NCBI GenBank assembly: GCA_036924085.1
Contig: JAVGWX010000019.1
Coordinates: 12,824,196 to 12,888,195, forward strand
Origin: Ariolimax columbianus
Taxonomy: Eukaryota; Mollusca; Gastropoda; Stylommatophora; Arionidae
DNA: 64,000 nucleotides
Direction of reading: 5' to 3'
The notes under the pieces are model-generated. The model searched no databases. It saw nothing but the letters and a program-made list of their open reading frames with translations, and was not told the origin of the DNA. Every line of letters starts with the position of its first letter. The stretch's first letter is position 1. Of this stretch, positions 1-64,000 are shown in pieces. The position numbers and the translations under genes are program-made.

Positions 1-1520
1 TGTCCATGCTTCACAGCCATAAGCTGCCACAGGAAAAACACAGGCTCTCAAGACTTTTACTTTTATCATTTTGTTGGTGCCCTGCCATAATTTCTTCAGG
101 CTGTTCAGTCTCTGCATTTCCATAGCTAATCGTCTTCTGATTTCTTTCGAGCAGTCACCATTTTTGTCAATTCTGGAGCCCAGATATTCAAAATGTGTAA
201 CCTGATCTATTTCCTCACCACCCACTGTAAATTTATGCTGATATTGTGTTTTATCGGTGGTCATTATCTTTGTTTTGTTTATGTTTATGAACAGATTTTG
301 ACCTTTACTATGTCTATTAATGGCTGAAAGTAGCTGCTCTAGCCCTTCCCCACTTATTGATAGTATCACTGTGTCATCTGCGTATCGTAACTCTGGAATC
401 TCGTACCCCCCCAATCGTAAATGGGTCGAAACTTTCAATGTTCTCATCGTCTCGTACATTTCTCATTATACATTCCGCATATATGTTGTACAGATAAGGT
501 GAGAGGATACATCCCTGTCAGACTCCCTTTTCTACTGCAAACCAATCTGATGTTTTCCTAGATACTCGGACAGCGGCTTGTTGATCTTGGTATAATGTTT
601 CAATGAGATGGACTATATGCAAAGGAAACCCCATTTCCTTCATGATTCTCCATGGATTTTGATGTTTTACCGTGTCGAAGGCCTTAGTGTAATCAATGAA
701 ACATGTGTACAGGTCTACATTAAACTCTCTACATTTTTCATAGATATTATTTAAATTGAATATGTGGTCCACAATAGACTGAGGTACCACCTATTCAACA
801 AATTGAAGATAGGTGGCACCGACTAATGCCCGTGTGGTACTGGGAAAATGACCACTGAGCATTTGCTGCAAAACTGCCCGACATACGAGGATCAGAGAGA
901 GCAGATGTGGCCATCACCAGTGGCAACACTAGACAAGCTCTATTGCAGTGTCGACAGCCTCAGGATGACCATTGCTTTTTTCGAAAAAATAATGGTTACT
1001 GTCTGACTGCGTACGAAGAAGAAGAAGAATATGTGGTCCCGAGTCCCTCTGTCTTTCCTAAAACCTGCCTGGACTACATGAATTTCAGATTCACACCTTT
1101 TCTCTATCCTTTTTAATAGGATTCGCAAGAGTATCTTGCTAGCATGGCTGATCAGTGCGATAGTTCGGTAGTTCGTGCACAGTTTCAGGTTGCCTTTTTT
1201 GGGGAGGGGAATATAAATTGATTTCTTCCATGCTTCTGGCCACTCTGCACTGTGCCATATCTGTTTACACAGCTTGTGATAGACTCAAGCACATGCCTCT
1301 CCTCTTGCTTGTATTAGCTCTGCTGGGATATCATCGCATCCTGGGGACTTCCCTTTTTCAGGCTTTTAATTGCAGAGCGTACTTCTTCCAATGTTGGTTC
1401 AGGTTCTTTCTCATCCTTTGGTAGGATTGTAACTGAGCGCTTTGTGCTATCTCCGTACAAGGTTCTGCAGTACTCTCTCCATCTATTCAGTATGTCTTTG
1501 GTTTCTGTTAATGTGTTATC
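1..1520 (-). mobile_element. RTE-like LINE, reverse transcriptase part, decayed
   Basis: Reading the minus strand from about 1520 down to 1, the sequence translates piecewise into a LINE reverse transcriptase. In order there is a KSPG-type finger motif (about 1330-1360), AGFRKDRGTRD (about 1035-1075), the acidic block FIDYTKAFDTVKH (about 660-705), a GV-x-QGC motif near 500, and the catalytic YADD (373-384). The block VLRACVFPVAAYGCEAWT closes it at the window edge. The copy is dead: the Arg of GVRQG is a TGA (CGA to TGA change), the frame shifts between 460 and 518, and the element is split by another insertion at 771-1026. Motif style fits the RTE clade; clade assignment is inferred from memory of the family. 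The 5' end joins a TA microsatellite. Confidence 0.85.
771..1026 (+). mobile_element. 5'-truncated RNase H-type LINE 3' end, nested insertion
   Basis: This 256-bp insert splits the RTE-like LINE. It is flanked by a 13-bp direct repeat GAATATGTGGTCC at 758-770 and 1027-1039, a clean target site duplication. The insert matches the 3' part of the LINE copies at 2486-2995 and 17871-18465, encodes the peptide block EHLLQNCPTYEDQ in one frame, and ends in a short (GAA)n tail. Orientation is opposite to its host element. It is a classic 5'-truncated target-primed insertion. Confidence 0.9.
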
Positions 1521-1522
1521 CT

Positions 1523-1524
<2 letters not shown>

Positions 1525-1580
<56 letters not shown>
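1525..1580. repeat. (TA)n microsatellite
   Basis: About 28 uninterrupted TA dinucleotides at the 5' boundary of the first LINE fragment. Confidence 0.95.
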
Positions 1581-1585
<5 letters not shown>

Positions 1586-2485
1586 AAGTAATAATATGTC
1601 TACGTTTTTGCATCATTCAGCAGAAAATTAAGATGCACTTGAATTTATTGTTAAATTATGGATGTTATAATAGGAATTATCACTTTTTTTTCTTTCTTAA
1701 ACTCATTATGTTCCAGTCTCTTGTTCTAGGTTTTATCTGTTATCTTCATGTTTCTTCTTCTTCTTCTTCTTCTTCTTGTTTTCCTTCTTCTTCTTCCATA
1801 TAACATTGGTAGTCATGGAGTAACCACATGTCATAGTATTATGAAATTAGCTGTTTCCAGTTATGTCTGTCTCTCATCAGTTTTTATGTTTCTCTCAATG
1901 TATTTTACTCTTTTTTTTTTACAATGTATTTCAATTCTACTTCTGAACATTATCTGTCCAGTGCATGTTTTGTCTTGCTATCTTTCTTGCTCACTGTTCC
2001 TTACAGTGTAGTGATGAGCATTCTTTTGTGACCTGCACACATGTTTGTACCTTTGGTGTAGTGCATGTTTTTACAACCATCAGTAGATGTTTATATAACC
2101 CAATGTTCTATTGGATTATATTTCGCGTGTTGACGTTTCTCTACTCGTTCGCCACATTTTATTATTACATCTACACATGAAGTCCACATCTCTGGATAAA
2201 GGTTGTAGTAGTGGAGTTCAAGATTTCAACAAAAAATAACTTTATGTTGAGGTTTGTCCTCCGGGGCCAGTGCTCGGTTCACAATAGGCCAAGCATATAA
2301 CAGTTTTGCAGGATATGCCCATCTGTCTGTGCTGCTTGTCCTCATATATACATGGATGTTGGAGCCAATTTTAGCCGGTGTAAGTGGCCAATCAATCTGT
2401 TATGTCCTGTTCTCACACAGAACAGACTCACTTGTTCCACTTGATCTAGACAGTAATAATTGTCTGTCATTTGGTAAATTGACAT
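1581..2485. other. No gene seen; TTC microsatellite inside
   Basis: AT-rich sequence without recognisable protein or RNA gene. It contains a (TTC)n/(CTT)n tract at about 1748-1798 that makes a spurious poly-Leu/poly-Ser frame. Confidence 0.6.
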
Positions 2486-2995
2486 TTCTTCTTCTTCTTC
2501 TTCCTACACTGTCAGAATTTGATTTGAATTTGTTCAAAGAAAGCAGCGGTGAGCCTGAGGCAGTCAGCACTGCCATAGAGCATGTCTAGTGTTGTCCACA
2601 TGTGCTTTCTCTGGTCCTCGAATGTCGGATAATTCTGCAACAGATGTTCAGGTGTAATTTTCCCAGTACCATATGTGCATTCGTTAGTAGCACCTATCTT
2701 CAGTTTATTGAATAGATGGCACCTCAGTCTGTTGTGGTCTGTGTGGAGTCTGAAGACCACCACCTACTCTCTTCTGTTCAACTGGTAATAAGCATCTTTT
2801 TATTGTGTAGCCAGTATGCTGTGTATCCCGTTTGTCCATGTATCTGGCTCTAATAAACCTATTGGACTCTTTGCAGGCCACACTAGAATCTGGTTGTGGT
2901 AACCTTCCATCCTTTTTCACCAGTTTGTCTGCCTCTTCGATGCCTTGAATGTTACAGTGGGATGAGACCCACTGTACTACGAATGTTGACATTTG
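2486..2995 (-). mobile_element. RNase H-bearing LINE, 3' end, decayed
   Basis: Minus-strand LINE 3' region ending at a (TTC)n tract at 2488-2503, i.e. a (GAA)n tail. The frame upstream contains the RNase H block QWVSSHCNIQGIEEADKL; downstream, after a frameshift near 2760-2800, comes the conserved tail with RLHTDHNRLRCHLFNKLK, a Cys-rich CTYGTG patch and EHLLQNYPTFEDQRKHMW. The same organisation recurs at 17871-18465, so this is a family with a C-terminal RNase H domain. The copy is frameshifted and 5'-truncated. Confidence 0.85.
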
Positions 2996-4285
2996 AATCC
3001 TTGTATCCTTTTTTCTTTTTATGGACCTCTTATATTTGAATAGAACTTCCTAAAACAATATTGGATAGCTAAATAAATTATACATATCAACATGTAGAGC
3101 TTTGTCAAAGATTTTACTAACCAATAAATTGTTCAAAATTGTCAATACAGTACGACGAACTCAGTGCAGATTCCTGCTAGCGGCCCATAAGGAAATCCAC
3201 AAAGAGGGTACAGATATCATAGCACAGCACAACAGAGCTAGACTTTCAGTGGGACTAGGCAGCTCAGTACACTTGCATGATATAGGACAGGAGAATGAGG
3301 AGAATGTACATAAAGAAACTGGCATTTCTTATAGTCATCCTACAGACTAAGTGGTAAACAGCTATCAAACAGCAATAGCTGAAGCTATCAGTTTGTTTTA
3401 GTGAATATGTTGTTTGAGAAATAACAAATGTACATTGTGCCTTTAGTTCTCAGATTTGTCAAGGTAGGATGATCAATTTGAAGGATTGTAGCAACCGAGA
3501 AAATTAGAACAATATATGAAACAATATGAGCAATAAACAGTAGGAAAAATGTTTTAACCCTATGAGCCCTGGTCACCCAGTCCATAAAATCCCATTCCCT
3601 TGTGCTCCTGAGAAAATATGCACCAGGTAGACATCTAAGGAAAACTATTTACTATGATAAAACTATGTACTCTAATTTCATTATCCTATCTCAAATTGAC
3701 TGACCTGATCATCTCCAATGTTCTTACTTGTTACGCCAGTAAATTGTAGAATATATTTATTGAAGACCAACCTGTATCAAATGTTCTTGATACATTATGT
3801 TTATAACCCCCTCCCACCTACCCTCACCCTCCTGCCCCCGTCCTCTCCAGGTACAGGTATCATTGTATGATTGTGAGAGAGAAAGTCAGCAAAGGTTTTA
3901 CTATCTTCCTTACACGTGTAATTCAAATAATCATTTGTCCATTTCAGAATAAACACCATCTAAATCTAATTTATTAGCCTCCAATGGTTTGTTCTGTTCT
4001 GTTATTAGCCTTTTAGAACAGCCATTTCCAGAATTTTAAAAACTATTTTCCATCACAAAAATAAAAAAATTCATCAACACAATTTTCTATTTCTTGGATG
4101 CCGCCATATTTGTTATCTTCGGAGATGTGTGTACTGTGTAAATATTACGACAGTATGACCAAAATCTAAGCAGTACAGCCTTAAATATGCCTTTAGAATA
4201 ATGGTATATCCGTCATAACGATTTATGGGTGTCTTGGGTAGTGGGGTATTTACACACACACTGGTGCATCAGTGTCACAGGTCAA
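2996..4285. other. No gene seen
   Basis: AT-rich intergenic sequence. A C-rich patch at about 3810-3850 and short open frames show no domain. Nothing supportable. Confidence 0.5.
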
Positions 4286-4289
4286 AAGA

Positions 4290-4515
4290 GGAAATTAGTG
4301 TCTGAGTAGCAGATTTATAGAGCATTCAATCTCATGGTGAAGGTACTGGATTTGATCCCTCTTACTGACACATTTCAGTTAACCCAGCTGATATTGGCAC
4401 CTGTCTTATTGTTAGGAAAGGAAAAGCAGCAAAGAAGGAGAATGGTTACCCCACCTCATAATAAAGCTGAAGGCTATTACAGTGAGGTTTATAACATTTC
4501 ATCTTCGACAGCATT
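4290..4515 (+). mobile_element. Probable tRNA-derived SINE
   Basis: The head at about 4300-4365 has a degenerate pol III box A (around TGAGTAGCAG) and a box B-like GGATTTGATCCC. It is followed by a body containing ACCCAGCTGATATTGGCACC, a segment style also seen (ACCCAGCTATAAATGGGTA on the minus strand) in the SINE at 18625-18848. Copy is diverged. The SINE label is an inference from the tRNA-like head and the shared body. Confidence 0.5.
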
Positions 4516-4619
4516 GTCTGCAATGAACTGTTTTTACCTTACCTACTTGGATAGAAAATAATGTCTCTCTATTTCTTCGGTTCTTAGTCAATCAATCAAC
4601 CAAAGTCCATTACATAGTC

Positions 4620-5085
4620 CGGGCTACTTTTTCTGCTTCTTTCCAGGTGTAACAATTTAATCGTAATTCCCTCTCCCAATCTCTTCTTTATGTATTTTTG
4701 TATGTCTTCCTCTATTTCTCTTCTCTTGAGGTTTCCATGTGAGAGCCTGCCTAGCTTAGCTGAACGATGCCTTCCTCAGAGTATGAGCTCTATTTTCTTT
4801 TCTTAATTTGTTCAAGTGGCTGTTGCTGGCTTCTTTCCCACAGCTCTTCATTCCACACCATATTCTGCCACTTTATGCACATTATCCTTTGTAAACATTT
4901 GTTAACAAAGGACTGGAGTCTTTGTTCTATTTATTTTGGTTGGTCTCCATGTTTCTGCTCCATATAACAACACCGACTTGACACTGCCGTTGAACACTAT
5001 AATTTTGGTGTGAAACTTGATTTATCTGGATCTCCATCTATTCTTAGTGCAGCTGACTGCTTCTATTGCTGACTCTATTTACTGA
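4620..5085 (-). mobile_element. LINE C-terminal fragment
   Basis: Minus-strand translation gives FNGSVKSVLLYGAETW followed by LQSFVNKCLQRIMCIKW and NEELWERSQQQPLEQIKKRK, the thumb and post-RT region of a LINE. It is the same family as the copy at 5690-6870 and the fragment at 16520-16710. Several stops and frameshifts; no catalytic core is present. Confidence 0.8.
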
Positions 5086-5689
5086 GACTAAATCAGCAGT
5101 TAATGAGGCTAGTATAAATGATATGTTTAAAATGAAGTTTATGAAATTTTATCTTTTGATATATCCTTATCAAGTACATACAATGTAACTTGACAAAGCA
5201 ACTTGAGATGGGCGTACATGTCACACTGTACACCGAACCAATATAAATAATAGTAGTTGGGCATAAAGTGTACATGAAAAAGTTCACCCCTGTAAATGTT
5301 TTTTTGTTTTCTGGTGGAGAGGGAAATAGGAAAACAATTGGCAGAAATGTATAAATCTTATCAAGTAACCATATATGTGTAGCTATAATATAATCCAATG
5401 TCTACAAATATTTGTCACTTGCATTAGATCTTTTATGATTTGTGACCTTTGCAAGTATCATATTTAAAATTGAAATAATACTTATTTGTGATGGGATCGA
5501 TAAACCATTGGTTGTTTTAGGTTGAATTCTTAATGAATAACAAACTATGAGATGTTATAGGTCAGAGCTCTAAACTTAAACAGTGATTCACAAACATTCA
5601 GAAACATCTCAAGGATTGAAGTCAGCACCTTTGTCATGAGATCAGTGCTCTAAACCGTAACAGTGATTCATGGACATCCTGAAGATTAT
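5086..5689. other. No gene seen
   Basis: AT-rich. A loose direct duplication is visible at about 5565-5600 and 5640-5675 (both read close to CTCTAAAC followed by CAGTGATTCA). No coding or RNA gene recognised. Confidence 0.5.
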
Positions 5690-6870
5690 TAAGTCTTCCT
5701 GTCATGGCCATCTGTACCAGCTCAGCCCCCCTCTTCCCTGTTTCCTATACACTTGTCTCAAGCTCTTTTCTTCATGTGTTGTTTTCTTCTTCTACATTTC
5801 TTGACTTGGGAATTTCAGAACAGATATTGTTTTGCAATACAATCAGCTGGCTTCTTAAATGTGTGTCCTATCCAGCACCTTCTCCTCACATCGTGTTTTA
5901 TTTATATTTGTCTGGGTCTTTCCAACAGTTCAATATTAGTGATCTTATACCATTTCAATCCTCTAATCTACTCAAAAACTCTTTTGTGGAAGTCTGCATC
6001 TTTTCATTTGTTGTTTTTGTTCTTCAAGTTTCAGACCCATACAGTAGAGCACACTTTGCATTGGAGTTGAAGATTTTTATTTTTATATTTTCCATAAGTT
6101 TCCTATGCAGTGACAGCTCCTAATCCTTTTTTTAAATAAACATTTTGATATCTTTACCTGTACTTCCTAGATTGTCTATATTTCTATCAAGATATATAAA
6201 TCATTCTATATTCTATAGCATGTCTCCCAACACAATTTGATTTTAATTAGTTGCACTTATTCTCAAATTCTTTATTTCTTCTAATGTATAACTTTCTCAA
6301 TCCTAATGTCTATTACTTTCCCACAAAAATAATTTTTTTTATTGTGTATCGGAATGCGATTATAAGACAGATGAGCCAAGTTATCAGTAAAATCCAGATT
6401 ATCAAGTTGTTTGTCAAATTTAATTGATTTCTGTTTTTGTTGGTTATGTGTCTTTACAGTTAAATCAACAGCCACAGGAAGGAGAAATTGTGATTAGAGA
6501 CATCACTGTCACACACAAGTTCTTATCTCATAAGGCTTGGAAAGTTGACCTTCATGTAGAACTATACATTTCATATCTTCACACATTTTCTTAATTATGT
6601 TAGTGAACATCTGGGGCACTCCATAGTGTCTGAACAACTTCAGGAGTGATTCTCTGTTTAAGCTGTCAAATACTTTTTCATAGTCTACAAATCTGAAATA
6701 AAGTGATGAGTTCCAGTCCACACTTTGTTCAACTATTATTCACAATGTAGATATCTGGTTTGCACACAACCTATTTTGTTGCTAGCTTGCCTGTTTTTCT
6801 CTCAACTGTTTGTCTATAGCCTCTGTCTAATATAATTCTGTTCAATATTTTCCCAGACACTATTAATTAA
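5690..6870 (-). mobile_element. LINE reverse transcriptase, heavily decayed
   Basis: On the minus strand, from high to low coordinates, the following blocks appear: VSGKILNRIILDRGY (about 6830-6870), FRFVDYEKVFDSLNRESLLK with the HYGVP block (6590-6700), AVDLTVKT, the degraded catalytic patch LDNLDFTDNLAHLS (about 6365-6405, where the family has F-A-D-D), FNSNAKCALLYGSET (about 6030-6075) and CWIGHTFKKPADCIAKQ (about 5850-5890). The acidic pair is lost (TDN), so the copy is inactive. Confidence 0.8.
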
Positions 6871-6874
6871 TAGC

Positions 6875-7502
6875 TGTCCATCGTTGTCGATGAGGACCGC
6901 CGACATCATCCTTGTCACAGATTTCCCTGTTGGGTGTGGGTGCGCATGTGGCTGAACAGGCCAATGCGAGCACGAAAATATCTGCTACATATCGGGCACA
7001 CGAGGTTTGTAGAAGGGGATGGTGTTCCCGCTGTTCGGGATTTCCGCGTCTCTCGTCTGTTCTGGGCTTTCACAACACGGTCATCTTCACCGGCAGCTAC
7101 ACCCGATTTGACTGCGCTTCTCCAGTCAGATCTGTTTTGCGCAAGACATTCCCAGGTGTCGATGTCTATCTGGCAACTTTTTAGTGAGTCCTTGAGACCG
7201 TCTTTAAAACGTTTCTTTGGGCGCCCTCTCTCGCGCCATCCTTCTCTCAGCTCGCCGTAGAGAAGCTTCTTTGGGAGCCGCTCGTCTGACATACGGACGA
7301 GGTGTCCGGCCCATCCTAGTCGTGCTTTTTCTAGCAGTGCATGGATGCTGGGCATGTTAGCCCTCGAGAGAACCTCTATTAATATTCTCTTATAATTTGT
7401 ACACTGCTGCAGATCTCCGCTCTTTGACAACTTTACAATCTGCTGGTATTTCTTCTCTGTTCCAAACATTACCAAGTAATTTTGTATAATATCTCTGTTC
7501 AA
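6875..7502 (-). mobile_element. LINE C-terminal domain with C2H2 zinc finger
   Basis: An almost intact 195-codon minus-strand frame matches the post-RT part of a LINE ORF2: KARLGWAGHLVRMSDERLPK, then LYGELREGWRERGRPKKRFK, then WECLAQNRSDWRSAV. It ends in a C2H2 finger, CPICSRYFRARIGL followed by SHMRTH, and a stop near 6915. The copy at 39240-40138 is the same family. The RT domain is absent (5'-truncated). Confidence 0.85.
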
Positions 7503-8165
7503 GTATCAGAGTCTTATGACTTACAATTTCTACAGGATGAAGCAGCTAGCCCCAAACATAATTTCCTTAGTTGCCTCTTATGACATGCTTGGCTTGTTTA
7601 CTGAGTTACTATTCTTTGCGCTTCTTTAGTGCCCCAGCAACACATGGATGATCATTATTAATTTACTCTGTAAAACCTTTTGCAAGAAATATACGTTCAA
7701 CTTGTACAACTTTTATGACATTGCATGGAGCAATTTCAGATGGCTTATAATTTAATGGAAGTATAAATTTAGACAATTTTAAATTATAAAAAAAAAGTAT
7801 ATGGAGCAATTTTAGATTGGTATACTTTATTCAGATTTAAACTTACAGATTTTTACATATTTGCATCTTTATCATACAAAATCCATTTATGGCCGATGCA
7901 GGCATTTTAGATGGCTGCTAACTTGAAGAAATATAATATTTAAGTTTACATTTGTACACATTAAAATTTTCTGTATAAACCTTTAGCATTGTTCTATAAA
8001 TGTATACAAAATATTTATAGTCAATTTATTAAAAAAAATCAAGATCAGCTGTGCTAAAATATTAAGGATAATATTTGGCTTTTTAAATAGTTGAGGGTGG
8101 TCTGGACGGTTAAGAATATAAAATATTGCAAGAGCTGTAATAGTAGAGGGGGACATGTTCCTCTT
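7503..8165. other. No gene seen
   Basis: Very AT-rich. ATGGAGCAATTT occurs at about 7725 and 7801, suggesting an old local duplication. No gene recognised. Confidence 0.5.
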
Positions 8166-8169
8166 ATTT

Positions 8170-8380
8170 AGGGGACTCAGTGGCCTCAGGGTAAGGTGTA
8201 AGCATCAGGTGCCGGAGATCGGGATTTTTTCACGTAGATCTCCTGGTAAAAATTCCCCTGATCTCTGGGTGGTGAGATCGGACTTCTGTGTTCAGTGTCA
8301 AGCACATTAAAAATTCCTTGGCAGTTGGAAATCGAAAAGAGTATGCTTAACGGCAACTGCCCGAACAAAAATCAAGTTAA
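8170..8380 (+). mobile_element. Possible tRNA-derived SINE
   Basis: The segment starts with a tRNA-like stretch (AGTGGCCTCAGGGTAAGG, box A-like) followed by a GGTGCCGGAGATC region where box B would lie, but box B is degenerate. Only suggestive. Confidence 0.35.
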
Positions 8381-8399
8381 AAAACTACCCAAGTTTAAT

Positions 8400-8522
8400 G
8401 TACCTTTCCCTGAGTGGTTTGTTAAGAGCAGCTATAGATGGTGCCTAACTGTCTGCAGGTCTACTTAGCTCTAGTGTATAAGTCTATTAAGATGAACTCA
8501 TACATAGGTTGAACCACCCTCC
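8400..8522 (+). repeat. Dispersed repeat shared with 61672-61775
   Basis: Reads AGTGGTTTGTTAAGAGCAGC, then ATAGATGGTGCC, then CTATTAAGATGAACTC. The block at 61672-61775 repeats the same order with about 80 percent identity. It abuts the CR1-like 3' end at 8523-8590. Confidence 0.65.
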
Positions 8523-8590
8523 AAGAAACTAGTTGTATACAGACTCTGTAGAGTCTTATAAATCCAGTATAAAGACATTAAGTTATTTAT
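8523..8590 (+). mobile_element. CR1-like LINE, extreme 3' end
   Basis: Contains the near-palindrome GACTCTGTAGAGTC (8542-8555) and the terminal TATAAAGACATTAAGTT shared with the 3' ends at 11440-11512, 47080-47145 and 49130-49200. No coding part remains. Confidence 0.7.
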
Positions 8591-9045
8591 TCTTGAATTT
8601 ATTTGACATTTTTTTGACAGGACAGAAAACCTGGCCAAACATAAGTATTGTGTCAGATAATCTGTTGTAAATTCTAAAAATCTTTATAAAGATCTGGTAT
8701 TGTTAAACTTTAAAAACAAATAAATAAATCTGCATTCATTAATTTGAAAACTTTTAAATTATTAAAACAAGATGATCTTTGAAAAAACAAGTGGCTTGAA
8801 AATAATACATTTCATGAGAAGATGTTCTATCCAACTGTTCCTTTATTCTTACTCATTGACATTCTAATCTTGACTTTTTTGTCTTAATTTTTGTCCCTGA
8901 ATTGTTCTGAAAAAATATAAAGTATCTTATCTTGTATACAGCCCACAATACTTAATTTAAAAAAATAAAATCTAATGAATATTAAATAATTTTTGCTTAC
9001 TTACTTAGTCGCTCCTCTTCTACCGTGAGGTGTAGAGGTAAATAA
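8591..9045. other. No gene seen
   Basis: AT-rich sequence without recognisable content. Confidence 0.5.
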
Positions 9046-9049
9046 ATTT

Positions 9050-9630
9050 TGCATAGTTTTAAAATTCTGCAAGTGCATGAAACATATTAACAGTGCATGA
9101 AACATACTACAAGTGTGTGAAACATACAGGAATATGAAGCATACTAAAGGTACATGAAGTTTACAAGTACACGAAATGTACAAGTACATGAAACATGTTA
9201 CACGAGTGTGAAACATGTAGGAATATAAAGCATACTAAGAGTACATGAAACTTACAAGAGCATGAAACATGCAGGAATATGAAGCATACTAAAGGTACAT
9301 GAAGTTTACAAGTACACGAAATGTACAAGTACATGAAACATGTTACACGAGTGTGAAACATGTAGGAATATAAAGCATACTAAGAGTACATGAAACTTAC
9401 AAGAGCATGAAACATGCAGGAATATGAAGCATACTAAAGGTACATGAAGTTTACAAGTACACGAAATGTACAAGTACATGAAACATGTTACACGAGTGTG
9501 AAACATGTAGGAATATAAAGCATACTAAGAGTACATGAAACTTACAAGTACATGAAACATGCTACAAGAGCATGAAACATGCAGGAATATGAAGCATACT
9601 GAAGGTAGATGAAGTTTACAAGTACACAAA
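9050..9630. repeat. Minisatellite, 20-bp unit with 145-bp higher-order repeat
   Basis: Basic unit about TACATGAAACATACTACAAG with variants. Two consecutive 145-bp blocks starting at 9161 and 9306 are identical over the whole of their minus-strand frame, so a higher-order repeat formed recently. The array continues after an inserted LINE, at 10915-11088 and 11513-12225. Confidence 0.9.
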
Positions 9631-10912
9631 ACATCATCATAGGCGTCTCAGTCTCTATAGACCATGCGCATGCCGCCCTATAAGTTTTGTCCAACTCGGT
9701 CTCCTGTATTTCGACAATGTCTGCTATGGCTGTAAAGGCCGATTCGCAAGTGACAGTCCCTACCACAGATCGTACAACCAGACTGAGGAGGCTGGCTTGC
9801 CTGACTGTTCCTTAATCTATTCAGTCTTTCTCTTTTCTCTGCAGCTAGAAAACCTCTACGAGCGTCAGCAGCCACTATGCCCCCTCCAACTGACTGTCTC
9901 CAGATAGCTCGATCCTGAGCAATTTCTTCCCAGCCCTCGGATGGGATGTCGCATGCCTTCATGTCCCTCTTGCATACGTCCTTGAATTGAGTGTGGGACG
10001 GCCGATTCTTCCATTGGCTGGTTGTCCATAAAGGATATACTTTGGTAGTCTCTCGTCTTCCACGCGATAAACATGTCCCAACCACCGTAGACGTCGCTGG
10101 CTCAACATCGAGTACATGCTGTGAGTGTTTGCTCTCTGTAAGACCATATTATGTGACACTCTCTCTTGCCACCCAATCCCCAATATGCGCTGTGGACACC
10201 TCACGTGAAAGGTGTTCAGTCGCCGTTCCTGTTTAGTGTAAGTGCTCCAGGTCTCGCTTCCATACATGAGAGTGCCAAGAACGCAGGTATGATATATCCG
10301 AACCTTGGTGTAGTGAGACAACGCAGTGTTTTCCCAGACTCTCTTCGTTAGGCGGGCCATGACGGTACTTGACCTGCTAAGCCTACTGTCTATCTCCTTC
10401 TCGAGCGAGAGAGTGTTGCTGATGGCAGACCCCAGATAAGTGAAACTGTTGACGACCTCCAGAGTGACACCTTCAAACTTTATGGATGACGTAGTGGTAA
10501 TGCCCTGTGCGCAGACATTTGTCTTTTCCAGACGTATGGTGAGACCAAACTGCTTGCACCTCTCTCGGTGAATCTGTCTACCAGTCTCTGCAAAGCCTCC
10601 TCACTATTTGTCACCAGAACTGCATCATCCGCAAATAGCATCTCCCTAATGAGCACCGTCATCACCTTGGTCCTCGCACGCAGTCGGGACAGGTTAAACA
10701 GCCGCCCGTCTGACCTGGTGTGCAGATAAACACCGTCCACAGATGTGTCATAAGCATAGGATAGGAGCATGAAGAAGAAGATCCCAAACAGGGTCGGCGT
10801 GAAAACACATCCCTGCTTCACTCCGCTCTTGATGGGCAAAGTGTTTTAAGATGATCCATCGTATAGAACTGAGCCCTTCATATAAGTGTAAAAAGAAATT
10901 ATCATCCTACCC
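9631..10912 (-). mobile_element. LINE RT to zinc-finger 3' end, inserted in minisatellite
   Basis: Minus-strand frames in order: VKQGCVFTPTLFGIFF (about 10780-10830), the catalytic block EMLFADDAVLVTNSEEALQR (about 10590-10645), a frameshift near 10560, TKVRIYHTCVLGTLMYGSETW (about 10240-10310), RRLRWLGHVYRVEDERLPK, then FKDVCKRDMKACDIPSEGWE, ending in a Cys-rich finger CTICGRDCHLRIGLYSH with RHC. The FADD active site is intact, but three frames are needed to read it. It lies inside a 20-bp-unit array, which resumes on both sides. Confidence 0.9.
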
Positions 10913-10914
10913 AG

Positions 10915-11088
10915 TTTTGGGGTACATGAAACATGCTACTCGAGTGTGAAACATGTATGAATATAAAGCATACTAAAAGTACATAAAACATACAAGTACA
11001 TGAAACATACAAGTACATGAAACATACAAGTACATAAAGCATGCTAAAAGTGTGGGAAACATGCAGGAATGTGAAACATACTAAAAGT
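10915..11088. repeat. 20-bp minisatellite, middle segment
   Basis: Same unit and the same higher-order pattern (GAAACATGTATGAATATAAA then AGCATACTAAAAG) as at 9050-9630; left between two LINE insertions. Confidence 0.85.
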
Positions 11089-11512
11089 ATCATAGTGGGA
11101 TTCCAGAATTACAGTTATGAGGAAGGACTAAGAAAAACCAGCCTACAGTGTCTAAAAGAGAGAAGAATTCAAGGTGACTTAATACAGGTTTATAAGATGA
11201 TCAGAGGAATGGATAAATTAGACTATAACAAGTTTTTTAAAATACAGCCACCCACAAGAACAAGAGGGCAAAGCTACAAATTAACTAAAGAGAGGTCCAG
11301 CATATATATTATAATAATTTTTTAGTCAGAGAGGGGTGAATGCTTGGAATGCATTGCCACATGAGATAGTGCAGACAGGGACAGTTAATGCATTTAAGAA
11401 TAAATTGGATGTGTATAGCTTTTAGAGCAAGGTACTGTAAATGAAACTGGTTGTATACAGACTCTGCAGAGTCTTCTAAACCAGTAAAAGATGTTAAGTT
11501 AAGTACATGAAA
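11089..11512 (+). mobile_element. CR1-like LINE 3' end
   Basis: Translates to EEGLRKTSLQCLKERRIQGD, LIQVYKMIRGMDKLDYNKFF, then TRGQSYKLTKERS and, after a stop, VNAWNALPHEIV: the C-terminal region after the RT in CR1/L2-type ORF2 proteins. The 3' UTR has the nested hairpin ACTGGTT (11446-11452) / AACCAGT (11479-11485) around the palindrome GACTCTGCAGAGTC (11460-11473) and ends in repeated TTAAG. Inserted in the 20-bp array in plus orientation. Confidence 0.85.
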
Positions 11513-12225
11513 CAGGCTATAAGAGTATGAAATATACTACAAGTACATGAAACATACTACCAGTACATGAAACATACTACCAGTACATGAAACATACTGC
11601 AAGTACATGAAACATACTACAAGTACATGAAACATACTACAAGTGTATTAAACATACTACAAGTGTGTGAAACATACTACAAGTACGTTAAACATACTAC
11701 AAGTACATGAAACATACTACAAGTACATGAAACATACTACAAGTATGTAAAACATACTACAAGTACATGAAACATACTACAAGTACATGAAACATACTAC
11801 AAGTACATGAAACATACTACAAGTGTAGGAAACATACTACAAGTGTGTGAAACATACTACAAGTACATGAAACATACTACAAGTACATGAAACATACTAC
11901 AAGTGTAGGAAACAGACTACAAGTGTGTGAAACATACTACAAGTACATAAAACAAACTACAAGTACGTGAAACATACTACAAGTACATGAAACATACTAC
12001 AAGTACATGAAACATACTACAAGTACATGAAACATACTACAAGTATGTGAAACATACTACAAGTGTATGAAACATACTACAAGCACATGAAACGTACTAC
12101 AAGTGTATGAAACATGCAGGAATGTGAAACATTCTACAAGTACAGGAAACATACAAGTACTTGAAACATACTACAATGATGTTCAACATACAGAAATACA
12201 AAGCTTACTATAAATGCCTGAAACA
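11513..12225. repeat. 20-bp minisatellite, right segment
   Basis: More than 30 copies of TACATGAAACATACTACAAG with few changes; most homogeneous from about 11540 to 12110, decaying towards 12225. Confidence 0.95.
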
Positions 12226-12655
12226 TGTGTTCTATTTATGTTCTGTTTGAAATCTTGTTGCTGATTGTGACAGTCTCTCTTTGTGGACTCAGCTTACCAT
12301 AGCCAGTATGATCTTCTTGATTATACTGTAGTTGGCAGTTTCGTCCATATTTCTACTAGTAACAAATTATTGCGAACATTATTTAGCCAGAAACACATTT
12401 ATTAAGACTCAGTAAATGAGAATCGTCAGGTGTTTTATGCTCAAGTAAAATGGAACTGTTTTTTGTGAGGACAATTTTTTTTTTTAAAGTAGTCAAAATG
12501 CAATTAAATTTTTTGATATAATTTATTGCAACATTTATGCACTTATCTTACTGTTTAAGTAATGCTTGAAAAGCTTCAGAGTAGAAAGATTTGTCAGTAT
12601 GTCTGAACCAATCCAGGACAGCCTGTTTGAATTCATCATCAGTGCTGAAATGCTG
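12226..12655. other. No gene seen
   Basis: AT-rich. Nothing recognised. Confidence 0.5.
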
Positions 12656-12656
12656 A

Positions 12657-13112
12657 AATTGTTCATATCTAATGATACAAACACTATGAATCAATTCTAC
12701 CACACTTATTGTTAATTGTTAATATCTCATGATACAAGCACTATGACAGCTCCTCTACCACACTTATTGTTAATTGTTCATATCTCATGATACAAGCACT
12801 ATGACAGCTCCTCTACCACACTTATTGTTAATTGTTCATATCTCATTATACAAGCACTATGACAGCTCCTCTACCACACTTACTGTTAATTGTTCATATC
12901 TCATGATACAAGCACTATGACAGCTCCTCTACCACACTTACTGTTAATTGTTCATATCTCATGATACAAGCACTATGACAGCTCCTCTACCACACTTACT
13001 GTTAATTGTTCATATCTCATGATACAAGCACTATGACAGCTCCTCTACCACACTTACTGTTAATTGTTCATATCTCATGATACAAGCACTATGACAGCTA
13101 TTCTATCACAAC
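12657..13112. repeat. 58-bp tandem repeat, about 8 copies
   Basis: Unit begins TTCATATCTCATGATACAAG and contains GACAGCTCCTCTACCACACT; spacing between copies is 58 bp. The first and last copies are diverged. Confidence 0.9.
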
Positions 13113-14040
13113 TGTTGGCTCAAATAAACTCCCGCACCCACTGCACAGATGCTTCTTTTGCAATCTGAACAAGTTGACAGGTCGGACATGATCAGTAATT
13201 ACTTAGCGTCCCTGATAAAATATATCTACCGAGTTATGCGTTGCTTTAAGTGGCACATACTTCTCACTGTAAACAGCAGACATTTCTTTATGAATATTCT
13301 TTGCAGAAAGTCCTTTTTAGTATTCTTTTTGTATCCATTGTCATGTATCTATATTGTAATATCTGAGACATTTGCCTACTGAATTGACTTGCTTTAAAAC
13401 ATCTGTTTTGGATTTCGGTATACAAATATTTAGTTTGTTAACCAAATAAATAATTTTGTTTTAACATTTTCAATTAATGAATGATCACATGTTATACAGC
13501 CATTTCTGATTATAAGAACATCTAATTTTGTTTCGAATTTTAAATTTAGCTGAAAAACATTTCGTCTTTGATACACTTGTATTAACATTTGCAAGATACA
13601 AGTGTTGTTTATCTGCATAATAAGAACAGCATGCAGCTTATTGCTCGCAAGTTAATTGATTAAATATGTGAATGAAACAGATTTTTTCATACGATTGATC
13701 CTAGTCAAGCATAAATATGGTTTGGATTTTGAATTAACGTTCTTGTGATCATGCTGAAAAGAATTTAAATATTAATGAACCTACAAATAGCTGAGATAAT
13801 TATTTTCAATTATTAAGATTATCCTTCCATTATTTTGATCGAATAGAAGCATTTGCATAGCACTATTGCTTGCGGGGAGTCTATGGATTGACATTTGAGA
13901 GATTCCACTTCTATGGCATGAAAAAGCTTTTTTTTTTTTTTTTTTTTTTTTTTTGGGTGCGGATTTATTTGTCATAATTTACATTATTTGCAAATAAAAA
14001 ATATTTTATACAAGTGCTTTTCTTTACTCTTGGCCTTGTT
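13113..14040. other. No gene seen; poly-T tract
   Basis: AT-rich. A 27-base T run lies at about 13928-13954; it could be the A-tail of a reverse-strand retroposed sequence, but I recognise no body next to it. Confidence 0.5.
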
Positions 14041-14044
14041 TGAC

Positions 14045-16425
14045 AGTTATGCTGTTAATGGTGTTTGTGAGGGTTTTAACCTTCAGCATCACACTGTTAT
14101 TGGTGTTTGTTTTAACCTTCAGCATCACACTGTTATTGGTGTTGTTTGTGAAGGTTTTAACCTTCAGCATTATATGTTATTGGTGTTGTTTGTGAGGGTT
14201 TTAACCTTCAGCATCACGCTTTTATTGGTGTTTGTTTTAACCTTCAGCATGACACTGTTATTGGTGTTGTTTGTGAAGGTTTTAACCTTTAGCATCATGC
14301 TGTTATTAGTGTTTGTTTTAACCTTCAGCACGACACTGTTATTGGTGTTGTTTGCGAAGGTTTTAACCTTCAGCATCGCACAGTTATTGGTGTTGTTTGT
14401 GGAGGGTTTTAACCTTCAGCATTACACTGTTAATGGTGTTTGTTTTAACCTTCAGCATCACACTGTTATTGGTGTTGTTTGTGAGGGTTTTAACCATCAG
14501 CATGACACTGTTATTGGTGTTGTTTGTGAGGGTTTTAACCTTCAGCATGACACTGTTATTGGTGTTGTTTGGGAGGGTTTTAACCTTCAGCATTCCACTG
14601 TTAAAGGTGTTTGTTTTAACCTTCAGCATCACACTGTTAATGGTGTTTGTTTTAACTGTCAGCATGACACTGTTATTGGTGTTGTTTGTGATGGTTTTAA
14701 CCTTCAGCATCACACTGTTATTGGTGTTTGTTTTAACCTTCAGCATGACACTGTTATTGGTGTTGTTTGTGAGGGTTTTAACCTTCAGCATCACACTGTT
14801 ATTGGTGTTTGTTTTAACTGTCAGCATGACACTGTTATTGGTGTTGTTTGTGATGGTTTTAAACTTCAGCATCACACTGTTATTGGTGTTTGTTTTAACC
14901 TTCAGCATGACACTGTTATTGGTGTTGTTTGTGAGGGTTTTAACCGTCAGCATCACACTGTTATTGGTTTTTGTGAAGGTTTTAACCGTCAGCACAACAC
15001 TGTAATTGGGGTTTGTGAAGGTTTTAACCTTCAGTATGACACTGTTATTGGTGTTTGTGAAGTTTTTAACCTTCAGTATGACACTGTTATTGGTGTTTGT
15101 GAAGTTTTTAACCTTTAGCATGACACTGTTATCGGTGTTTGTGAAGGTTTTAACCTTCAGCATGACACTGTTAATGTTGTTTGTTTTAACCTTCAGCATC
15201 ACACTGTGATTGGTTTTGTTTGTGATGGTTTTAACCTTCAGCATGACACTGTTAATGGTGTTTGTTTTAACCTTCAGCATGACACTGTTAATTGTGTTTG
15301 TGAGGGTTTTAACCTTCAGCATGACACTGTTAATGGTGTTTGTTTTAACCTTCAGCATGACACTGTTAATGGTGTTTGTAAGGTTTTTAACCTTCAGCAT
15401 GACACTGTTAATGGTGTTTGTTTTAACCTTCAGCATGACACTGTTAATTGTGTTTGTGAGGGTTTTAACCTTCAGCATGACACTGTTAATGGTGTTTGTT
15501 TTAACCTTCAGCATGACACTGTTAATGGTGTTTGTTTTAACCTTCAGCATGACACTGTTAATGGTGTTTGTAAGGTTTTTAACCTTCAGCATGACACTGT
15601 TAATGGTGTTTGTTTTAACCTTCAGCATGACACTGTTAATTGTGTTTGTGAGGGTTTTAACCTTCAGCATGACACTGTTAATGGTGTTTGTTTTAACCTT
15701 CAGCATGACACTGTTAATGGTGTTTGTTTTAACCTTCAGCATGACACTGTTAATGGTGTTTGTAAGGTTTTAACCTTCAGCATCACACTGTTAATGGTGT
15801 TTGTTTTAACCTTCAGCATGACTCTGTTAATTGTGTTTGTGAGGGTTTTAACCTTCAGCATGACACTGTTAATGGTGTTTGTGAGGTTTTTAACCTTCAG
15901 CATGACACTGTTAATGGTGTTTGTAAGGTTTTTAACCTTCAGCATGACTCTGTTAATGGTGTTTGTAAGGTTTTAACCTTCAGCATCACACTGTTAATGG
16001 TGTTTGTTTTAACCTTCAGCATGACACTGTTAATGGTGTTTGTAAGGTTTTAACCTTCAGCATCACACTGTTAATGGTGTTTGTTTTAACCTTCAGCATG
16101 ACTCTGTTAATTGTGTTTGTGAGGGTTTTAACCTTCAGCATGACACTGTTAATGGTGTTTGTAAGGTTTTTAACCTTCAGCATGACTCTGTTAATGGTGT
16201 TTGTAAGGTTTTAACCTTCAGCATCACACTGTTAATGGTGTTTGTTTTAACCTTCAGCAGGACACTGTTAATGGTGTTTGTAAGGTTTTAACCTTCAGCA
16301 TCACACTGTTAATGGTGTTTGTTTTAACCTTCAGCATGACTCTGTTAATTGTGTTTGTGAGGGTTTTAACCTTCAGCATGACACTGTTAATGGTGTTTGT
16401 GAGGTTTTTAACCTTCAGCATGACT
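14045..16425. repeat. 2.4-kb minisatellite, 36/42-bp units, higher-order repeats
   Basis: Short unit (36 bp): TTTGTTTTAACCTTCAGCAT followed by GACACTGTTAATGGTG. Long unit (42 bp) adds GAGGGT or AAGGT. The left half mostly carries TTATTGGTG plus an extra TTG, the right half TTAATGGTG. Between about 15250 and 15770 the units are arranged as a 192-bp higher-order repeat (36+42+36+36+42). Because most units are multiples of three without stops, frames stay open on both strands (up to 376 codons plus, 452 codons minus); this is an artefact of period and composition, not evidence of a gene. Confidence 0.95.
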
Positions 16426-16519
16426 CAAGATATGTACTCCTTCATACAGCCTGTGTGAAATATCAAGAAGAAGAAAGAAATACATAGCGAAGGCAAGTTT
16501 AAGATGTAAAGAGCAAGAG

Positions 16520-16710
16520 ATGCTTTCATTGCATTTTGTGGATATCAGAACCGATCAGATCTCGGTGGAACAAGATGCGAAGAGTCATCGATTACGGCGA
16601 CTAGTAGGCAACATATTAAGGAACCCAGTTGAAAGCATTGCCAGACAGTCTCTACTCTGGAATCCACGTGTCAGGAGAAGTAGAAGCAGGCTTACTCAAA
16701 CATTGGAAAT
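16520..16710 (+). mobile_element. LINE C-terminal fragment
   Basis: A plus frame contains RRLVGNILRNPVESIARQSL then LWNPRVRRSRSRLTQTLE, the extreme C-terminal block of the LINE family at 4620-6870 (there, IGHTFKKPADCIAKQ). It is followed by a 16-base G run (16711-16726). Confidence 0.65.
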
Positions 16711-16727
16711 GGGGGGGGGGGGGGGGC

Positions 16728-16965
16728 GGCGTCGGCGTCGGCTAGTGATTAAGTGACACGGCTCACAACTTGAAGCTGCTGGGTTCGCTCCCCATTATAA
16801 CACCGGTCGTTACCCCGGGGAATAAACCCTTAGAAAATGCAGCAGGAAGCAGACCCTTACATAAAATGTATGCCGAAGTCGGATGCGCTGGGCTGCCAGG
16901 CGTAAAATAAAAAAAACATAGTGCAAAGCACACCGCCATGGGAAATAGAGAAATAAGGCGAACGG
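16728..16965 (+). mobile_element. tRNA-derived SINE (copy 1)
   Basis: tRNA-like head: GGCTAGTGATTAAGTGACAC (box A) and GCTGGGTTCGCTCCCC (box B), about 45 bp apart. The body is shared in order with the copy at 27765-28007: CCCTTAGAAAATGCAG, CCTTACATAAAATGTATGC, CCGAAGTCGGATGC, GCAAAGCACACC. These two copies define the family by comparison within the window. Confidence 0.85.
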
Positions 16966-17084
16966 AGAAAAAAAAATTGACATCCATACAATTAACAAAA
17001 ATACTAAAAATAAGATTAATAAGATGTTCTTCATCATTGCTGTGCTTCTCGGAATCGTTAAGAATGAGTAAACAATTGGAGAAC

Positions 17085-17240
17085 AATACAGAAGCCTTCA
17101 AGTGTGGATGTACAGAAGAATCGGTCACATTTTGTGGAAATAAACGAGCAAGCAAATAAAGAAGTCCTGACGAGATTGGGAATGTGAAAGGAAATACTGA
17201 AAGACATACACATTGGGCAAGTCAACATACTTAAGTCTGT
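17085..17240 (+). mobile_element. Short LINE RT fragment
   Basis: With one frameshift the plus strand reads VWMYRRIGHILW then NKEVLTRLGM and KEILKDIHIGQVNIL, which resembles the W-x-YRR...NEEVL region downstream of many LINE RT domains. Short and degenerate. Confidence 0.5.
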
Positions 17241-17267
17241 TTCTTCATTTTGCTCTCCCACATAAAA

Positions 17268-17870
17268 CATAATACACGGTACAGGATATTACATAACACA
17301 TAATACACGGTACAGGATATTACATAAAACATAATACACGGTACAGGATATTACATAAAACATGATACACGGTACAGGATATTACATAAAACATAATACA
17401 CGGTACAGGATATTACATAACACATAATACACGGTACAGGATATTACATAACACATAATACACGGTACAGGATATTACATAACACATAATACACGGTTTG
17501 TGATTTTACATAAAACATAATACACGGTGCAGGATATTACATAACACATAATACACGGTACAGGATATTACATAACACATAATACACGGTTTGTGATTTT
17601 ACATAAAACATAATACACGGTACAGGATATTACATAAAACATAATACACGGTACAGGATATTACATAACACATAATACACGGTACAGGATATTACATAAT
17701 ACATAATACACGGTTTGTGATTTTACATAAAACATAATACACGGTACAGGATATTACATAAAACATAATACACGGTACAGGATATTACATAAAACATAAT
17801 ACACGCAACATGATATTCCGTAAAACTTAATACACGCTATATGATATTACGTAAAACATAATACACGCTA
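17268..17870. repeat. 31-bp minisatellite (left part)
   Basis: Unit about CACGGTACAGGATATTACAT plus AAAACATAATA; some units carry TTTGTGATTTT instead. The array is interrupted at 17871 by a LINE and resumes at 18466-18520 with diverged units. Confidence 0.95.
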
Positions 17871-18465
17871 TATCTTCTTCTTCTTCTTCTTCTTCGTACG
17901 CTGTCAGACGGCAACTTGAATTTGTTCGAAGAAAGCAGCTGTCATCCTGAGGCTGTCGACACTGCCATAGAGCTTGTCTAGTGTTGCCACTGGTGATGGC
18001 CACATGTGCTTTCTCTGGTCCTCGTATGTCGGGCAATTTTGCAGCAGATGTTCAGCGGTCATATTCCCTGTACCACAGGTGCATTCGCCAGTGCCACATA
18101 TCTTCAGTTTATTGAATAGGTGGTACCTCAGTCTGTTGTGGCCTGTGCGGAGTCTGAAGACCACGACCTGCTCTCTTCTGTTCAGCTGGTAGTAGGCATA
18201 ATTTTTTGTGTAGCCAGTATGTTGTTTCCCATTTGGCCATGTGTCTTGCCCTAATAAATCCTTTGGACTTTTCGTAGGTTACACTAGAATCTGGTTGTGG
18301 TAGTCTTGCACCTTCTTTTGCCAGTCTGTCAGCCTCATCGTTGCCTTGGATGTTACAGTGGGATGGGACCCACTGTGCCACTACTCTTTTTGGTGCGGAC
18401 TGCTGGCATAGTTGACAGAGTACTGCTCTTAAATCATTAAGTTCAGTATTTTTCTGGGCTTTTTA
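17871..18465 (-). mobile_element. RNase H-bearing LINE 3' end, inserted in 31-bp array
   Basis: Minus strand, starting at about 18465: KAQKNTELNDLRAVLCQLCQ, then VVAQWVPSHCNIQGNDEADR (RNase H block with the catalytic-region DEAD), then after a frameshift in an A-run near 18205 the tail FRLRTGHNRLRYHLFNKLK, CTCGTG and EHLLQNCPTYEDQRKHMW. It ends in (GAA)n (seen as TTC repeats at 17874-17895). ATACACGCT(A/T)TA occurs at both edges and looks like a 12-bp target duplication, although the array itself repeats that word. Confidence 0.85.
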
Positions 18466-18624
18466 GTGCATACACGCTTTATGAAATTACGTAAAATATA
18501 ATACATTCTATGTAATATTATATACACAACGCACTCCAAATACTAGTACATAACACAGGCTATGCGATAAAACACAGCACATAGCTCAAACTAAATGGGA
18601 AATGGCTCAGAGTACCGACTTAAT
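18466..18624. repeat. 31-bp array remnant
   Basis: Diverged units ATACACGCTTTATGAAATTA and similar continue the array to about 18520; the remainder is unassigned. Confidence 0.6.
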
Positions 18625-18848
18625 TGCACCTTGACGTCACCATAAGTGCTCTGTCTCTTTCACTGTTGAAAGTACCGACGACAGAGCACGAGCTCCGCAT
18701 CTCTTGCAATGGCTATAATTTTCTCTTGACTTTGTGTCAAATACCCATTTATAGCTGGGTCAACTACAAGAAGCAGCCACATCAAGAAGCAACCCCCGAG
18801 ATAGCCAGACACATATTACCTAATCGACGTTATTTGAATCTGGTACAT
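18625..18848 (-). mobile_element. Probable SINE fragment
   Basis: Shares ordered blocks with 25067-25304: GACGACAGAGC, CTCTTGC, a CTGACTTTG-type block, TATAGCTGGGTCAACT and TTTGAATCTG. On the minus strand it contains ACCCAGCTATAAATGGGTA, like the SINE at 4290. It lies immediately upstream of the rDNA segment. Confidence 0.6.
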
Positions 18849-18852
18849 CTGG

Positions 18853-19477
18853 GGTAGTTGTCTCGCCGTCGCGACTCAATTTCAACCAGTGTTCGTAAAG
18901 CGATCTCAGTCCCGCCAGGCGGAGCGATAGCGCGGGCTTGCGGAAAACGCTCGCCTGCCTTTCCCCGTAGAGCGATTGGGGTGCGGTTTGTTGTGGCGTC
19001 TCCTCCACCGAGGTGCGCTCGTCTGGTCCGTATCAGGAAACGTGGTCCGTCCGTGGTGATTTATCTAAGGCTTATAGCAGAGCTCGACAGTTCGTCTCGC
19101 TGGTGGTCCGACTCTCGCAAAGAGCTTGTGACCGGCAAATGGAAAGCAGGAATCGTGCCTCAAGGCCCTGCGTTCTCCTCCGGAGAAGGGCAGGCCGGCA
19201 GGCCAAATTGTCTCTAGTCCCAGTGAAATTCATCGCCGAGGTCGTTGGGATCCGTTCTGCACAGAGCGCTGCCATCCCTCCTCGAGCGAGCCCGGTTGGT
19301 CGGTCGTCTGGTGCGTGTAGGGGCCCCTGTCAGGCGGTCCTAGGTCGACGGAGTGAGGGACGGGTGGAACAACCGTCCGTCCGTCCCGTCAGTCGGTCCC
19401 TGCGGCCGTCCCAGTGAGGCTTTTCACACACCCTTCCTCCGCCGACCGGTGTGTGCTGTACGTACGTCTCCGACAGA
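18853..19477 (+). other. rDNA 5' external transcribed spacer (presumed)
   Basis: Sharp rise in GC content begins at about 18855 and runs without a break into the first base of the 18S rRNA sequence, as the 5' ETS does. ETS sequences are species-specific, so the identity rests on position and composition. Open frames here are spurious. Confidence 0.7.
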
Positions 19478-20588
19478 TATCTGGTTGATCCTGCCAGTAG
19501 TCATATGCTTGTCTCAAAGATTAAGCCATGCATGTCTAAGTTCACACTGTCTCACGGTGAAACCGCGAATGGCTCATTAAATCAGTCGAGGTTCCTTAGA
19601 TGACACGATCCTACTTGGATAACTGTGGCAATTCTAGAGCTAATACATGCTTACCAAGCTCCGACCCTCGCGGAAAGAGCGCTTTTATTAGTTCAAAACC
19701 AATCGTCGTTTCCCCTCGCGGGGTTGCGGCGTCCCCACTGGTGACTCTGGATAACTTTGTGCTGATCGCATGGCCTCATGTGCCGGCGACGCATCTTTCA
19801 AATGTCTGCCCTATCAAATGTCGATGGTACGTGACATGCCTACCATGTTTGTAACGGGTAACGGGGAATCAGGGTTCGATTCCGGAGAGGGAGCATGAGA
19901 AACGGCTACCACATCCAAGGAAGGCAGCAGGCGCGCAACTTACCCACTCCCGGCACGGGGAGGTAGTGACGAAAAATAACAATACGGGACTCTTTCGAGG
20001 CCCCGTAATTGGAATGAGTACACTTTAAACCCTTTAACGAGGATCTATTGGAGGGCAAGTCTGGTGCCAGCAGCCGCGGTAATTCCAGCTCCAATAGCGT
20101 ATATTAAAGTTGTTGCAGTTAAAAAGATCGTAGTTGGATCTCAAGCGCAGGCGGGCGGTCCGGCTCGCGCCGGTTCACTGCCCGTTGTCTCCTGCCCTAC
20201 CGTCTGCCGGCTCTCTCCCACGGGTGCTCTTCGCTGAGCGTCCTGGGTGGCCGGCGCGTTTACTTTGAAAAATTAGAGTGTTCAAAGCAGGCCTCGGCTG
20301 CCTGAATAATGGTGCATGGAATAATGGTTCTATTTTGTTGGTTTTCGGAACTGGAGGTAATGATTAACAGGGACAAACGGGGGCATTCGTATTGCGGCGT
20401 TAGAGGTGAAATTCTTGGATCGCCGCAAGACGAGCTACTGCGAAAGCATTTGTCAAGAATGTTTTCATTAATCAAAAACGAAAGTCAGAGGCGCGAAGAC
20501 GATCAGATACCGTCGTAGTTCTGACCATAAACGATGCCGACTAGCGATCTGCAGGAGTTGCTTCGATGACTCTGCGGGCAGCTTCCGG

Positions 20589-20626
<38 letters not shown>

Positions 20627-20658
20627 GGGAGCCTGCGGCTTAATTTGACTCAACACGG
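19478..20658 (+). rRNA. 18S rRNA, 3'-truncated and internally deleted (pseudogene)
   Basis: Starts with TATCTGGTTGATCCTGCCAG, the gastropod-type 18S 5' end, and follows the canonical order: AAACCGCGAATGGCTCATTA, the universal GTGCCAGCAGCCGCGGTAA (about 20065-20085), a GC-rich V4, GAGGTGAAATTCTTGGAT (about 20404), and AAAGGAATTGACGG (20596). Two faults show it is not functional. Near 20592 about 43 bases are missing compared with canonical metazoan 18S; the deletion endpoints fall on a GAAAC direct repeat. After CAACACGG (20651-20658) the match to 18S breaks and retroelement sequence follows. About two thirds of the gene is present. Confidence 0.95.
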
Positions 20659-20961
20659 CCAAACACTGACATGATTGACATGCCGAGAGCACTTTCGTTG
20701 GGTCTAATATAGAACGGGTGCTGGAATTAGACCCTCGAAAATCTGGGGCTACCCTCTAAGTAACTTGATTGTCTCGCTAAAGGAATTGGCGGAAGGGCAC
20801 CATCAGGAGTGGAACCTGCGGCTTAATTTGACTGAACACGCCAATACTGTAGAACGACTTACAAATCGAGAGCACTACCGTTGGGTCTAATAATGAACGT
20901 ACGCTGGTATTAGACTTACGGAAGACAAGTCAGCTCTCTAACACTCTAATGAAAGAACGCT
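20596..20961 (+). repeat. Two 183-bp chimeric 18S/element modules
   Basis: Module 1 (20596-20778) and module 2 (20779-20961) both open with 18S sequence from AAAGGAATTG to AACACG (about 61 bases) and continue with the same non-18S sequence, including CGAGAGCACT, GTTGGGTCTAATA and GCTGG-ATTAGAC. The two differ at roughly a quarter of positions, so the duplication is not recent or the modules were selected or captured independently. Confidence 0.8.
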
Positions 20962-22275
20962 ACGGAAATCGTGTCTAACCCCGCAGAAACTGCAGATTCC
21001 AAATACCTGGCCACTGACAAACAAAAAGCCCTCAATAAATTCGTCTGGCAAAATAGTGAACCGGTGCTGGAAATAGATCATCTGAAGACAGGTCAGTTTT
21101 ACCCTACTAATGACAGGTCGTTGCTACGGAAAACCAGCTCATATCGAGAGGAGCCGCAGACACTTTGGTACACGTACCAGGCTGATAAGCCAATGGCGCG
21201 AGGCTACCATGTGGGGGATTACGGCCGAACCCTTGTAAGCCGCAATCCCGCCCAAAATCTCAGCACCACTGCAATGGGAGGCTCCTACATGTTCGGGACC
21301 TGGGGCTCGCGTCCCAGCCCTATCCGGTAGAGCCGCAGAAAGAGGTCTCTGCCGCCCGCCGATCAAAGCGGGCGGACAGCTGCTTGATACTCACCTTATA
21401 CGGCGATGGGGTGCGTAACCACCAACATAAGACTTAGTTCCTGGTCGGGGTGTCGAAAACAGTAGAGCAGCCACCTCACTGTGAACTGTCGAGACTCAAC
21501 CAATGACCATGAGATCTGTCCGAACACTAGGCGAACAACATCTCTGTGACATTACCAGGCTTGTCCTCTGGTTAAATGCACTTCTGCTTCGATATCTACC
21601 TCTGTACGTTATCAGCCATATAGCTATCATGCTGGACGCAGAAGAGATGCAGACCAGCGGACATTGCACACCTGCCCCACTGTGTCAACATCCCAGGTGG
21701 CGGGGAATGCTAGGCGTACCATCTCTGCATATAAGCCAAGAAAATAAAGGGAGAAAGAGATACCCCACTCACATGCAAATGCTACGTTTCTGGCAGGACG
21801 TGACAATCCTGGGGTACAGACACACTGGACTGCCTCTATTCCGGGTAAACCAGTACATATCATATATCTCATATATCATCTCACATATCTTCATCGCACC
21901 CTATAGACACGAGTAGTGAAGACTCGATAGTCTGGTAAGACAACTTCCATAAGAGAGACAACTCTGATCATAAACAACTGCTGCCTTGCAGATAGGCTGG
22001 GGGCAGCCAAAGGCTAAGGAGGGCATCCCTACAGAAACGCCTGTTGAAATCGGATGCACGGGGCCGCAAGCCTAACAAAACAGTGCAACGTAAATCGCAG
22101 CATGATGACAGTACAACCGATTAGAAAAACGCATGGCGCTCATCCTGCGGAGTCCCGCCATGCAGCGATAGTGCCGGGCCTCACGCCTCGAAGGGGCCCA
22201 CCCTTGACTACTGGTGGTCACCCACCCATGTGTCGTGGAGTCAAGGCACATTGCTATGGGGCAACTTCTATTGAC
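20962..22275 (+). other. 5' region of the 18S-linked retroelement
   Basis: GC-richer than the surroundings and continuous with the endonuclease coding region that follows. Open frames at 20971-21330 and 21503-21916 could be remains of an ORF1 or of 5' UTR; no zinc knuckle or other domain is visible. A cluster reading CATATATCTCATATATC occurs at about 21858-21880. Confidence 0.5.
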
Positions 22276-22279
22276 CAAA

Positions 22280-23785
22280 AACTCAAGACCCTCAAAATAC
22301 TACAGTGGAATGCGGAGGGAGTCATTAACAAAAAAACTTTCCCTAACACATCACCTGCATGAAGGGAAGATTGACGTGGCATGTATCCAGGAAACGCACC
22401 TCAACAATAACCATAAATTCTCAATCAGAGGATACCAGACCTTCCGTCTCGATAGAGTAGGCCACAAAAGAGGGGTCCTGATACTGACCAGAAACTGCAT
22501 ACCGAGTAGCGCGGTATCTGTCAATCACACCGGACAAGCATAAATTGTAGGAGTTGACATAATGGCTCAAGAGACGAAGCTCCGCATTTTCAATCGGTAC
22601 GGACCACCAAATAGAGACCTATCGCTCTTGAGTATGGAGGTCAGAGACTCCAACTGCATAGTAGTTGGAGATTTCAACAGCCACTCGGAGAGATGGGGAT
22701 ACTCTGACACAGACAGCAGAGGTGACGAAGTGGAAGATTGGGAGATAGATGCAAATCTCTCCCTAATCAATAGGCCGGAGGATAGCCCTAGCTTCTACTC
22801 AAGAACATGGCATACCACCTCGACTCCAGATTTGGCCTTCTCCACACAGGACATACACCATAAAATAGACCGCCAGGTGCTAAACCAACTGGCAGGTAGC
22901 GACCACAGGCCGATCAGGCTAACCATTGACATGGAAGTAGGTCCACAGGAAACAAAACCGCTCCCACGTTGGAATTACAAACGAGCCGACTGGGACAGAT
23001 TTGCAATCCTGACAGATGGGCTGTGTGAAACCATCAACACACGAAACACCAAAATGAAGCCCATGGTGGAAAGCCTAAGCAAGGCAATAATGCAAGCCGC
23101 CACTGAAACCATCCCAAGAGGAGCTAGGAAAAACTATAAGCCCTACTGGAATGATGAGTTGCAGAAAGTGGAAGATGCAGTAACAAATGCTAGGAACATG
23201 GCAGAGCGAGAACAATCCATGGAGGCAAACATCGCCCTAAAAGCCGCCACGGCGAAATACAAACACACTCTTAAGCAAACAGCAAGAGAAAGCTGGAAAA
23301 ATAAAACGGAAAGCCTAAACCTGGACAAAGACGGGAACAAGCTATGGAAGCTAGTCAGAGCCATGAACGACGAAACCCCGTCAAATAAACAAATTACCAT
23401 CAAGCAGGGCGAGAACTTGATCACAGGTAAGAAAGCCGCAAACGCTTTTGTCGATCACTATGCCAGAGCAAACCACATCGAGGTCCCTGCAGATAAGCAT
23501 ACAGACATTAGCGAAGAGCTAAAGGGGCACGACAACATGAATGCGGCACCTGAAGAGCACATGATGGCCAAATTAACAATGCGCGAAATGGAAGAGGCTA
23601 TGAAAACATTAAAGAAAAGGAAATCTCCCGGAAAAGACGGGATAACAAACGAAATGCTGATGAGGCTGGGCCAAACAGCGAAGAGGAAACTGCTATCGGT
23701 CCTGAACCAAAGCTGGAAAAGGGGAATTGTACCCCAGGCATGGAAAGACGCAATACTGGTACCAGTACCAAAAACAGGAAAGGAT
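22280..23785 (+). mobile_element. Non-LTR retrotransposon: APE endonuclease and start of RT, broken
   Basis: Endonuclease/exonuclease/phosphatase domain in order: LKILQWNAEGVINKK (about 22288-22330), KIDVACIQETHLNNN (catalytic E, about 22365-22410), GVLILTRNC, NRYGPP, VVGDFNSHSERWGY (about 22660-22700), TPDLAFS and GSDHRPIRLTI (about 22890-22930). A linker of about 200 residues leads to the RT finger KKRKSPGKDGITNEML (about 23610-23660) and WKDAILVPVPKTGKD (about 23740-23785). Breaks: a frameshift near 22335, a TAA at 22541-22543, and loss of everything after the first RT motifs, including the catalytic YADD. An APE nuclease points to R1/Jockey/CR1-like groups rather than the R2 type. Confidence 0.9.
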
Positions 23786-23789
23786 AAAA

Positions 23790-24600
23790 GTATTTGTATT
23801 GATGGAACACGAACTTCCATTTCCTTTGAAAAATCGGTCAACTGACCGTTTACTTAAAAGGGTTTTATATACTCCGATATAGTTTACACTTCGCTTCTCT
23901 ACAAAAATATTGATTCATCTTCAATGCAATTGTATGGAGTGTAACAAACTTGACTTTTAGACTCATTCTAGTCGCGAACGTTAACAATTAGTTAAGCTAC
24001 ACCTATGCCACAATTTGTATTGACACATTGACAAACTGGAAGGCTTACTACAACAATTAAAAATCAGTGATCGTGGCCTACTACAGTATGCTGGGAGTTC
24101 GCTTTAGGTTGAAGATAGAAAGATTTCGTGAAACACATTGAAAATATTATTTCCAAAAATGCTAACTGTTATGAAGGGGCGATCCTGTCAAAAGACTGGT
24201 TTCATTAGTAGGGCTGGTTTTTATATACCCTTAGTACAGAAAATTGTATACCATTTGTTTGTGGGCAAGAAAAAATATTCACATTTGGGACATGGTGATC
24301 TGCAGGTTATTCGAACAATTTTTAAATATTTTGTTCATATGGAAGCTGAGGCTGCGATGTTCTATTTTAAAACACAGCAAACATTGTGAAACGCACTATA
24401 GTTTGACATTTTCATTTGTTTTTATCCATTATCACTAAAGAAGGCCTATTGGTCGTAACGTACCTCATTTTAATTATGGGACGTTGTAAAACTGGACTAG
24501 TACCTAATTATGCTACTATCTAGGTAATCTATATTTGACAAGATATCCGGTTGCAGAGAACAATACCAACTTGAACTTCCAAAATGCTGGTATAGACATT
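23790..24600. other. No gene seen; intron or intergenic
   Basis: AT-rich sequence joined abruptly to the retroelement. No downstream 18S sequence is found here, so the rDNA unit is not restored after the element. Confidence 0.5.
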
Positions 24601-24603
24601 TAC

Positions 24604-24716
24604 CTGTGTAAGGTTAGGTCCCTTTGATCCTAGATCTAATTTTCCCGCAGGAGCGCTTGAGTTAGACCATGCAGTATTTGGATCTCCAAAAATTCCAGAA
24701 AGGTCGTTTGGAGAAG
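24604..24716 (-). CDS. Exon of an unidentified gene (likely Q/P-rich gene, 3' side)
   Basis: 113-bp minus-strand exon with a good acceptor (TATACTTCAG just before it) and donor (CAG/GTAAATG). It encodes ASPNDLSGIFGDPNTAWSNS and continues SAPAGKLDLGSKGPNLTQ with no stop. Entry phase is 1, which fits the phase 1 donors of the exons at 29477, 34243 and 40296; exit is phase 0. I do not recognise a domain. Membership of the same gene as those exons is inferred from strand, phase and spacing and needs transcript support. Confidence 0.6.
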
Positions 24717-25066
24717 CTGAAGTATAAATATGTGTAAGTTGAAATATAAATAACAAGTCAAAAGATTAAATAAGATAAAGTTGATTATTGAAATGAAAAA
24801 CACGAACTAACATAAACAAGGGTGAAGAAAACAGATATGAGGATGTGTTAAAAAGATAATAATAATAATAACAATAATAATAATAATATCATGATAGGCG
24901 ACTACAGCAGGATATGCGTGGGGCTGGCAACCTCATAATATTCAAACCAATGCTTTGAAATTGCAATCCAAATGAGTTGGATAACGGTGTCCTAAAACCC
25001 TGGCAAGGTATGCCAAAATGAAGTGTTGGAGGTAAGGAACATAATGAATCATAATAATGTTAATAA
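24717..25066. other. Intronic sequence with (AAT)n
   Basis: Upstream of the exon on the minus strand; contains an (AAT)n-type microsatellite at about 24859-24890. No gene recognised. Confidence 0.5.
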
Positions 25067-25304
25067 AATCGACTTCATTGCACCTGGGTTTTCTGCGTGC
25101 TCAGTCTATGTCATTGCTGACAATGTTGACGACAGAGCGTACACGCTGCAGCTCTTGCGACTTTTCCGAATTATCCTCTGACTTCGTCAGGCCCCCACCT
25201 ACAGCTGGATCAAACTGGAACAAGCAATCACACCAAAAGAAAAATACCAACATTCCCTGATTGTCAAACCGAGTGCATTATTATTTGAATCTGCTATTTA
25301 ATTA
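25067..25304 (-). mobile_element. Probable SINE fragment (second copy)
   Basis: Counterpart of 18625-18848: TTGACGACAGAGCG, CAGCTCTTGCGAC, CCTCTGACTTCGTCAGG, TACAGCTGGATCAAACTGGA and TTATTTGAATCTG occur in the same order. Confidence 0.6.
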
Positions 25305-25975
25305 GTTAGTTGCCCATCTCAAGCTGATGGCGACATCCTCAGACGGTTTTGTCTTAATGATGTAACTTGCGCTGTATTTGGATTATAGGGAGGAAGAAAC
25401 TGCGCTGGTTATCAACCTCACTCTCTGGTCTCGAGCTACCTTGGATCAGTGGCAATGATGATGATATCCTCAGACGGGTTTGTCTTAATGATGTAACTTG
25501 CGCTGTATTTGGATTATAGGGAGGAAGAAACTGCGCTGGTTATCAACCTCACTCTCTGGTCTCGAGCTACCTTGGATCAGTGGCAATGATGATGATATCC
25601 TCAGACGGGTTTGTCTTAATGATGTAACTTGCGCTGTATTTGGATTATAGGGAGGAAGAAACTGCGCTGGTTATCAACCTCACTCTCTGGTCTCGAGCTA
25701 CCTTGGATCAGTGGCAATGATGATGATATCCTCAGACGGGTTTGTCTTAATGATGTAACTTGCGCTGTATTTGGATTATAGGGAGGAAGAAACTGCGCTG
25801 GTTATAAACCTCACTCTCTGGTCCCGAGCTACCGTGTACCAGTGGTAGCAAGAAACAAGTCAACACGACTACATGTAACTCGACCAAAAGTCGCTTGAAA
25901 CTCGCGGGATTCAATCGCCCAGCGTTTCTGTTCATCGCTTTGAGAGGCGAGTGCTTACCACTGGACACCATCACT
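25305..25975 (-). mobile_element. tRNA-derived SINE with internal 131-bp tandem expansion
   Basis: The minus strand has a tRNA-like head at about 25890-25970 with box B GCGATTGAATCCCGCG, and a body matching the copy at 55695-56010. Within the body the segment beginning CCTCAGACGG occurs at 25337, 25468, 25599 and 25730, an exact 131-bp period in four copies, whereas the 55.7-kb copy has only one. The copies are nearly identical, so the expansion is young. Confidence 0.8.
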
Positions 25976-26736
25976 CATCGTGCGAGCGATGTATCTGGGG
26001 ATGTTGCTAACTGGGTCGAGTCCAAGCTCTTCAAAGTGATGTGTTTGTCCATTACTGGCCTGTGTACATTTCTCAGTCCCACTAAATCCGGTCAGCACAC
26101 AGGACGTCAATCTCATGAAGCTCAGCCGTGTGCACTGGACTGTGGAAATGTGACACAAGGTAACCGAAATACTATTGTAAAAAGCCGAAGACCATGCCAG
26201 GATAATCGAAATGAAAAACACCACACAATGAACAAACTAATTAATTAAAATGGAAAACCAAACACGTTTCTGTGGACACAAGTGTTAGTTGTCAACTAGT
26301 GTGAATTCCAGTCAAATCCGTGGCCTGGCCGAATCTAGATTGGAATATAACACGAGAACAAGACTAGACCGCTATCGGCTAGGCGCTATTTTGGTACGCC
26401 ATCTTGAAACCGGTTTTCTGGGTTTGTTAACCAAACTCACATCCCCTTGACTAGACACTCACGAAAGATGATAAAAGATGCATTAATGAGGTGATTACAA
26501 GAACTCTATTGCGAAACATAACATACGTTTTCCAAGAGCCGCTGCCGGCTGTGCGAGTGTAGCGTGGTACTGAGGGTTGAAGATCGTTGGTTTCAGGCCG
26601 TTCACTTCAAACTTTGCAGAGAAATGATCTAAGTTCTGTGAAGGTTGAGGCTGTTGAGCGTCGAATGTACCTAAAATGTTTATAGGATATAAATAGATTA
26701 TATTAGGCGCACCTCACTTTGTCAGTGTATCTATAT
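25976..26736. other. No gene seen
   Basis: Presumed intronic or intergenic. Open frames at 25895-26248 overlap the SINE head and have no domain. Confidence 0.5.
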
Positions 26737-27255
26737 GTTGTTGTTGTTTGTCCATCGTTTCCGAAGAGGACTACATTGTCATCTGTTGATCTCAGAGTGG
26801 GTTTGTAAATGAATGTAATGAGATGACTATATGACTTGCGCGTGAGTTGAATTTAAGTGAGTGTGAGCTGCACACCGTAAGCTTCAATCTCTCGTCCTGA
26901 TTCCATTTGATCCAGTGGCAAAATATGACCAAGACGACTGGAGCAGTAATCCGGATGCAGTGTACAAGCAAGGGGATCTTCTGTGTCAAGCCTTGCTCTA
27001 AACGTTCCACAACGAGTCGCTGGTAGTCGCATTTCTGCCCGTTGACCAGCCAGTGGTTCTTCCGTACAGTCCACCGAATCCAGTCTTCACATGCTTAGGT
27101 AGACAAGCAATATGTCACCGTTGGCATATTAGACCCGTCGGATACCCTCACTTGGTTTAGCCGGTCATATCAAGACCGTTGCCGCCGAGACCGTGACGGT
27201 AGGATGGCCACTGCCCCATGCTGATAGCTTCGTGGAGCCACAAGTGAGAGTTGAG
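26737..27255. repeat. Possible dispersed repeat
   Basis: Begins TTGTCCATCGTTTCCGAAGA, similar to GTCCATCGTTGTCGATGAGG at 6877-6897 next to the LINE 3' end. It ends with a GC-richer stretch (GTTGCCGCCGAGACCGTGAC). Only one full copy lies in the window, so repeat status is tentative. Confidence 0.35.
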
Positions 27256-27261
27256 TGCCAG

Positions 27262-27590
27262 GTGATGACCAATAATGGACAAACTACCCAAGATAGAGCA
27301 CAATAATGGACAAACTACCCAAGATAGGTACAATAATGGACAAACTACCCAAGATAGGGCACAATAGTGGACAAACTACCCAAGATAGGGCACAATAATG
27401 GACAAACTACCCACGATAGGGCACAATAATGGACAAACTACCCAAGATAGGACACAATAATGGACAAACTACCCAAGATAGGGCACAATAATCGACAAAC
27501 TACCCAAGATTGGGAACAATAATGGACAAACTACCTAAGATAGGGCACAATAATGGACAAACTACCCAAGATAGAGCACGACATGTCCGC
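27262..27590. repeat. 31-bp tandem repeat, about 10 copies
   Basis: Unit ACAATAATGGACAAACTACC plus CAAGATAGGGC with single-base variants. Unrelated to the 31-bp array at 17.3 kb. Confidence 0.95.
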
Positions 27591-27764
27591 CACTAGAAGT
27601 ACTACCCCTCCCTGAGACCCCTTCCGTAGGTATATCATGCAAACAGGCTGTCCTCTCAACCTTAGCGCGGTGTCGTCTTGCTTCTGTCAAAAGTTATAAA
27701 CCTCTTTACACACAACATTGCCGTAAGACTACCTTTTTCAAGTTGTCAATTTTTGTTGTTGTTT

Positions 27765-28007
27765 GTTTTAATTTTGCGTTCGCTTTATTTCTCTATTCCC
27801 CAATGCGTTGCACTGTGGTTTTTATTTTGTGCCTGTCGACCCAGTGCATCCGACTTCAGCATGAATTTTATGTAAGGATCTTCTTCATCCTGTATTTTCT
27901 AAGGGTTTGCTTCTCTGAGGTAATGGCCGGTGTTGTGATGGGGATCGAACCCAGCACCTTGTGGTTGTGAGCCGTGTCACTTAACCACTAGCCCACACCG
28001 TCCTCAA
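27765..28007 (-). mobile_element. tRNA-derived SINE (copy 2)
   Basis: Minus-strand head: GGTGTGGGCTAGTGGTTAAG (box A) then GCTGGGTTCGATCCCC (box B) and CAACACC. The first seven bases GGTGTGG can pair with CAACACC at six of seven positions, like an acceptor stem. Same family as 16728-16965 and better preserved in the head. Confidence 0.85.
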
Positions 28008-28095
28008 AGTTGTCAATGTCATCGTTGGCTTCTTTTCTTCAAATTGTGTTATCGCTGTTGTCTTGATATAACTAATTATACCGTTAAACAAAGCT

Positions 28096-28282
28096 CCCTG
28101 CAGTAGTGAGCCACACGCAGATGAAGCAAAGCATAGCACAACCGCCAAGAGGACCCCGGCCTACCTTCATCAGAATGCTCTGGATGTGAGGAAAGCTACG
28201 ACAACCCGCCACTTAACGTCCTTTTTAGGACGCACAAAAGGGTAATCCTACTCAGTGTGGGCATTAAACAATAATATCAACA
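28096..28282 (+). repeat. 345-bp dispersed repeat family, 3' half
   Basis: Shares ACACGCAGATGAAGC, ACCTTCATCAG, GGATGTGAGGAAAGCT, CGTCCTTTTTAGGACGCACA and GTGGGCATT with copies at 47443-47785, 54818-55130 (reverse) and 62184-62528. The 5' half is missing here. Confidence 0.8.
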
Positions 28283-28916
28283 ACATCAACAATAACCGAT
28301 AAACAAATGGACAGGTAAGTGTCAGGCCAGCGTGGGCACAGGTACAAAAAGTAACAACCTACGTAAGATACGCCCCAATGATTTTCGTTATTGACAAAGT
28401 GTATCACAAAGTAAAAACAGCAAGGCCAGAAAGGAATAAGGAGATTTTTCATCTGACTCGTAGAATTCCCAGCAGTTGGTCGAGACGAACGAAAATAAAA
28501 ACATACGAGATGATATGCACGTTCCGGTTGAGACTTTCCAAATATCTTACTTACAAATATGTAATGTTCTAAATTCCATGTCATCGACAGATAGGTTTTT
28601 TTTTAGAAGTAAGCTTGCGTTAATGAGTTTAAAATTTGTAGTGATGTTGATATCATCAGAAAAAGTCACACTACCACAACTTAGACTAGAACTGCCCACA
28701 TATAAGCCCACTAGAGAAAGCGAAAGAGAGGCAGACTCTGAAAACTCCTTAAAAGGAAAACTAAAACAAACCAAAGTGAAAATCATTAATCAGAGCTGGG
28801 GCACTTCAAAGAGTAGCAGCATACCAAGCGGAGAAGATGGAGGCTATACTGCTTCTAGAAACGCAATTAAGCATGATGATAGATACAATATCATTGTATA
28901 ATGTTAATCAATGATT
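28283..28916. other. No gene seen
   Basis: Contains a 141-codon plus frame (28476-28901) without domain, signal peptide or homologous block elsewhere in the window; not supported as a gene. Confidence 0.45.
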
Positions 28917-29012
28917 CATCATCATCATTATCATCATCATCATTATCATCAGCAGAAGTAGAAGCATCATCATCATCATCATCAGCAGAAGCATCATCAT
29001 CATCATCATCAG
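28917..29012. repeat. (ATC)n microsatellite
   Basis: Interrupted CATCATCAT runs with CAGCAGAAG inserts repeated twice. Confidence 0.95.
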
Positions 29013-29470
29013 GAAGCATGTCCTTTGCAGGACAGCCGATCTATATGACACTCGATCCCTGACAGCTCTCCTACCTCTGCCAATGTCAACCCAGCGCCCA
29101 AGTAATGCCCCTTGTCAACCTTCTACTCGGTCTGCCTGTCTCTTTTGCCAGGTAACATACCTCCCCTCTCAGCTCTAACACCCCTCTCCCCCATCCCAAT
29201 ATCGTTATTTCTAGCCTTTTGTGGCGTTCGAATTTGGCCAAAGTATTAAGTAGTCGTAATATTGTTCCCAGTCAGTTCAGTCCTGTATCGAGCTCCTGAG
29301 GAATTTCTGCGGGTATTTTTTTTCGCTTTCAATAGTATTTTGAGCCCCCTCCTGTAGCAATAATTCACAAAAATATCATATTGATGAAAAATATAAACGT
29401 TAAGTAAATCCCGATTTATTATTTCATGTAACATACTCTAAAAGAAACAAAATTGAAAAGAAAAACGCAC
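29013..29470. other. No gene seen
   Basis: Presumed intronic; no feature recognised. Confidence 0.5.
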
Positions 29471-29476
29471 ATTGAC

Positions 29477-29690
29477 CTTGCGATTGCCAACTACTTTGAC
29501 TGCATTGGTGCTGTTGCAGTACATGCTGTTGGTGTGCAGCAGGTGGGTAGTAATTGCTGAAGCCGGTTTGTTGTGTTTGAGAAGCTGGGGGCTGGTTTGG
29601 ACCTAGCTTCGGTGGCGATGGTCCAGCTGGGTGACCATGTCCGTGACTGCTAGGTTGAGGTTGTGTAGATGCGGTAGTTTGAGTTGGAGG
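29477..29690 (-). CDS. Candidate P/Q-rich exon
   Basis: A minus-strand frame of 71 codons encodes PPTQTTASTQPQPSSHGHGH, then PAGPSPPKLGPNQPPASQTQ and QTGFSNYYPPAAHQQHVLQQ, the same compositional style as the exons at 34243 and 40296. It ends at CAAG/GTCAAT in phase 1, like those exons, though GTCAAT is a weak donor. The start is unclear: a TAA at 29691-29693 stops the frame upstream and the only acceptor-like AG (CAACCTAG) lies inside the open stretch, after 13 codons. Either the exon starts there or its 5' part was disturbed by the nearby AATC repeat. Confidence 0.5.
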
Positions 29691-29715
29691 TTAATTCACA
29701 AATGTTTATTACAGG

Positions 29716-29717
<2 letters not shown>

Positions 29718-29753
<36 letters not shown>
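29718..29753. repeat. (AATC)n microsatellite
   Basis: Nine perfect AATC units. Confidence 0.95.
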
Positions 29754-29754
<1 letters not shown>

Positions 29755-29889
29755 GTCCGTGGCTCCTCTCGGTGCATATGCCATCATTAAAGGTAGTTAA
29801 GATACAATCTCTGAAATCGATAAGTAGGCATACAAATATATTCTTCGTTGTTTCCTTCTTCTTATTTTTAATCTTCGGCGTTCTACCTA

Positions 29890-30160
29890 CAGGAGACATT
29901 TGTGACGTTATGTCGAAGTTTTCAGCGAGGATGCGATATCTGCGTCTCTCGACCCGACACAACCGATTTCAGCATGGCAAATTTGGGCCAGGTTTGCTTT
30001 CCCTCCTCGATCACTAATCTGTTAGAAAGGCTGCATGGTTGTAGTCTGTTTTTAGGGTCACCCATGGTGGCGGAATATGATCTTGGTCCGTCATGGGTCA
30101 CATTCTCTGATGCAACCATCCAACTATGAGTCCCCCCATTCACTGCTGCATCCTCGCCCC
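29890..30160 (+). repeat. Dispersed repeat, diverged copy (family at 42.4 and 43.3 kb)
   Basis: GATGCGATATCTGCGTCT, CGACACAACCGATTTCAGCA and CTTTCCCTCCTCGATCAC align in order with the copies at 42365-42700 and 43255-43600. Confidence 0.55.
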
Positions 30161-30720
30161 CACACTAATATGTGATTCCCGCGATACACCCATCATCATC
30201 ATGTTGCTATATGTACCTATTTAATGCGACAGAACATACACTCAGGATTCAGCTAATGTCTTTGTTACTCTTTGGTTCATTGAGGCTTACAAGAACGACA
30301 TTCTATGCAACAGGCAATATTCATTTCATGGTTTTTTAAATTTAACTAAAAGCAAATTAACTTTAGTTCGCCAATAAAAGTTGGTAGTGCCTTTACCATG
30401 CGCCTAGCTAAATTCCAGAACACCGCCCTCCCGCAGTCTCGTCTTTTCTCACTCGCGAATACATATACAAAGTAGTAACATTGTCTACATTATGTGAACA
30501 ATAAAGCTAATCCCAAATAACACTACAACAAGGCAATGAATATAAAGTGTATGCGTTCCTTATCTTAAGATATATCCGTGCTTAGTTAAAAGTGACTAAA
30601 GTAAAGTAAACAAAGCAATGATCCCGCGTTTAAATCATCTGCCCCCAGTCGCCTCGATTTGTCTTGTGACTGGTTCAATGTAGCTGGGGACCAAAGCAGT
30701 TCAATCATAGACCAAGTCCT
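30161..30720. other. No gene seen
   Basis: Nothing recognised. Confidence 0.5.
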
Positions 30721-30725
30721 GCAAT

Positions 30726-30935
30726 TGTTGAATCATTGGTCCAGCACTGCATTTATTGAATCATTTGTCCAACACTGAATTTATTGAATCATTGGTCCAA
30801 CACTGAATTTGTTGAATCATTGGTCCAGCACTGCATTTATTGAATCATAGGTCAAGCAGAGTTTTTGTTGAGTCATAGACCCAACACTGCATTTATTGAA
30901 TCATAGGCCCAGCAATGCATTTATTATCATCATCA
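30726..30935. repeat. 28-bp tandem repeat, about 7 copies
   Basis: Unit TTGAATCATTGGTCCAACAC plus TGAATTTA, spaced 28 bp with substitutions. Confidence 0.85.
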
Positions 30936-30939
30936 TCAA

Positions 30940-31390
30940 ATCTGTAATCTAGAAGGTTATTGAGGCACCGTTATTGCAGTTTGTCGAACCAGTTCCCGCC
31001 ATACGTCTAGATTTTTCACCAGAGTATTCATTTCAGCTATAGACCTTCCCATCCACTCTTTTATATTTTCCTTGCATCTCTGTTTTGGTCTCCTCTCCTA
31101 CGCTTCCCAGGCACAGTGCCTTGCAGGAAGGTCTAGGTCAACCCCATCGATCGTGATATATGTCCATACCAGGTCAATTTTCACGTTTTAACTATAGTCA
31201 ACAGGTTTTTATACTGGTCTAACTCCTTCCTAACAATTCCAAGAACACTCTCGTTTGTAACGCGATCCAAATATGAAATGCCAAGAATTCTTCGCAAGCA
31301 TCTCATTTCCATTGTGCAAATTTTACGTTCTAGTGCAGCAGTCAGAGTGCAAGTCTCACACGCGTAGAGATATAGCGAGCAATGCATTAA
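30940..31390 (-). mobile_element. LINE C-terminal fragment
   Basis: The minus frame reads YACETCTLTAALERKICTME then MRCLRRILGISYLDRVTNES, the post-RT region of a LINE, followed downstream by more decayed sequence to about 30940 with several stops. A different family from those at 4.6 and 6.9 kb. Confidence 0.8.
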
Positions 31391-31834
31391 GCTTCAATAA
31401 CCAGCTTTTAATAAAGCCTGATTTCAGTCATATACTGTGCGGATGTTTATTTTACAAAGGTGAAATTACCAGCCCAAAGCACACCTTTCTTTATTCGCTT
31501 CCTACAACATGCAGTTATTAGTATGAGTAAAATTAAAATGGGCTGTAAGATTCCAATTGACGTAGTATATTAAAGGGGTTGAGAGATCGTGGCGCGTGGC
31601 ATACGATTGACCATTTTGGGTACATGAACTATTTTCGTTCAACAAATTTTTATTTGTCACTCATAAATAACACGAGATTTGTTTATTGACCAATTTCGAA
31701 TAATGGAGGAGTTAAAAAGTTATCTGGAGAGAATAAAAGCGTAGCGGGAGGGAAGAAAGAGAGAAAGCGATTGAGAGAAGGATAGAGTGAGAGATAAATA
31801 ATGATAGAGAGAAGAGAGAGTTTGGAAGAAGATG
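31391..31834. other. No gene seen
   Basis: Unassigned; a purine-rich stretch rich in GAGA lies at about 31740-31830. Confidence 0.5.
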
Positions 31835-32900
31835 GAAAGACGGCCACTATATACAGGTAAATAGTCGACTTGAAAAAAGGACCATTCTTTAACCGTAAAT
31901 ATATTATAACAGGAATAGTACCACTTCATAAAGATAAAATTAGTTCAACAGGAAAAGGACAGTCTTTGAAGGTAAATATAGGTGCCAAGGAAACATAAAA
32001 AGGACTAATCTCGATGATAAATACAGTTTAATAGAAAAAGAGCCACTTTGTAAAGGACAATACCAGTGCAATCCAACAGAAAAAGGTAAATCTATAGAGG
32101 TAAGCACACATGTAGTCCGATAAGAAAAAAAAAACTTCTTTATAAAGGTAAATATAAGTATAGTTCAGTAGAAATACAGAGCCACTCTATAAAGATAGAC
32201 GTAAGAGAATCCCAGTAGAAACAGGGCCACTCTATAAAGATAGACGTAAGAGAATCCCAGTAGAAACAGGGCCACTCTATAAAGATAGACGTAAGAGAAT
32301 CCCAGTAGAAACAGGGCCACTCTATAAAGATAGACGTAAGAGAATCCCAGTAGAAACAGGGCCACTCTATAAAGATAGACGTAAGAGAATCCCAGTAGAA
32401 ACAGGGCCACTCTATAAATATAGACGTAAGAGAATCCCAGTAGAAACAGGGCCACTCTATAAAGATAGACGTAAGAGAATCCCAGTAGAAACAGGGCCAC
32501 TCTATAAAGATAGACGTAAGAGAATCCCAGTAGAAACAGGGCCACTCTATAAAGATAGACGTAAGAGAATCCCAGTAGAAACAGGGCCACTCTATAAAGA
32601 TAGACGTAAGAGAATCCCAGTAGAAACAGGGCCACTCTATAAAGATAGACGTAAGAGAATCCCAGTAGAAACAGGGCTACTCTATAAAGATAGACGTAAG
32701 AGAATCCCAGTAGAAACAGGGCCACTCTATAAAGATAGACGTAAGAGAATCCCAGTAGAAACAGGGCCACTCTATAAAGATAGACGTAAGAGAATCCCAG
32801 TAGAAACAGGGCCACTCTATAAAGGTAAATGCAAGTGAATTTCACTAGAAACAGGACTATTCTTTAAAGTAAAAAATGTATTGTCCAGTAGAAAAAGTGT
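31835..32900. repeat. 45-bp minisatellite with homogenised core
   Basis: The core at about 32165-32825 holds about 14 nearly identical copies of AAAGATAGACGTAAGAGAAT, CCCAGTAGAA, ACAGGGCCACTCTAT. Flanking units at 31835-32165 and 32825-32900 are recognisable (TAGAAAAAGAGCCACTTTGT) but very diverged. Period is a multiple of three, hence a spurious 226-codon minus frame. Confidence 0.95.
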
Positions 32901-32941
32901 CACTTAATAAGGGTGAATAATGTTAACTAACAGGAATATGC

Positions 32942-33030
32942 TTGTGTGTGCATGTAAACTCACATGCACACACACATTTACACATACATACACACACACA
33001 CATCCACACACACAAACACAACCAGCCTCA
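32942..33030. repeat. CA-rich simple repeat
   Basis: Imperfect (CA)n with ACACACAC and CATACATAC tracts. Confidence 0.85.
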
Positions 33031-33114
33031 TATAAACACACATACATTAGCAAAAATACACCAACGTCCAAATGACTACTTATATTCAAAGAGGATTATA
33101 ATGGACACAAGAAT

Positions 33115-33970
33115 TCCTCTCTGGCTGTCACTCAGGTCCCTGACTGTCACTCGAGCCGCTGTCTGTCATTCGGGTCCCTGTTTGGTACTCGGTTTCCTGT
33201 CTGTCACTAGTGTCCTTGTTCGTCACTTTGGCTACTGATTGTCACTCGTATCCGTGGTTGTCTCTCGGACCGCTGGCTGTTACTCGGATCTTTGGCTGTT
33301 ACTCGGATCTTTGGCTGTTACTTGGATCTTTGGCTGTTGCTTGTGTCCCTGACTGTCTCTCAGATCCCTGTATGTCTCTCGGATCCCTGGCTGTCTCTCG
33401 GATCAATTGCTGTCTCTCGGATACTTGGCTTTCTCTCGGATCCCTGGCTGTCTCTCAGATTTCTATATATCTCTCGGATCCCTGGCCGTCTCTCGGATAC
33501 TTGGCTGTCTCTCGGATCCCTGGCCGTCTCTCGAATCCCTGGCTGTCTCTCGGATCCCTGTGTGTCTCTCGGATACTTGGCTGTCTCTCGGATACTTGGC
33601 TGTCTCTCGGATACATGGTGGTCTCTCGGATACATAGCTGTCTCTCGGATCTCTGTATGTCTCTCGGATCCCTGGCTGTCGCTCAGGTCACTGGCTGTCT
33701 CTCGGATACTTGGCTGTTACTCGGATCTTTGGCTGTCCATTGGATCCCTGGCTGTCTCTCGGATACTTGGCTGTCTCTCGGATACTTGACTGTCTCTCGG
33801 ATACTTGGCTGTCTCTTGGATACTTGGCTGTCTCTCGGATACCTGGCACTCTCTCGGAATCGTGGCTGTCTCTCAGATACTTGGCTGTCTCTCGGATACT
33901 TAGCTGTCTCTCGGATCCCTGTATGTCTCTCGGATCCCTGGCTGTCACTCGGGTCACTGGCTGTTTTTCA
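33115..33970. repeat. 19-bp minisatellite
   Basis: Unit TGGCTGTCTCTCGGATACT with CCCTG/ACTT variants, about 44 copies. Since 3 x 19 = 57, all frames stay open and produce repeating 19-residue peptides on both strands; not a gene. Confidence 0.95.
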
Positions 33971-34236
33971 TTATGAATGTGTCAAGTTAAGCAAGATCAC
34001 GTGTTAGCAGTAAACTTACAAACTATTGTCAAGCCATTATGTCAAGACGGAGAGTTTTGAAGATCAACTCCAAGGAACATGAACTCTTAGAACATCAATT
34101 CTATGAACGACAATTCAATGAACGACAATTCTAAGAACAACCACAAAAACTCAAAGAACAACTAAAAGAAACAACTACTCAATAAACAACAACTCAGTAA
34201 CAACTACTCAAAGAACAACAATTGTGTGAACGATTT
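33971..34236. repeat. Degenerate AACAACTC-type repeat
   Basis: A-rich stretch with repeated AAGAACAAC and AACTACTCAA words, probably an old short-period array in the intron. Confidence 0.6.
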
Positions 34237-34242
34237 GCTTAC

Positions 34243-35046
34243 CTACTGGTTCCACTGGGGGCACGTCCATTGTTAAGTCTGTTGTCACATTTGCTGAAAG
34301 TCGATCATAAGCCCACGGATCAACAGGGCCGGCTGTAGTTGTGATTTCAGGTTGATGAGGTGGTATTTCTTGAGGTGTAGGTTTAGGATTGGGTATAACC
34401 AGGGATGTTGGTTGCCGTGCCTGTTGCTGCAGAGGTTGTTGTTCAGGTATAGGCCGCCCCAGTGTTGGTGGACCTGCAGGTAGCTGTGGAAACGAACCAA
34501 TCCACGAGGAACCATGTGGTGATTGTGACAACCTTGTTGGTAGTGCCTGATTCAGAGGATTTACAAGCGGCCACTGAGAGTTCAGAAGTGGTGTTTGTGA
34601 TAGTTGTTGTTGGGGTAGAGGATGTTGCTGCCAAGGCTGTTGGTCATGATTCCAATGTGTATTTAGTGGTTGATGTATCTACATGGGTTGAGCTTGTTTC
34701 TGTAAATGTTGTTGTTGGTATTGTTGTTGTTGATATTGTTGTTGTTGCTGTGGCGCCCATTGTGGATGTCGATATTGTTGTGGTACACCTTGCACATTGA
34801 GCTGTTGTGGTGCCACATCAAACAAACCTGACCATTCTGAATGTGACTGTTGCTGTGGCAGTGGAGGTAGTTGAGGAAACGTTTGCATTCCGTTTGATGC
34901 ATGAACACTATTTTGATTAGCAGCAGTAGCGACAGTCTTTGATGCCAGCCTGATGGCCAGCTTTATAATCAAAGAAGACATCCCAACCGGCTGATTCCCA
35001 TAGCTGCTTCCCTTTGCGCCGGTTGCTGGCTGATTGACCGGAGTAT
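34243..35046 (-). CDS. Q/P-rich exon, 268 codons, with in-frame TAG
   Basis: Minus-strand exon of 804 bp with a strong acceptor (GATTGCCCCATTCTAG just upstream) and donor (CAGTAG/GTAAGC). Both splice boundaries are phase 1. Composition is Gln/Pro-rich: PQWAPQQQQQYQQQQYQQQH, LPQQQLSQTPLLNSQWPLVN, FPQLPAGPPTLGRPIPEQQP and, near the end, DPWAYDRLSANVTTDLTMDV. A TAG at 34679-34681 falls at codon 123; the same frame continues with clearly coding-like sequence for 145 codons on the far side. So this is either a premature stop in a dying gene, an alternative terminus, a recoded codon or an assembly error. No known domain seen; low-complexity Q/P-rich proteins include transcription cofactors and RNA-binding proteins, but function cannot be assigned. 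Confidence 0.7.
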
Positions 35047-35688
35047 CTAGAATGGGGCAATCAGAAAAATGAGCAATGTGCTGGTTCCAATCTTGGACGC
35101 CATGAGAGGATGGGGTACATCAGGCAGGAAAAGAGCTTGCAACAAAAGTGTGGTTACAAAATTTGAACACAAATTACCATTCTAGTACCGTACGGTACCC
35201 AGTCTCTTTATTCCTGTTGATCATTATATAAGTTTCTATAAACAGTTCTATAATTTCCTTTATCCTTTCAGTTAGGTACGGCAAATAAGTTATTATTTAA
35301 AAAAAACACATTAAAAAATGGTTTGCTTTACCAGCAGAGCTCAAAATAACTATCTAAATTATTAGACAACAAAGGAGCTGATAACATTTGACTATAACCT
35401 CTAGGTCTGCTTTCTGATATTCCTTGGCTTTGAAGGTACTGAGCAAAACCACCTATGCCCGTAGAAACTCCACTGGAAGTCAAATCATCTGTCAGATGTC
35501 AACGCATGTATTGGTGACGTCACTTCAGCCCCCAGAACACGAGAATAAGTGTTGGTTACATCATTGGGTGACTGTTCTTACGTGAAAATGTAATTAAATG
35601 AAGAATGAGTTATCATTTCTTGCTATGGCATTGGTATATCTACACTGACAGCTCCTCCATGGTAAAAATAGTAGGTGATAGTTATAGG
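35047..35688. other. Intron
   Basis: AT-rich sequence between two candidate exons; no other feature recognised. Confidence 0.5.
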
Positions 35689-35990
35689 TTAAGGTGTTGT
35701 GTTCGTGACTGTGGTTGTAGTACTTTGGTATTCGTAACTGGTGGTGGTAGACATTTGAGAAGTAGATGTTTCTTGAGTAACAGTCGAATTTGGGGGTGTG
35801 GTTTTTTGTGACAATGCCATATTGTCCCTCTGAATTTGAGCACTGTTTGTTACATAAGGATTGCGCTCTTTGTTGTGACTGACGAAACTGTTTATTATCG
35901 GTTGATGATATGTTAGACGAGTCTGGTTGAGGTTGCCCGGGACGGGAATCAAATACACGTTCTGTAGTGTTGGATTGCAACTGCCTGACC
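35689..35990 (-). CDS. Candidate terminal exon, S/T/N/Q-rich
   Basis: Minus-strand exon of 302 bp after an acceptor (CCCTGCTTTTGTCCAG). Read in phase 1 it gives SGSCNPTLQNVYLIPVPGNL, NQTRLTYHQPIINSFVSHNK and, at the end, TSYEYQSTTTTVTNTTP followed by a stop at 35689-35691. The entry phase matches the phase 1 donor of the exon at 40296-40934, so it could be an alternative last exon of that gene. A second frame (QLQSNTTERVFDSRPGQPQP onward) is also open and equally Q/S-rich, so frame choice rests on the splice phase. Confidence 0.45.
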
Positions 35991-36119
35991 CTGGACAAAA
36001 GCAGGGCTGTTTCGGCCGAAACACTCAGTGTCCCAATATATACATTGATACGAGTTGTGTGTCAAACAACAGCCGGGGTGATCAGGCTGCTTCTGTTTAG
36101 AGAGGGTTGTCACCTGGTA

Positions 36120-36335
36120 CGTAGGCTTGACATTTCCTTCCGTATCTACAGGGCTGGTTGATAAGTCACTTGATGGAACTAGTTCCTGCTGCATCTACGG
36201 GGCTGGTTGATAAGTCACTTAATGGAACCAGTTCCTGAGGCATCTTCAGCACTGGTTGATAAGTCACTTGATGGAACCAGTTCCTGACGCATCTACAGGG
36301 CTGGTTGATAAGTCACTTGATGGAACCAGTTTCTT
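36120..36335. repeat. 49-bp tandem repeat, 4 copies
   Basis: GGCTGGTTGATAAGTCACTT then GATGGAACCAGTTCCTG recurs every 49 bp. Since 49 is not a multiple of three it does not encode a repeat peptide. Confidence 0.9.
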
Positions 36336-37015
36336 CTGATCTCTATTGCTGTTATTTACACCAGGAAGTACCCTTACCGATGGGGATGCTACGACAGAAA
36401 CTTTTTAAACTGTTGAGCAGACCAGATGGTGACCTAGCTTCCAGAGTAGAACTTGCTCCTAGGGCAACACAATTGTCACGGGGATGACAAAACAAGAACA
36501 TGCAAGATAGTAGATGGCTGAAATAGGCAAAATGCAGTTTCCACGCATGCACAGGTCGCTTTAAATGACATTTTGGTATCTGCTAGTGAAGGAAATGCTA
36601 GTGTTGTAACTGTGCAGGTTAAATGTGTAAAGGTTTGCTGAAACTCAATATGTTTGATTGATTTCAATGTGCGTGTCAGTGTGCATGTCAGTGTGCATGT
36701 CAGTGTACATGTCTGTGCTGCGCCTTTTTTTTTTCGAAAGTGCTTCTCGTTTTCGTGTTTGCCCTTTCATGTTGTACGAGTTATCTGCCGTGTTCTGATA
36801 TCTTCGCAGACGTAGTTGTTCGTTGTTCTGTGATCGCACATGGCGTCTATAATGATCTCGCAAAGATTGCCTGGAACTTAAAGCCATCTGTGAGAAAACA
36901 AGTCAGTAAATAACATGTTCACGTTGGAAACGTTTTGATATTGAAAACATAGCCAAGAACCAGGGGGCGGGCAGCTATCTCCGATCCCGAGCACATAGTA
37001 GTTGGTAAAAAGAAG
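36336..37015. other. No firm gene; short GTGCATGTCA repeat
   Basis: A 12-bp repeat (CAGTGTGCATGT) lies at about 36665-36712. An 80-codon minus frame ending upstream of it starts exactly after an acceptor-like TTTTCTCACAG at about 36888; considered but not accepted as an exon because no donor follows. Confidence 0.4.
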
Positions 37016-37019
37016 TGTG

Positions 37020-37165
37020 TGAAAGCTGCAGTATCACTTTAGAGCAACAATAATTGTATGTAAGCTGTAGTATCACTTTGGAGCAACAATAATTGTATGT
37101 AAGCTGTAGTATCACTTTGGAGCACCCAAAAATGCGTTGAAGCTGCAGTATCACGTTATAGCAAA
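37020..37165. repeat. 39-bp tandem repeat, 3-4 copies
   Basis: AGCTGTAGTATCACTTTGGA then GCAACAATAATTGTATGTA; the last copy is diverged. Confidence 0.85.
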
Positions 37166-38285
37166 AAGAAATGTCATGAATTAAGATACAAATATAAACG
37201 TATTGGGAACACTGACATTGATGAATCATCGTTCGCATTCTGTAGGGGTTTGGAGTTAGACATAGGAGATCACGGAGGCGGGGACGCTTGATGGACATGT
37301 TTCAGAGTGTGCATACCTAGCAAACTATAAGAAGCATTTAACACATCCTTCGCCATATGCCAAAAGAAAATGGACATCTATGGGTTTGACTTGAATGCAA
37401 GTATGTCGTATCTGCTTTACATAACAATACATAAACATGAATATAAATGAGGTGAAATATAAGATGATGAGATGGGGAGGTAATTTTATTAAATTTCGTA
37501 TTACCATTTATTGATCAATTTGAATGCGCTCTCACTTGCTTTCACTCTCATCTCACTCTGTATAATACTTTTAAAAGAAAGGCGTTCTAACAAATTTAAG
37601 AAAATAATTTATTTGTATGCCCTAGTACGATGATGGAGAACTATCAAGCAGCAAGCCTTCATACAATCGTAGGTTACCGGTTTTCAGTTTTAAAAAAAAA
37701 CAAAAAGGAAAAAAAAAAACAACAAGCTCAGCAAAAATACTAAAGGCCAGTGTATGTCTTTTATTGCTGGGTAGACTATATGATTACAGTGAAAAAGTTG
37801 GAGTCGCGACACACAGCTGTACCTTTACCTGGATTAGTAAACGGCAAGGAGGGGAATATCCACAAACCTAATACTAACAAGTCAAAGTTGAAATGGCACT
37901 GCAACTTCTAATTACCGACCAGATGGTTTGGTTTGCACAGTGAAAGTCTATATTTTGGTTACCAGACCAATATGCCTGATTAAATACAAGGATTCCAGCA
38001 TTCCAGTCCTTTATATACATATATATTTAAACGAGATAGCTTCACAACTGTCCCGTAATAGTCGACTTGAGTTTGAATGAAAGATTATTTTATAGAGAAT
38101 ATATATTTATAAGTTGGTAGTGACCTATCGAAATGACACGGCAGACGTGACTTTAACATATACTCTCGAACAGAAGTTACAGAATTGTGTTTGTGCGTGG
38201 TGCTCGTTGCATCGTCGGAGTAGAAAATATCCTTGATTGAACAACGTACACATGTCAAATTCTGTGTTTGGCTTGAGAAATCACC
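37166..38285. other. No gene seen
   Basis: AT-rich intronic or intergenic sequence with A-runs at about 37690-37720. Confidence 0.5.
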
Positions 38286-38289
38286 CTCA

Positions 38290-38990
38290 TTAAGACACAG
38301 ACATTGCTTAATAAAGCAATGAAGAAATCGCAAGTATTTGAGTGCACAAGCGTTTCCGTGAAGTTCGTGCTAGTGTCGATGATGATGCACGAAGTGGACG
38401 ACAGCCAGCCTCGATCAACAATGCAAACATTGAGCGTGTTCGAAACGTTGTATGTGCTGACAAAAGACTTAGTGTGTCGAGAAAATAACCTCATACGTTG
38501 GAATATCAGTTGGAAGTTGTCACAGTATTCTCAACGATGAACTGCACATGCATCGAATTTGTCAACACATGGTTCCCATAACGTTATCTCATGAACAGAC
38601 AGAAACGAGATTTACCGTGGCAGGAGACCTAATCACAATGGCTGATCAAGATAGCGATTTTCTCAGCAACATGATCAGAGACCTGGTGTTTTTTGTACGA
38701 TCCTCAGTCAAAACGCCACACCTGTGAAAGGAAATCCCCCACATCTCCCTGGACACAGAAATTTCGATTGGACAAGAGCAGAGCAAAAGTTAAGTTGGAG
38801 GTTTTTATTTATTCCCATCCGTCTACCATAATTTAATTACTGAAGGCCGAAAAGCTAACAAGGAAATGTACGTTGATATCCTTCTTCGTCTAAAAGATGC
38901 ATTTAGAAGAAGACGACCAGAAAAATGGAGAACAAACAGACACGGATGTACGACCTTCTCTAAACGTTTACACCATTTTAATGTCTTACC
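38290..38990 (+). mobile_element. mariner transposon remnant
   Basis: Broken transposase on the plus strand. From left to right: the helix-turn-helix linker DDARSGRQPASINNANIERV, LHMHRICQHMVP, VAGDLITMADQDSDFLSNM, then after stops LITEGRKANKEMYVDILLRL and KDAFRRRRPEKWRTN, matching the order of mariner transposase (NKE-Y-V-LRRL...RRKRPEKW). The D-N-A-x-x-H block with a catalytic Asp is not found, and frameshifts and stops break the frame, so it is inactive. Confidence 0.85.
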
Positions 38991-39239
38991 GATTCTGACT
39001 GTCTCTTAACCATATTATGATTGCAGTCTTTTGTAAATTTATGCAGGTTTCACGCCTTCTTTCACAAAAGACTTCATCAAAACACGCTGTTTCATGCAAG
39101 CACTAACAGTGTTGTTGGCCATTTGTATTATCTGTCACGTGACTGGCCCATGGCAAGTAGACCACCTAGCAATAATAGGACACAAGTGCCTCTAACTAAC
39201 GATAGCATTTCCAACACGCGTTAACCCATGCAGGTAGAA
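38991..39239. other. No gene seen
   Basis: Unassigned sequence between two mobile elements. Confidence 0.4.
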
Positions 39240-40138
39240 CTAGAACAAAAAGTCCTGGATTGATGTGAACGACCTTCGTATAACAATTGGCAGCACTCTC
39301 TTAAGGGAGAGTACAATTGACACAGAGGTCAGCAACATAATCTCCAAGACCAGTGCTGATTTTGGGAGGCTGAACAACAGCGTAGGTGATAAAGAGGGAT
39401 CTTAGCCTTGACACGAAACTACCGAGCCGTAGAGCTCACTACCCTTCTGTATACCAGGAAGACGTGGACTGTGTACAGCAGGCACGCTAGGAAAATAAAC
39501 CATTTCAATACAAGCTATATCTGCAGATTGTCAAAAATACAATTGCAGGATAGGGTACCATATACCAAGATCATTATAAGGACCAAAATATCGAACATCC
39601 ACACACTGCTACAGATTATCCAGATCAGGTGGGCCGGCTACGTCGTGCGCGTGCCGGCTACGTCGTGCGCGAGCCGGCTACGTCGTGCGCATGCCAGACA
39701 ATCGTATCCCCAAACAACTAATGTATGGCTAGCTGAAAGAGGACATGCGTTTGGTCGGTTGGCAAAAAAAGGGCTTCAAAGACTCCCTCAAAAATATCTG
39801 ACACGCTTCAATATTGACGTAAACTCATGGGAATGTCTGGCACAGAAGCGCCAAGCATGGCGTAGAACCACCTTCATAACCGCCAAGCATGGCGTAGAAC
39901 CACCTTCAGAAGCGCCAAGCATGGCGTAGAACCACCTTCAGAACCGCCAAGCATGGCGTAGAACCACCTTCAGAAGCGCCTCCATTGCTGAGGAATGCCG
40001 GATCTCAGAGGCGCAGATAAAAAGTGCTGTGTGCTGCGACAAAACAACTGAAACTCGTATGCTAAACTCATACCTTAAATGTGGAAGGTGTTTCTGTGCC
40101 AGAATTAGAATGTACAGACACTTCCGGACCAACTGGTG
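39240..40138 (+). mobile_element. Zinc-finger-tailed LINE 3' end with internal duplications
   Basis: Same family as 6875-7502, plus strand. Frame 39408-39929: ELTTLLYTRKTWTVYSRHAR, LQIIQIRWAGYVVRV and LTRFNIDVNSWECLAQKRQA; the degenerate C-terminal finger CGRCFCARIRMYRHFRT lies at about 40083-40132. Two in-place tandem amplifications occurred in the coding part: CCGGCTACGTCGTGCGC three times at 39632-39692, and a unit of about 33 bp (AAGCATGGCGTAGAACCACC) four times at 39850-39978. They destroy the normal reading. Confidence 0.85.
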
Positions 40139-40295
40139 AGGTTCAACACAACATGTCTGACTGTTGTTGTCATCATCGCTGCATGCGATGGATGGCTTTT
40201 GCTATTGATATGCATGGGTTACATTTTGAAGGCCATTTTGTATGAAAAAATAATTGTGTTTCCACAAGATAATGAGTATGTAGATAGCTTCTCAC

Positions 40296-40934
40296 CTGTC
40301 ACAGCAGTTGATTGTGGAGTTGGTTCTTGTGGTTCTGGTGGTTCGATGTCGGTCAGTGTTTGTGCGTTGTTAGATGGTTGATGCTGGGCTAGTAAAGAGC
40401 TCTGCTGCTCGTTAATAGGTTGTTGTCGCTTACGATGCTGCTTCTGTAGATAGTACTGCTGGTTTTGTTGCTGGTTGTACGGTGATGAAGCTCCCGATGC
40501 GGTTTGAGCTACGTTCTGTGCGTAATAACTTGCGTACTGGAGGCTTGCAGGAGTCGGGGCAACTACTTGGGTTTGTCGTGATGCAGCTGAGGAGCGGGCC
40601 GAGTTGTAAGCAGCAAGTTGTTGTTGGTAAGCGGTCTGTGCCACCGTCTGCTGTTGTTGCATGCGTTGGTGCTGTTGCAGTTTGTGTTGCTTTTGTTGGT
40701 GCAATTGCTGTTGCTTTAGTTGCTGTTGTTGTAGTTGTTGTTGTTGTAGTTGTTGTTGTTGTAGTTGTTGTTGTTGCACCTCCTTTTGTTGCACTTGTTG
40801 TTGGTAGTAGTATCGCTTCCACGCATCTGTATTATGCTGTTGTAATTGTTGCTGCGGTTGCTGGGCAGGATATGACCAAGACGGTGGTGGTTCATCGCCG
40901 TAATACTGGGCCTTTGTAAGGTCCCACGCCAACA
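40296..40934 (-). CDS. Poly-Q exon of Q/P-rich gene
   Basis: Minus-strand exon of 639 bp (213 codons) with an acceptor (TTTCCATTGCTGTAG) and a consensus donor (ACAG/GTGAGA), both phase 1, and no internal stop. It starts LAWDLTKAQYYGDEPPPSWS, then has a long Gln tract (QQQLQQQQLQQQQL type, mixed CAA and CAG codons), a Tyr/Ala/Ser/Gln section LQYASYYAQNVAQTASGASS and an acidic Pro end TLTDIEPPEPQEPTPQSTAV. The mixed Gln codons argue against a simple CAG expansion. Function unknown. This is the most 5' exon of the gene that I can recognise in the window. Confidence 0.7.
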
Positions 40935-41063
40935 CTACAGCAATGGAAACATAATAACAATTATTGTAGCTGCAAAACATGCAATGAAACAATCGTGTAT
41001 ATGTACGTGCATGTGTGTTTGTGTATATATGTATGCATGAATATGTATATAAATATTTTTTTA

Positions 41064-41066
<3 letters not shown>

Positions 41067-41126
<60 letters not shown>
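41067..41126. repeat. (TA)n microsatellite
   Basis: About 30 TA units. Confidence 0.95.
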
Positions 41127-41130
<4 letters not shown>

Positions 41131-41599
41131 TATACCACAATTTTGAATATGAATATACGTATTTATATTTGACTAAAGATTTTATAACTGGCGAATAGAA
41201 GGATACATTCAGCTGAATTTTTCACTGAACACGTTTTTGCTGATTTCTAGAGAAACACAATTATTTCAAGTGGCTATGGAAATTATTGAACGCAATTAGA
41301 GTCCAAACAGTTGAGATGTGTTGGTCATATAAAAGAAACAACCTTACATTTTGTCTGGCAACGACAACCTAACTGAAAATAAAGTGTACACGGGCCATAT
41401 GAAAGTAGCGTTATAAGACAATTTAATTAAAATAATTAATAAATCGACCAATCGATCAATCAATCAATCAATCTAAATCTTTTATTTCATGACCGTAAAA
41501 ATGTTCTCAGCCAAAAAAACTCTCGGTATATTTGTACTCTGCACTCTTCACCATCATAGACCACTACAACTACAAATGACCTCGATATTACAATATAAG
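41127..41599. other. No gene seen
   Basis: AT-rich; (AATC)n at about 41450-41473. Confidence 0.5.
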
Positions 41600-42062
41600 A
41601 ACGATACAATGGTTACTAAAAGAATACTAAACATCACAATACTCATACCCATATTGTGCAATGAGTGTCAGAATTGGACATTAATAAACAAAGATAAAAG
41701 AAACATGACAGCAGCAAAGATGAAATGCCTGTGTAGAATGTTTGGAGTAACAAGAATGCATAAAATCAGAAATGAAGATGTAATGAGACAAGTTTGTACA
41801 TAACCAGTGCTAGACCTCATCAAGAGACAGGAAACCAAATGGTTCGACCACGTGACACGACAAACACCAGATAGTATCCTTCAGAAAGCAATGCTACACC
41901 GATACAATGGTAACAAAGCCAAAGGTCGACCCTGAAAAGGATGGAAAGCAGAAATAACAGCAGCAGTAAAGCTCCCAATATACGAACCGCAAACTAGGGC
42001 CTGGTTAAGAAACCTCTTCATAACATGACGATGAAAGGCATAACCAGGCCAAAAAAGCGAAA
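41600..42062 (+). mobile_element. LINE C-terminal fragment
   Basis: Plus strand: ITILIPILCNECQNWTLINK, then MTAAKMKCLCRMFGVTRMHK and IRNEDVMRQV, then past a stop KWFDHVTRQTPDS and KGRP. This is the post-RT region of another LINE family with stops. Confidence 0.8.
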
Positions 42063-42364
42063 AGAGAGAAAGAGAGAAGATCACTGCAGTCCTGTTTTTC
42101 TAAAGTTAATGACCAGTTCTCTGGTCCAATTGTCTTTGTCTGTCCCGTTTCGTCTGTCCAGATTTTCTCTTACCCCTTGGATTCCAGATCAGCGCATATC
42201 TTACAAAGTCGTTCAGCTTATTTCGTATTTCTAGGAATTATCTAAAGAATTTCCCAATCCTGATCCAGGGCCTTTACATAATTGTCCATTAATCCAGTTT
42301 TGACGAAGAGAGAAAGGAATACGATCTTGCTGGATTCTACATTTGGCTTGTCTTCGTTCATTCT

Positions 42365-42700
42365 CAATCTCCCACTACCAAACACTGAAAGTAAGTAGCA
42401 TAATGTAGTCCAGAGAATGGAATACGTTGTGTCGTAGTTTACAGCTTGACTGCGATATTTGCACATTTCTGTCCAACACATCCGACTTCAGCAAGGATTT
42501 TCTGAGTACTGGGTTAGCATTCCCTCTTCGACCCCTTCTCCTTAGCCACTCTGCCCTGCTGCAGTCTGTTATCCAGGATCACCGCGTGGAGGTGTAGAAG
42601 GGTCTTGGCAGCTTTGGTTCGCTGGCCCTGACGCTAGCAGTCAGCTATGGGTCGCTGACCACTGCAGCTCATGGGCTGCTCAGCATCTTGATCCCGGATT
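42365..42700 (+). repeat. Dispersed repeat, copy 1
   Basis: Shared with 43255-43600: GAATACGTTGTGTCGTAGTT, GACTGCGATATTT, CACATCCGACTTCAGCAAG, GGTTAGCATTCCCTCTTCGA, TGACGCTAG and GCTGCTCAGCA. The two copies are direct, about 890 bp apart and roughly 75-80 percent identical. Confidence 0.8.
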
Positions 42701-43254
42701 CTAGAATTGATTCGTTAAGTACATTCATTTTGTTCCGGTCCAAGTGCGTTTTATGGGCCAATCATTATTCTTGTAATGAGAAGTTATAGCACGGCTGTCC
42801 GAAAGGCATACGGAACAGCAGCACCTTGTATAACCCTACTGTAACCCCATCAAGATGGAAATGATCTCCAGGTCACCACACTGTAATTTATATTTAAATG
42901 ACTTGATAATGTATAACCGCTTCTACGTGTTGCTGCAAGTTTCTTTAATGTTAACTGCATACCCGAGTGGAACATATTGCAGAACATTACTATTATGAAG
43001 CAGCACAGCTCCAGAGCTCGACTTGGATGAATCAATGAACAGCCTATAATCGTCGTCTTTGTAGTTGGTTTGCAGTACTGACATCAGAACCACTATATCA
43101 ATGCAACCAATAAGGATTTCTGTAATTTTTTAAAATTGAAACATTTATACAGCAAACATTCACAAGGCATCTTGAGATACACGTATGCACTCATAGAATC
43201 CACTGTGCGAATAATAACACGAGGTCTTCTTCTTCTTTTTCGTCGCTCGTTCTC
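42701..43254. other. No gene seen
   Basis: Unassigned. Confidence 0.5.
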
Positions 43255-43600
43255 AAACACTTGCTACCAAACCATGAAAAGAGATTTGCAAATATCAGGA
43301 TGTTGTCCGTAGAACGGAATGCGTTGTGTTGCAATTTACAGCTTAACTGCGATATTTCCACCTGTCGGTCCGACACATCCGACTTCAGCAAGCATTTTTG
43401 GGCATCGGGTTAGTCTTCCCTCTTCGATCCCTTCTCCTTATCCAGTCTGCTCTTTTGTTAGCGTGTTATGAAGGATCAATGCGTAGAAGTTGAGAAGGGT
43501 CTTGTCAGCTCTGGGTCGCTGGTCCTGACGCTAGAATTCAGATTTGGATGTCTGACTGCTACAGCTCATGCGCTGCTCAGCACCTTGATCTCACAACAAG
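43255..43600 (+). repeat. Dispersed repeat, copy 2
   Basis: Counterpart of 42365-42700; contains CCGACACATCCGACTTCAGC and GCTCATGCGCTGCTCAGCAC. Confidence 0.8.
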
Positions 43601-43773
43601 AAGTGAATATTGTTGCAACGACTGCTATATATTGTGTCACCCAATTGCTGCTCAAAGTTATCCGTCTTGTGAGGAATTACGGGCTCGACATATCGGACTT
43701 AAGGTGAAGTCCATCCATTCTCACCGAACTCCTCCCTCTTTACCTCTCTCCCTCTCTACCTCTCTCCCCCTCT

Positions 43774-43932
43774 ACCTCTCTCCCTCTCTACCTCTCTACC
43801 TCTCTCCTTTACACTGAAAACTAGATCTAATTTGCGATTTGAGTCCATTTTCCTGGTCAGTACGTGGAAATTAGTTTGACAAAAGCTATTTTTGCCTGAC
43901 AAACACATTGGCGGTTGTCCAGTGATTAATCG
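43774..43932 (-). repeat. Left arm of 159-bp perfect inverted repeat
   Basis: Reverse complement identical, as far as I can read, to 50138-50296. It starts in a CCTCTCTA-type pyrimidine tract and runs to GATTAATCG. The minus frame contains ITGQPPMCLSGKNSFCQTNF in both copies, but no protein family is recognised. Confidence 0.9.
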
Positions 43933-44254
43933 TAAACTTAAAGCAATTACCTGTTCTCTGTGCAGATGTGCACTATGCCTAAGGTCCAACAGCCGAACTT
44001 TGCACAATGTGAAAGCACCATGGTCAGTAAAAGGGAGCAGAGTGAGAAACAAAAAAGTTCACACATAATGTAGGAACAGCGCTATGCATGTCAGATATGG
44101 CCAGAGAGGAAAATTCAGTGGTTTAGTACATCTGATATAACGGTTTACAACTTGTACGCGACACGAGTCTGCAACACGAAATAGCAGGGCTTCAAAGCAA
44201 GATATCAACCAAGAAAAAAAAATTAAATGTCGATGTTAAAGAAACATTGTGAAG
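43933..44254. other. No gene seen
   Basis: Unassigned. Confidence 0.5.
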
Positions 44255-44965
44255 GCATGGATGAAAAATAACAGCAATCGAACAGGTGACATGAATGGCA
44301 AATAAGAGCAATCAAACAGGAGACATGGATGGAAAATAAGACCAATCAAACAAGAGACATGGATGGAAAATAAGACCAATCAAACAGGAGACAGATGAAA
44401 AATAAGACCAATCAAACAGGAGACATAGATGGAAAATAAGAGCAATCAAACAGGAGACGGATGGAAAATAAGAGCAATCAAACAGGAGACATGGATGGAA
44501 AATAAGACCAATCAAACAGGAGACGGATGAAAAATAAGACCAATCAAACAGGAGACATAGATGGAAAATAAGAGCAATCAAACAGGAGACATGGATGGAA
44601 AATAAGAGCAATCAAACAGGAGACATGGATGGAAAATAAAAGCAATCAAACAGGAGACATGGATGGACAATAAGAGCAATCAAACAGGAGACATGGATGG
44701 AAAATAAGAGCAATCAAACAGGAGACATGGATGGAAAATAAGAGCAATCAAACAGGAGACATGGATGGAAAATAAGAGCAATCAAACAGGAGACATGGAT
44801 GGAAAATAAGAGCAATCAAACAGCAGACATGGATGGACAATAAGAGCAATCAAACAGGAGACATGGATGGAAAATAAGAGCAATCAAACAGCAGACATGT
44901 ATGGAAAATAAGAGCAATCAAACAGGTAACATGCATGGAAAATAAGAGCAATCAAACAGGTGAGA
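44255..44965. repeat. 34-bp minisatellite, about 21 copies
   Basis: Unit GGAAAATAAGAGCAATCAAA plus CAGGAGACATGGAT, with GACC/GAGC variants and some units lacking a few bases. Confidence 0.95.
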
Positions 44966-45270
44966 AGAAACAAAATGTGCACCAATACACCGCGTGCAAT
45001 GAAATACGTAGATAATGGGTGTATGTTATGGGGTTCTGTCCAATCTTGTATAAAGTTCAAGGCAACAAAGGGATGTAGCTGTGGGCTTGTTCTAACCATT
45101 TTATTGCGGACTGCCAAGACAAAGATGAAGCTGACGATGTGCTAGAGGATTAGTTTAGAGATTTATGAGGTGTATAGCGGACGGTGAGTTATTTTCACCA
45201 AGAGGGAGGGGTTGAGACGGTTGTGGACTAAGGAAACGCTTTGAAATGTTAGGTAGAAAAGAGGTATTAG
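44966..45270. other. No gene seen
   Basis: Spacer between two minisatellites. Confidence 0.5.
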
Positions 45271-45274
45271 AAGT

Positions 45275-46520
45275 ACATGGGTTTTGTGTGAATGTATTGG
45301 TTTGTGTGAATGTGTTGGTTTGTGTGAATGTGTTGGTTTGTGTGAATGTGTTGGTTTGTGTGAATGTGTTGGTTTGTGTGAAGGTATTGGTTTGGGTGTT
45401 ATTTTGTGTGAATTTGTTGGTTTGTGTGAAGGTGTTGGTTAGGGTGTTATTTTGTGTGAATTTGTTGGTTTGTGTGAAGGTGTTGGTTTGTGTGTTATTT
45501 TGTGTGAATGTGTTGGTTTGTGTGAAGGTCTTGGTTTGGGTGTTATTTTGTGTGAATTTGTTGGTTTGTGTGAAGGTGTTGGTTTGGGTGTTATTTTGTG
45601 TGAATTTGTTGGTTTGTGTTAAGGTGTTGGTTTGGGTGTTATTTTGTGTGAATTTGTTGGTTTGTGTGAAGGTGTTGGTTTGGGTGTTATTTTGTGTGAA
45701 TTTGTTGGTTTGTGTGAAGGTGTTGGTTTGGGTGTTATTTTGTGTGAATTTGTTGGTTTGTGTGAAGGTGTTGGTTTGGGTGTTATTTTGTGTGAATTTG
45801 TTGGTTTGTGTGAAGGTGTTGGTTTGTGTGTTGTTTTTTGTAAAAGTGCTGGCTTGACTTATTACATTTTTCATCGTGTTGGTTTGTGTGTTATTTTCTG
45901 TGAATGTGTTGGTTTGTGTGTTATTTTGTGTGAATGTGTTGGTTTGTGTGCTGTTTTGTGTGGAAGTGCTAGCTTGACTTATTATTGTTTGTCAATGTGT
46001 TTGTTTGTGTGTTGTTTTGTGTGTTGTGCTGGTAGAATGTTTTGGCTAGTGTGTTGTTTTGAATGAAAGTGCTGGTTTTTTGTTCGTTTTGTGTGAATGT
46101 GTTGGCTTAGGTGTTGTTTTGTGCGAAAGGGTTATTTTTGTTTTGTTTTGTGTGAATGTGTTGGTTTGTATGTTGTTCTGTGAATGTGTTAGTTTGTTGT
46201 TTTGTGTGAATGTGTTGATGTGTGTGTTGTTGTGGTAAAATGTTTTGGTTAGTGTGTTGTTTTGTTTGAAAGTGCTGGTTTTTTGTTTGTTTTGTGTGAA
46301 TGTGTTGTCTTGGTGTTGTTTTGTGTGAATGCGTTGGTTTGTATGTTGTTTTGTGTGAATGTGTTGGTTTTTGTGTTGTTTGTTATATGTAAAAGTGGTG
46401 ATTTGTGTTTTTTGAGTGAATGCATTGGTTTGGATGTTGTTTGTGTTGGCTTACGTCAATGTTTTGGTTTGTGTGTAGGTTTGTGTATTGTTTTGTGAGT
46501 TGGTTTTGATCAATGCTTTG
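45275..46520. repeat. TTTGTGTGAATGTGTTGG minisatellite
   Basis: Starts with pure 18-bp units, then a 48-bp composite (GTTATTTTGTGTGAATTTGT then TGGTTTGTGTGAAGGTGTTG) repeated about eight times to 45830, then decays into irregular GT-rich sequence to about 46520. It explains the long open frames on both strands. Confidence 0.95.
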
Positions 46521-46829
46521 GTTTGACTGCGGAGAAATGTGGTATATGAACGCGGTTTTATCACTGTGTTTGTGTGTGAGTGATGTTTAACGTGTACTGC
46601 ATTGTTTGCTTGTGTAAATTTCTGTGAATTCGAGTGTAAAAGTTTGTAGGATTTTACACATGTATATGTGTGTGATGTGTAGTTTTATGTGAATGTGTTA
46701 ATTTTCATTTGGTGATATGTGTGTCCTTGTGTGAGCTTGAATGTTTATGTGTGTAAATGTTTGGTTGTCTGTATCAACGCCAATGTTCAGATCTGCTGTG
46801 AGTGTGTTTGTATAAAGATTATGTAATAC
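46521..46829. other. GT-rich decay zone
   Basis: Continuation of the GTGTGAATGT composition without clear periodicity. Confidence 0.5.
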
Positions 46830-47145
46830 GAGGATGCCCTTGAAACATTAGACTTTAATAAGTTTTCCAAAATGCAGTCGCCTACAAGAGCAAACAGACT
46901 TAGCCGGAAATTAATTAAAGAAATGTCCAGATTAGATACCAGGAAATATATTTTTGGTCAGAGAGTGGTGAATGATTGGAATACATTGTCACAGGAAATA
47001 GGGGAATCCGTGTCAGTTAAAGAATTCAAACGTAGATATGATGCGCATATGTATTTTTAGATCAAGTGAATGTAAAAGAAACTGGTTTAATACATACTCT
47101 GCAGAGTCTTCTAAACCAGTATAAAGAAATTAAGTTAAGTTTTAA
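46830..47145 (+). mobile_element. CR1-like LINE 3' end
   Basis: The frame 46872-47060 gives RKLIKEMSRLDTRKYIFGQR, then VVNDWNTLSQEIGESVSVKE and FKRRYDAH: the CR1/L2 ORF2 C-terminus. The 3' UTR forms the nested hairpin ACTGGTTT (47081-47088) / AAACCAGT (47113-47120) around ACTCTGCAGAGT (47096-47107), ending TTAAGTTAAG. Confidence 0.85.
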
Positions 47146-47442
47146 AAAATGTTTTGGGCATGACATTTAGGTTTTAAAAGAAGAATTCAACAGTCTAAAA
47201 CAGAACAGGTAGCTCAGGACAGTAGGATTTGACATGCATTTGTTTCAGGCCTGTGCTTCTCAGGGAGCTGAATATGTTTTCATTGATGGATTGATTCTAT
47301 AGAAGACGTCGAAGAAGTGAACTGGTCAAATGAATTCACGGAAACTGACGCTGTACTCAATGAAGTTTCTATCGCTTCATCCGTGTAGGATGTTTCTGCA
47401 AAGGAGTTTACATTTATCTTTCACTGAGATTGGGGAGGAAAA
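47146..47442. other. No gene seen
   Basis: Unassigned. Confidence 0.4.
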
Positions 47443-47785
47443 TTAACGTCTGGTCAGGCAAAATATATTGAACAGACATGTTAGTCAGGGTCAGACAAAA
47501 CATACGGACCAAGACCCTCACATCGGCTTCCTCTCAGTCGTCCCTGGAAACGGGCCGTTTTCATGGCAGCCTGGCTAACAAGGCGAGAGATCGACATGAT
47601 TGCTGTCCTAAGGAGCGACACGCAGATGAAGCCAAGCATAGTAAAATCACCTGGAGGACACCGGTCCACCTTCATCAGCACGCTCCGGATGTGAGGAAAG
47701 CTGCTGCAAACCATCCCTTAGCGTCCTTTTCAGGGAGCACAAAAAAGTAGACTTATTCATTGCGGGCATTCGAAACAACAACCTT
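47443..47785 (+). repeat. 345-bp dispersed repeat, full copy
   Basis: Begins TTAACGTCTGGTCAGGCAAA, ends GCGGGCATTCGAAACAACAA. Matches 62184-62528 over the whole length and 54818-55130 in reverse. No coding capacity; probably a SINE or other non-autonomous element. Pol III boxes are not obvious. Confidence 0.85.
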
Positions 47786-48424
47786 TCACCGAAACAAAAT
47801 ATCGTGTAACGTAATTGGTCACCTCACGTCACTGAAGCTCAGATCTAGTAAAATAGTCTTCCAAATACTTTATCCCTAATCGCAGTATCTACTACGTGGC
47901 CAGATTTCCAACAATAATGGACATCACTATAACTAGTCATTTTGGAATTACAATAACACAACTATCGGAGCCATTATATAGCCATTGTGCATCTAAAAAG
48001 TACTTCTCCTTTTCAAAGCACTACTCACCCAGTAGAACAGCTATCATGAACCTTTTCATTCTCTTGTCCTTCAAAGTGCCTAACAGCCGATCACAGAATT
48101 GTTGATATCATGCAACATGAATTTCCAATGAATTATTTTATAGTTTCATTCAAATTGAAAATGTATGTGTCAATTGCTTTCTTACATTTTACTTGAACCA
48201 ATACATCATACTATAAAGAAATATACAAATATGAATTTACTAGCTATTTATTTCTGACAAAATATAAAAATGTCAATAAGTCATTTAATGTAAACAAATA
48301 ATACATTTTCAGACGAGAAAAGGCTAAATGCATTACGATAAATTTATTAACAGGAATATCAAAATATTTGCCAAAATGTTTAAATTAATTTCCAAAGTAA
48401 TTCTTGCAGTTATTTTAATGTAAC
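47786..48424. other. No gene seen
   Basis: AT-rich. Confidence 0.5.
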
Positions 48425-48690
48425 ATGCCTGACTTGCATGTATTGACTTGCATGTATGAATAATGTTAAACATAACATGTATGGTTTATACGAATAATCG
48501 TACACATAACATGTATGGATTACACAAATAATGGTACACATAACCTATATGACATACACGTATAATGTTACGCGTAACATGTATGGCTTACATGAATAAT
48601 GGCTTAGTGAATAATGTTACACATAACATGTATGACCAAATGAATAATGTTACGCATAACATGTATGGCTTACATGAACGAAGTTACACA
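48425..48690. repeat. About 42-bp tandem repeat, 6 copies, diverged
   Basis: AATAATGTTACACATAACAT then GTATGGCTTACATGA recurs with strong divergence and one partial unit. Confidence 0.8.
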
Positions 48691-49129
48691 TACTTCACAG
48701 CGGTTTATTTAAAATGTTATTTCAATTGCTGAAGTCAAACGGTGACAACTGTAATGAATGATATAAAATATAGGCCTACTTTGTATCGATTACAATTAGG
48801 TAATTAATAGAAATATAATTGTAGCCCCAAACCGGAAAACGTTTCTAGGAAACCTGTTTATTTAAAACTGCTAACCGTGAAACACATGCTCGTGATAGCT
48901 TTACATTATTCTAAGCTGGTCTCTGATTCCACTTTGTCTTGTCTGTCACAATTTACTTGCTTGTCGTGAGACAGCTCGACAAGACCCAAGCCAAGATTCA
49001 GAATTGTTCACTTTAATTTATTCCAAGAAGAACGCAGGTCATTCCGCATTATCCGAGGTTGTAAATTATTTTTTAAACTCGATTACCGAGTCAGGAATAG
49101 TTGCGATACCTGAGTTATATTTTAAACCA
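48691..49129. other. No gene seen
   Basis: Unassigned. Confidence 0.5.
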
Positions 49130-49580
49130 ATAACTTAACTTAACATCCTTATACAGGTGTAGAAGACTCTACAACGACTGTGTATACAACCAGTTTTATT
49201 TACATTTCCTTACTCTTAAAGCTATGTGCATCCAATCTATTTTTAAATGCATTAATTGTTCTTGACCGCACTACTTCATGTGGCTGTTTATTTCAAGCGT
49301 TCACCACTCTGGCTAAAAAATATATTTTAAAATTTCTAATGTGGACCTTTCTTTTGTTAATTTGTAACTATGCCCTTTTGTTCTTGTAGGTGGTTGTATT
49401 GTGAAGAAAAAAAACTTGTTATAGTCTAATTTATCCGTTCCTTTGATTATCTTATAAACCTGTATTAAGTCACCTCGAATTCTAAGCTTTTCTGGGTTCT
49501 GCAGGCCGGTAGAATAATACATGTTGGTATTTCCAGAATGTGTGGAATAGGGTGCACGTCTTGCATAAGACATCTTTATT
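49130..49580 (-). mobile_element. CR1-like LINE 3' end
   Basis: Minus frame: NPEKLRIRGDLIQVYKIIKG, then TDKLDYNKFFFFTIQPPTRT and KGHSYKLTKERSTLE. The sequence continues with the C-terminal VVRSRT-like region and the 3' end GTTGTATACACAG with GTAGAGTC and TTAAGTTAAG. The inner palindrome is degraded. Same family as 11089 and 46830. Confidence 0.85.
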
Positions 49581-49940
49581 CAAAATACTCATAGAAGTAT
49601 TAACAAGAATGACAACAAATCAGAAACAGGCGACACATCACCGAACAAGGAGCGAGGTCATGAATAATGTGATGAATCAATGGAGTCGCCGAAGCTGATA
49701 GAAAAATGCATGAAGCATCACTGTAAGAAGATAACACGATGAAAAGAAAGCTGTTGAATGGATTGATGACTGTTAATAAATCAGATAAAGTAAGTAACCG
49801 GGGTTATCTGAAACATATACTTGCAATTATGTCGTTTGATAAAGAAGCTTAGGGGCTAGTGGACAAGACACTGGTTTGAAGACACGAGTTTAAACTAGTC
49901 TTATATACAAGTAAATGTAGAAACATACTGGGTTAGCTCT
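49581..49940. other. No gene seen
   Basis: Unassigned. Confidence 0.5.
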
Positions 49941-50137
49941 TATAAGGTGTGTTCAAAATGTGCCCTACCTTAATTTTTCCCCCAGAAAAAATTAAGCATC
50001 GGTGTTGTTTTCGGCAGGGAGGTATAGGGAACATGCGCATGTGTGAATTTTTGGGGAATGCGAAGAATCAGCTGTACTCCCTTCCCCAAAAGGCCTTCAT
50101 AAAATGCTTCCAACAATGGTGAGACTGCTGGGAGAAT

Positions 50138-50296
50138 CGATTAATCACTGGACAACCGCCAATGTGTTTGTCAGGCAAAAATAGCTTTTGTCAAACTAAT
50201 TTCCACGTACTGACCAGGAAAATGGACTCAAATCGCAAATTAGATCTAGTTTTCAGTGTAAAGGAGAGAGGTAGAGAGGTAGAGAGGGAGAGAGGT
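50138..50296 (+). repeat. Right arm of 159-bp perfect inverted repeat
   Basis: Inverse of 43774-43932. It sits inside the mariner, breaking the transposase C-terminal codons just after TGGGAGAA and ending where the 22-bp array begins. Confidence 0.9.
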
Positions 50297-51190
50297 GTGT
50301 CGAGTTCCAAGGAGAAGTGTGTGGAGTTCCAAGGAGAAGTGTGTGGAGTCCCAAGGAGAAGTGTGTGGAGTCCCAAGGAGAAGTGTGTGGAGTCCCAAGG
50401 AGAAGTGTGTGGAGTTCCAAGGAGAAGTGTGTGAAGTCCCAAGGAGAAGTGTGTAGAGTCCCACGGACCGCTGGGAGAAGTGTGTGGAGTCCCAAGGAGA
50501 AGTGTGTGGAGTCCCACGGACCGCTGGGAGAAGTATGTGGAGGCCCAAGGAGAAGTGTGTGGAGTCCCAAGGAGAAGTGTGTGGAGTCCCAAGGAGAAGT
50601 GTGTGGAGTCCCAAGGAGAAGTGTGTGGAGTCCCAAGGAGAAGTGTGTGGAGTCCCAAGGAGAAGTGTGTGGAGTCCCAAGGAGAAGTGTGTGGAGTCCC
50701 AAGGAGAAGTGTGTGGAGTCCCAAGGAGAAGTGTGTGGAGTCCCAAGGAGAAGTGTGTGGAGTCCCAAGGAGAAGTGGGTGGAGTCCCAAGGAGAAGTGT
50801 GTGGAGTCCCAAGGAGAAGTGTGTGGAGTCCCAAGGTGAAGTGTGTGGAGTCCCAAGGAGAAGTGTGTGGAGTCCCACGGAGAAGTGTGTGGAGTCCCAA
50901 GGAGAAGTGTGTGGAGTCCCAAGGAGAAGTGTGTGGAGTCCCACGGAGAAGTGTGTGGAGTTCCAAGGAGAAGTGTGTGGAGTCCCAAGGAGAAGTGTGT
51001 GGAGTCCCACGGAGAAGTGTGTGGAGTCCCAAGGAGAAGTGTGTGGAGTCCCAAGGAGAAGTGTGTGGAGTCCCACGGAGAAGTGTGTGGAGTCCCAAGG
51101 AGAAGTGTGTGGAGTCCCAAGGAGAAGTGTGTGGAGTCCCAAGGAGAAGTGTGTGGAGTCCCAAGGAGAAGTATGTGGAGTCCCAAGGCA
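50297..51190. repeat. 22-bp minisatellite derived from mariner transposase codons
   Basis: About 40 copies of AAGGAGAAGTGTGTGGAGTC plus CC. In one frame a unit reads K-E-K-C-V-E-S-Q-G-E, the mariner C-terminal motif CVESQGxYF. Three longer variants near 50460-50540 contain GACCGCTGGGAGAAGTGTGT, i.e. DRWEKC, the codons that precede the motif. The rightmost unit runs directly into the genuine transposase end. Frames are open in all directions because 3 x 22 = 66 without stops. Confidence 0.9.
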
Positions 51191-51284
51191 AGTACTTTAA
51201 ACGGATTTGGGATTTAAACCTGCAGGTTATTAACTGTATTTTCCGGCTCAAAGGTCAGTCATGTTATGAACACACCTCGTATAT

Positions 51285-52350
51285 GTTTCTAGTAAGGACC
51301 ACGATTGACATTGCTAACATAATGTAGGAATAAACAGAACATTTATCAGCCTCCTCTTATTTTGAAAGAAGAACTCTAGGGTGTTTCAGAATCGATGCAA
51401 ATTGAAAGTGGACAATGTTCGCCTTTTTTAAAAATTTGAAAACTAGTTTGTTGCTCAATGGACGTCTAAAACATGAAGCCATTTCCGGCATTCTTCAGAG
51501 GTCTCCTTCTTTTGGTCTGATTAAATGTTTGTTTTTCTGGAATCTACAGGCGAAGGCCCGGCTCTTTCTACCCCAGACCGTAGTCCTTTAGGCAATATTA
51601 GGACGTATTGGCAAGTGTGTACATCAGTGTGTAATGTGGATGTATTGACCAGTTTATGGATGCATGTTTGCATCTATTTGTAATGTGTTTTTCTATGACA
51701 TTTTTGGAGTACAGTAGTCTTGTCAATCCTTTATGTACGTTAAGAAGTGGTTCTACTGAGAACAATCCAGGACATGTCCAGTCAAACTACACACGAAGTC
51801 ATCTCGAACCGGGTCTGTTGAGATTATAGTCCATCTTTTAATTCATGAACAAGATCCGAAGCAATGTTCAACAAAACTGCATGTCATATCTAATCGATTT
51901 TTAGCATGCAGCTTTGTAATAGCCATGACGCTAAAATATTGATATTATTTAGACCACAGATGTTAAGAATTTTTCACATCGACAAATTCCTTTGATTTTT
52001 TAGGACCATTGCAAAGAAATGGCATTAAATTTAAGATTTTACAGTACACAGCTTTTCTCGTCGTATTTTGTTCATAGGGGTATCTCCTTAATGTCTTCAA
52101 AGATCAATTGATTGTTTGTTTTGCCCTTTATGTACAATCGCAAAAAATGGCACCAATATGCAACAGTTAGTATAGCCCGTCGGTCACCATTAGACCCGAA
52201 TGTTGCATCAATTTGCTTAAAGCATTTGAATATTGAATTGTATTTGTTGTCAAAGTATGTAATCCTAATTGTTTTGATAAACATACACTAATGTATCCAA
52301 GTCTTCTATTCAGTATATCCACAAAAGATTATATTAATCATTCCGAATCC
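51285..52350. other. No gene seen
   Basis: May include the 3' flank and terminal region of the transposon that follows, but no terminal inverted repeat was identified. Confidence 0.5.
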
Positions 52351-52355
52351 GTCGA

Positions 52356-53500
52356 TTAAAATAGGTTAATAATTGTTACTGGCTGGACAAATTGTAATCC
52401 ATCTCGTTGCCAGTACTGTTCATCTTCCAGGAGCACATGTTCAACACACTTCTTCCAGAACTGAATGTCTACTTTTGAAAGGTACTCACGTGTCAGCACT
52501 TCAACGAAACACATTTCAAATGTTCTGTTTTGTTCGGCAACTTGTCTTTTGACTTTAGCCCACACAAGCTCTATAGGGCTTAGATGCGGATGATATGCAG
52601 GTAGTCGTAAACAAGTGTGACTGTACTCTCCAATGATTTTGTCAATATGATACAATTTGTCTTATTTGTCTTCCTCACAGGCTGCAACGACTCAGGCTTC
52701 AAATACATGTAGGCGAAATTCACTTTTTCCTTATCTAGCCATATCCTAATTTGAGCTTTGTATTTGATGCAGTTGGTACTTTGTCTTCCTCTGATACTGC
52801 ATTGTGATAAGATGCATTATCCATTACTAGACATGACAGTTTATCCAGAACTGAAGCAGATTATTGAACTTCATTGCCTGAAAATGTGTTCATTCATTTG
52901 AGTGTGATAGTCTCTACCGTCGGTACTTTTTGATTCGGAAAAAAGTTCAGCGTTCATGGACACGTCCTTTTTCACAGATTCCGGCATGCGTTAGTATAAT
53001 ATGTTGCACTTTGCTGCTTGGAATTTGTCTTTTCTGTTCACCGTCAACTGATTGCCATTCTTTATAATAGGTGTGGGGAGTATTGAACCAGGATTCATCC
53101 AAGTATACAATATCTTAGCCTTGCTTACGCCGTTAACGTATTTGTCTCAGGTATTTGCTTATGGCAGCAATCAAATGTGGCTTTTTACATATAATATTCT
53201 TGCCGCTTTAAGTTTTCCTGAATGTAAAGCCGGCGGCTCTTACAATTTCCAAAGAATACTTTTGGAAATTTCAAATACGTCGTCTGGAATGCAATGCTAT
53301 TTTTAGTTTCCGGAGAGTAACAAATTGAATTTTCGTCACCAGTTTCAAAATCTTCCGTTTTATGACATCTCTGTCGAAATCGTCAAATTTCCTTTTCCTG
53401 CCTTGCCTAATATAAGTGCACTCTGAGTCATGTCTAATCCAACGGTCAAAGGATCATATATCCAGACCATTAGCCAATTGCATTCGTTTCTATGGGTCAT
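52356..53500 (-). mobile_element. IS630/Tc1-type transposase, probable DD82E (Sailor-like), decayed
   Basis: On the minus strand, from 53500 down: FDRDVIKRKILKLVTK, SLEIVRAAGFTFRK, the first catalytic Asp in IVYLDESWFNTPHTYYKEWQ (Asp codon 53097-53099), the second in VMDNASYHN (52819-52821), and the Glu in LPAYHPHLSPIELVWAKVKR (52569-52571). The second Asp and the Glu are about 82 codons apart, the spacing that defines the DD82E group. Frameshifts between the first and second Asp and several stops make it inactive; the C-terminal 99 codons (52356-52655) are still open. Confidence 0.85.
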
Positions 53501-53817
53501 GGATATTGCTATATAAATGACCCATCTTAGATTTCCTGCGCAAAAACTGGTATAATAAAACGGTAACTTTCTGTGTTGTTATAAATGTATACTTCAAACT
53601 TAATTTGAAATTGATATCAATGAAAATTTTGAAAAAGCAACTAAATGTCATAATAACAACACCACAAACTATAATCTAGGGATACGTCTTTGATGAACGA
53701 CGGTTTCACATGACTGGCCTTGGTTGTTTTCCGCACTCCACAAAGTGTCTAATTTGTGAACGAGAAAATCAGGAATTTTGTTTTTACTTATCCAATTTGA
53801 ATGTCAGAACATCTATT

Positions 53818-53907
53818 TTCTTCCTGAGGCTGTCAACACTGCCATAGAGCTTGTCTAGTGTTGCCACTTGTGATGGCCACATGTGCTTTCTCTGGTCCTC
53901 GTAGAAC
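53818..53907 (-). mobile_element. Small RNase H-type LINE fragment
   Basis: CCTGAGGCTGTCAACACTGC through CTTTCTCTGGTCCTCGTA matches the 3' region at 17945-18025 almost base for base; no GAA tail. Confidence 0.85.
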
Positions 53908-54236
53908 ACCTATTTTCAAAACAACACGACTGTGTACCGTACATATGTTATAATTATGTCTAATTCAGTGCGGTTGCTTTTAATATAATGTAATGAATAC
54001 ATTTTTCAAAATTCAACACATTTCTTGGAGAAACCAATATTTACTTAACATCATGGATATTCTAAGTATGAATGCGAAAAATCATTTGGATCTGACATGT
54101 AGTTTAGTAGAAAATTCTTCGGACCGTGTTTATGAATTAAAAGACGGAATATACAAACCAAGCTTGTCCTCGATTTGCACTTCTACACTTCTTCTTCGCT
54201 TCGTTCCAAACCGTCGTTCGACTATATTTCACTCAT

Positions 54237-54242
<6 letters not shown>
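53908..54242. other. No gene seen
   Basis: Unassigned. Confidence 0.4.

Positions 54243-54302
<60 letters not shown>
54243..54302. repeat. (TA)n microsatellite
   Basis: About 30 TA units. Confidence 0.95.
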
Positions 54303-54307
<5 letters not shown>

Positions 54308-54817
54308 TATTTATATACCCTGAATTGTGTAGTTAAACTCACTATTTTTCTGATTTATCACATGTGAATAAAATTATATAAATTGTCCGAGCTCTATTCC
54401 TGAATATTTGTTTACCTACCAATTTGATGTCAACACCGCAGATAAGTATAATTTTATAAAATTTTTGCTGGTTGTTTTAATAGTTATGTATTTTTTGTTG
54501 TGTTTTCTTCAGCCATCTATGAAGTCTTTGTGTATGTAATGCAGTATTTTGTTCGTGTATCTATCATTGAGTAAGATGATTATTCAATATATTAGTTTTT
54601 GCTAATCGCGTTAATTATGTTATTCTTTTGAAACTTTTACGATCCATTATGTGATACCTGTACTTGAATAAAACATAAATTAACTTCTCTCTATAGGTCA
54701 GATAAAGAACAAGAAGAAGAAGTCAGAAAAGAAGAAGTTAATTAATAGGGATCGGGTAGACAGCACTAATTTACCAATTGAAAAGGTCTTCATAAGAAGG
54801 CAGTTGTAAAGGGATAT
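54303..54817. other. No gene seen
   Basis: AT-rich, with a GAAGAAGAAG patch at about 54708-54738. Confidence 0.5.
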
Positions 54818-55130
54818 TGTTGTTGTTTGTTGTTATTCAATGTCCGCAATGAGTAAGTTTCCTTTATGTGCGCCCTGAAAAGGACGTTAAGTGGCGAGTT
54901 GTGGTAGCTTTCCTCACATCCCGAGCATGCTGATGAAGGTGTACGCGGTCCTCCAGGCTGTTGTGCTATGAGTGGCTTCAACTGCGTGTCGCTCACTACT
55001 ACGGGGATTACATCGATCCACAATTCGTCTGGCTGCCTTGAAAACAGACTGTTTCCAGGGAACGCTAGATGGAAGAGAGATTGTGGTCTTGGTCAGTGTA
55101 TTGTGCCTGACACTGACGTGTTGTCCTGGT
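54818..55130 (-). repeat. 345-bp dispersed repeat, reverse copy
   Basis: Reverse orientation of 47443-47785: TGCGCCCTGAAAAGGACGTT, GCTTTCCTCACATCC, TGCTGATGAAGGTG and GCGTGTCGCTCACTAC. The outer end is diverged. Confidence 0.8.
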
Positions 55131-55261
55131 CATTATTTAGTGCCCGACTGGACTAGCTTCTCAGTTTCTCGTAGAGTGACATAGCGCAGAGTTTCTGAAC
55201 ATGTTGGCACTTATGGACCTTCTCGTGGATGGCTATAATTTATTGCTTATGTCATGGAGGA

Positions 55262-55690
55262 CAGAATACATACGTAACACGTTCTATACAGACAAAACAC
55301 ATACGTAACACGTTCTATATAGCCAAAACAAAGCACACAAATAACACGTTCTGTACAGCCAAAACACATACGTAACACTTTCTATAGAGCCGAAACAAAA
55401 CGCATACGTAACACGTTCTATACAGTCAAAACAAAACACATACGTAACACGTTCTATACAGTCAAAACAAAGCACGTAAATAACACGTTCTGTACAGTCT
55501 AAACACATACGTAACACCTTCTAGACAGAAGGCACACCCACATAGAACGTTATAAAAAGTCAGAACACACACGTAACACATTTTAAACAGTCAGAACACA
55601 CATGTAGCAAGTTCTAGAAAGTGAGAATACACGTACTAATTACTACAGTCAACACACAAGTACTACCTACTGCACAGTCAACACACACGT
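55262..55690. repeat. Minisatellite, ACGTAACACGTTCTATACAG unit
   Basis: Units of about 30-42 bp, ACGTAACACGTTCTATACAG plus TCAAAACAAAACACAT, changing gradually to ACGTACTAC-type units before the SINE. Confidence 0.9.
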
Positions 55691-55694
55691 AAAG

Positions 55695-56010
55695 TTATTG
55701 TCCATCGCGAAGCGACGATGGCCAAAACATCAGACGGATTTGTCTAAATAATGTGATGTGTGCTGTATTTTAGATTATAGTGAGGAAGTATATGCGCTGG
55801 TCATCAATCTCACTCTTATCCCGAGTTACCTTGTATCAGTGACAAGACTATTGGTGGAGACGACTGGAGATAACTCGGGATGCAGGCACTCTGGTCTTAC
55901 CTCCCGTGAGACCAGGGGTCGCTTGAAACTTGCGGGATTCGATCGCTCACCCTTTCTGTTCATCACTGTGAGAAGTGAATGCCTTAACTTCTTGACTACA
56001 GCGACCCCCA
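55695..56010 (-). mobile_element. tRNA-derived SINE, inserted in minisatellite
   Basis: The minus strand starts GGGGGTCGCTGTAGTCAAGA (box A region), then GAGCGATCGAATCCCGCAAG (box B), then a body containing GGTAACTCGGGATAAGAGTG and ending near CCGTCTGATGTTTTGGCCAT. Same family as 25305-25975, here with a single body unit. Confidence 0.8.
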
Positions 56011-56545
56011 CGTCAAAAAACACGTACTGCTTACTACAGTCAACACACACGTACTACTTACTACAGTCAACAAAAACGTACTGCTTACTACAGTCAACAC
56101 ACACGTACTACTTATTACAGTCAACATACACTTACTACTTACTACAGTCAACAAACACGTACTACTTACTACAGTCAACAAACACGTACTACTTACTACA
56201 GTCAACATACACGTACTGCTTACTACAGTCAACAAACACGTACTGCTTACTACAGTCAACAGACACGTATTGCTTACTACAGTCAACACACACGTACTAC
56301 TTATTACAGTCAACATACACTTACTACTTACTACAGCCAACACACACGTACTGCTTACTACAGTCAACACACACGTACTGCTTACTACAGTCAAGAAACA
56401 CGTACTACTCACTACAGTCAACACACACGCACTGCTTACTACAGTCATCACACACGTACTGCGTACTACTCTGTAAACACACGTCTACTACTTACTACAC
56501 AGTCAAAACACACATGTACCACTTTATGAACAATAAGCACAATCA
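56011..56545. repeat. 27-bp minisatellite
   Basis: Unit ACACGTACTACTTACTACAG plus TCAACAA, about 19 copies. Period 27 keeps frames open (spurious 269-codon plus frame). Confidence 0.95.
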
Positions 56546-56664
56546 CGGATCTTTCACGGACGGTTAAAACACATACGGATCATGCCATGACAAAACTCAC
56601 ACATGCAAACAAATAAAAGCAGATTTCATAATACAAGTATTTATTTTTAAATTCTCTAATAACT

Positions 56665-56735
<71 letters not shown>

Positions 56736-57379
56736 TTATATTTAAAACAATAACTAAATTTGGGTCTTTATAATAATAACAATAGCATACTACATTTACA
56801 TATATTGTGTTCAAGTCAGTGAAAAAGAATTTAACGTTTTTATCTTAAAGAAAAGGAGGGCAAACAATATAAATAAACAAAAATGTCTTGTCGATAAAAA
56901 GGATTGAATGTAACAACGTGTTTCATTGTACAAACACGAACCTTGGCGAAAATTATTTGCGTTTAAACGAAACAAATTCACAGTGTGTACTTAAACTACC
57001 TGTTCACAGTTGTGGGTCATACTTTGGGGAACACTGATCTACCAGTATTCAGGACGAGGTACATTTTGTTTTCGTCACCTCGATTTATGACACACAAGAG
57101 TGATTCAGTGTCAGCTCCCCTTGAATGTTTAGTTCGTGCAGTAAATCCCAGCACTTTCGTACTTAACAAAATAGCATATGTGAGTAAACACATTACACTG
57201 TATAAACAGTTAAATACTGCATAGAATAGTCATGAATATCTTTCAAGAGGGACACACATAGGAGTCTTCAAAATAACCACCACGCAGACTCCATTATGCA
57301 CATAAATATTATTGTGAGCGACAAGCAACAATATGCACTAGCTGATGACGAGTTGAAATATAACAAGAATTAGTTCAAA
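56546..57379. other. No gene seen; (TA)n inside
   Basis: A (TA)n tract at about 56671-56741. No gene recognised in the rest. Confidence 0.5.
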
Positions 57380-57690
57380 TAATGTACGAGGCACGTTCAA
57401 ATGAGCCCCGCTTAACCGCACTGAGTGAACACACGTATGATGACGTAACTTCTAATATAAAACAGCACATACCAACCGTTAAGTTTGAAAATGTTATTAT
57501 CTTCCGATTCATAGTTTCCTCAGAAGACCGTTGACAACATGACGGGTGTAATACATAATCCGTTCGGAGTTGATCAGCAAGCGGTGATTCGGTTTCTAAC
57601 AGCTGAAGGATGTCGACCAGTTGACATTCGTAGCAGAATGCAGGCAGTGTTTGGTGACAAAAGTGTGGGATCACCAATCATCATTGTAAC
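57380..57690 (+). mobile_element. mariner 5' end and N-terminal transposase fragment
   Basis: TIR-like TACGAGGCACGTTCAAATGA at 57383, then a frame starting at 57539 with FGVDQQAVIRFLTAEGCRPV and DIRSRMQAVFGDKSV, the first helix-turn-helix of a mariner transposase (homologous layout: E-Q-R-A-V-I-R-F-L...R-M...YGD). The frame is lost afterwards. A different subfamily from the copies at 38.3 and 49.9 kb. Confidence 0.75.
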
Positions 57691-58527
57691 AAAAAACTAC
57701 ACTAAAAATAAAAGCTTCTACATAGAAATATTGTCAGTAAGCTATTGAATATTTATTTGTCATTAACGTTAAATTTCATGTTCCCCCGGAACATACAACT
57801 CCAACTGTATAGCCTGCCTCTACAGCTCGACTCTCTCCTCTTCTTTCTTGTGACATATTTCTGAGGAATCCTCTATTACCGATCCATGCCAAGAATTTGG
57901 TATCCTCGCCACTCTTATCTTCGACTTGTGGATTTTAATCAATCATATTAAAAAAAAAAATTGTTTAGCGGGTTCTCAAGAGTTTGGTTTATCAATCGAC
58001 ACATTTTCTCATTCATTTCCAGATGTTTCAGTCAATTCGTTTTGACGAAACAGCATGTATTATTCTATCGAATCATTTGATACAAAATATGCAAACAGAT
58101 TTCAAGAAAATTATCAAAATCATATTTTAACGTGTGAAACTTCATCAAGAAAGATTTCCAACAAAGAAAAGCAAAACTAGATGATTACCATTCAGTTATT
58201 ATTATACATGAAGCCCTTATCTGAGTATTTACAGTGGCTGTTTTAATAGCAGTTGTTTTACATGATGAGGTCGCTAGCTCCATGACCCTCTTTTGTAGCC
58301 AATTACTGCATGCTTGAGAGGTTACAATGGTTCTGTACTTCTCCACATAAAAAAATTAACAGTGTTAATGAAGAAATTGACAAAAACGAAGGTAGAATGA
58401 GATGACTGGGCAACATGATAATTCTTTGCTAGCAACAGGTAGACGCCCAGACCATTTATTGAAGGGACACGGATCACACCACATTATGAATGTTGTAAAA
58501 GGCATGTGAGAATATTTGTGTTCATTG
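57691..58527. other. No gene seen
   Basis: AT-rich, unassigned. Confidence 0.5.
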
Positions 58528-58582
58528 TCAAGTTGGCGTCTGACAGCGTACGAAGAAGAAGAAGAAGAAGAAGAAGAAGAAG
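58528..58582 (+). mobile_element. Extremely truncated RNase H-type LINE insertion
   Basis: CAAGTTGGCGTCTGACAGCG followed by TAC and (GAA)n matches only the last 26 or so bases of the LINE at 17871-18465 plus its tail. Confidence 0.8.
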
Positions 58583-58639
58583 ACAGCTTCATTGTGTAAA
58601 ACTAAGTGCCGGAGAAACAAATCAGAGCTTACATACATG

Positions 58640-59990
58640 CTATAGTAGAGGAGTTCTGAAGTTTAGGGCAGTGAAGGAAAGGTCACGGTCAGAGAGGCTA
58701 CCTGTAGCGATGGTCCCAATGAGAGTTTAGGGTGATGGAGGAAAGAAGATGGTCAGAGGCTGACTATAGCGATGGTAGCAATGAGAGTTTAGGGTGATGG
58801 AGGGACGGTCAAGGTAAGAGAGGATGACTATAGCGATGGTAGCAATGAGAGTTTAGGGTGATGGAGGAAAGGTCAAGGTAAGAGAGGATGACTCTAGCGA
58901 TGGTAGCAATGAGAGTTTAGGGTGATGGAGGGAAGGTCAAGGTAAGAGACGATGACTATAGCGATGGTAGCAATGAGAGTTTAGGGTGATGGAGGAAAGG
59001 TCAAGGTAAGAGAGGATGACTCTAGCGATGGTAGCAATGAGAGTTTAGGGTGATGGAGGGAAGGTCAAGGTAAGAGAGGATGACTATAGCGATGGTAGCA
59101 ATGAGAGTTTAGGGTGATGGAGGGAAGGTCAAGGTAAGAGAGGATGACTATAGCGATGGTAGCAATGAGAGTTTAGGGTGATGGAGGAAAGGTCAAGGTA
59201 AGAGAGGATGACTCTAGCGATGGTAGCAATGAGAGTTTAGGGTGATGGAGGGAAGGTCAAGGTAAGAGAGGATGACTATAGCGATGGTAGCAATGAGAGT
59301 TTAGGGTGATGGAGGAAAGGTCAAGGTAAGAGAGGATGACTCTAGCGATGGTAGCAATGAGAGTTTAGGGTGATGGAGGGAAGGTCACGGTAAGAGAGGA
59401 TGACTCTAGCGATGGTAGCAATGAGAGTTTAGGGTGATGGAGGGAAGGTCAAGGTAAGAGAGGATGACTCTAGCGATGGTAGCAATGAGAGTTTAGGGTG
59501 ATGGAGGGAAGGTCAAGGTAAGAGAGGATGACTCTAGCGATGGTAGCAATGAGAGTTTAGGGTGATGGAGGGAAGGTCAAGGTAAGAGAGGATGACTCTA
59601 GCGATGGTAGCAATGAGAGTTTAGGGTGATGGAGGGAAGGTCAAGGTAAGAGAGGATGACTATAGCGATGGTAGCAATGAGAGTTTAGGGTGATGGAGGA
59701 AAGGTCAAGGTAAGAGAGGATGACTCTAGCGATTGTAGCAAGAGCTTAGGGTGTTCAAGGAAAGGCTATGGTCAGAGACGCTGACTGTAGCGATGGTAGC
59801 AATGAGTTAAGGGTGATGAAGAAAAAGTCAAGGTCAAATAGGCTGCCTGTACGATGATAGCAAGGAGAGTTTAGGGTGATAAAGAACAGGTCAAGGTCAG
59901 AGAGGCAACGTGTAGCGATGGTAGCAAGGAGAATTTAGCGTAATGGAGGAAGGTCAAAGTCAGAGAGAGATTGTAATAGTCTCAAGCTCA
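58640..59990. repeat. 64-bp minisatellite, about 20 copies
   Basis: Unit AGTTTAGGGTGATGGAGGGA, AGGTCAAGGTAAGAGAGGAT, GACTATAGCGATGGTAGCAA, TGAG. Two variant sites (GGGAAGG/GGAAAGG and CTATAG/CTCTAG) alternate and co-vary, hinting at a 128-bp doublet in 58860-59340. Diverged at both ends. Confidence 0.95.
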
Positions 59991-60109
59991 GCTTAGAGTG
60001 CTGAAAGGAAGGATCAGGACCAACTCCAAATGCATGGGGGAACGCTGAGGTTTTATAGTTATGAATTATTCAAATTGAAGTTTACAAAATGCTGTATAAT
60101 ACAGTGATG

Positions 60110-60856
60110 TTAAATAAGCATAATACATAGATACACAACAACATTAGCACACAGAAAGAACCAAAAGAAAAATGTGTCAAGTTGTTCATGAGACACGTCA
60201 CAAATATTGAGTCTAGATCTAGACTTGTGACTCTGTTCGTCTCCGAACTGACGGTAAGGCATATCATCATTAATGTCCCCAATTTTATTGCGACGTTTTC
60301 CCCCATCCTCAGACTGAATGTGACAGCCCCTGACACTGCCTGATTCTCCCTGCATACAGTTCTCAAATACGCCTCGCGCAGACTGTAAGTTTTCTCTATT
60401 TCTAAAAGTCGTGACATTTTTTCCTTGGTACGAGCTGACGACGCTGTCAAGATCTGTCTCGAATATAGCCGCGTTCTTGTCACTGTGAAAATGACATCTC
60501 CCAGATTTGACTTGCTTCCGTGTGAGTTCTACTTGCTCCCTGTTGTATTTCTGCATAACAACGGCTGTCGCCGCTGTTGATAACCCAATTATACAGATGA
60601 CAGCCAAAATGAGAGACACGAATCTGGGAAGCACATGCATGCTTCTTGGAACCACATCGACGATAAAATTCAGAAAGACCGTCATGGAGACGAACGTGGA
60701 AATGATAAAAGACACTTTCTCCCCAGATTTGGCGGGTAAGCAGAAGACCAGAAGTGTCATTGCGGACATAGAAGCGAGAGGGCAAATGACTGTAGCCACG
60801 TAGAAAGTGCTTCGGCGAACCATCACAAACCAGCACTCTGTGTAATTTAGCGTTGT
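60110..60856 (-). CDS. Nicotinic receptor-like Cys-loop channel, C-terminal exon (M1-M4)
   Basis: Minus-strand last exon of 747 bp, 248 residues then TAA at 60110-60112; acceptor AATTCCTTCCAACAG, entry phase 0. It begins TTLNYTECWFVMVRRSTFYV, entering M1 (residues 17-41). The GEK motif before the pore is at 45-47, as in cation-selective nicotinic receptors; M2 at 48-69 reads VSFIISTFVSMTVFLNF then IVDVVP; M3 at 76-100; a 125-residue cytoplasmic loop; M4 at 228-248 (FFFWFFLCANVVVYLCIMLI). Relative to alpha7 numbering the 9' gate residue is Val instead of Leu and 20' is Asp instead of Glu. The protein would sit in the plasma membrane as a subunit of a pentamer. The extracellular ligand-binding exons are not recognised in the 2.9 kb upstream. 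Confidence 0.88.
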   Translation of the reverse strand, partial: TTLNYTECWFVMVRRSTFYVATVICPLASMSAMTLLVFCLPAKSGEKVSFIISTFVSMTVFLNFIVDVVPRSMHVLPRFVSLILAVICIIGLSTAATAVVMQKYNREQVELTRKQVKSGRCHFHSDKNAAIFETDLDSVVSSYQGKNVTTFRNRENLQSARGVFENCMQGESGSVRGCHIQSEDGGKRRNKIGDINDDMPYRQFGDEQSHKSRSRLNICDVSHEQLDTFFFWFFLCANVVVYLCIMLI

Positions 60857-61671
60857 CTGTTGGAAGGAATTGTATAGGATAATAAATAATATAATCATTA
60901 ACAAAAACTAAATAGATATAGAATTTTAAAAACATTAGCTACGTATTTTGAATTTGAAATCTATCATCTCATTGACATACACATTCGATTGATCGCTTGA
61001 TCGATTATTTGTCCTCTGGTATTCGTTTCTCTAAAATCGAACTGTAAGTCTACCACATCAGCTGGTTTGCCTACAAGACACCAATATCGAGCTCCATAAC
61101 TGCTTTTGCAGCACAGGTTTCTGCAGTCGTTTTCTTCATATGATGAGGTTGCTAGTCACTATATAACGTCATGACTTGCCTGGAAGGTTTAAGTGAATCT
61201 ATTCTTTACGTTCCGTCTGTCGCCATGGTGGCTTGATTTATTTGAAGAGAAGAAAATTGTCGTCCGAATACGTTATGACAGCCAATCTCGCCATCATGTG
61301 GTAAGTCAGGTATGAACAATCAATATCAACAACAATTCTTTTATCTAGTAGGAAATTAATTAAATAAAAAAGAACACAGACAATGTGAGTAACATTCTTG
61401 GTGGATAATCAAAACTTGAATTGGGTCTGTGTCCCAGTTATTCTTGAAATAAAGTAAACTCTAAATTAACACCAATACAGTCTGATTAAATCCCTGAATT
61501 ACCTGTATTTGTCAACTATTTATCTAGTTGCATTTGTTCAATATTCAAACCGAGTGGCTCACTGGAGTCTTTGTGTATGATAAACTCAAGGATAACACTT
61601 CTGCTCCAAGAAAGCATGTCGTAAAAAGCCACTAACTGTGTGACATGGCATAACATCGGCCATGGTTAAGT
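60857..61671. other. No exon recognised
   Basis: Upstream of the receptor exon on the minus strand; presumably intron. No Cys-loop signature seen. Confidence 0.5.
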
Positions 61672-61775
61672 GGTTTGTTAAGAACAGCATAGATGGCGCC
61701 AAACAGGCTGCTGGTCGACTTTGCTCTAATATTTGAGTATATTAAGATGGACTCGCACATCGGTTAACAACTTCC
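61672..61775 (+). repeat. Dispersed repeat shared with 8400-8522
   Basis: AGTGGTTTGTTAAGAACAGC, ATAGATGGCGCC and TATTAAGATGGACTCGCACA match 8413-8510 in order. Confidence 0.65.
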
Positions 61776-62004
61776 GTGGCACTTGTCCCAACGCAGGGGA
61801 GTAATAAGCTATTCTGGCCTAGCTCGCTGGGCAAGAAATACTTCTGTCGGCAACATCCATCTCACGCAAGAACTGGGATCTGCAGCGGGGCAACCACTCT
61901 TGTAGAAGTACAGGTCGACTAAGTCTAAGATATATTTAATGCGTGCAAGACATTCATAGCGAGCTTAAGTGAAATTCCTAAAATGTATTTGTAATTATAT
62001 GTTA

Positions 62005-62090
62005 TGAGAGTATTCGTTCATTAACAAATACATTCTTTTGTAGTTTTTTCTAAATATTTTGTTGCCTCCCGAAGACGCAAGACCGTTGAC
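62005..62090. repeat. Local duplication, copy 1
   Basis: GTATTCGTTCATTAACAAAT, ACATTCTTTTGTAGT and TTTTGTTGCCTCCCGAAGAC recur at 63070-63141, about 1.06 kb away in the same orientation. Probably part of the duplication that made the two receptor genes, or a dispersed repeat. Confidence 0.7.
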
Positions 62091-62183
62091 ATGTGTACAT
62101 CAGATGTCCTGTCATTGGCTAGATTAAACGTGAGAGCTGTGCTTTTTAAAACAAGTGTTGTAGTTAAAGATGGGACGATAAGG

Positions 62184-62528
62184 CTAACGTCTGGTCAGGC
62201 AAAACACACTGATCAGACAATGTTAGCCAAGGTCAGGTGATATACTGGCCAAGACCCCCACATGACCTCCTCATTGGTCGTCCTGGAAACGAGCTGTTAT
62301 CGAGGATAACAGTCTGGCTAACAAGGTCAGGTTTGACGTAGTGATACTCCCCGTAGTAGTGAGTGACACGCAGATGAAGCCAATCATTGCACAACCGCCT
62401 GGATGACTCTGGTCCACTTCATCAGCACGCTCGGAATGTTTGAAAAGCTACTACAATCTGCCACAGTTCCGTCCTTTTCAGGACGCACAAAAAGTTTACC
62501 AACCCAGTGTGGGCATTAGAAACCAACC
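62184..62528 (+). repeat. 345-bp dispersed repeat, full copy
   Basis: CTAACGTCTGGTCAGGCAAA to GTGTGGGCATTAGAAACC; about 80 percent identical to 47443-47785. Confidence 0.85.
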
Positions 62529-63721
62529 AAAAATTAACTATAGTTAAAGATGTGTACGTACTATCTTATTCACTATAGTGGAGATCATTTGTTAGTATTT
62601 ATAATATTGTACATTTTTAAGCTAAATTCCTTCCATTTGATGGAATTATGGAAACACACAATTGTATATTAGATCGTCTGACCCTAAACACTTTCCCAAT
62701 CCAGAATCTCCAAGACAGATTGCAAATAGTGAAGAATGAACAACCTTGCACCGAGTTACCAAATCTTGTTACAATACACAAAGGAAAGAAAGTGGAATAT
62801 ACTCGCTACTTTTCCTGCACGCAATATTTCTTAGGATCACTGATTGGAAAAAAAATGTAACACATTTTCCTGTTGGCCTTGTGTATATTTTCAAATGCAG
62901 ATGGAATGTGGACCAAAACTGAATTTTCTTATCATAGTCACTTACCTATTTATTGCTCAACAAAGACATGATTAGTCTCAAACTCATGACGGTTCTTGCG
63001 GAAAGTGTACATTATTCGGGAAACAAAGAATTGATGCATGATTGATTCTCAACACAAAGCTAATATGAAAGTATTCATTCATTAAATATACATTCTTTTG
63101 TAGTGTTTCTTAACATTTTGTTGCCTCCCGAAGACGCAACTAAGCATATTGGCCACTGCCTGCTTTGTTGGTCAGTGTTGAAAGGAGAGATGAAGCGAGA
63201 AAAGAGTACATGGCCTATACACAATGAACAAGATGAATAAAATATAGAGTAATTCTCAACATAATGATTGACACAATTTGTTTGTCTTCAGTTTTGAGAT
63301 GATCTACCTGGTTTATCAGTTCGTGTCGTTATTAACCGTTCTTAATCTTCATATATACATAAATCAATAATTTCCTTTGAGAAGAACATCGAGACAAAGT
63401 CGCCGGAACAATAAAAATGTTTTGCAGAGGATTAGCAGCGAATGGAAATTCAAAGAAATATGTGTTAAAGACAATATGGCACTGCCATTAATATAATGTT
63501 GATTAACAATAATACAATTAATATGAAAAATAATACAATTGTCTATCTTTCTAGATCTGTCATAAGAAAAGGGATAATTTGATTGTTTTAGAGACATATA
63601 ATATTATGGTTTGAAAAGCAAATAATGTATACTCTCAAATTTGCTTATATGATTAGCTCAGTGCACTGAATTTTAACGATAAGAGAAAATTCAATAAAGT
63701 AGTAGATAAACAAAATGTAAT
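62529..63721. other. No exon recognised
   Basis: Intergenic or intronic between the two receptor genes. Includes the second local duplication copy at 63070-63141. Short open frames have no domain. Confidence 0.5.
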
Positions 63722-64000
63722 CTAAACGAATATGATACAAAGATAAACAGCAACATTAGCACACAGAAAGAACCAAAAGAAAAATGTGTCAATTTGTTCA
63801 TGAGACACATCACACATATTCAGTATAGATCTAGACGTCTGATTTTGTCTGTCTCCGAACTGCCCGGGAATTTCCCTAATTTGGATATGACGTTTCGCTG
63901 CGTCCACAGACTGAAAGTGAAAACATTTGAGACATCCTGTCATCCTGGATTCACTGTGAACACAGTTCTCGGCTGTGTGTTGTTGTGAAGGTAAGTTCTC
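63722..64000 (-). CDS. Second nicotinic receptor-like gene, partial last exon
   Basis: The minus frame is open from the window edge (64000) to TAG at 63722-63724, 92 codons: the end of the M3-M4 loop and M4. M4 reads DTFFFWFFLCANVAVYLCII, nearly identical to the gene at 60110, and MCDVSHEQIDTFF parallels ICDVSHEQLDTFF; the loop is more diverged (ENLPSQQH versus ENLQSARG) and one stretch is shorter. A tandem paralogue, or an alternative 3' exon of one locus. The rest lies beyond the window. Confidence 0.85.
   Translation of the reverse strand, partial: ENLPSQQHTAENCVHSESRMTGCLKCFHFQSVDAAKRHIQIREIPGQFGDRQNQTSRSILNMCDVSHEQIDTFFFWFFLCANVAVYLCIIFV

Follow-up and report, generated by a model that had tools for sequence, protein, structure and literature searches.

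Many tandem repeats keep no surviving trace of their start, and the question raised by the present locus is whether a minisatellite can be followed back to the sequence from which it grew. At 49943-51279 of the 64-kb stretch of DNA analysed here (the window), mariner-type terminal inverted repeats (TIRs), imperfect and TA-flanked, bound an element that holds a tandem array of a 22-bp unit. An earlier reading, made from the letters alone (the sequence-only reading), had proposed that a coding fragment of the mariner transposase was turned into this array in place. The coordinates of the features are collected in Table 1.

Ends and class of the element

The TA flanks named in the sequence-only reading are present on both sides of the element. 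Its TIR arms (49945-49971 and 51251-51277; 27 nt, 78% complementary) were the sole inverted pair of at least 12 nt reported in 49900-51330, and their local alignment score of 25 was matched by 0 of 2000 shuffles, the best of which scored 24. For comparison we used Rpmar1, a 'drosophila' subfamily mariner of Rhodnius, with the TIR start CGAGGTGTGTTCAAAA as printed in the available part of the source (PMC4678618). Against this published TIR, the right arm agreed at 15 of the 16 terminal bases and at 21/29 over 29 nt, and the left arm at 14/16 and 19/29, respectively (PMC4678618, same part). The left TIR starts with TA and the right end has CG, and these two bases account for both left-Rpmar1 mismatches within the first 16; TA for CG is the change that CpG decay would give. 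As the arms match both each other and Rpmar1, they are not the unrelated sequences that the sequence-only reading had allowed for. Its description of them as intact-looking holds in that they are recognisable and of mariner type, but they are not intact, left and right being identical at 21/29 positions.

A tblastn search of 49943-51279 with a Mos1 query, 99% identical to P0001, detected no catalytic part and no DDD catalytic domain; the sole match in the element, to residues 283-344 at E = 0.73, comes from the DRWEKCV of the array. Because tblastn found no catalytic domain, the element is a mariner derivative and not an autonomous mariner, and because no other transposase matches lie inside it, an internal deletion appears to have occurred. 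Subtraction of 38 units, two 9-bp additions and the 159-bp piece described below leaves about 320 bp, that is, a short, TIR-bounded sequence without a transposase gene, of the MITE or non-autonomous class. The placement of the array inside a mariner element was thus borne out by the TA, the TIRs and the C-terminal codons, with the restriction that the element is a relic of that length and not a full mariner. A Pfam scan of four pieces of the element returned no mariner family, and three pieces gave nothing; piece 1 gave SepRS_C (E = 0.00023) and HTH_23 (E = 0.019), both unrelated and below the cut-offs, which we took as chance matches in repetitive sequence.

The array and the transposase C terminus

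Tandem Repeats Finder (TRF) reported 22 bp x 41.0 at 50290-51188 (score 1398), and our parse resolved the array into 39 full units and one broken unit at the left edge, in agreement with the earlier estimate of about 40. The units are nearly uniform: 25 of the 39 are identical to the modal unit, the differences come to 16 in 858 positions, and the mean pairwise identity is 96.5%. At 22 bp x 40 and about 0.9 kb, the array is a minisatellite by the usual measure (units of ~10-60 bp, total length under a few kb). Variant A21C recurs each third unit (50858, 50924, 50990, 51056), and differences between the 29 units from 50550 on were lowest at lags 3 and 6 (0.35 and 0.43; the remaining lags from 1 to 8 gave 0.54-0.67); from the recurrence at 66 bp together with the low values at these two lags, a three-unit block was probably multiplied within the array.

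Table 1. Positions of features in the window, with the basis of each assignment
Feature	Position	Strand	Basis
TA target-site copy, left	49941..49942	.	sequence read; mirrored by right TA
Left terminal inverted repeat	49943..49971	+	inverted-repeat search, Rpmar1 comparison
5' region of relic	49972..50053	+	assigned by position; Mos1 tblastn without match here
Left remnant, GNAKNQLYSLPQKAFIKCFQQW*DCWE	50054..50136	+	translation, comparison with long units
159-bp inserted piece splitting first array unit	50138..50296	+	exact inverted copy of 43774-43932; no target duplication seen
Broken first unit (40th), right part GTGTCGAGTTCCAAG	50297..50311	+	parse of array's left edge
39 full 22-bp units, modal GAGAAGTGTGTGGAGTCCCAAG	50312..51187	+	TRF and array parse; two are followed by 9 extra bases
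First 31-bp unit junction, DRW codons kept before EKC	50466..50479	+	array parse, flank comparison
Second 31-bp unit junction, DRW codons kept, then EKYVEAQG	50519..50532	+	array parse, flank comparison
66-bp higher-order pattern	50858..51077	+	variant A21C each third unit
Right remnant: last unit into KYF codons, then 3' sequence	51188..51250	+	translation, Mos1 alignment
Right terminal inverted repeat	51251..51279	-	inverted-repeat search, Rpmar1 comparison
TA target-site copy, right	51280..51281	.	sequence read
Apparent donor of 159-bp piece	43774..43932	-	one match edge inside longer 8/16-bp microsatellite, 43732-43805

In one frame the modal units read EKCVESQG. The sequence-only statement that the array reads CVESQG was correct to this extent, but a 22-bp unit does not divide evenly into codons, so that a single frame gives CVESQG in every third unit only. 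Likewise, the "few" units said to keep DRWEKC proved to be two, with DRWEK kept at 50466 and 50519, and the last unit does continue into KYF, but its true reading is EKYVESQGKYF (EKYVESQGKYFK), one residue off the CVESQGKYF given before. Long ORFs run across the array on both strands (331, 298 and 332 aa on the minus strand; 336 and 238 aa on the plus strand). We rejected these as genes and regard them as mechanical: the frame shifts from each unit to the next, and none of the six frames of the modal unit contains a stop; no gene function is expected of the array, and a transposon relic turned minisatellite is the best reading of it. Six units of the plus strand folded better than shuffles (z -3.26, 0/200 as good), whereas six units of the minus strand did not (z -0.44, 64/200 as good), so single-strand folding was rejected as a proven motor of expansion; that folding of the plus strand could favour slippage is suggestive only.

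The codons of the unit correspond to those at the C-terminal end of mariner transposases. For the protein comparisons we used a composite peptide, DRWEKCVESQGKYFK, in which the 50466 long unit is joined to right-flank sequence. In a search of PDB with this composite, Mos1 chains were the top four of six matches; they end ERWEKCVASDGKYFE, which aligned with DRWEKCVESQGKYFK at E = 0.12, the query being short. A search with Mos1 gave 2462 hits, and the 120 listed matches served for the motif count. The motif [RKQ]WxKCxxxxGxY[FV] was found in 97 of these 120 listed mariner transposases, once in each and 1-2 residues from the C terminus; none carried it twice, and 23 were without the motif as written. 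When a 14-residue window was compared with the composite DRWEKCVESQGKYF, up to 11/14 positions were identical in the listed proteins, while the maximum for 200 shuffles against the first 40 of the 120 proteins was 7. The narrower form RWxKCxxxxGxYF is present in the composite peptide, the real last unit reading as given above. Since 97 of the 120 carry the motif once and none twice, the array occupies the place of the single copy in relatives, and a segment that is single-copy in the listed relatives is about 40-fold here. Intact relatives lacking these codons at that position, the finding that the sequence-only reading had named as fatal to it, were not what the comparison yielded.

Wider searches for relatives gave no confirmed match, and neither an intact parent element nor a close relative of this element came to light in them. 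A protein search with the array's right end returned 32 candidates, none at E <= 10, and a search with a C-terminal bait gave no candidate with three shared words. Among viral and prokaryote contigs there were 0 matches to the exact unit and 0 to a degenerate C-terminal pattern; an alignment of 9 of the 120 proteins (A1) picked out 83 pattern-matching stretches, and the joined-flank peptide 63 and 1, of which none was confirmed. A literature search for the C-terminal peptide gave 0 matches.

The left flank, the 159-bp insertion and the proposed history

The sequence-only reading had taken the left flank as plain element. This proved mistaken: inside the first unit the flank hides a 159-bp inverted copy of sequence 6.2 kb away, identical to its apparent donor at 159/159 positions, and no other pair reached 100% when the window was compared with itself (at least 500 bp apart, E <= 1e-10, low-complexity filter on). 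The insertion interrupts the first unit, with GAGAA on one side and TGTGTCGAG on the other; roughly one base was lost, added or shared where the pieces join. Both copies contain a GA-rich microsatellite; at 43 kb it extends further, whereas in the element it ends. Templated insertions at double-strand breaks are described, in the part of PMC11724301 available, as mostly about 50-300 bp in yeast and humans; the likeness lies in a short piece copied into a break, and the difference is that here the event is known from its scar alone. Judged by its sequence, the 159-bp piece is probably a templated repair of a break, and its full identity to the donor makes it look like the youngest event at the locus. 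The array would be older than the insertion, because its units and the two DRW junctions carry GAGAAG unbroken and only unit 1 is split.

With the 159-bp piece set aside, sequence resembling the DRWEK units directly precedes the array. The last 14 bases of the left remnant (50123-50136, GACTGCTGGGAGAA) agree with GACCGCTGGGAGAA of the two long units at 13/14 positions, and the next best place for this comparison in the whole window, on either strand, reached 10/14. The one difference is CGC in the array's DRW and TGC in the flank; because the array keeps CGC and the change is of CpG type, this suggests that the array was copied before the flank decayed. Further upstream, the 21 pre-stop codons of the left remnant were compared with Mos1-type C termini (97 motif proteins), and 211/2000 shuffles scored as well, so that the resemblance is not significant; we consider their mariner identity likely but not established by this comparison. 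Protein, contig and literature searches yielded no relative with the C-terminal sequence of this remnant. A mariner subgroup may end ...CFxxW..RWxKC; this pattern occurred in 0 of the 120 listed proteins.

We propose the following history. A mariner with Mos1-like C-terminal codons and Rpmar1-like ends would have inserted at a TA, and an internal deletion would have reduced it to about 320 bp, leaving TIR, 5' stretch, last transposase codons, 3' stretch and TIR. A slip between GG dinucleotides 22 bp apart (TGGG/AGAAG and CAAGG/CAAG) may then have duplicated, in part, the E-K-C-V-E-S-Q-G codons, and a second slip, 9 bp further upstream, would have produced the 31-bp units. Unequal exchange or more slippage could account both for growth to 40 units and for the homogeneity of the array, a 66-bp trimer having been multiplied at one stage. 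Afterwards the first unit would have been broken and then patched by the 159 bp copied inverted from 6.2 kb away. We consider this sequence of events as a whole (mariner insertion, internal deletion, microhomology duplication, expansion with homogenisation, then repair insertion) probable; that the compared peptide is a composite and that Pfam returned no mariner family lower our confidence slightly. The single-copy motif in relatives, the continuation into KYF and the DRWEK-like left flank give the claim of conversion in place, and of its direction, better support than it had before, and from them we infer both. Unit identity of 96.5% set beside 21/29 identity of the TIR arms indicates that the array is young, or has been homogenised, relative to the decay of the element, a comparison that is rough in that it rests on an assumed starting similarity of the two TIRs.

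Had the element instead taken up a minisatellite that already existed, the model put forward for miDNA4, a MITE of Xenopus, the likeness of the unit to transposase codons would be accidental. The window is minisatellite-dense, arrays with a period of at least 10 bp covering 20.6% of it in 32 runs, and capture is, in the part of PMC12628747 available, a published model for a Tc1/mariner MITE. However, the unit stands at the position of the relatives' single motif and runs into KYF, the DRW of two units matches the left flank at 13/14, and the 64-kb window holds no other exact occurrence of a 14-mer taken from the unit, all of which make capture highly improbable. The TIRs and TA flanks surround the whole array, as they would if the array had been present before the last transposition and the locus were one copy of a mobile, array-bearing family. 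This we judge unlikely, given that no second copy of the element lies within the window and that a homogeneous array between TIRs of 21/29 identity suggests later growth.

Growth in place followed by a templated patch also has to be weighed against errors of assembly and against another origin of the 159-bp pair. Microsatellites and tandem arrays are difficult to assemble, and an exact 159-bp identity next to one of each raises the suspicion that the array length or the inverted match is an artefact; the array variants are nevertheless ordered (the 66-bp pattern, the two 31-bp units) and the sequences on either side of the 159 bp are not the same at the two sites, and we think an artefact very unlikely. 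Some retroposon tails are GA-rich and microsatellite-like, and one end of the 159-bp piece is of this kind, as if the pair were a dispersed repeat that ends in a microsatellite and had inserted twice, and not a donor with its templated copy. We find this rather improbable: no target duplication is seen at 50138/50296, the microsatellite runs past the match at 43 kb, and the other listed dispersed pairs are 67-98% identical. The pair at 43774-43932 and 50138-50296 would mark either a templated insertion of recent date or a repeat that is very young.

It is conceivable, if doubtful, that one dead mariner copy here records a series of break-repair accidents (deletion, amplification at a 2-bp microhomology, inverted patch) and that, were these the result of repeated transposase cuts at the TIRs and faulty gap repair, the transposon would generate its own satellite, copies of the array being movable by related transposases as mobile minisatellites. 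A patch identical to its donor at every position, inside TIRs that had already diverged, argues against a transposase-driven origin of the patch.

Known systems and the surrounding window

Mos1 is a mariner of the mauritiana subfamily. The present element resembles it in the C terminus (ERWEKCVASDGKYFE against the composite DRWEKCVESQGKYFK) and in the TA target, and resembles Rpmar1 in the TIR start and the TA target; it differs from both in that here the catalytic domain is undetected and a single segment of the C terminus occurs some 40 times over. Closer in form is miDNA4, a Tc1/mariner MITE of Xenopus with an internal satellite, where an array likewise lies inside a small mariner-type element and microhomology is invoked (PMC12628747, PMC9659126, as far as these texts were available); the model put forward there is that an ancestral MITE took up a repeat that already existed (PMC12628747), whereas here the unit resembles coding sequence of the element itself. 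Xstir, bivalve MITE satellites and other TE-derived satellites share with the present case the passage of internal transposon segments into tandem arrays, and "central parts of DNA transposons" are named as a general source of satellites (PMC12628747), but transposase codons are not named as the source in the available parts of PMC9659126, PMC6947457, PMC12628747 and PMC2872659. Satellites derived from ORFs are described, in the part of PMC9659126 available, for HinfI of chicken (CR1 ORF2), PROsat (LINE-1 ORF2) and a rye satellite with a GAG fragment; they too hold a coding part of a TE inside a tandem repeat, but they derive from retrotransposons, whereas here the codons are those of a DNA transposase and both flanks are kept. 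No case of an array grown in place from DNA-transposase codons was found in the literature covered, which took in few subscription papers. Transposon-born tandem arrays, including those from parts of retrotransposon ORFs, are thus already known, and within the limits of this search the use of DNA-transposase codons is apparently new.

The value of the locus lies mainly in its legible history. The conserved codons of relatives show what the single-copy state was, both flanks survive at the locus itself, and the places where duplication began can be suggested with a precision of 2 bp. A single locus could therefore serve to test how minisatellites arise, whether by slippage at microhomology, by unequal exchange or with homogenisation afterwards.

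The window is eukaryotic and probably animal nuclear DNA, to judge from its eukaryotic rRNA pieces and a neurotransmitter-gated channel domain. Several of its minisatellites have higher-order periods, for example that at 14052-16424 (36 and 81 bp). The minus strand at 12536-12655 carries the decayed remains of a mariner-like C terminus, QHFSTDDEFKQAVLDWFRHTDKSFYSEAFQALLKQ*DKCI, which match Mos1 weakly (E = 0.19) and directly adjoin a 58-bp x 7.8 tandem array at 12657-13110. We rejected this pair as a second case: 12350-13350 contained no inverted repeat pair, the best TIR-like score was 20 against a shuffle mean of 22.3, and the 58-bp unit was not mariner by eye. A dispersed repeat is present at 11164-11504, 46847-47141 and 49132-49483; its copies share 71-82% identity in pairs, and one of them stops some 460 bp short of the mariner relic. 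A partial eukaryotic SSU rRNA (19481-20599; model 4-1116 of 1831) is followed by the last ~400 positions of LSU rRNA (21115-21517; 3005-3399 of 3401), the middle being missing at the Rfam gathering score; an ORF that carries an endonuclease-reverse transcriptase domain follows these rDNA pieces after about 1 kb. Finally, an ORF at 60113-60904 on the minus strand has a neurotransmitter-gated ion-channel transmembrane domain (PF02932, E = 6.9e-16) and is perhaps an exon of a divergent receptor gene.
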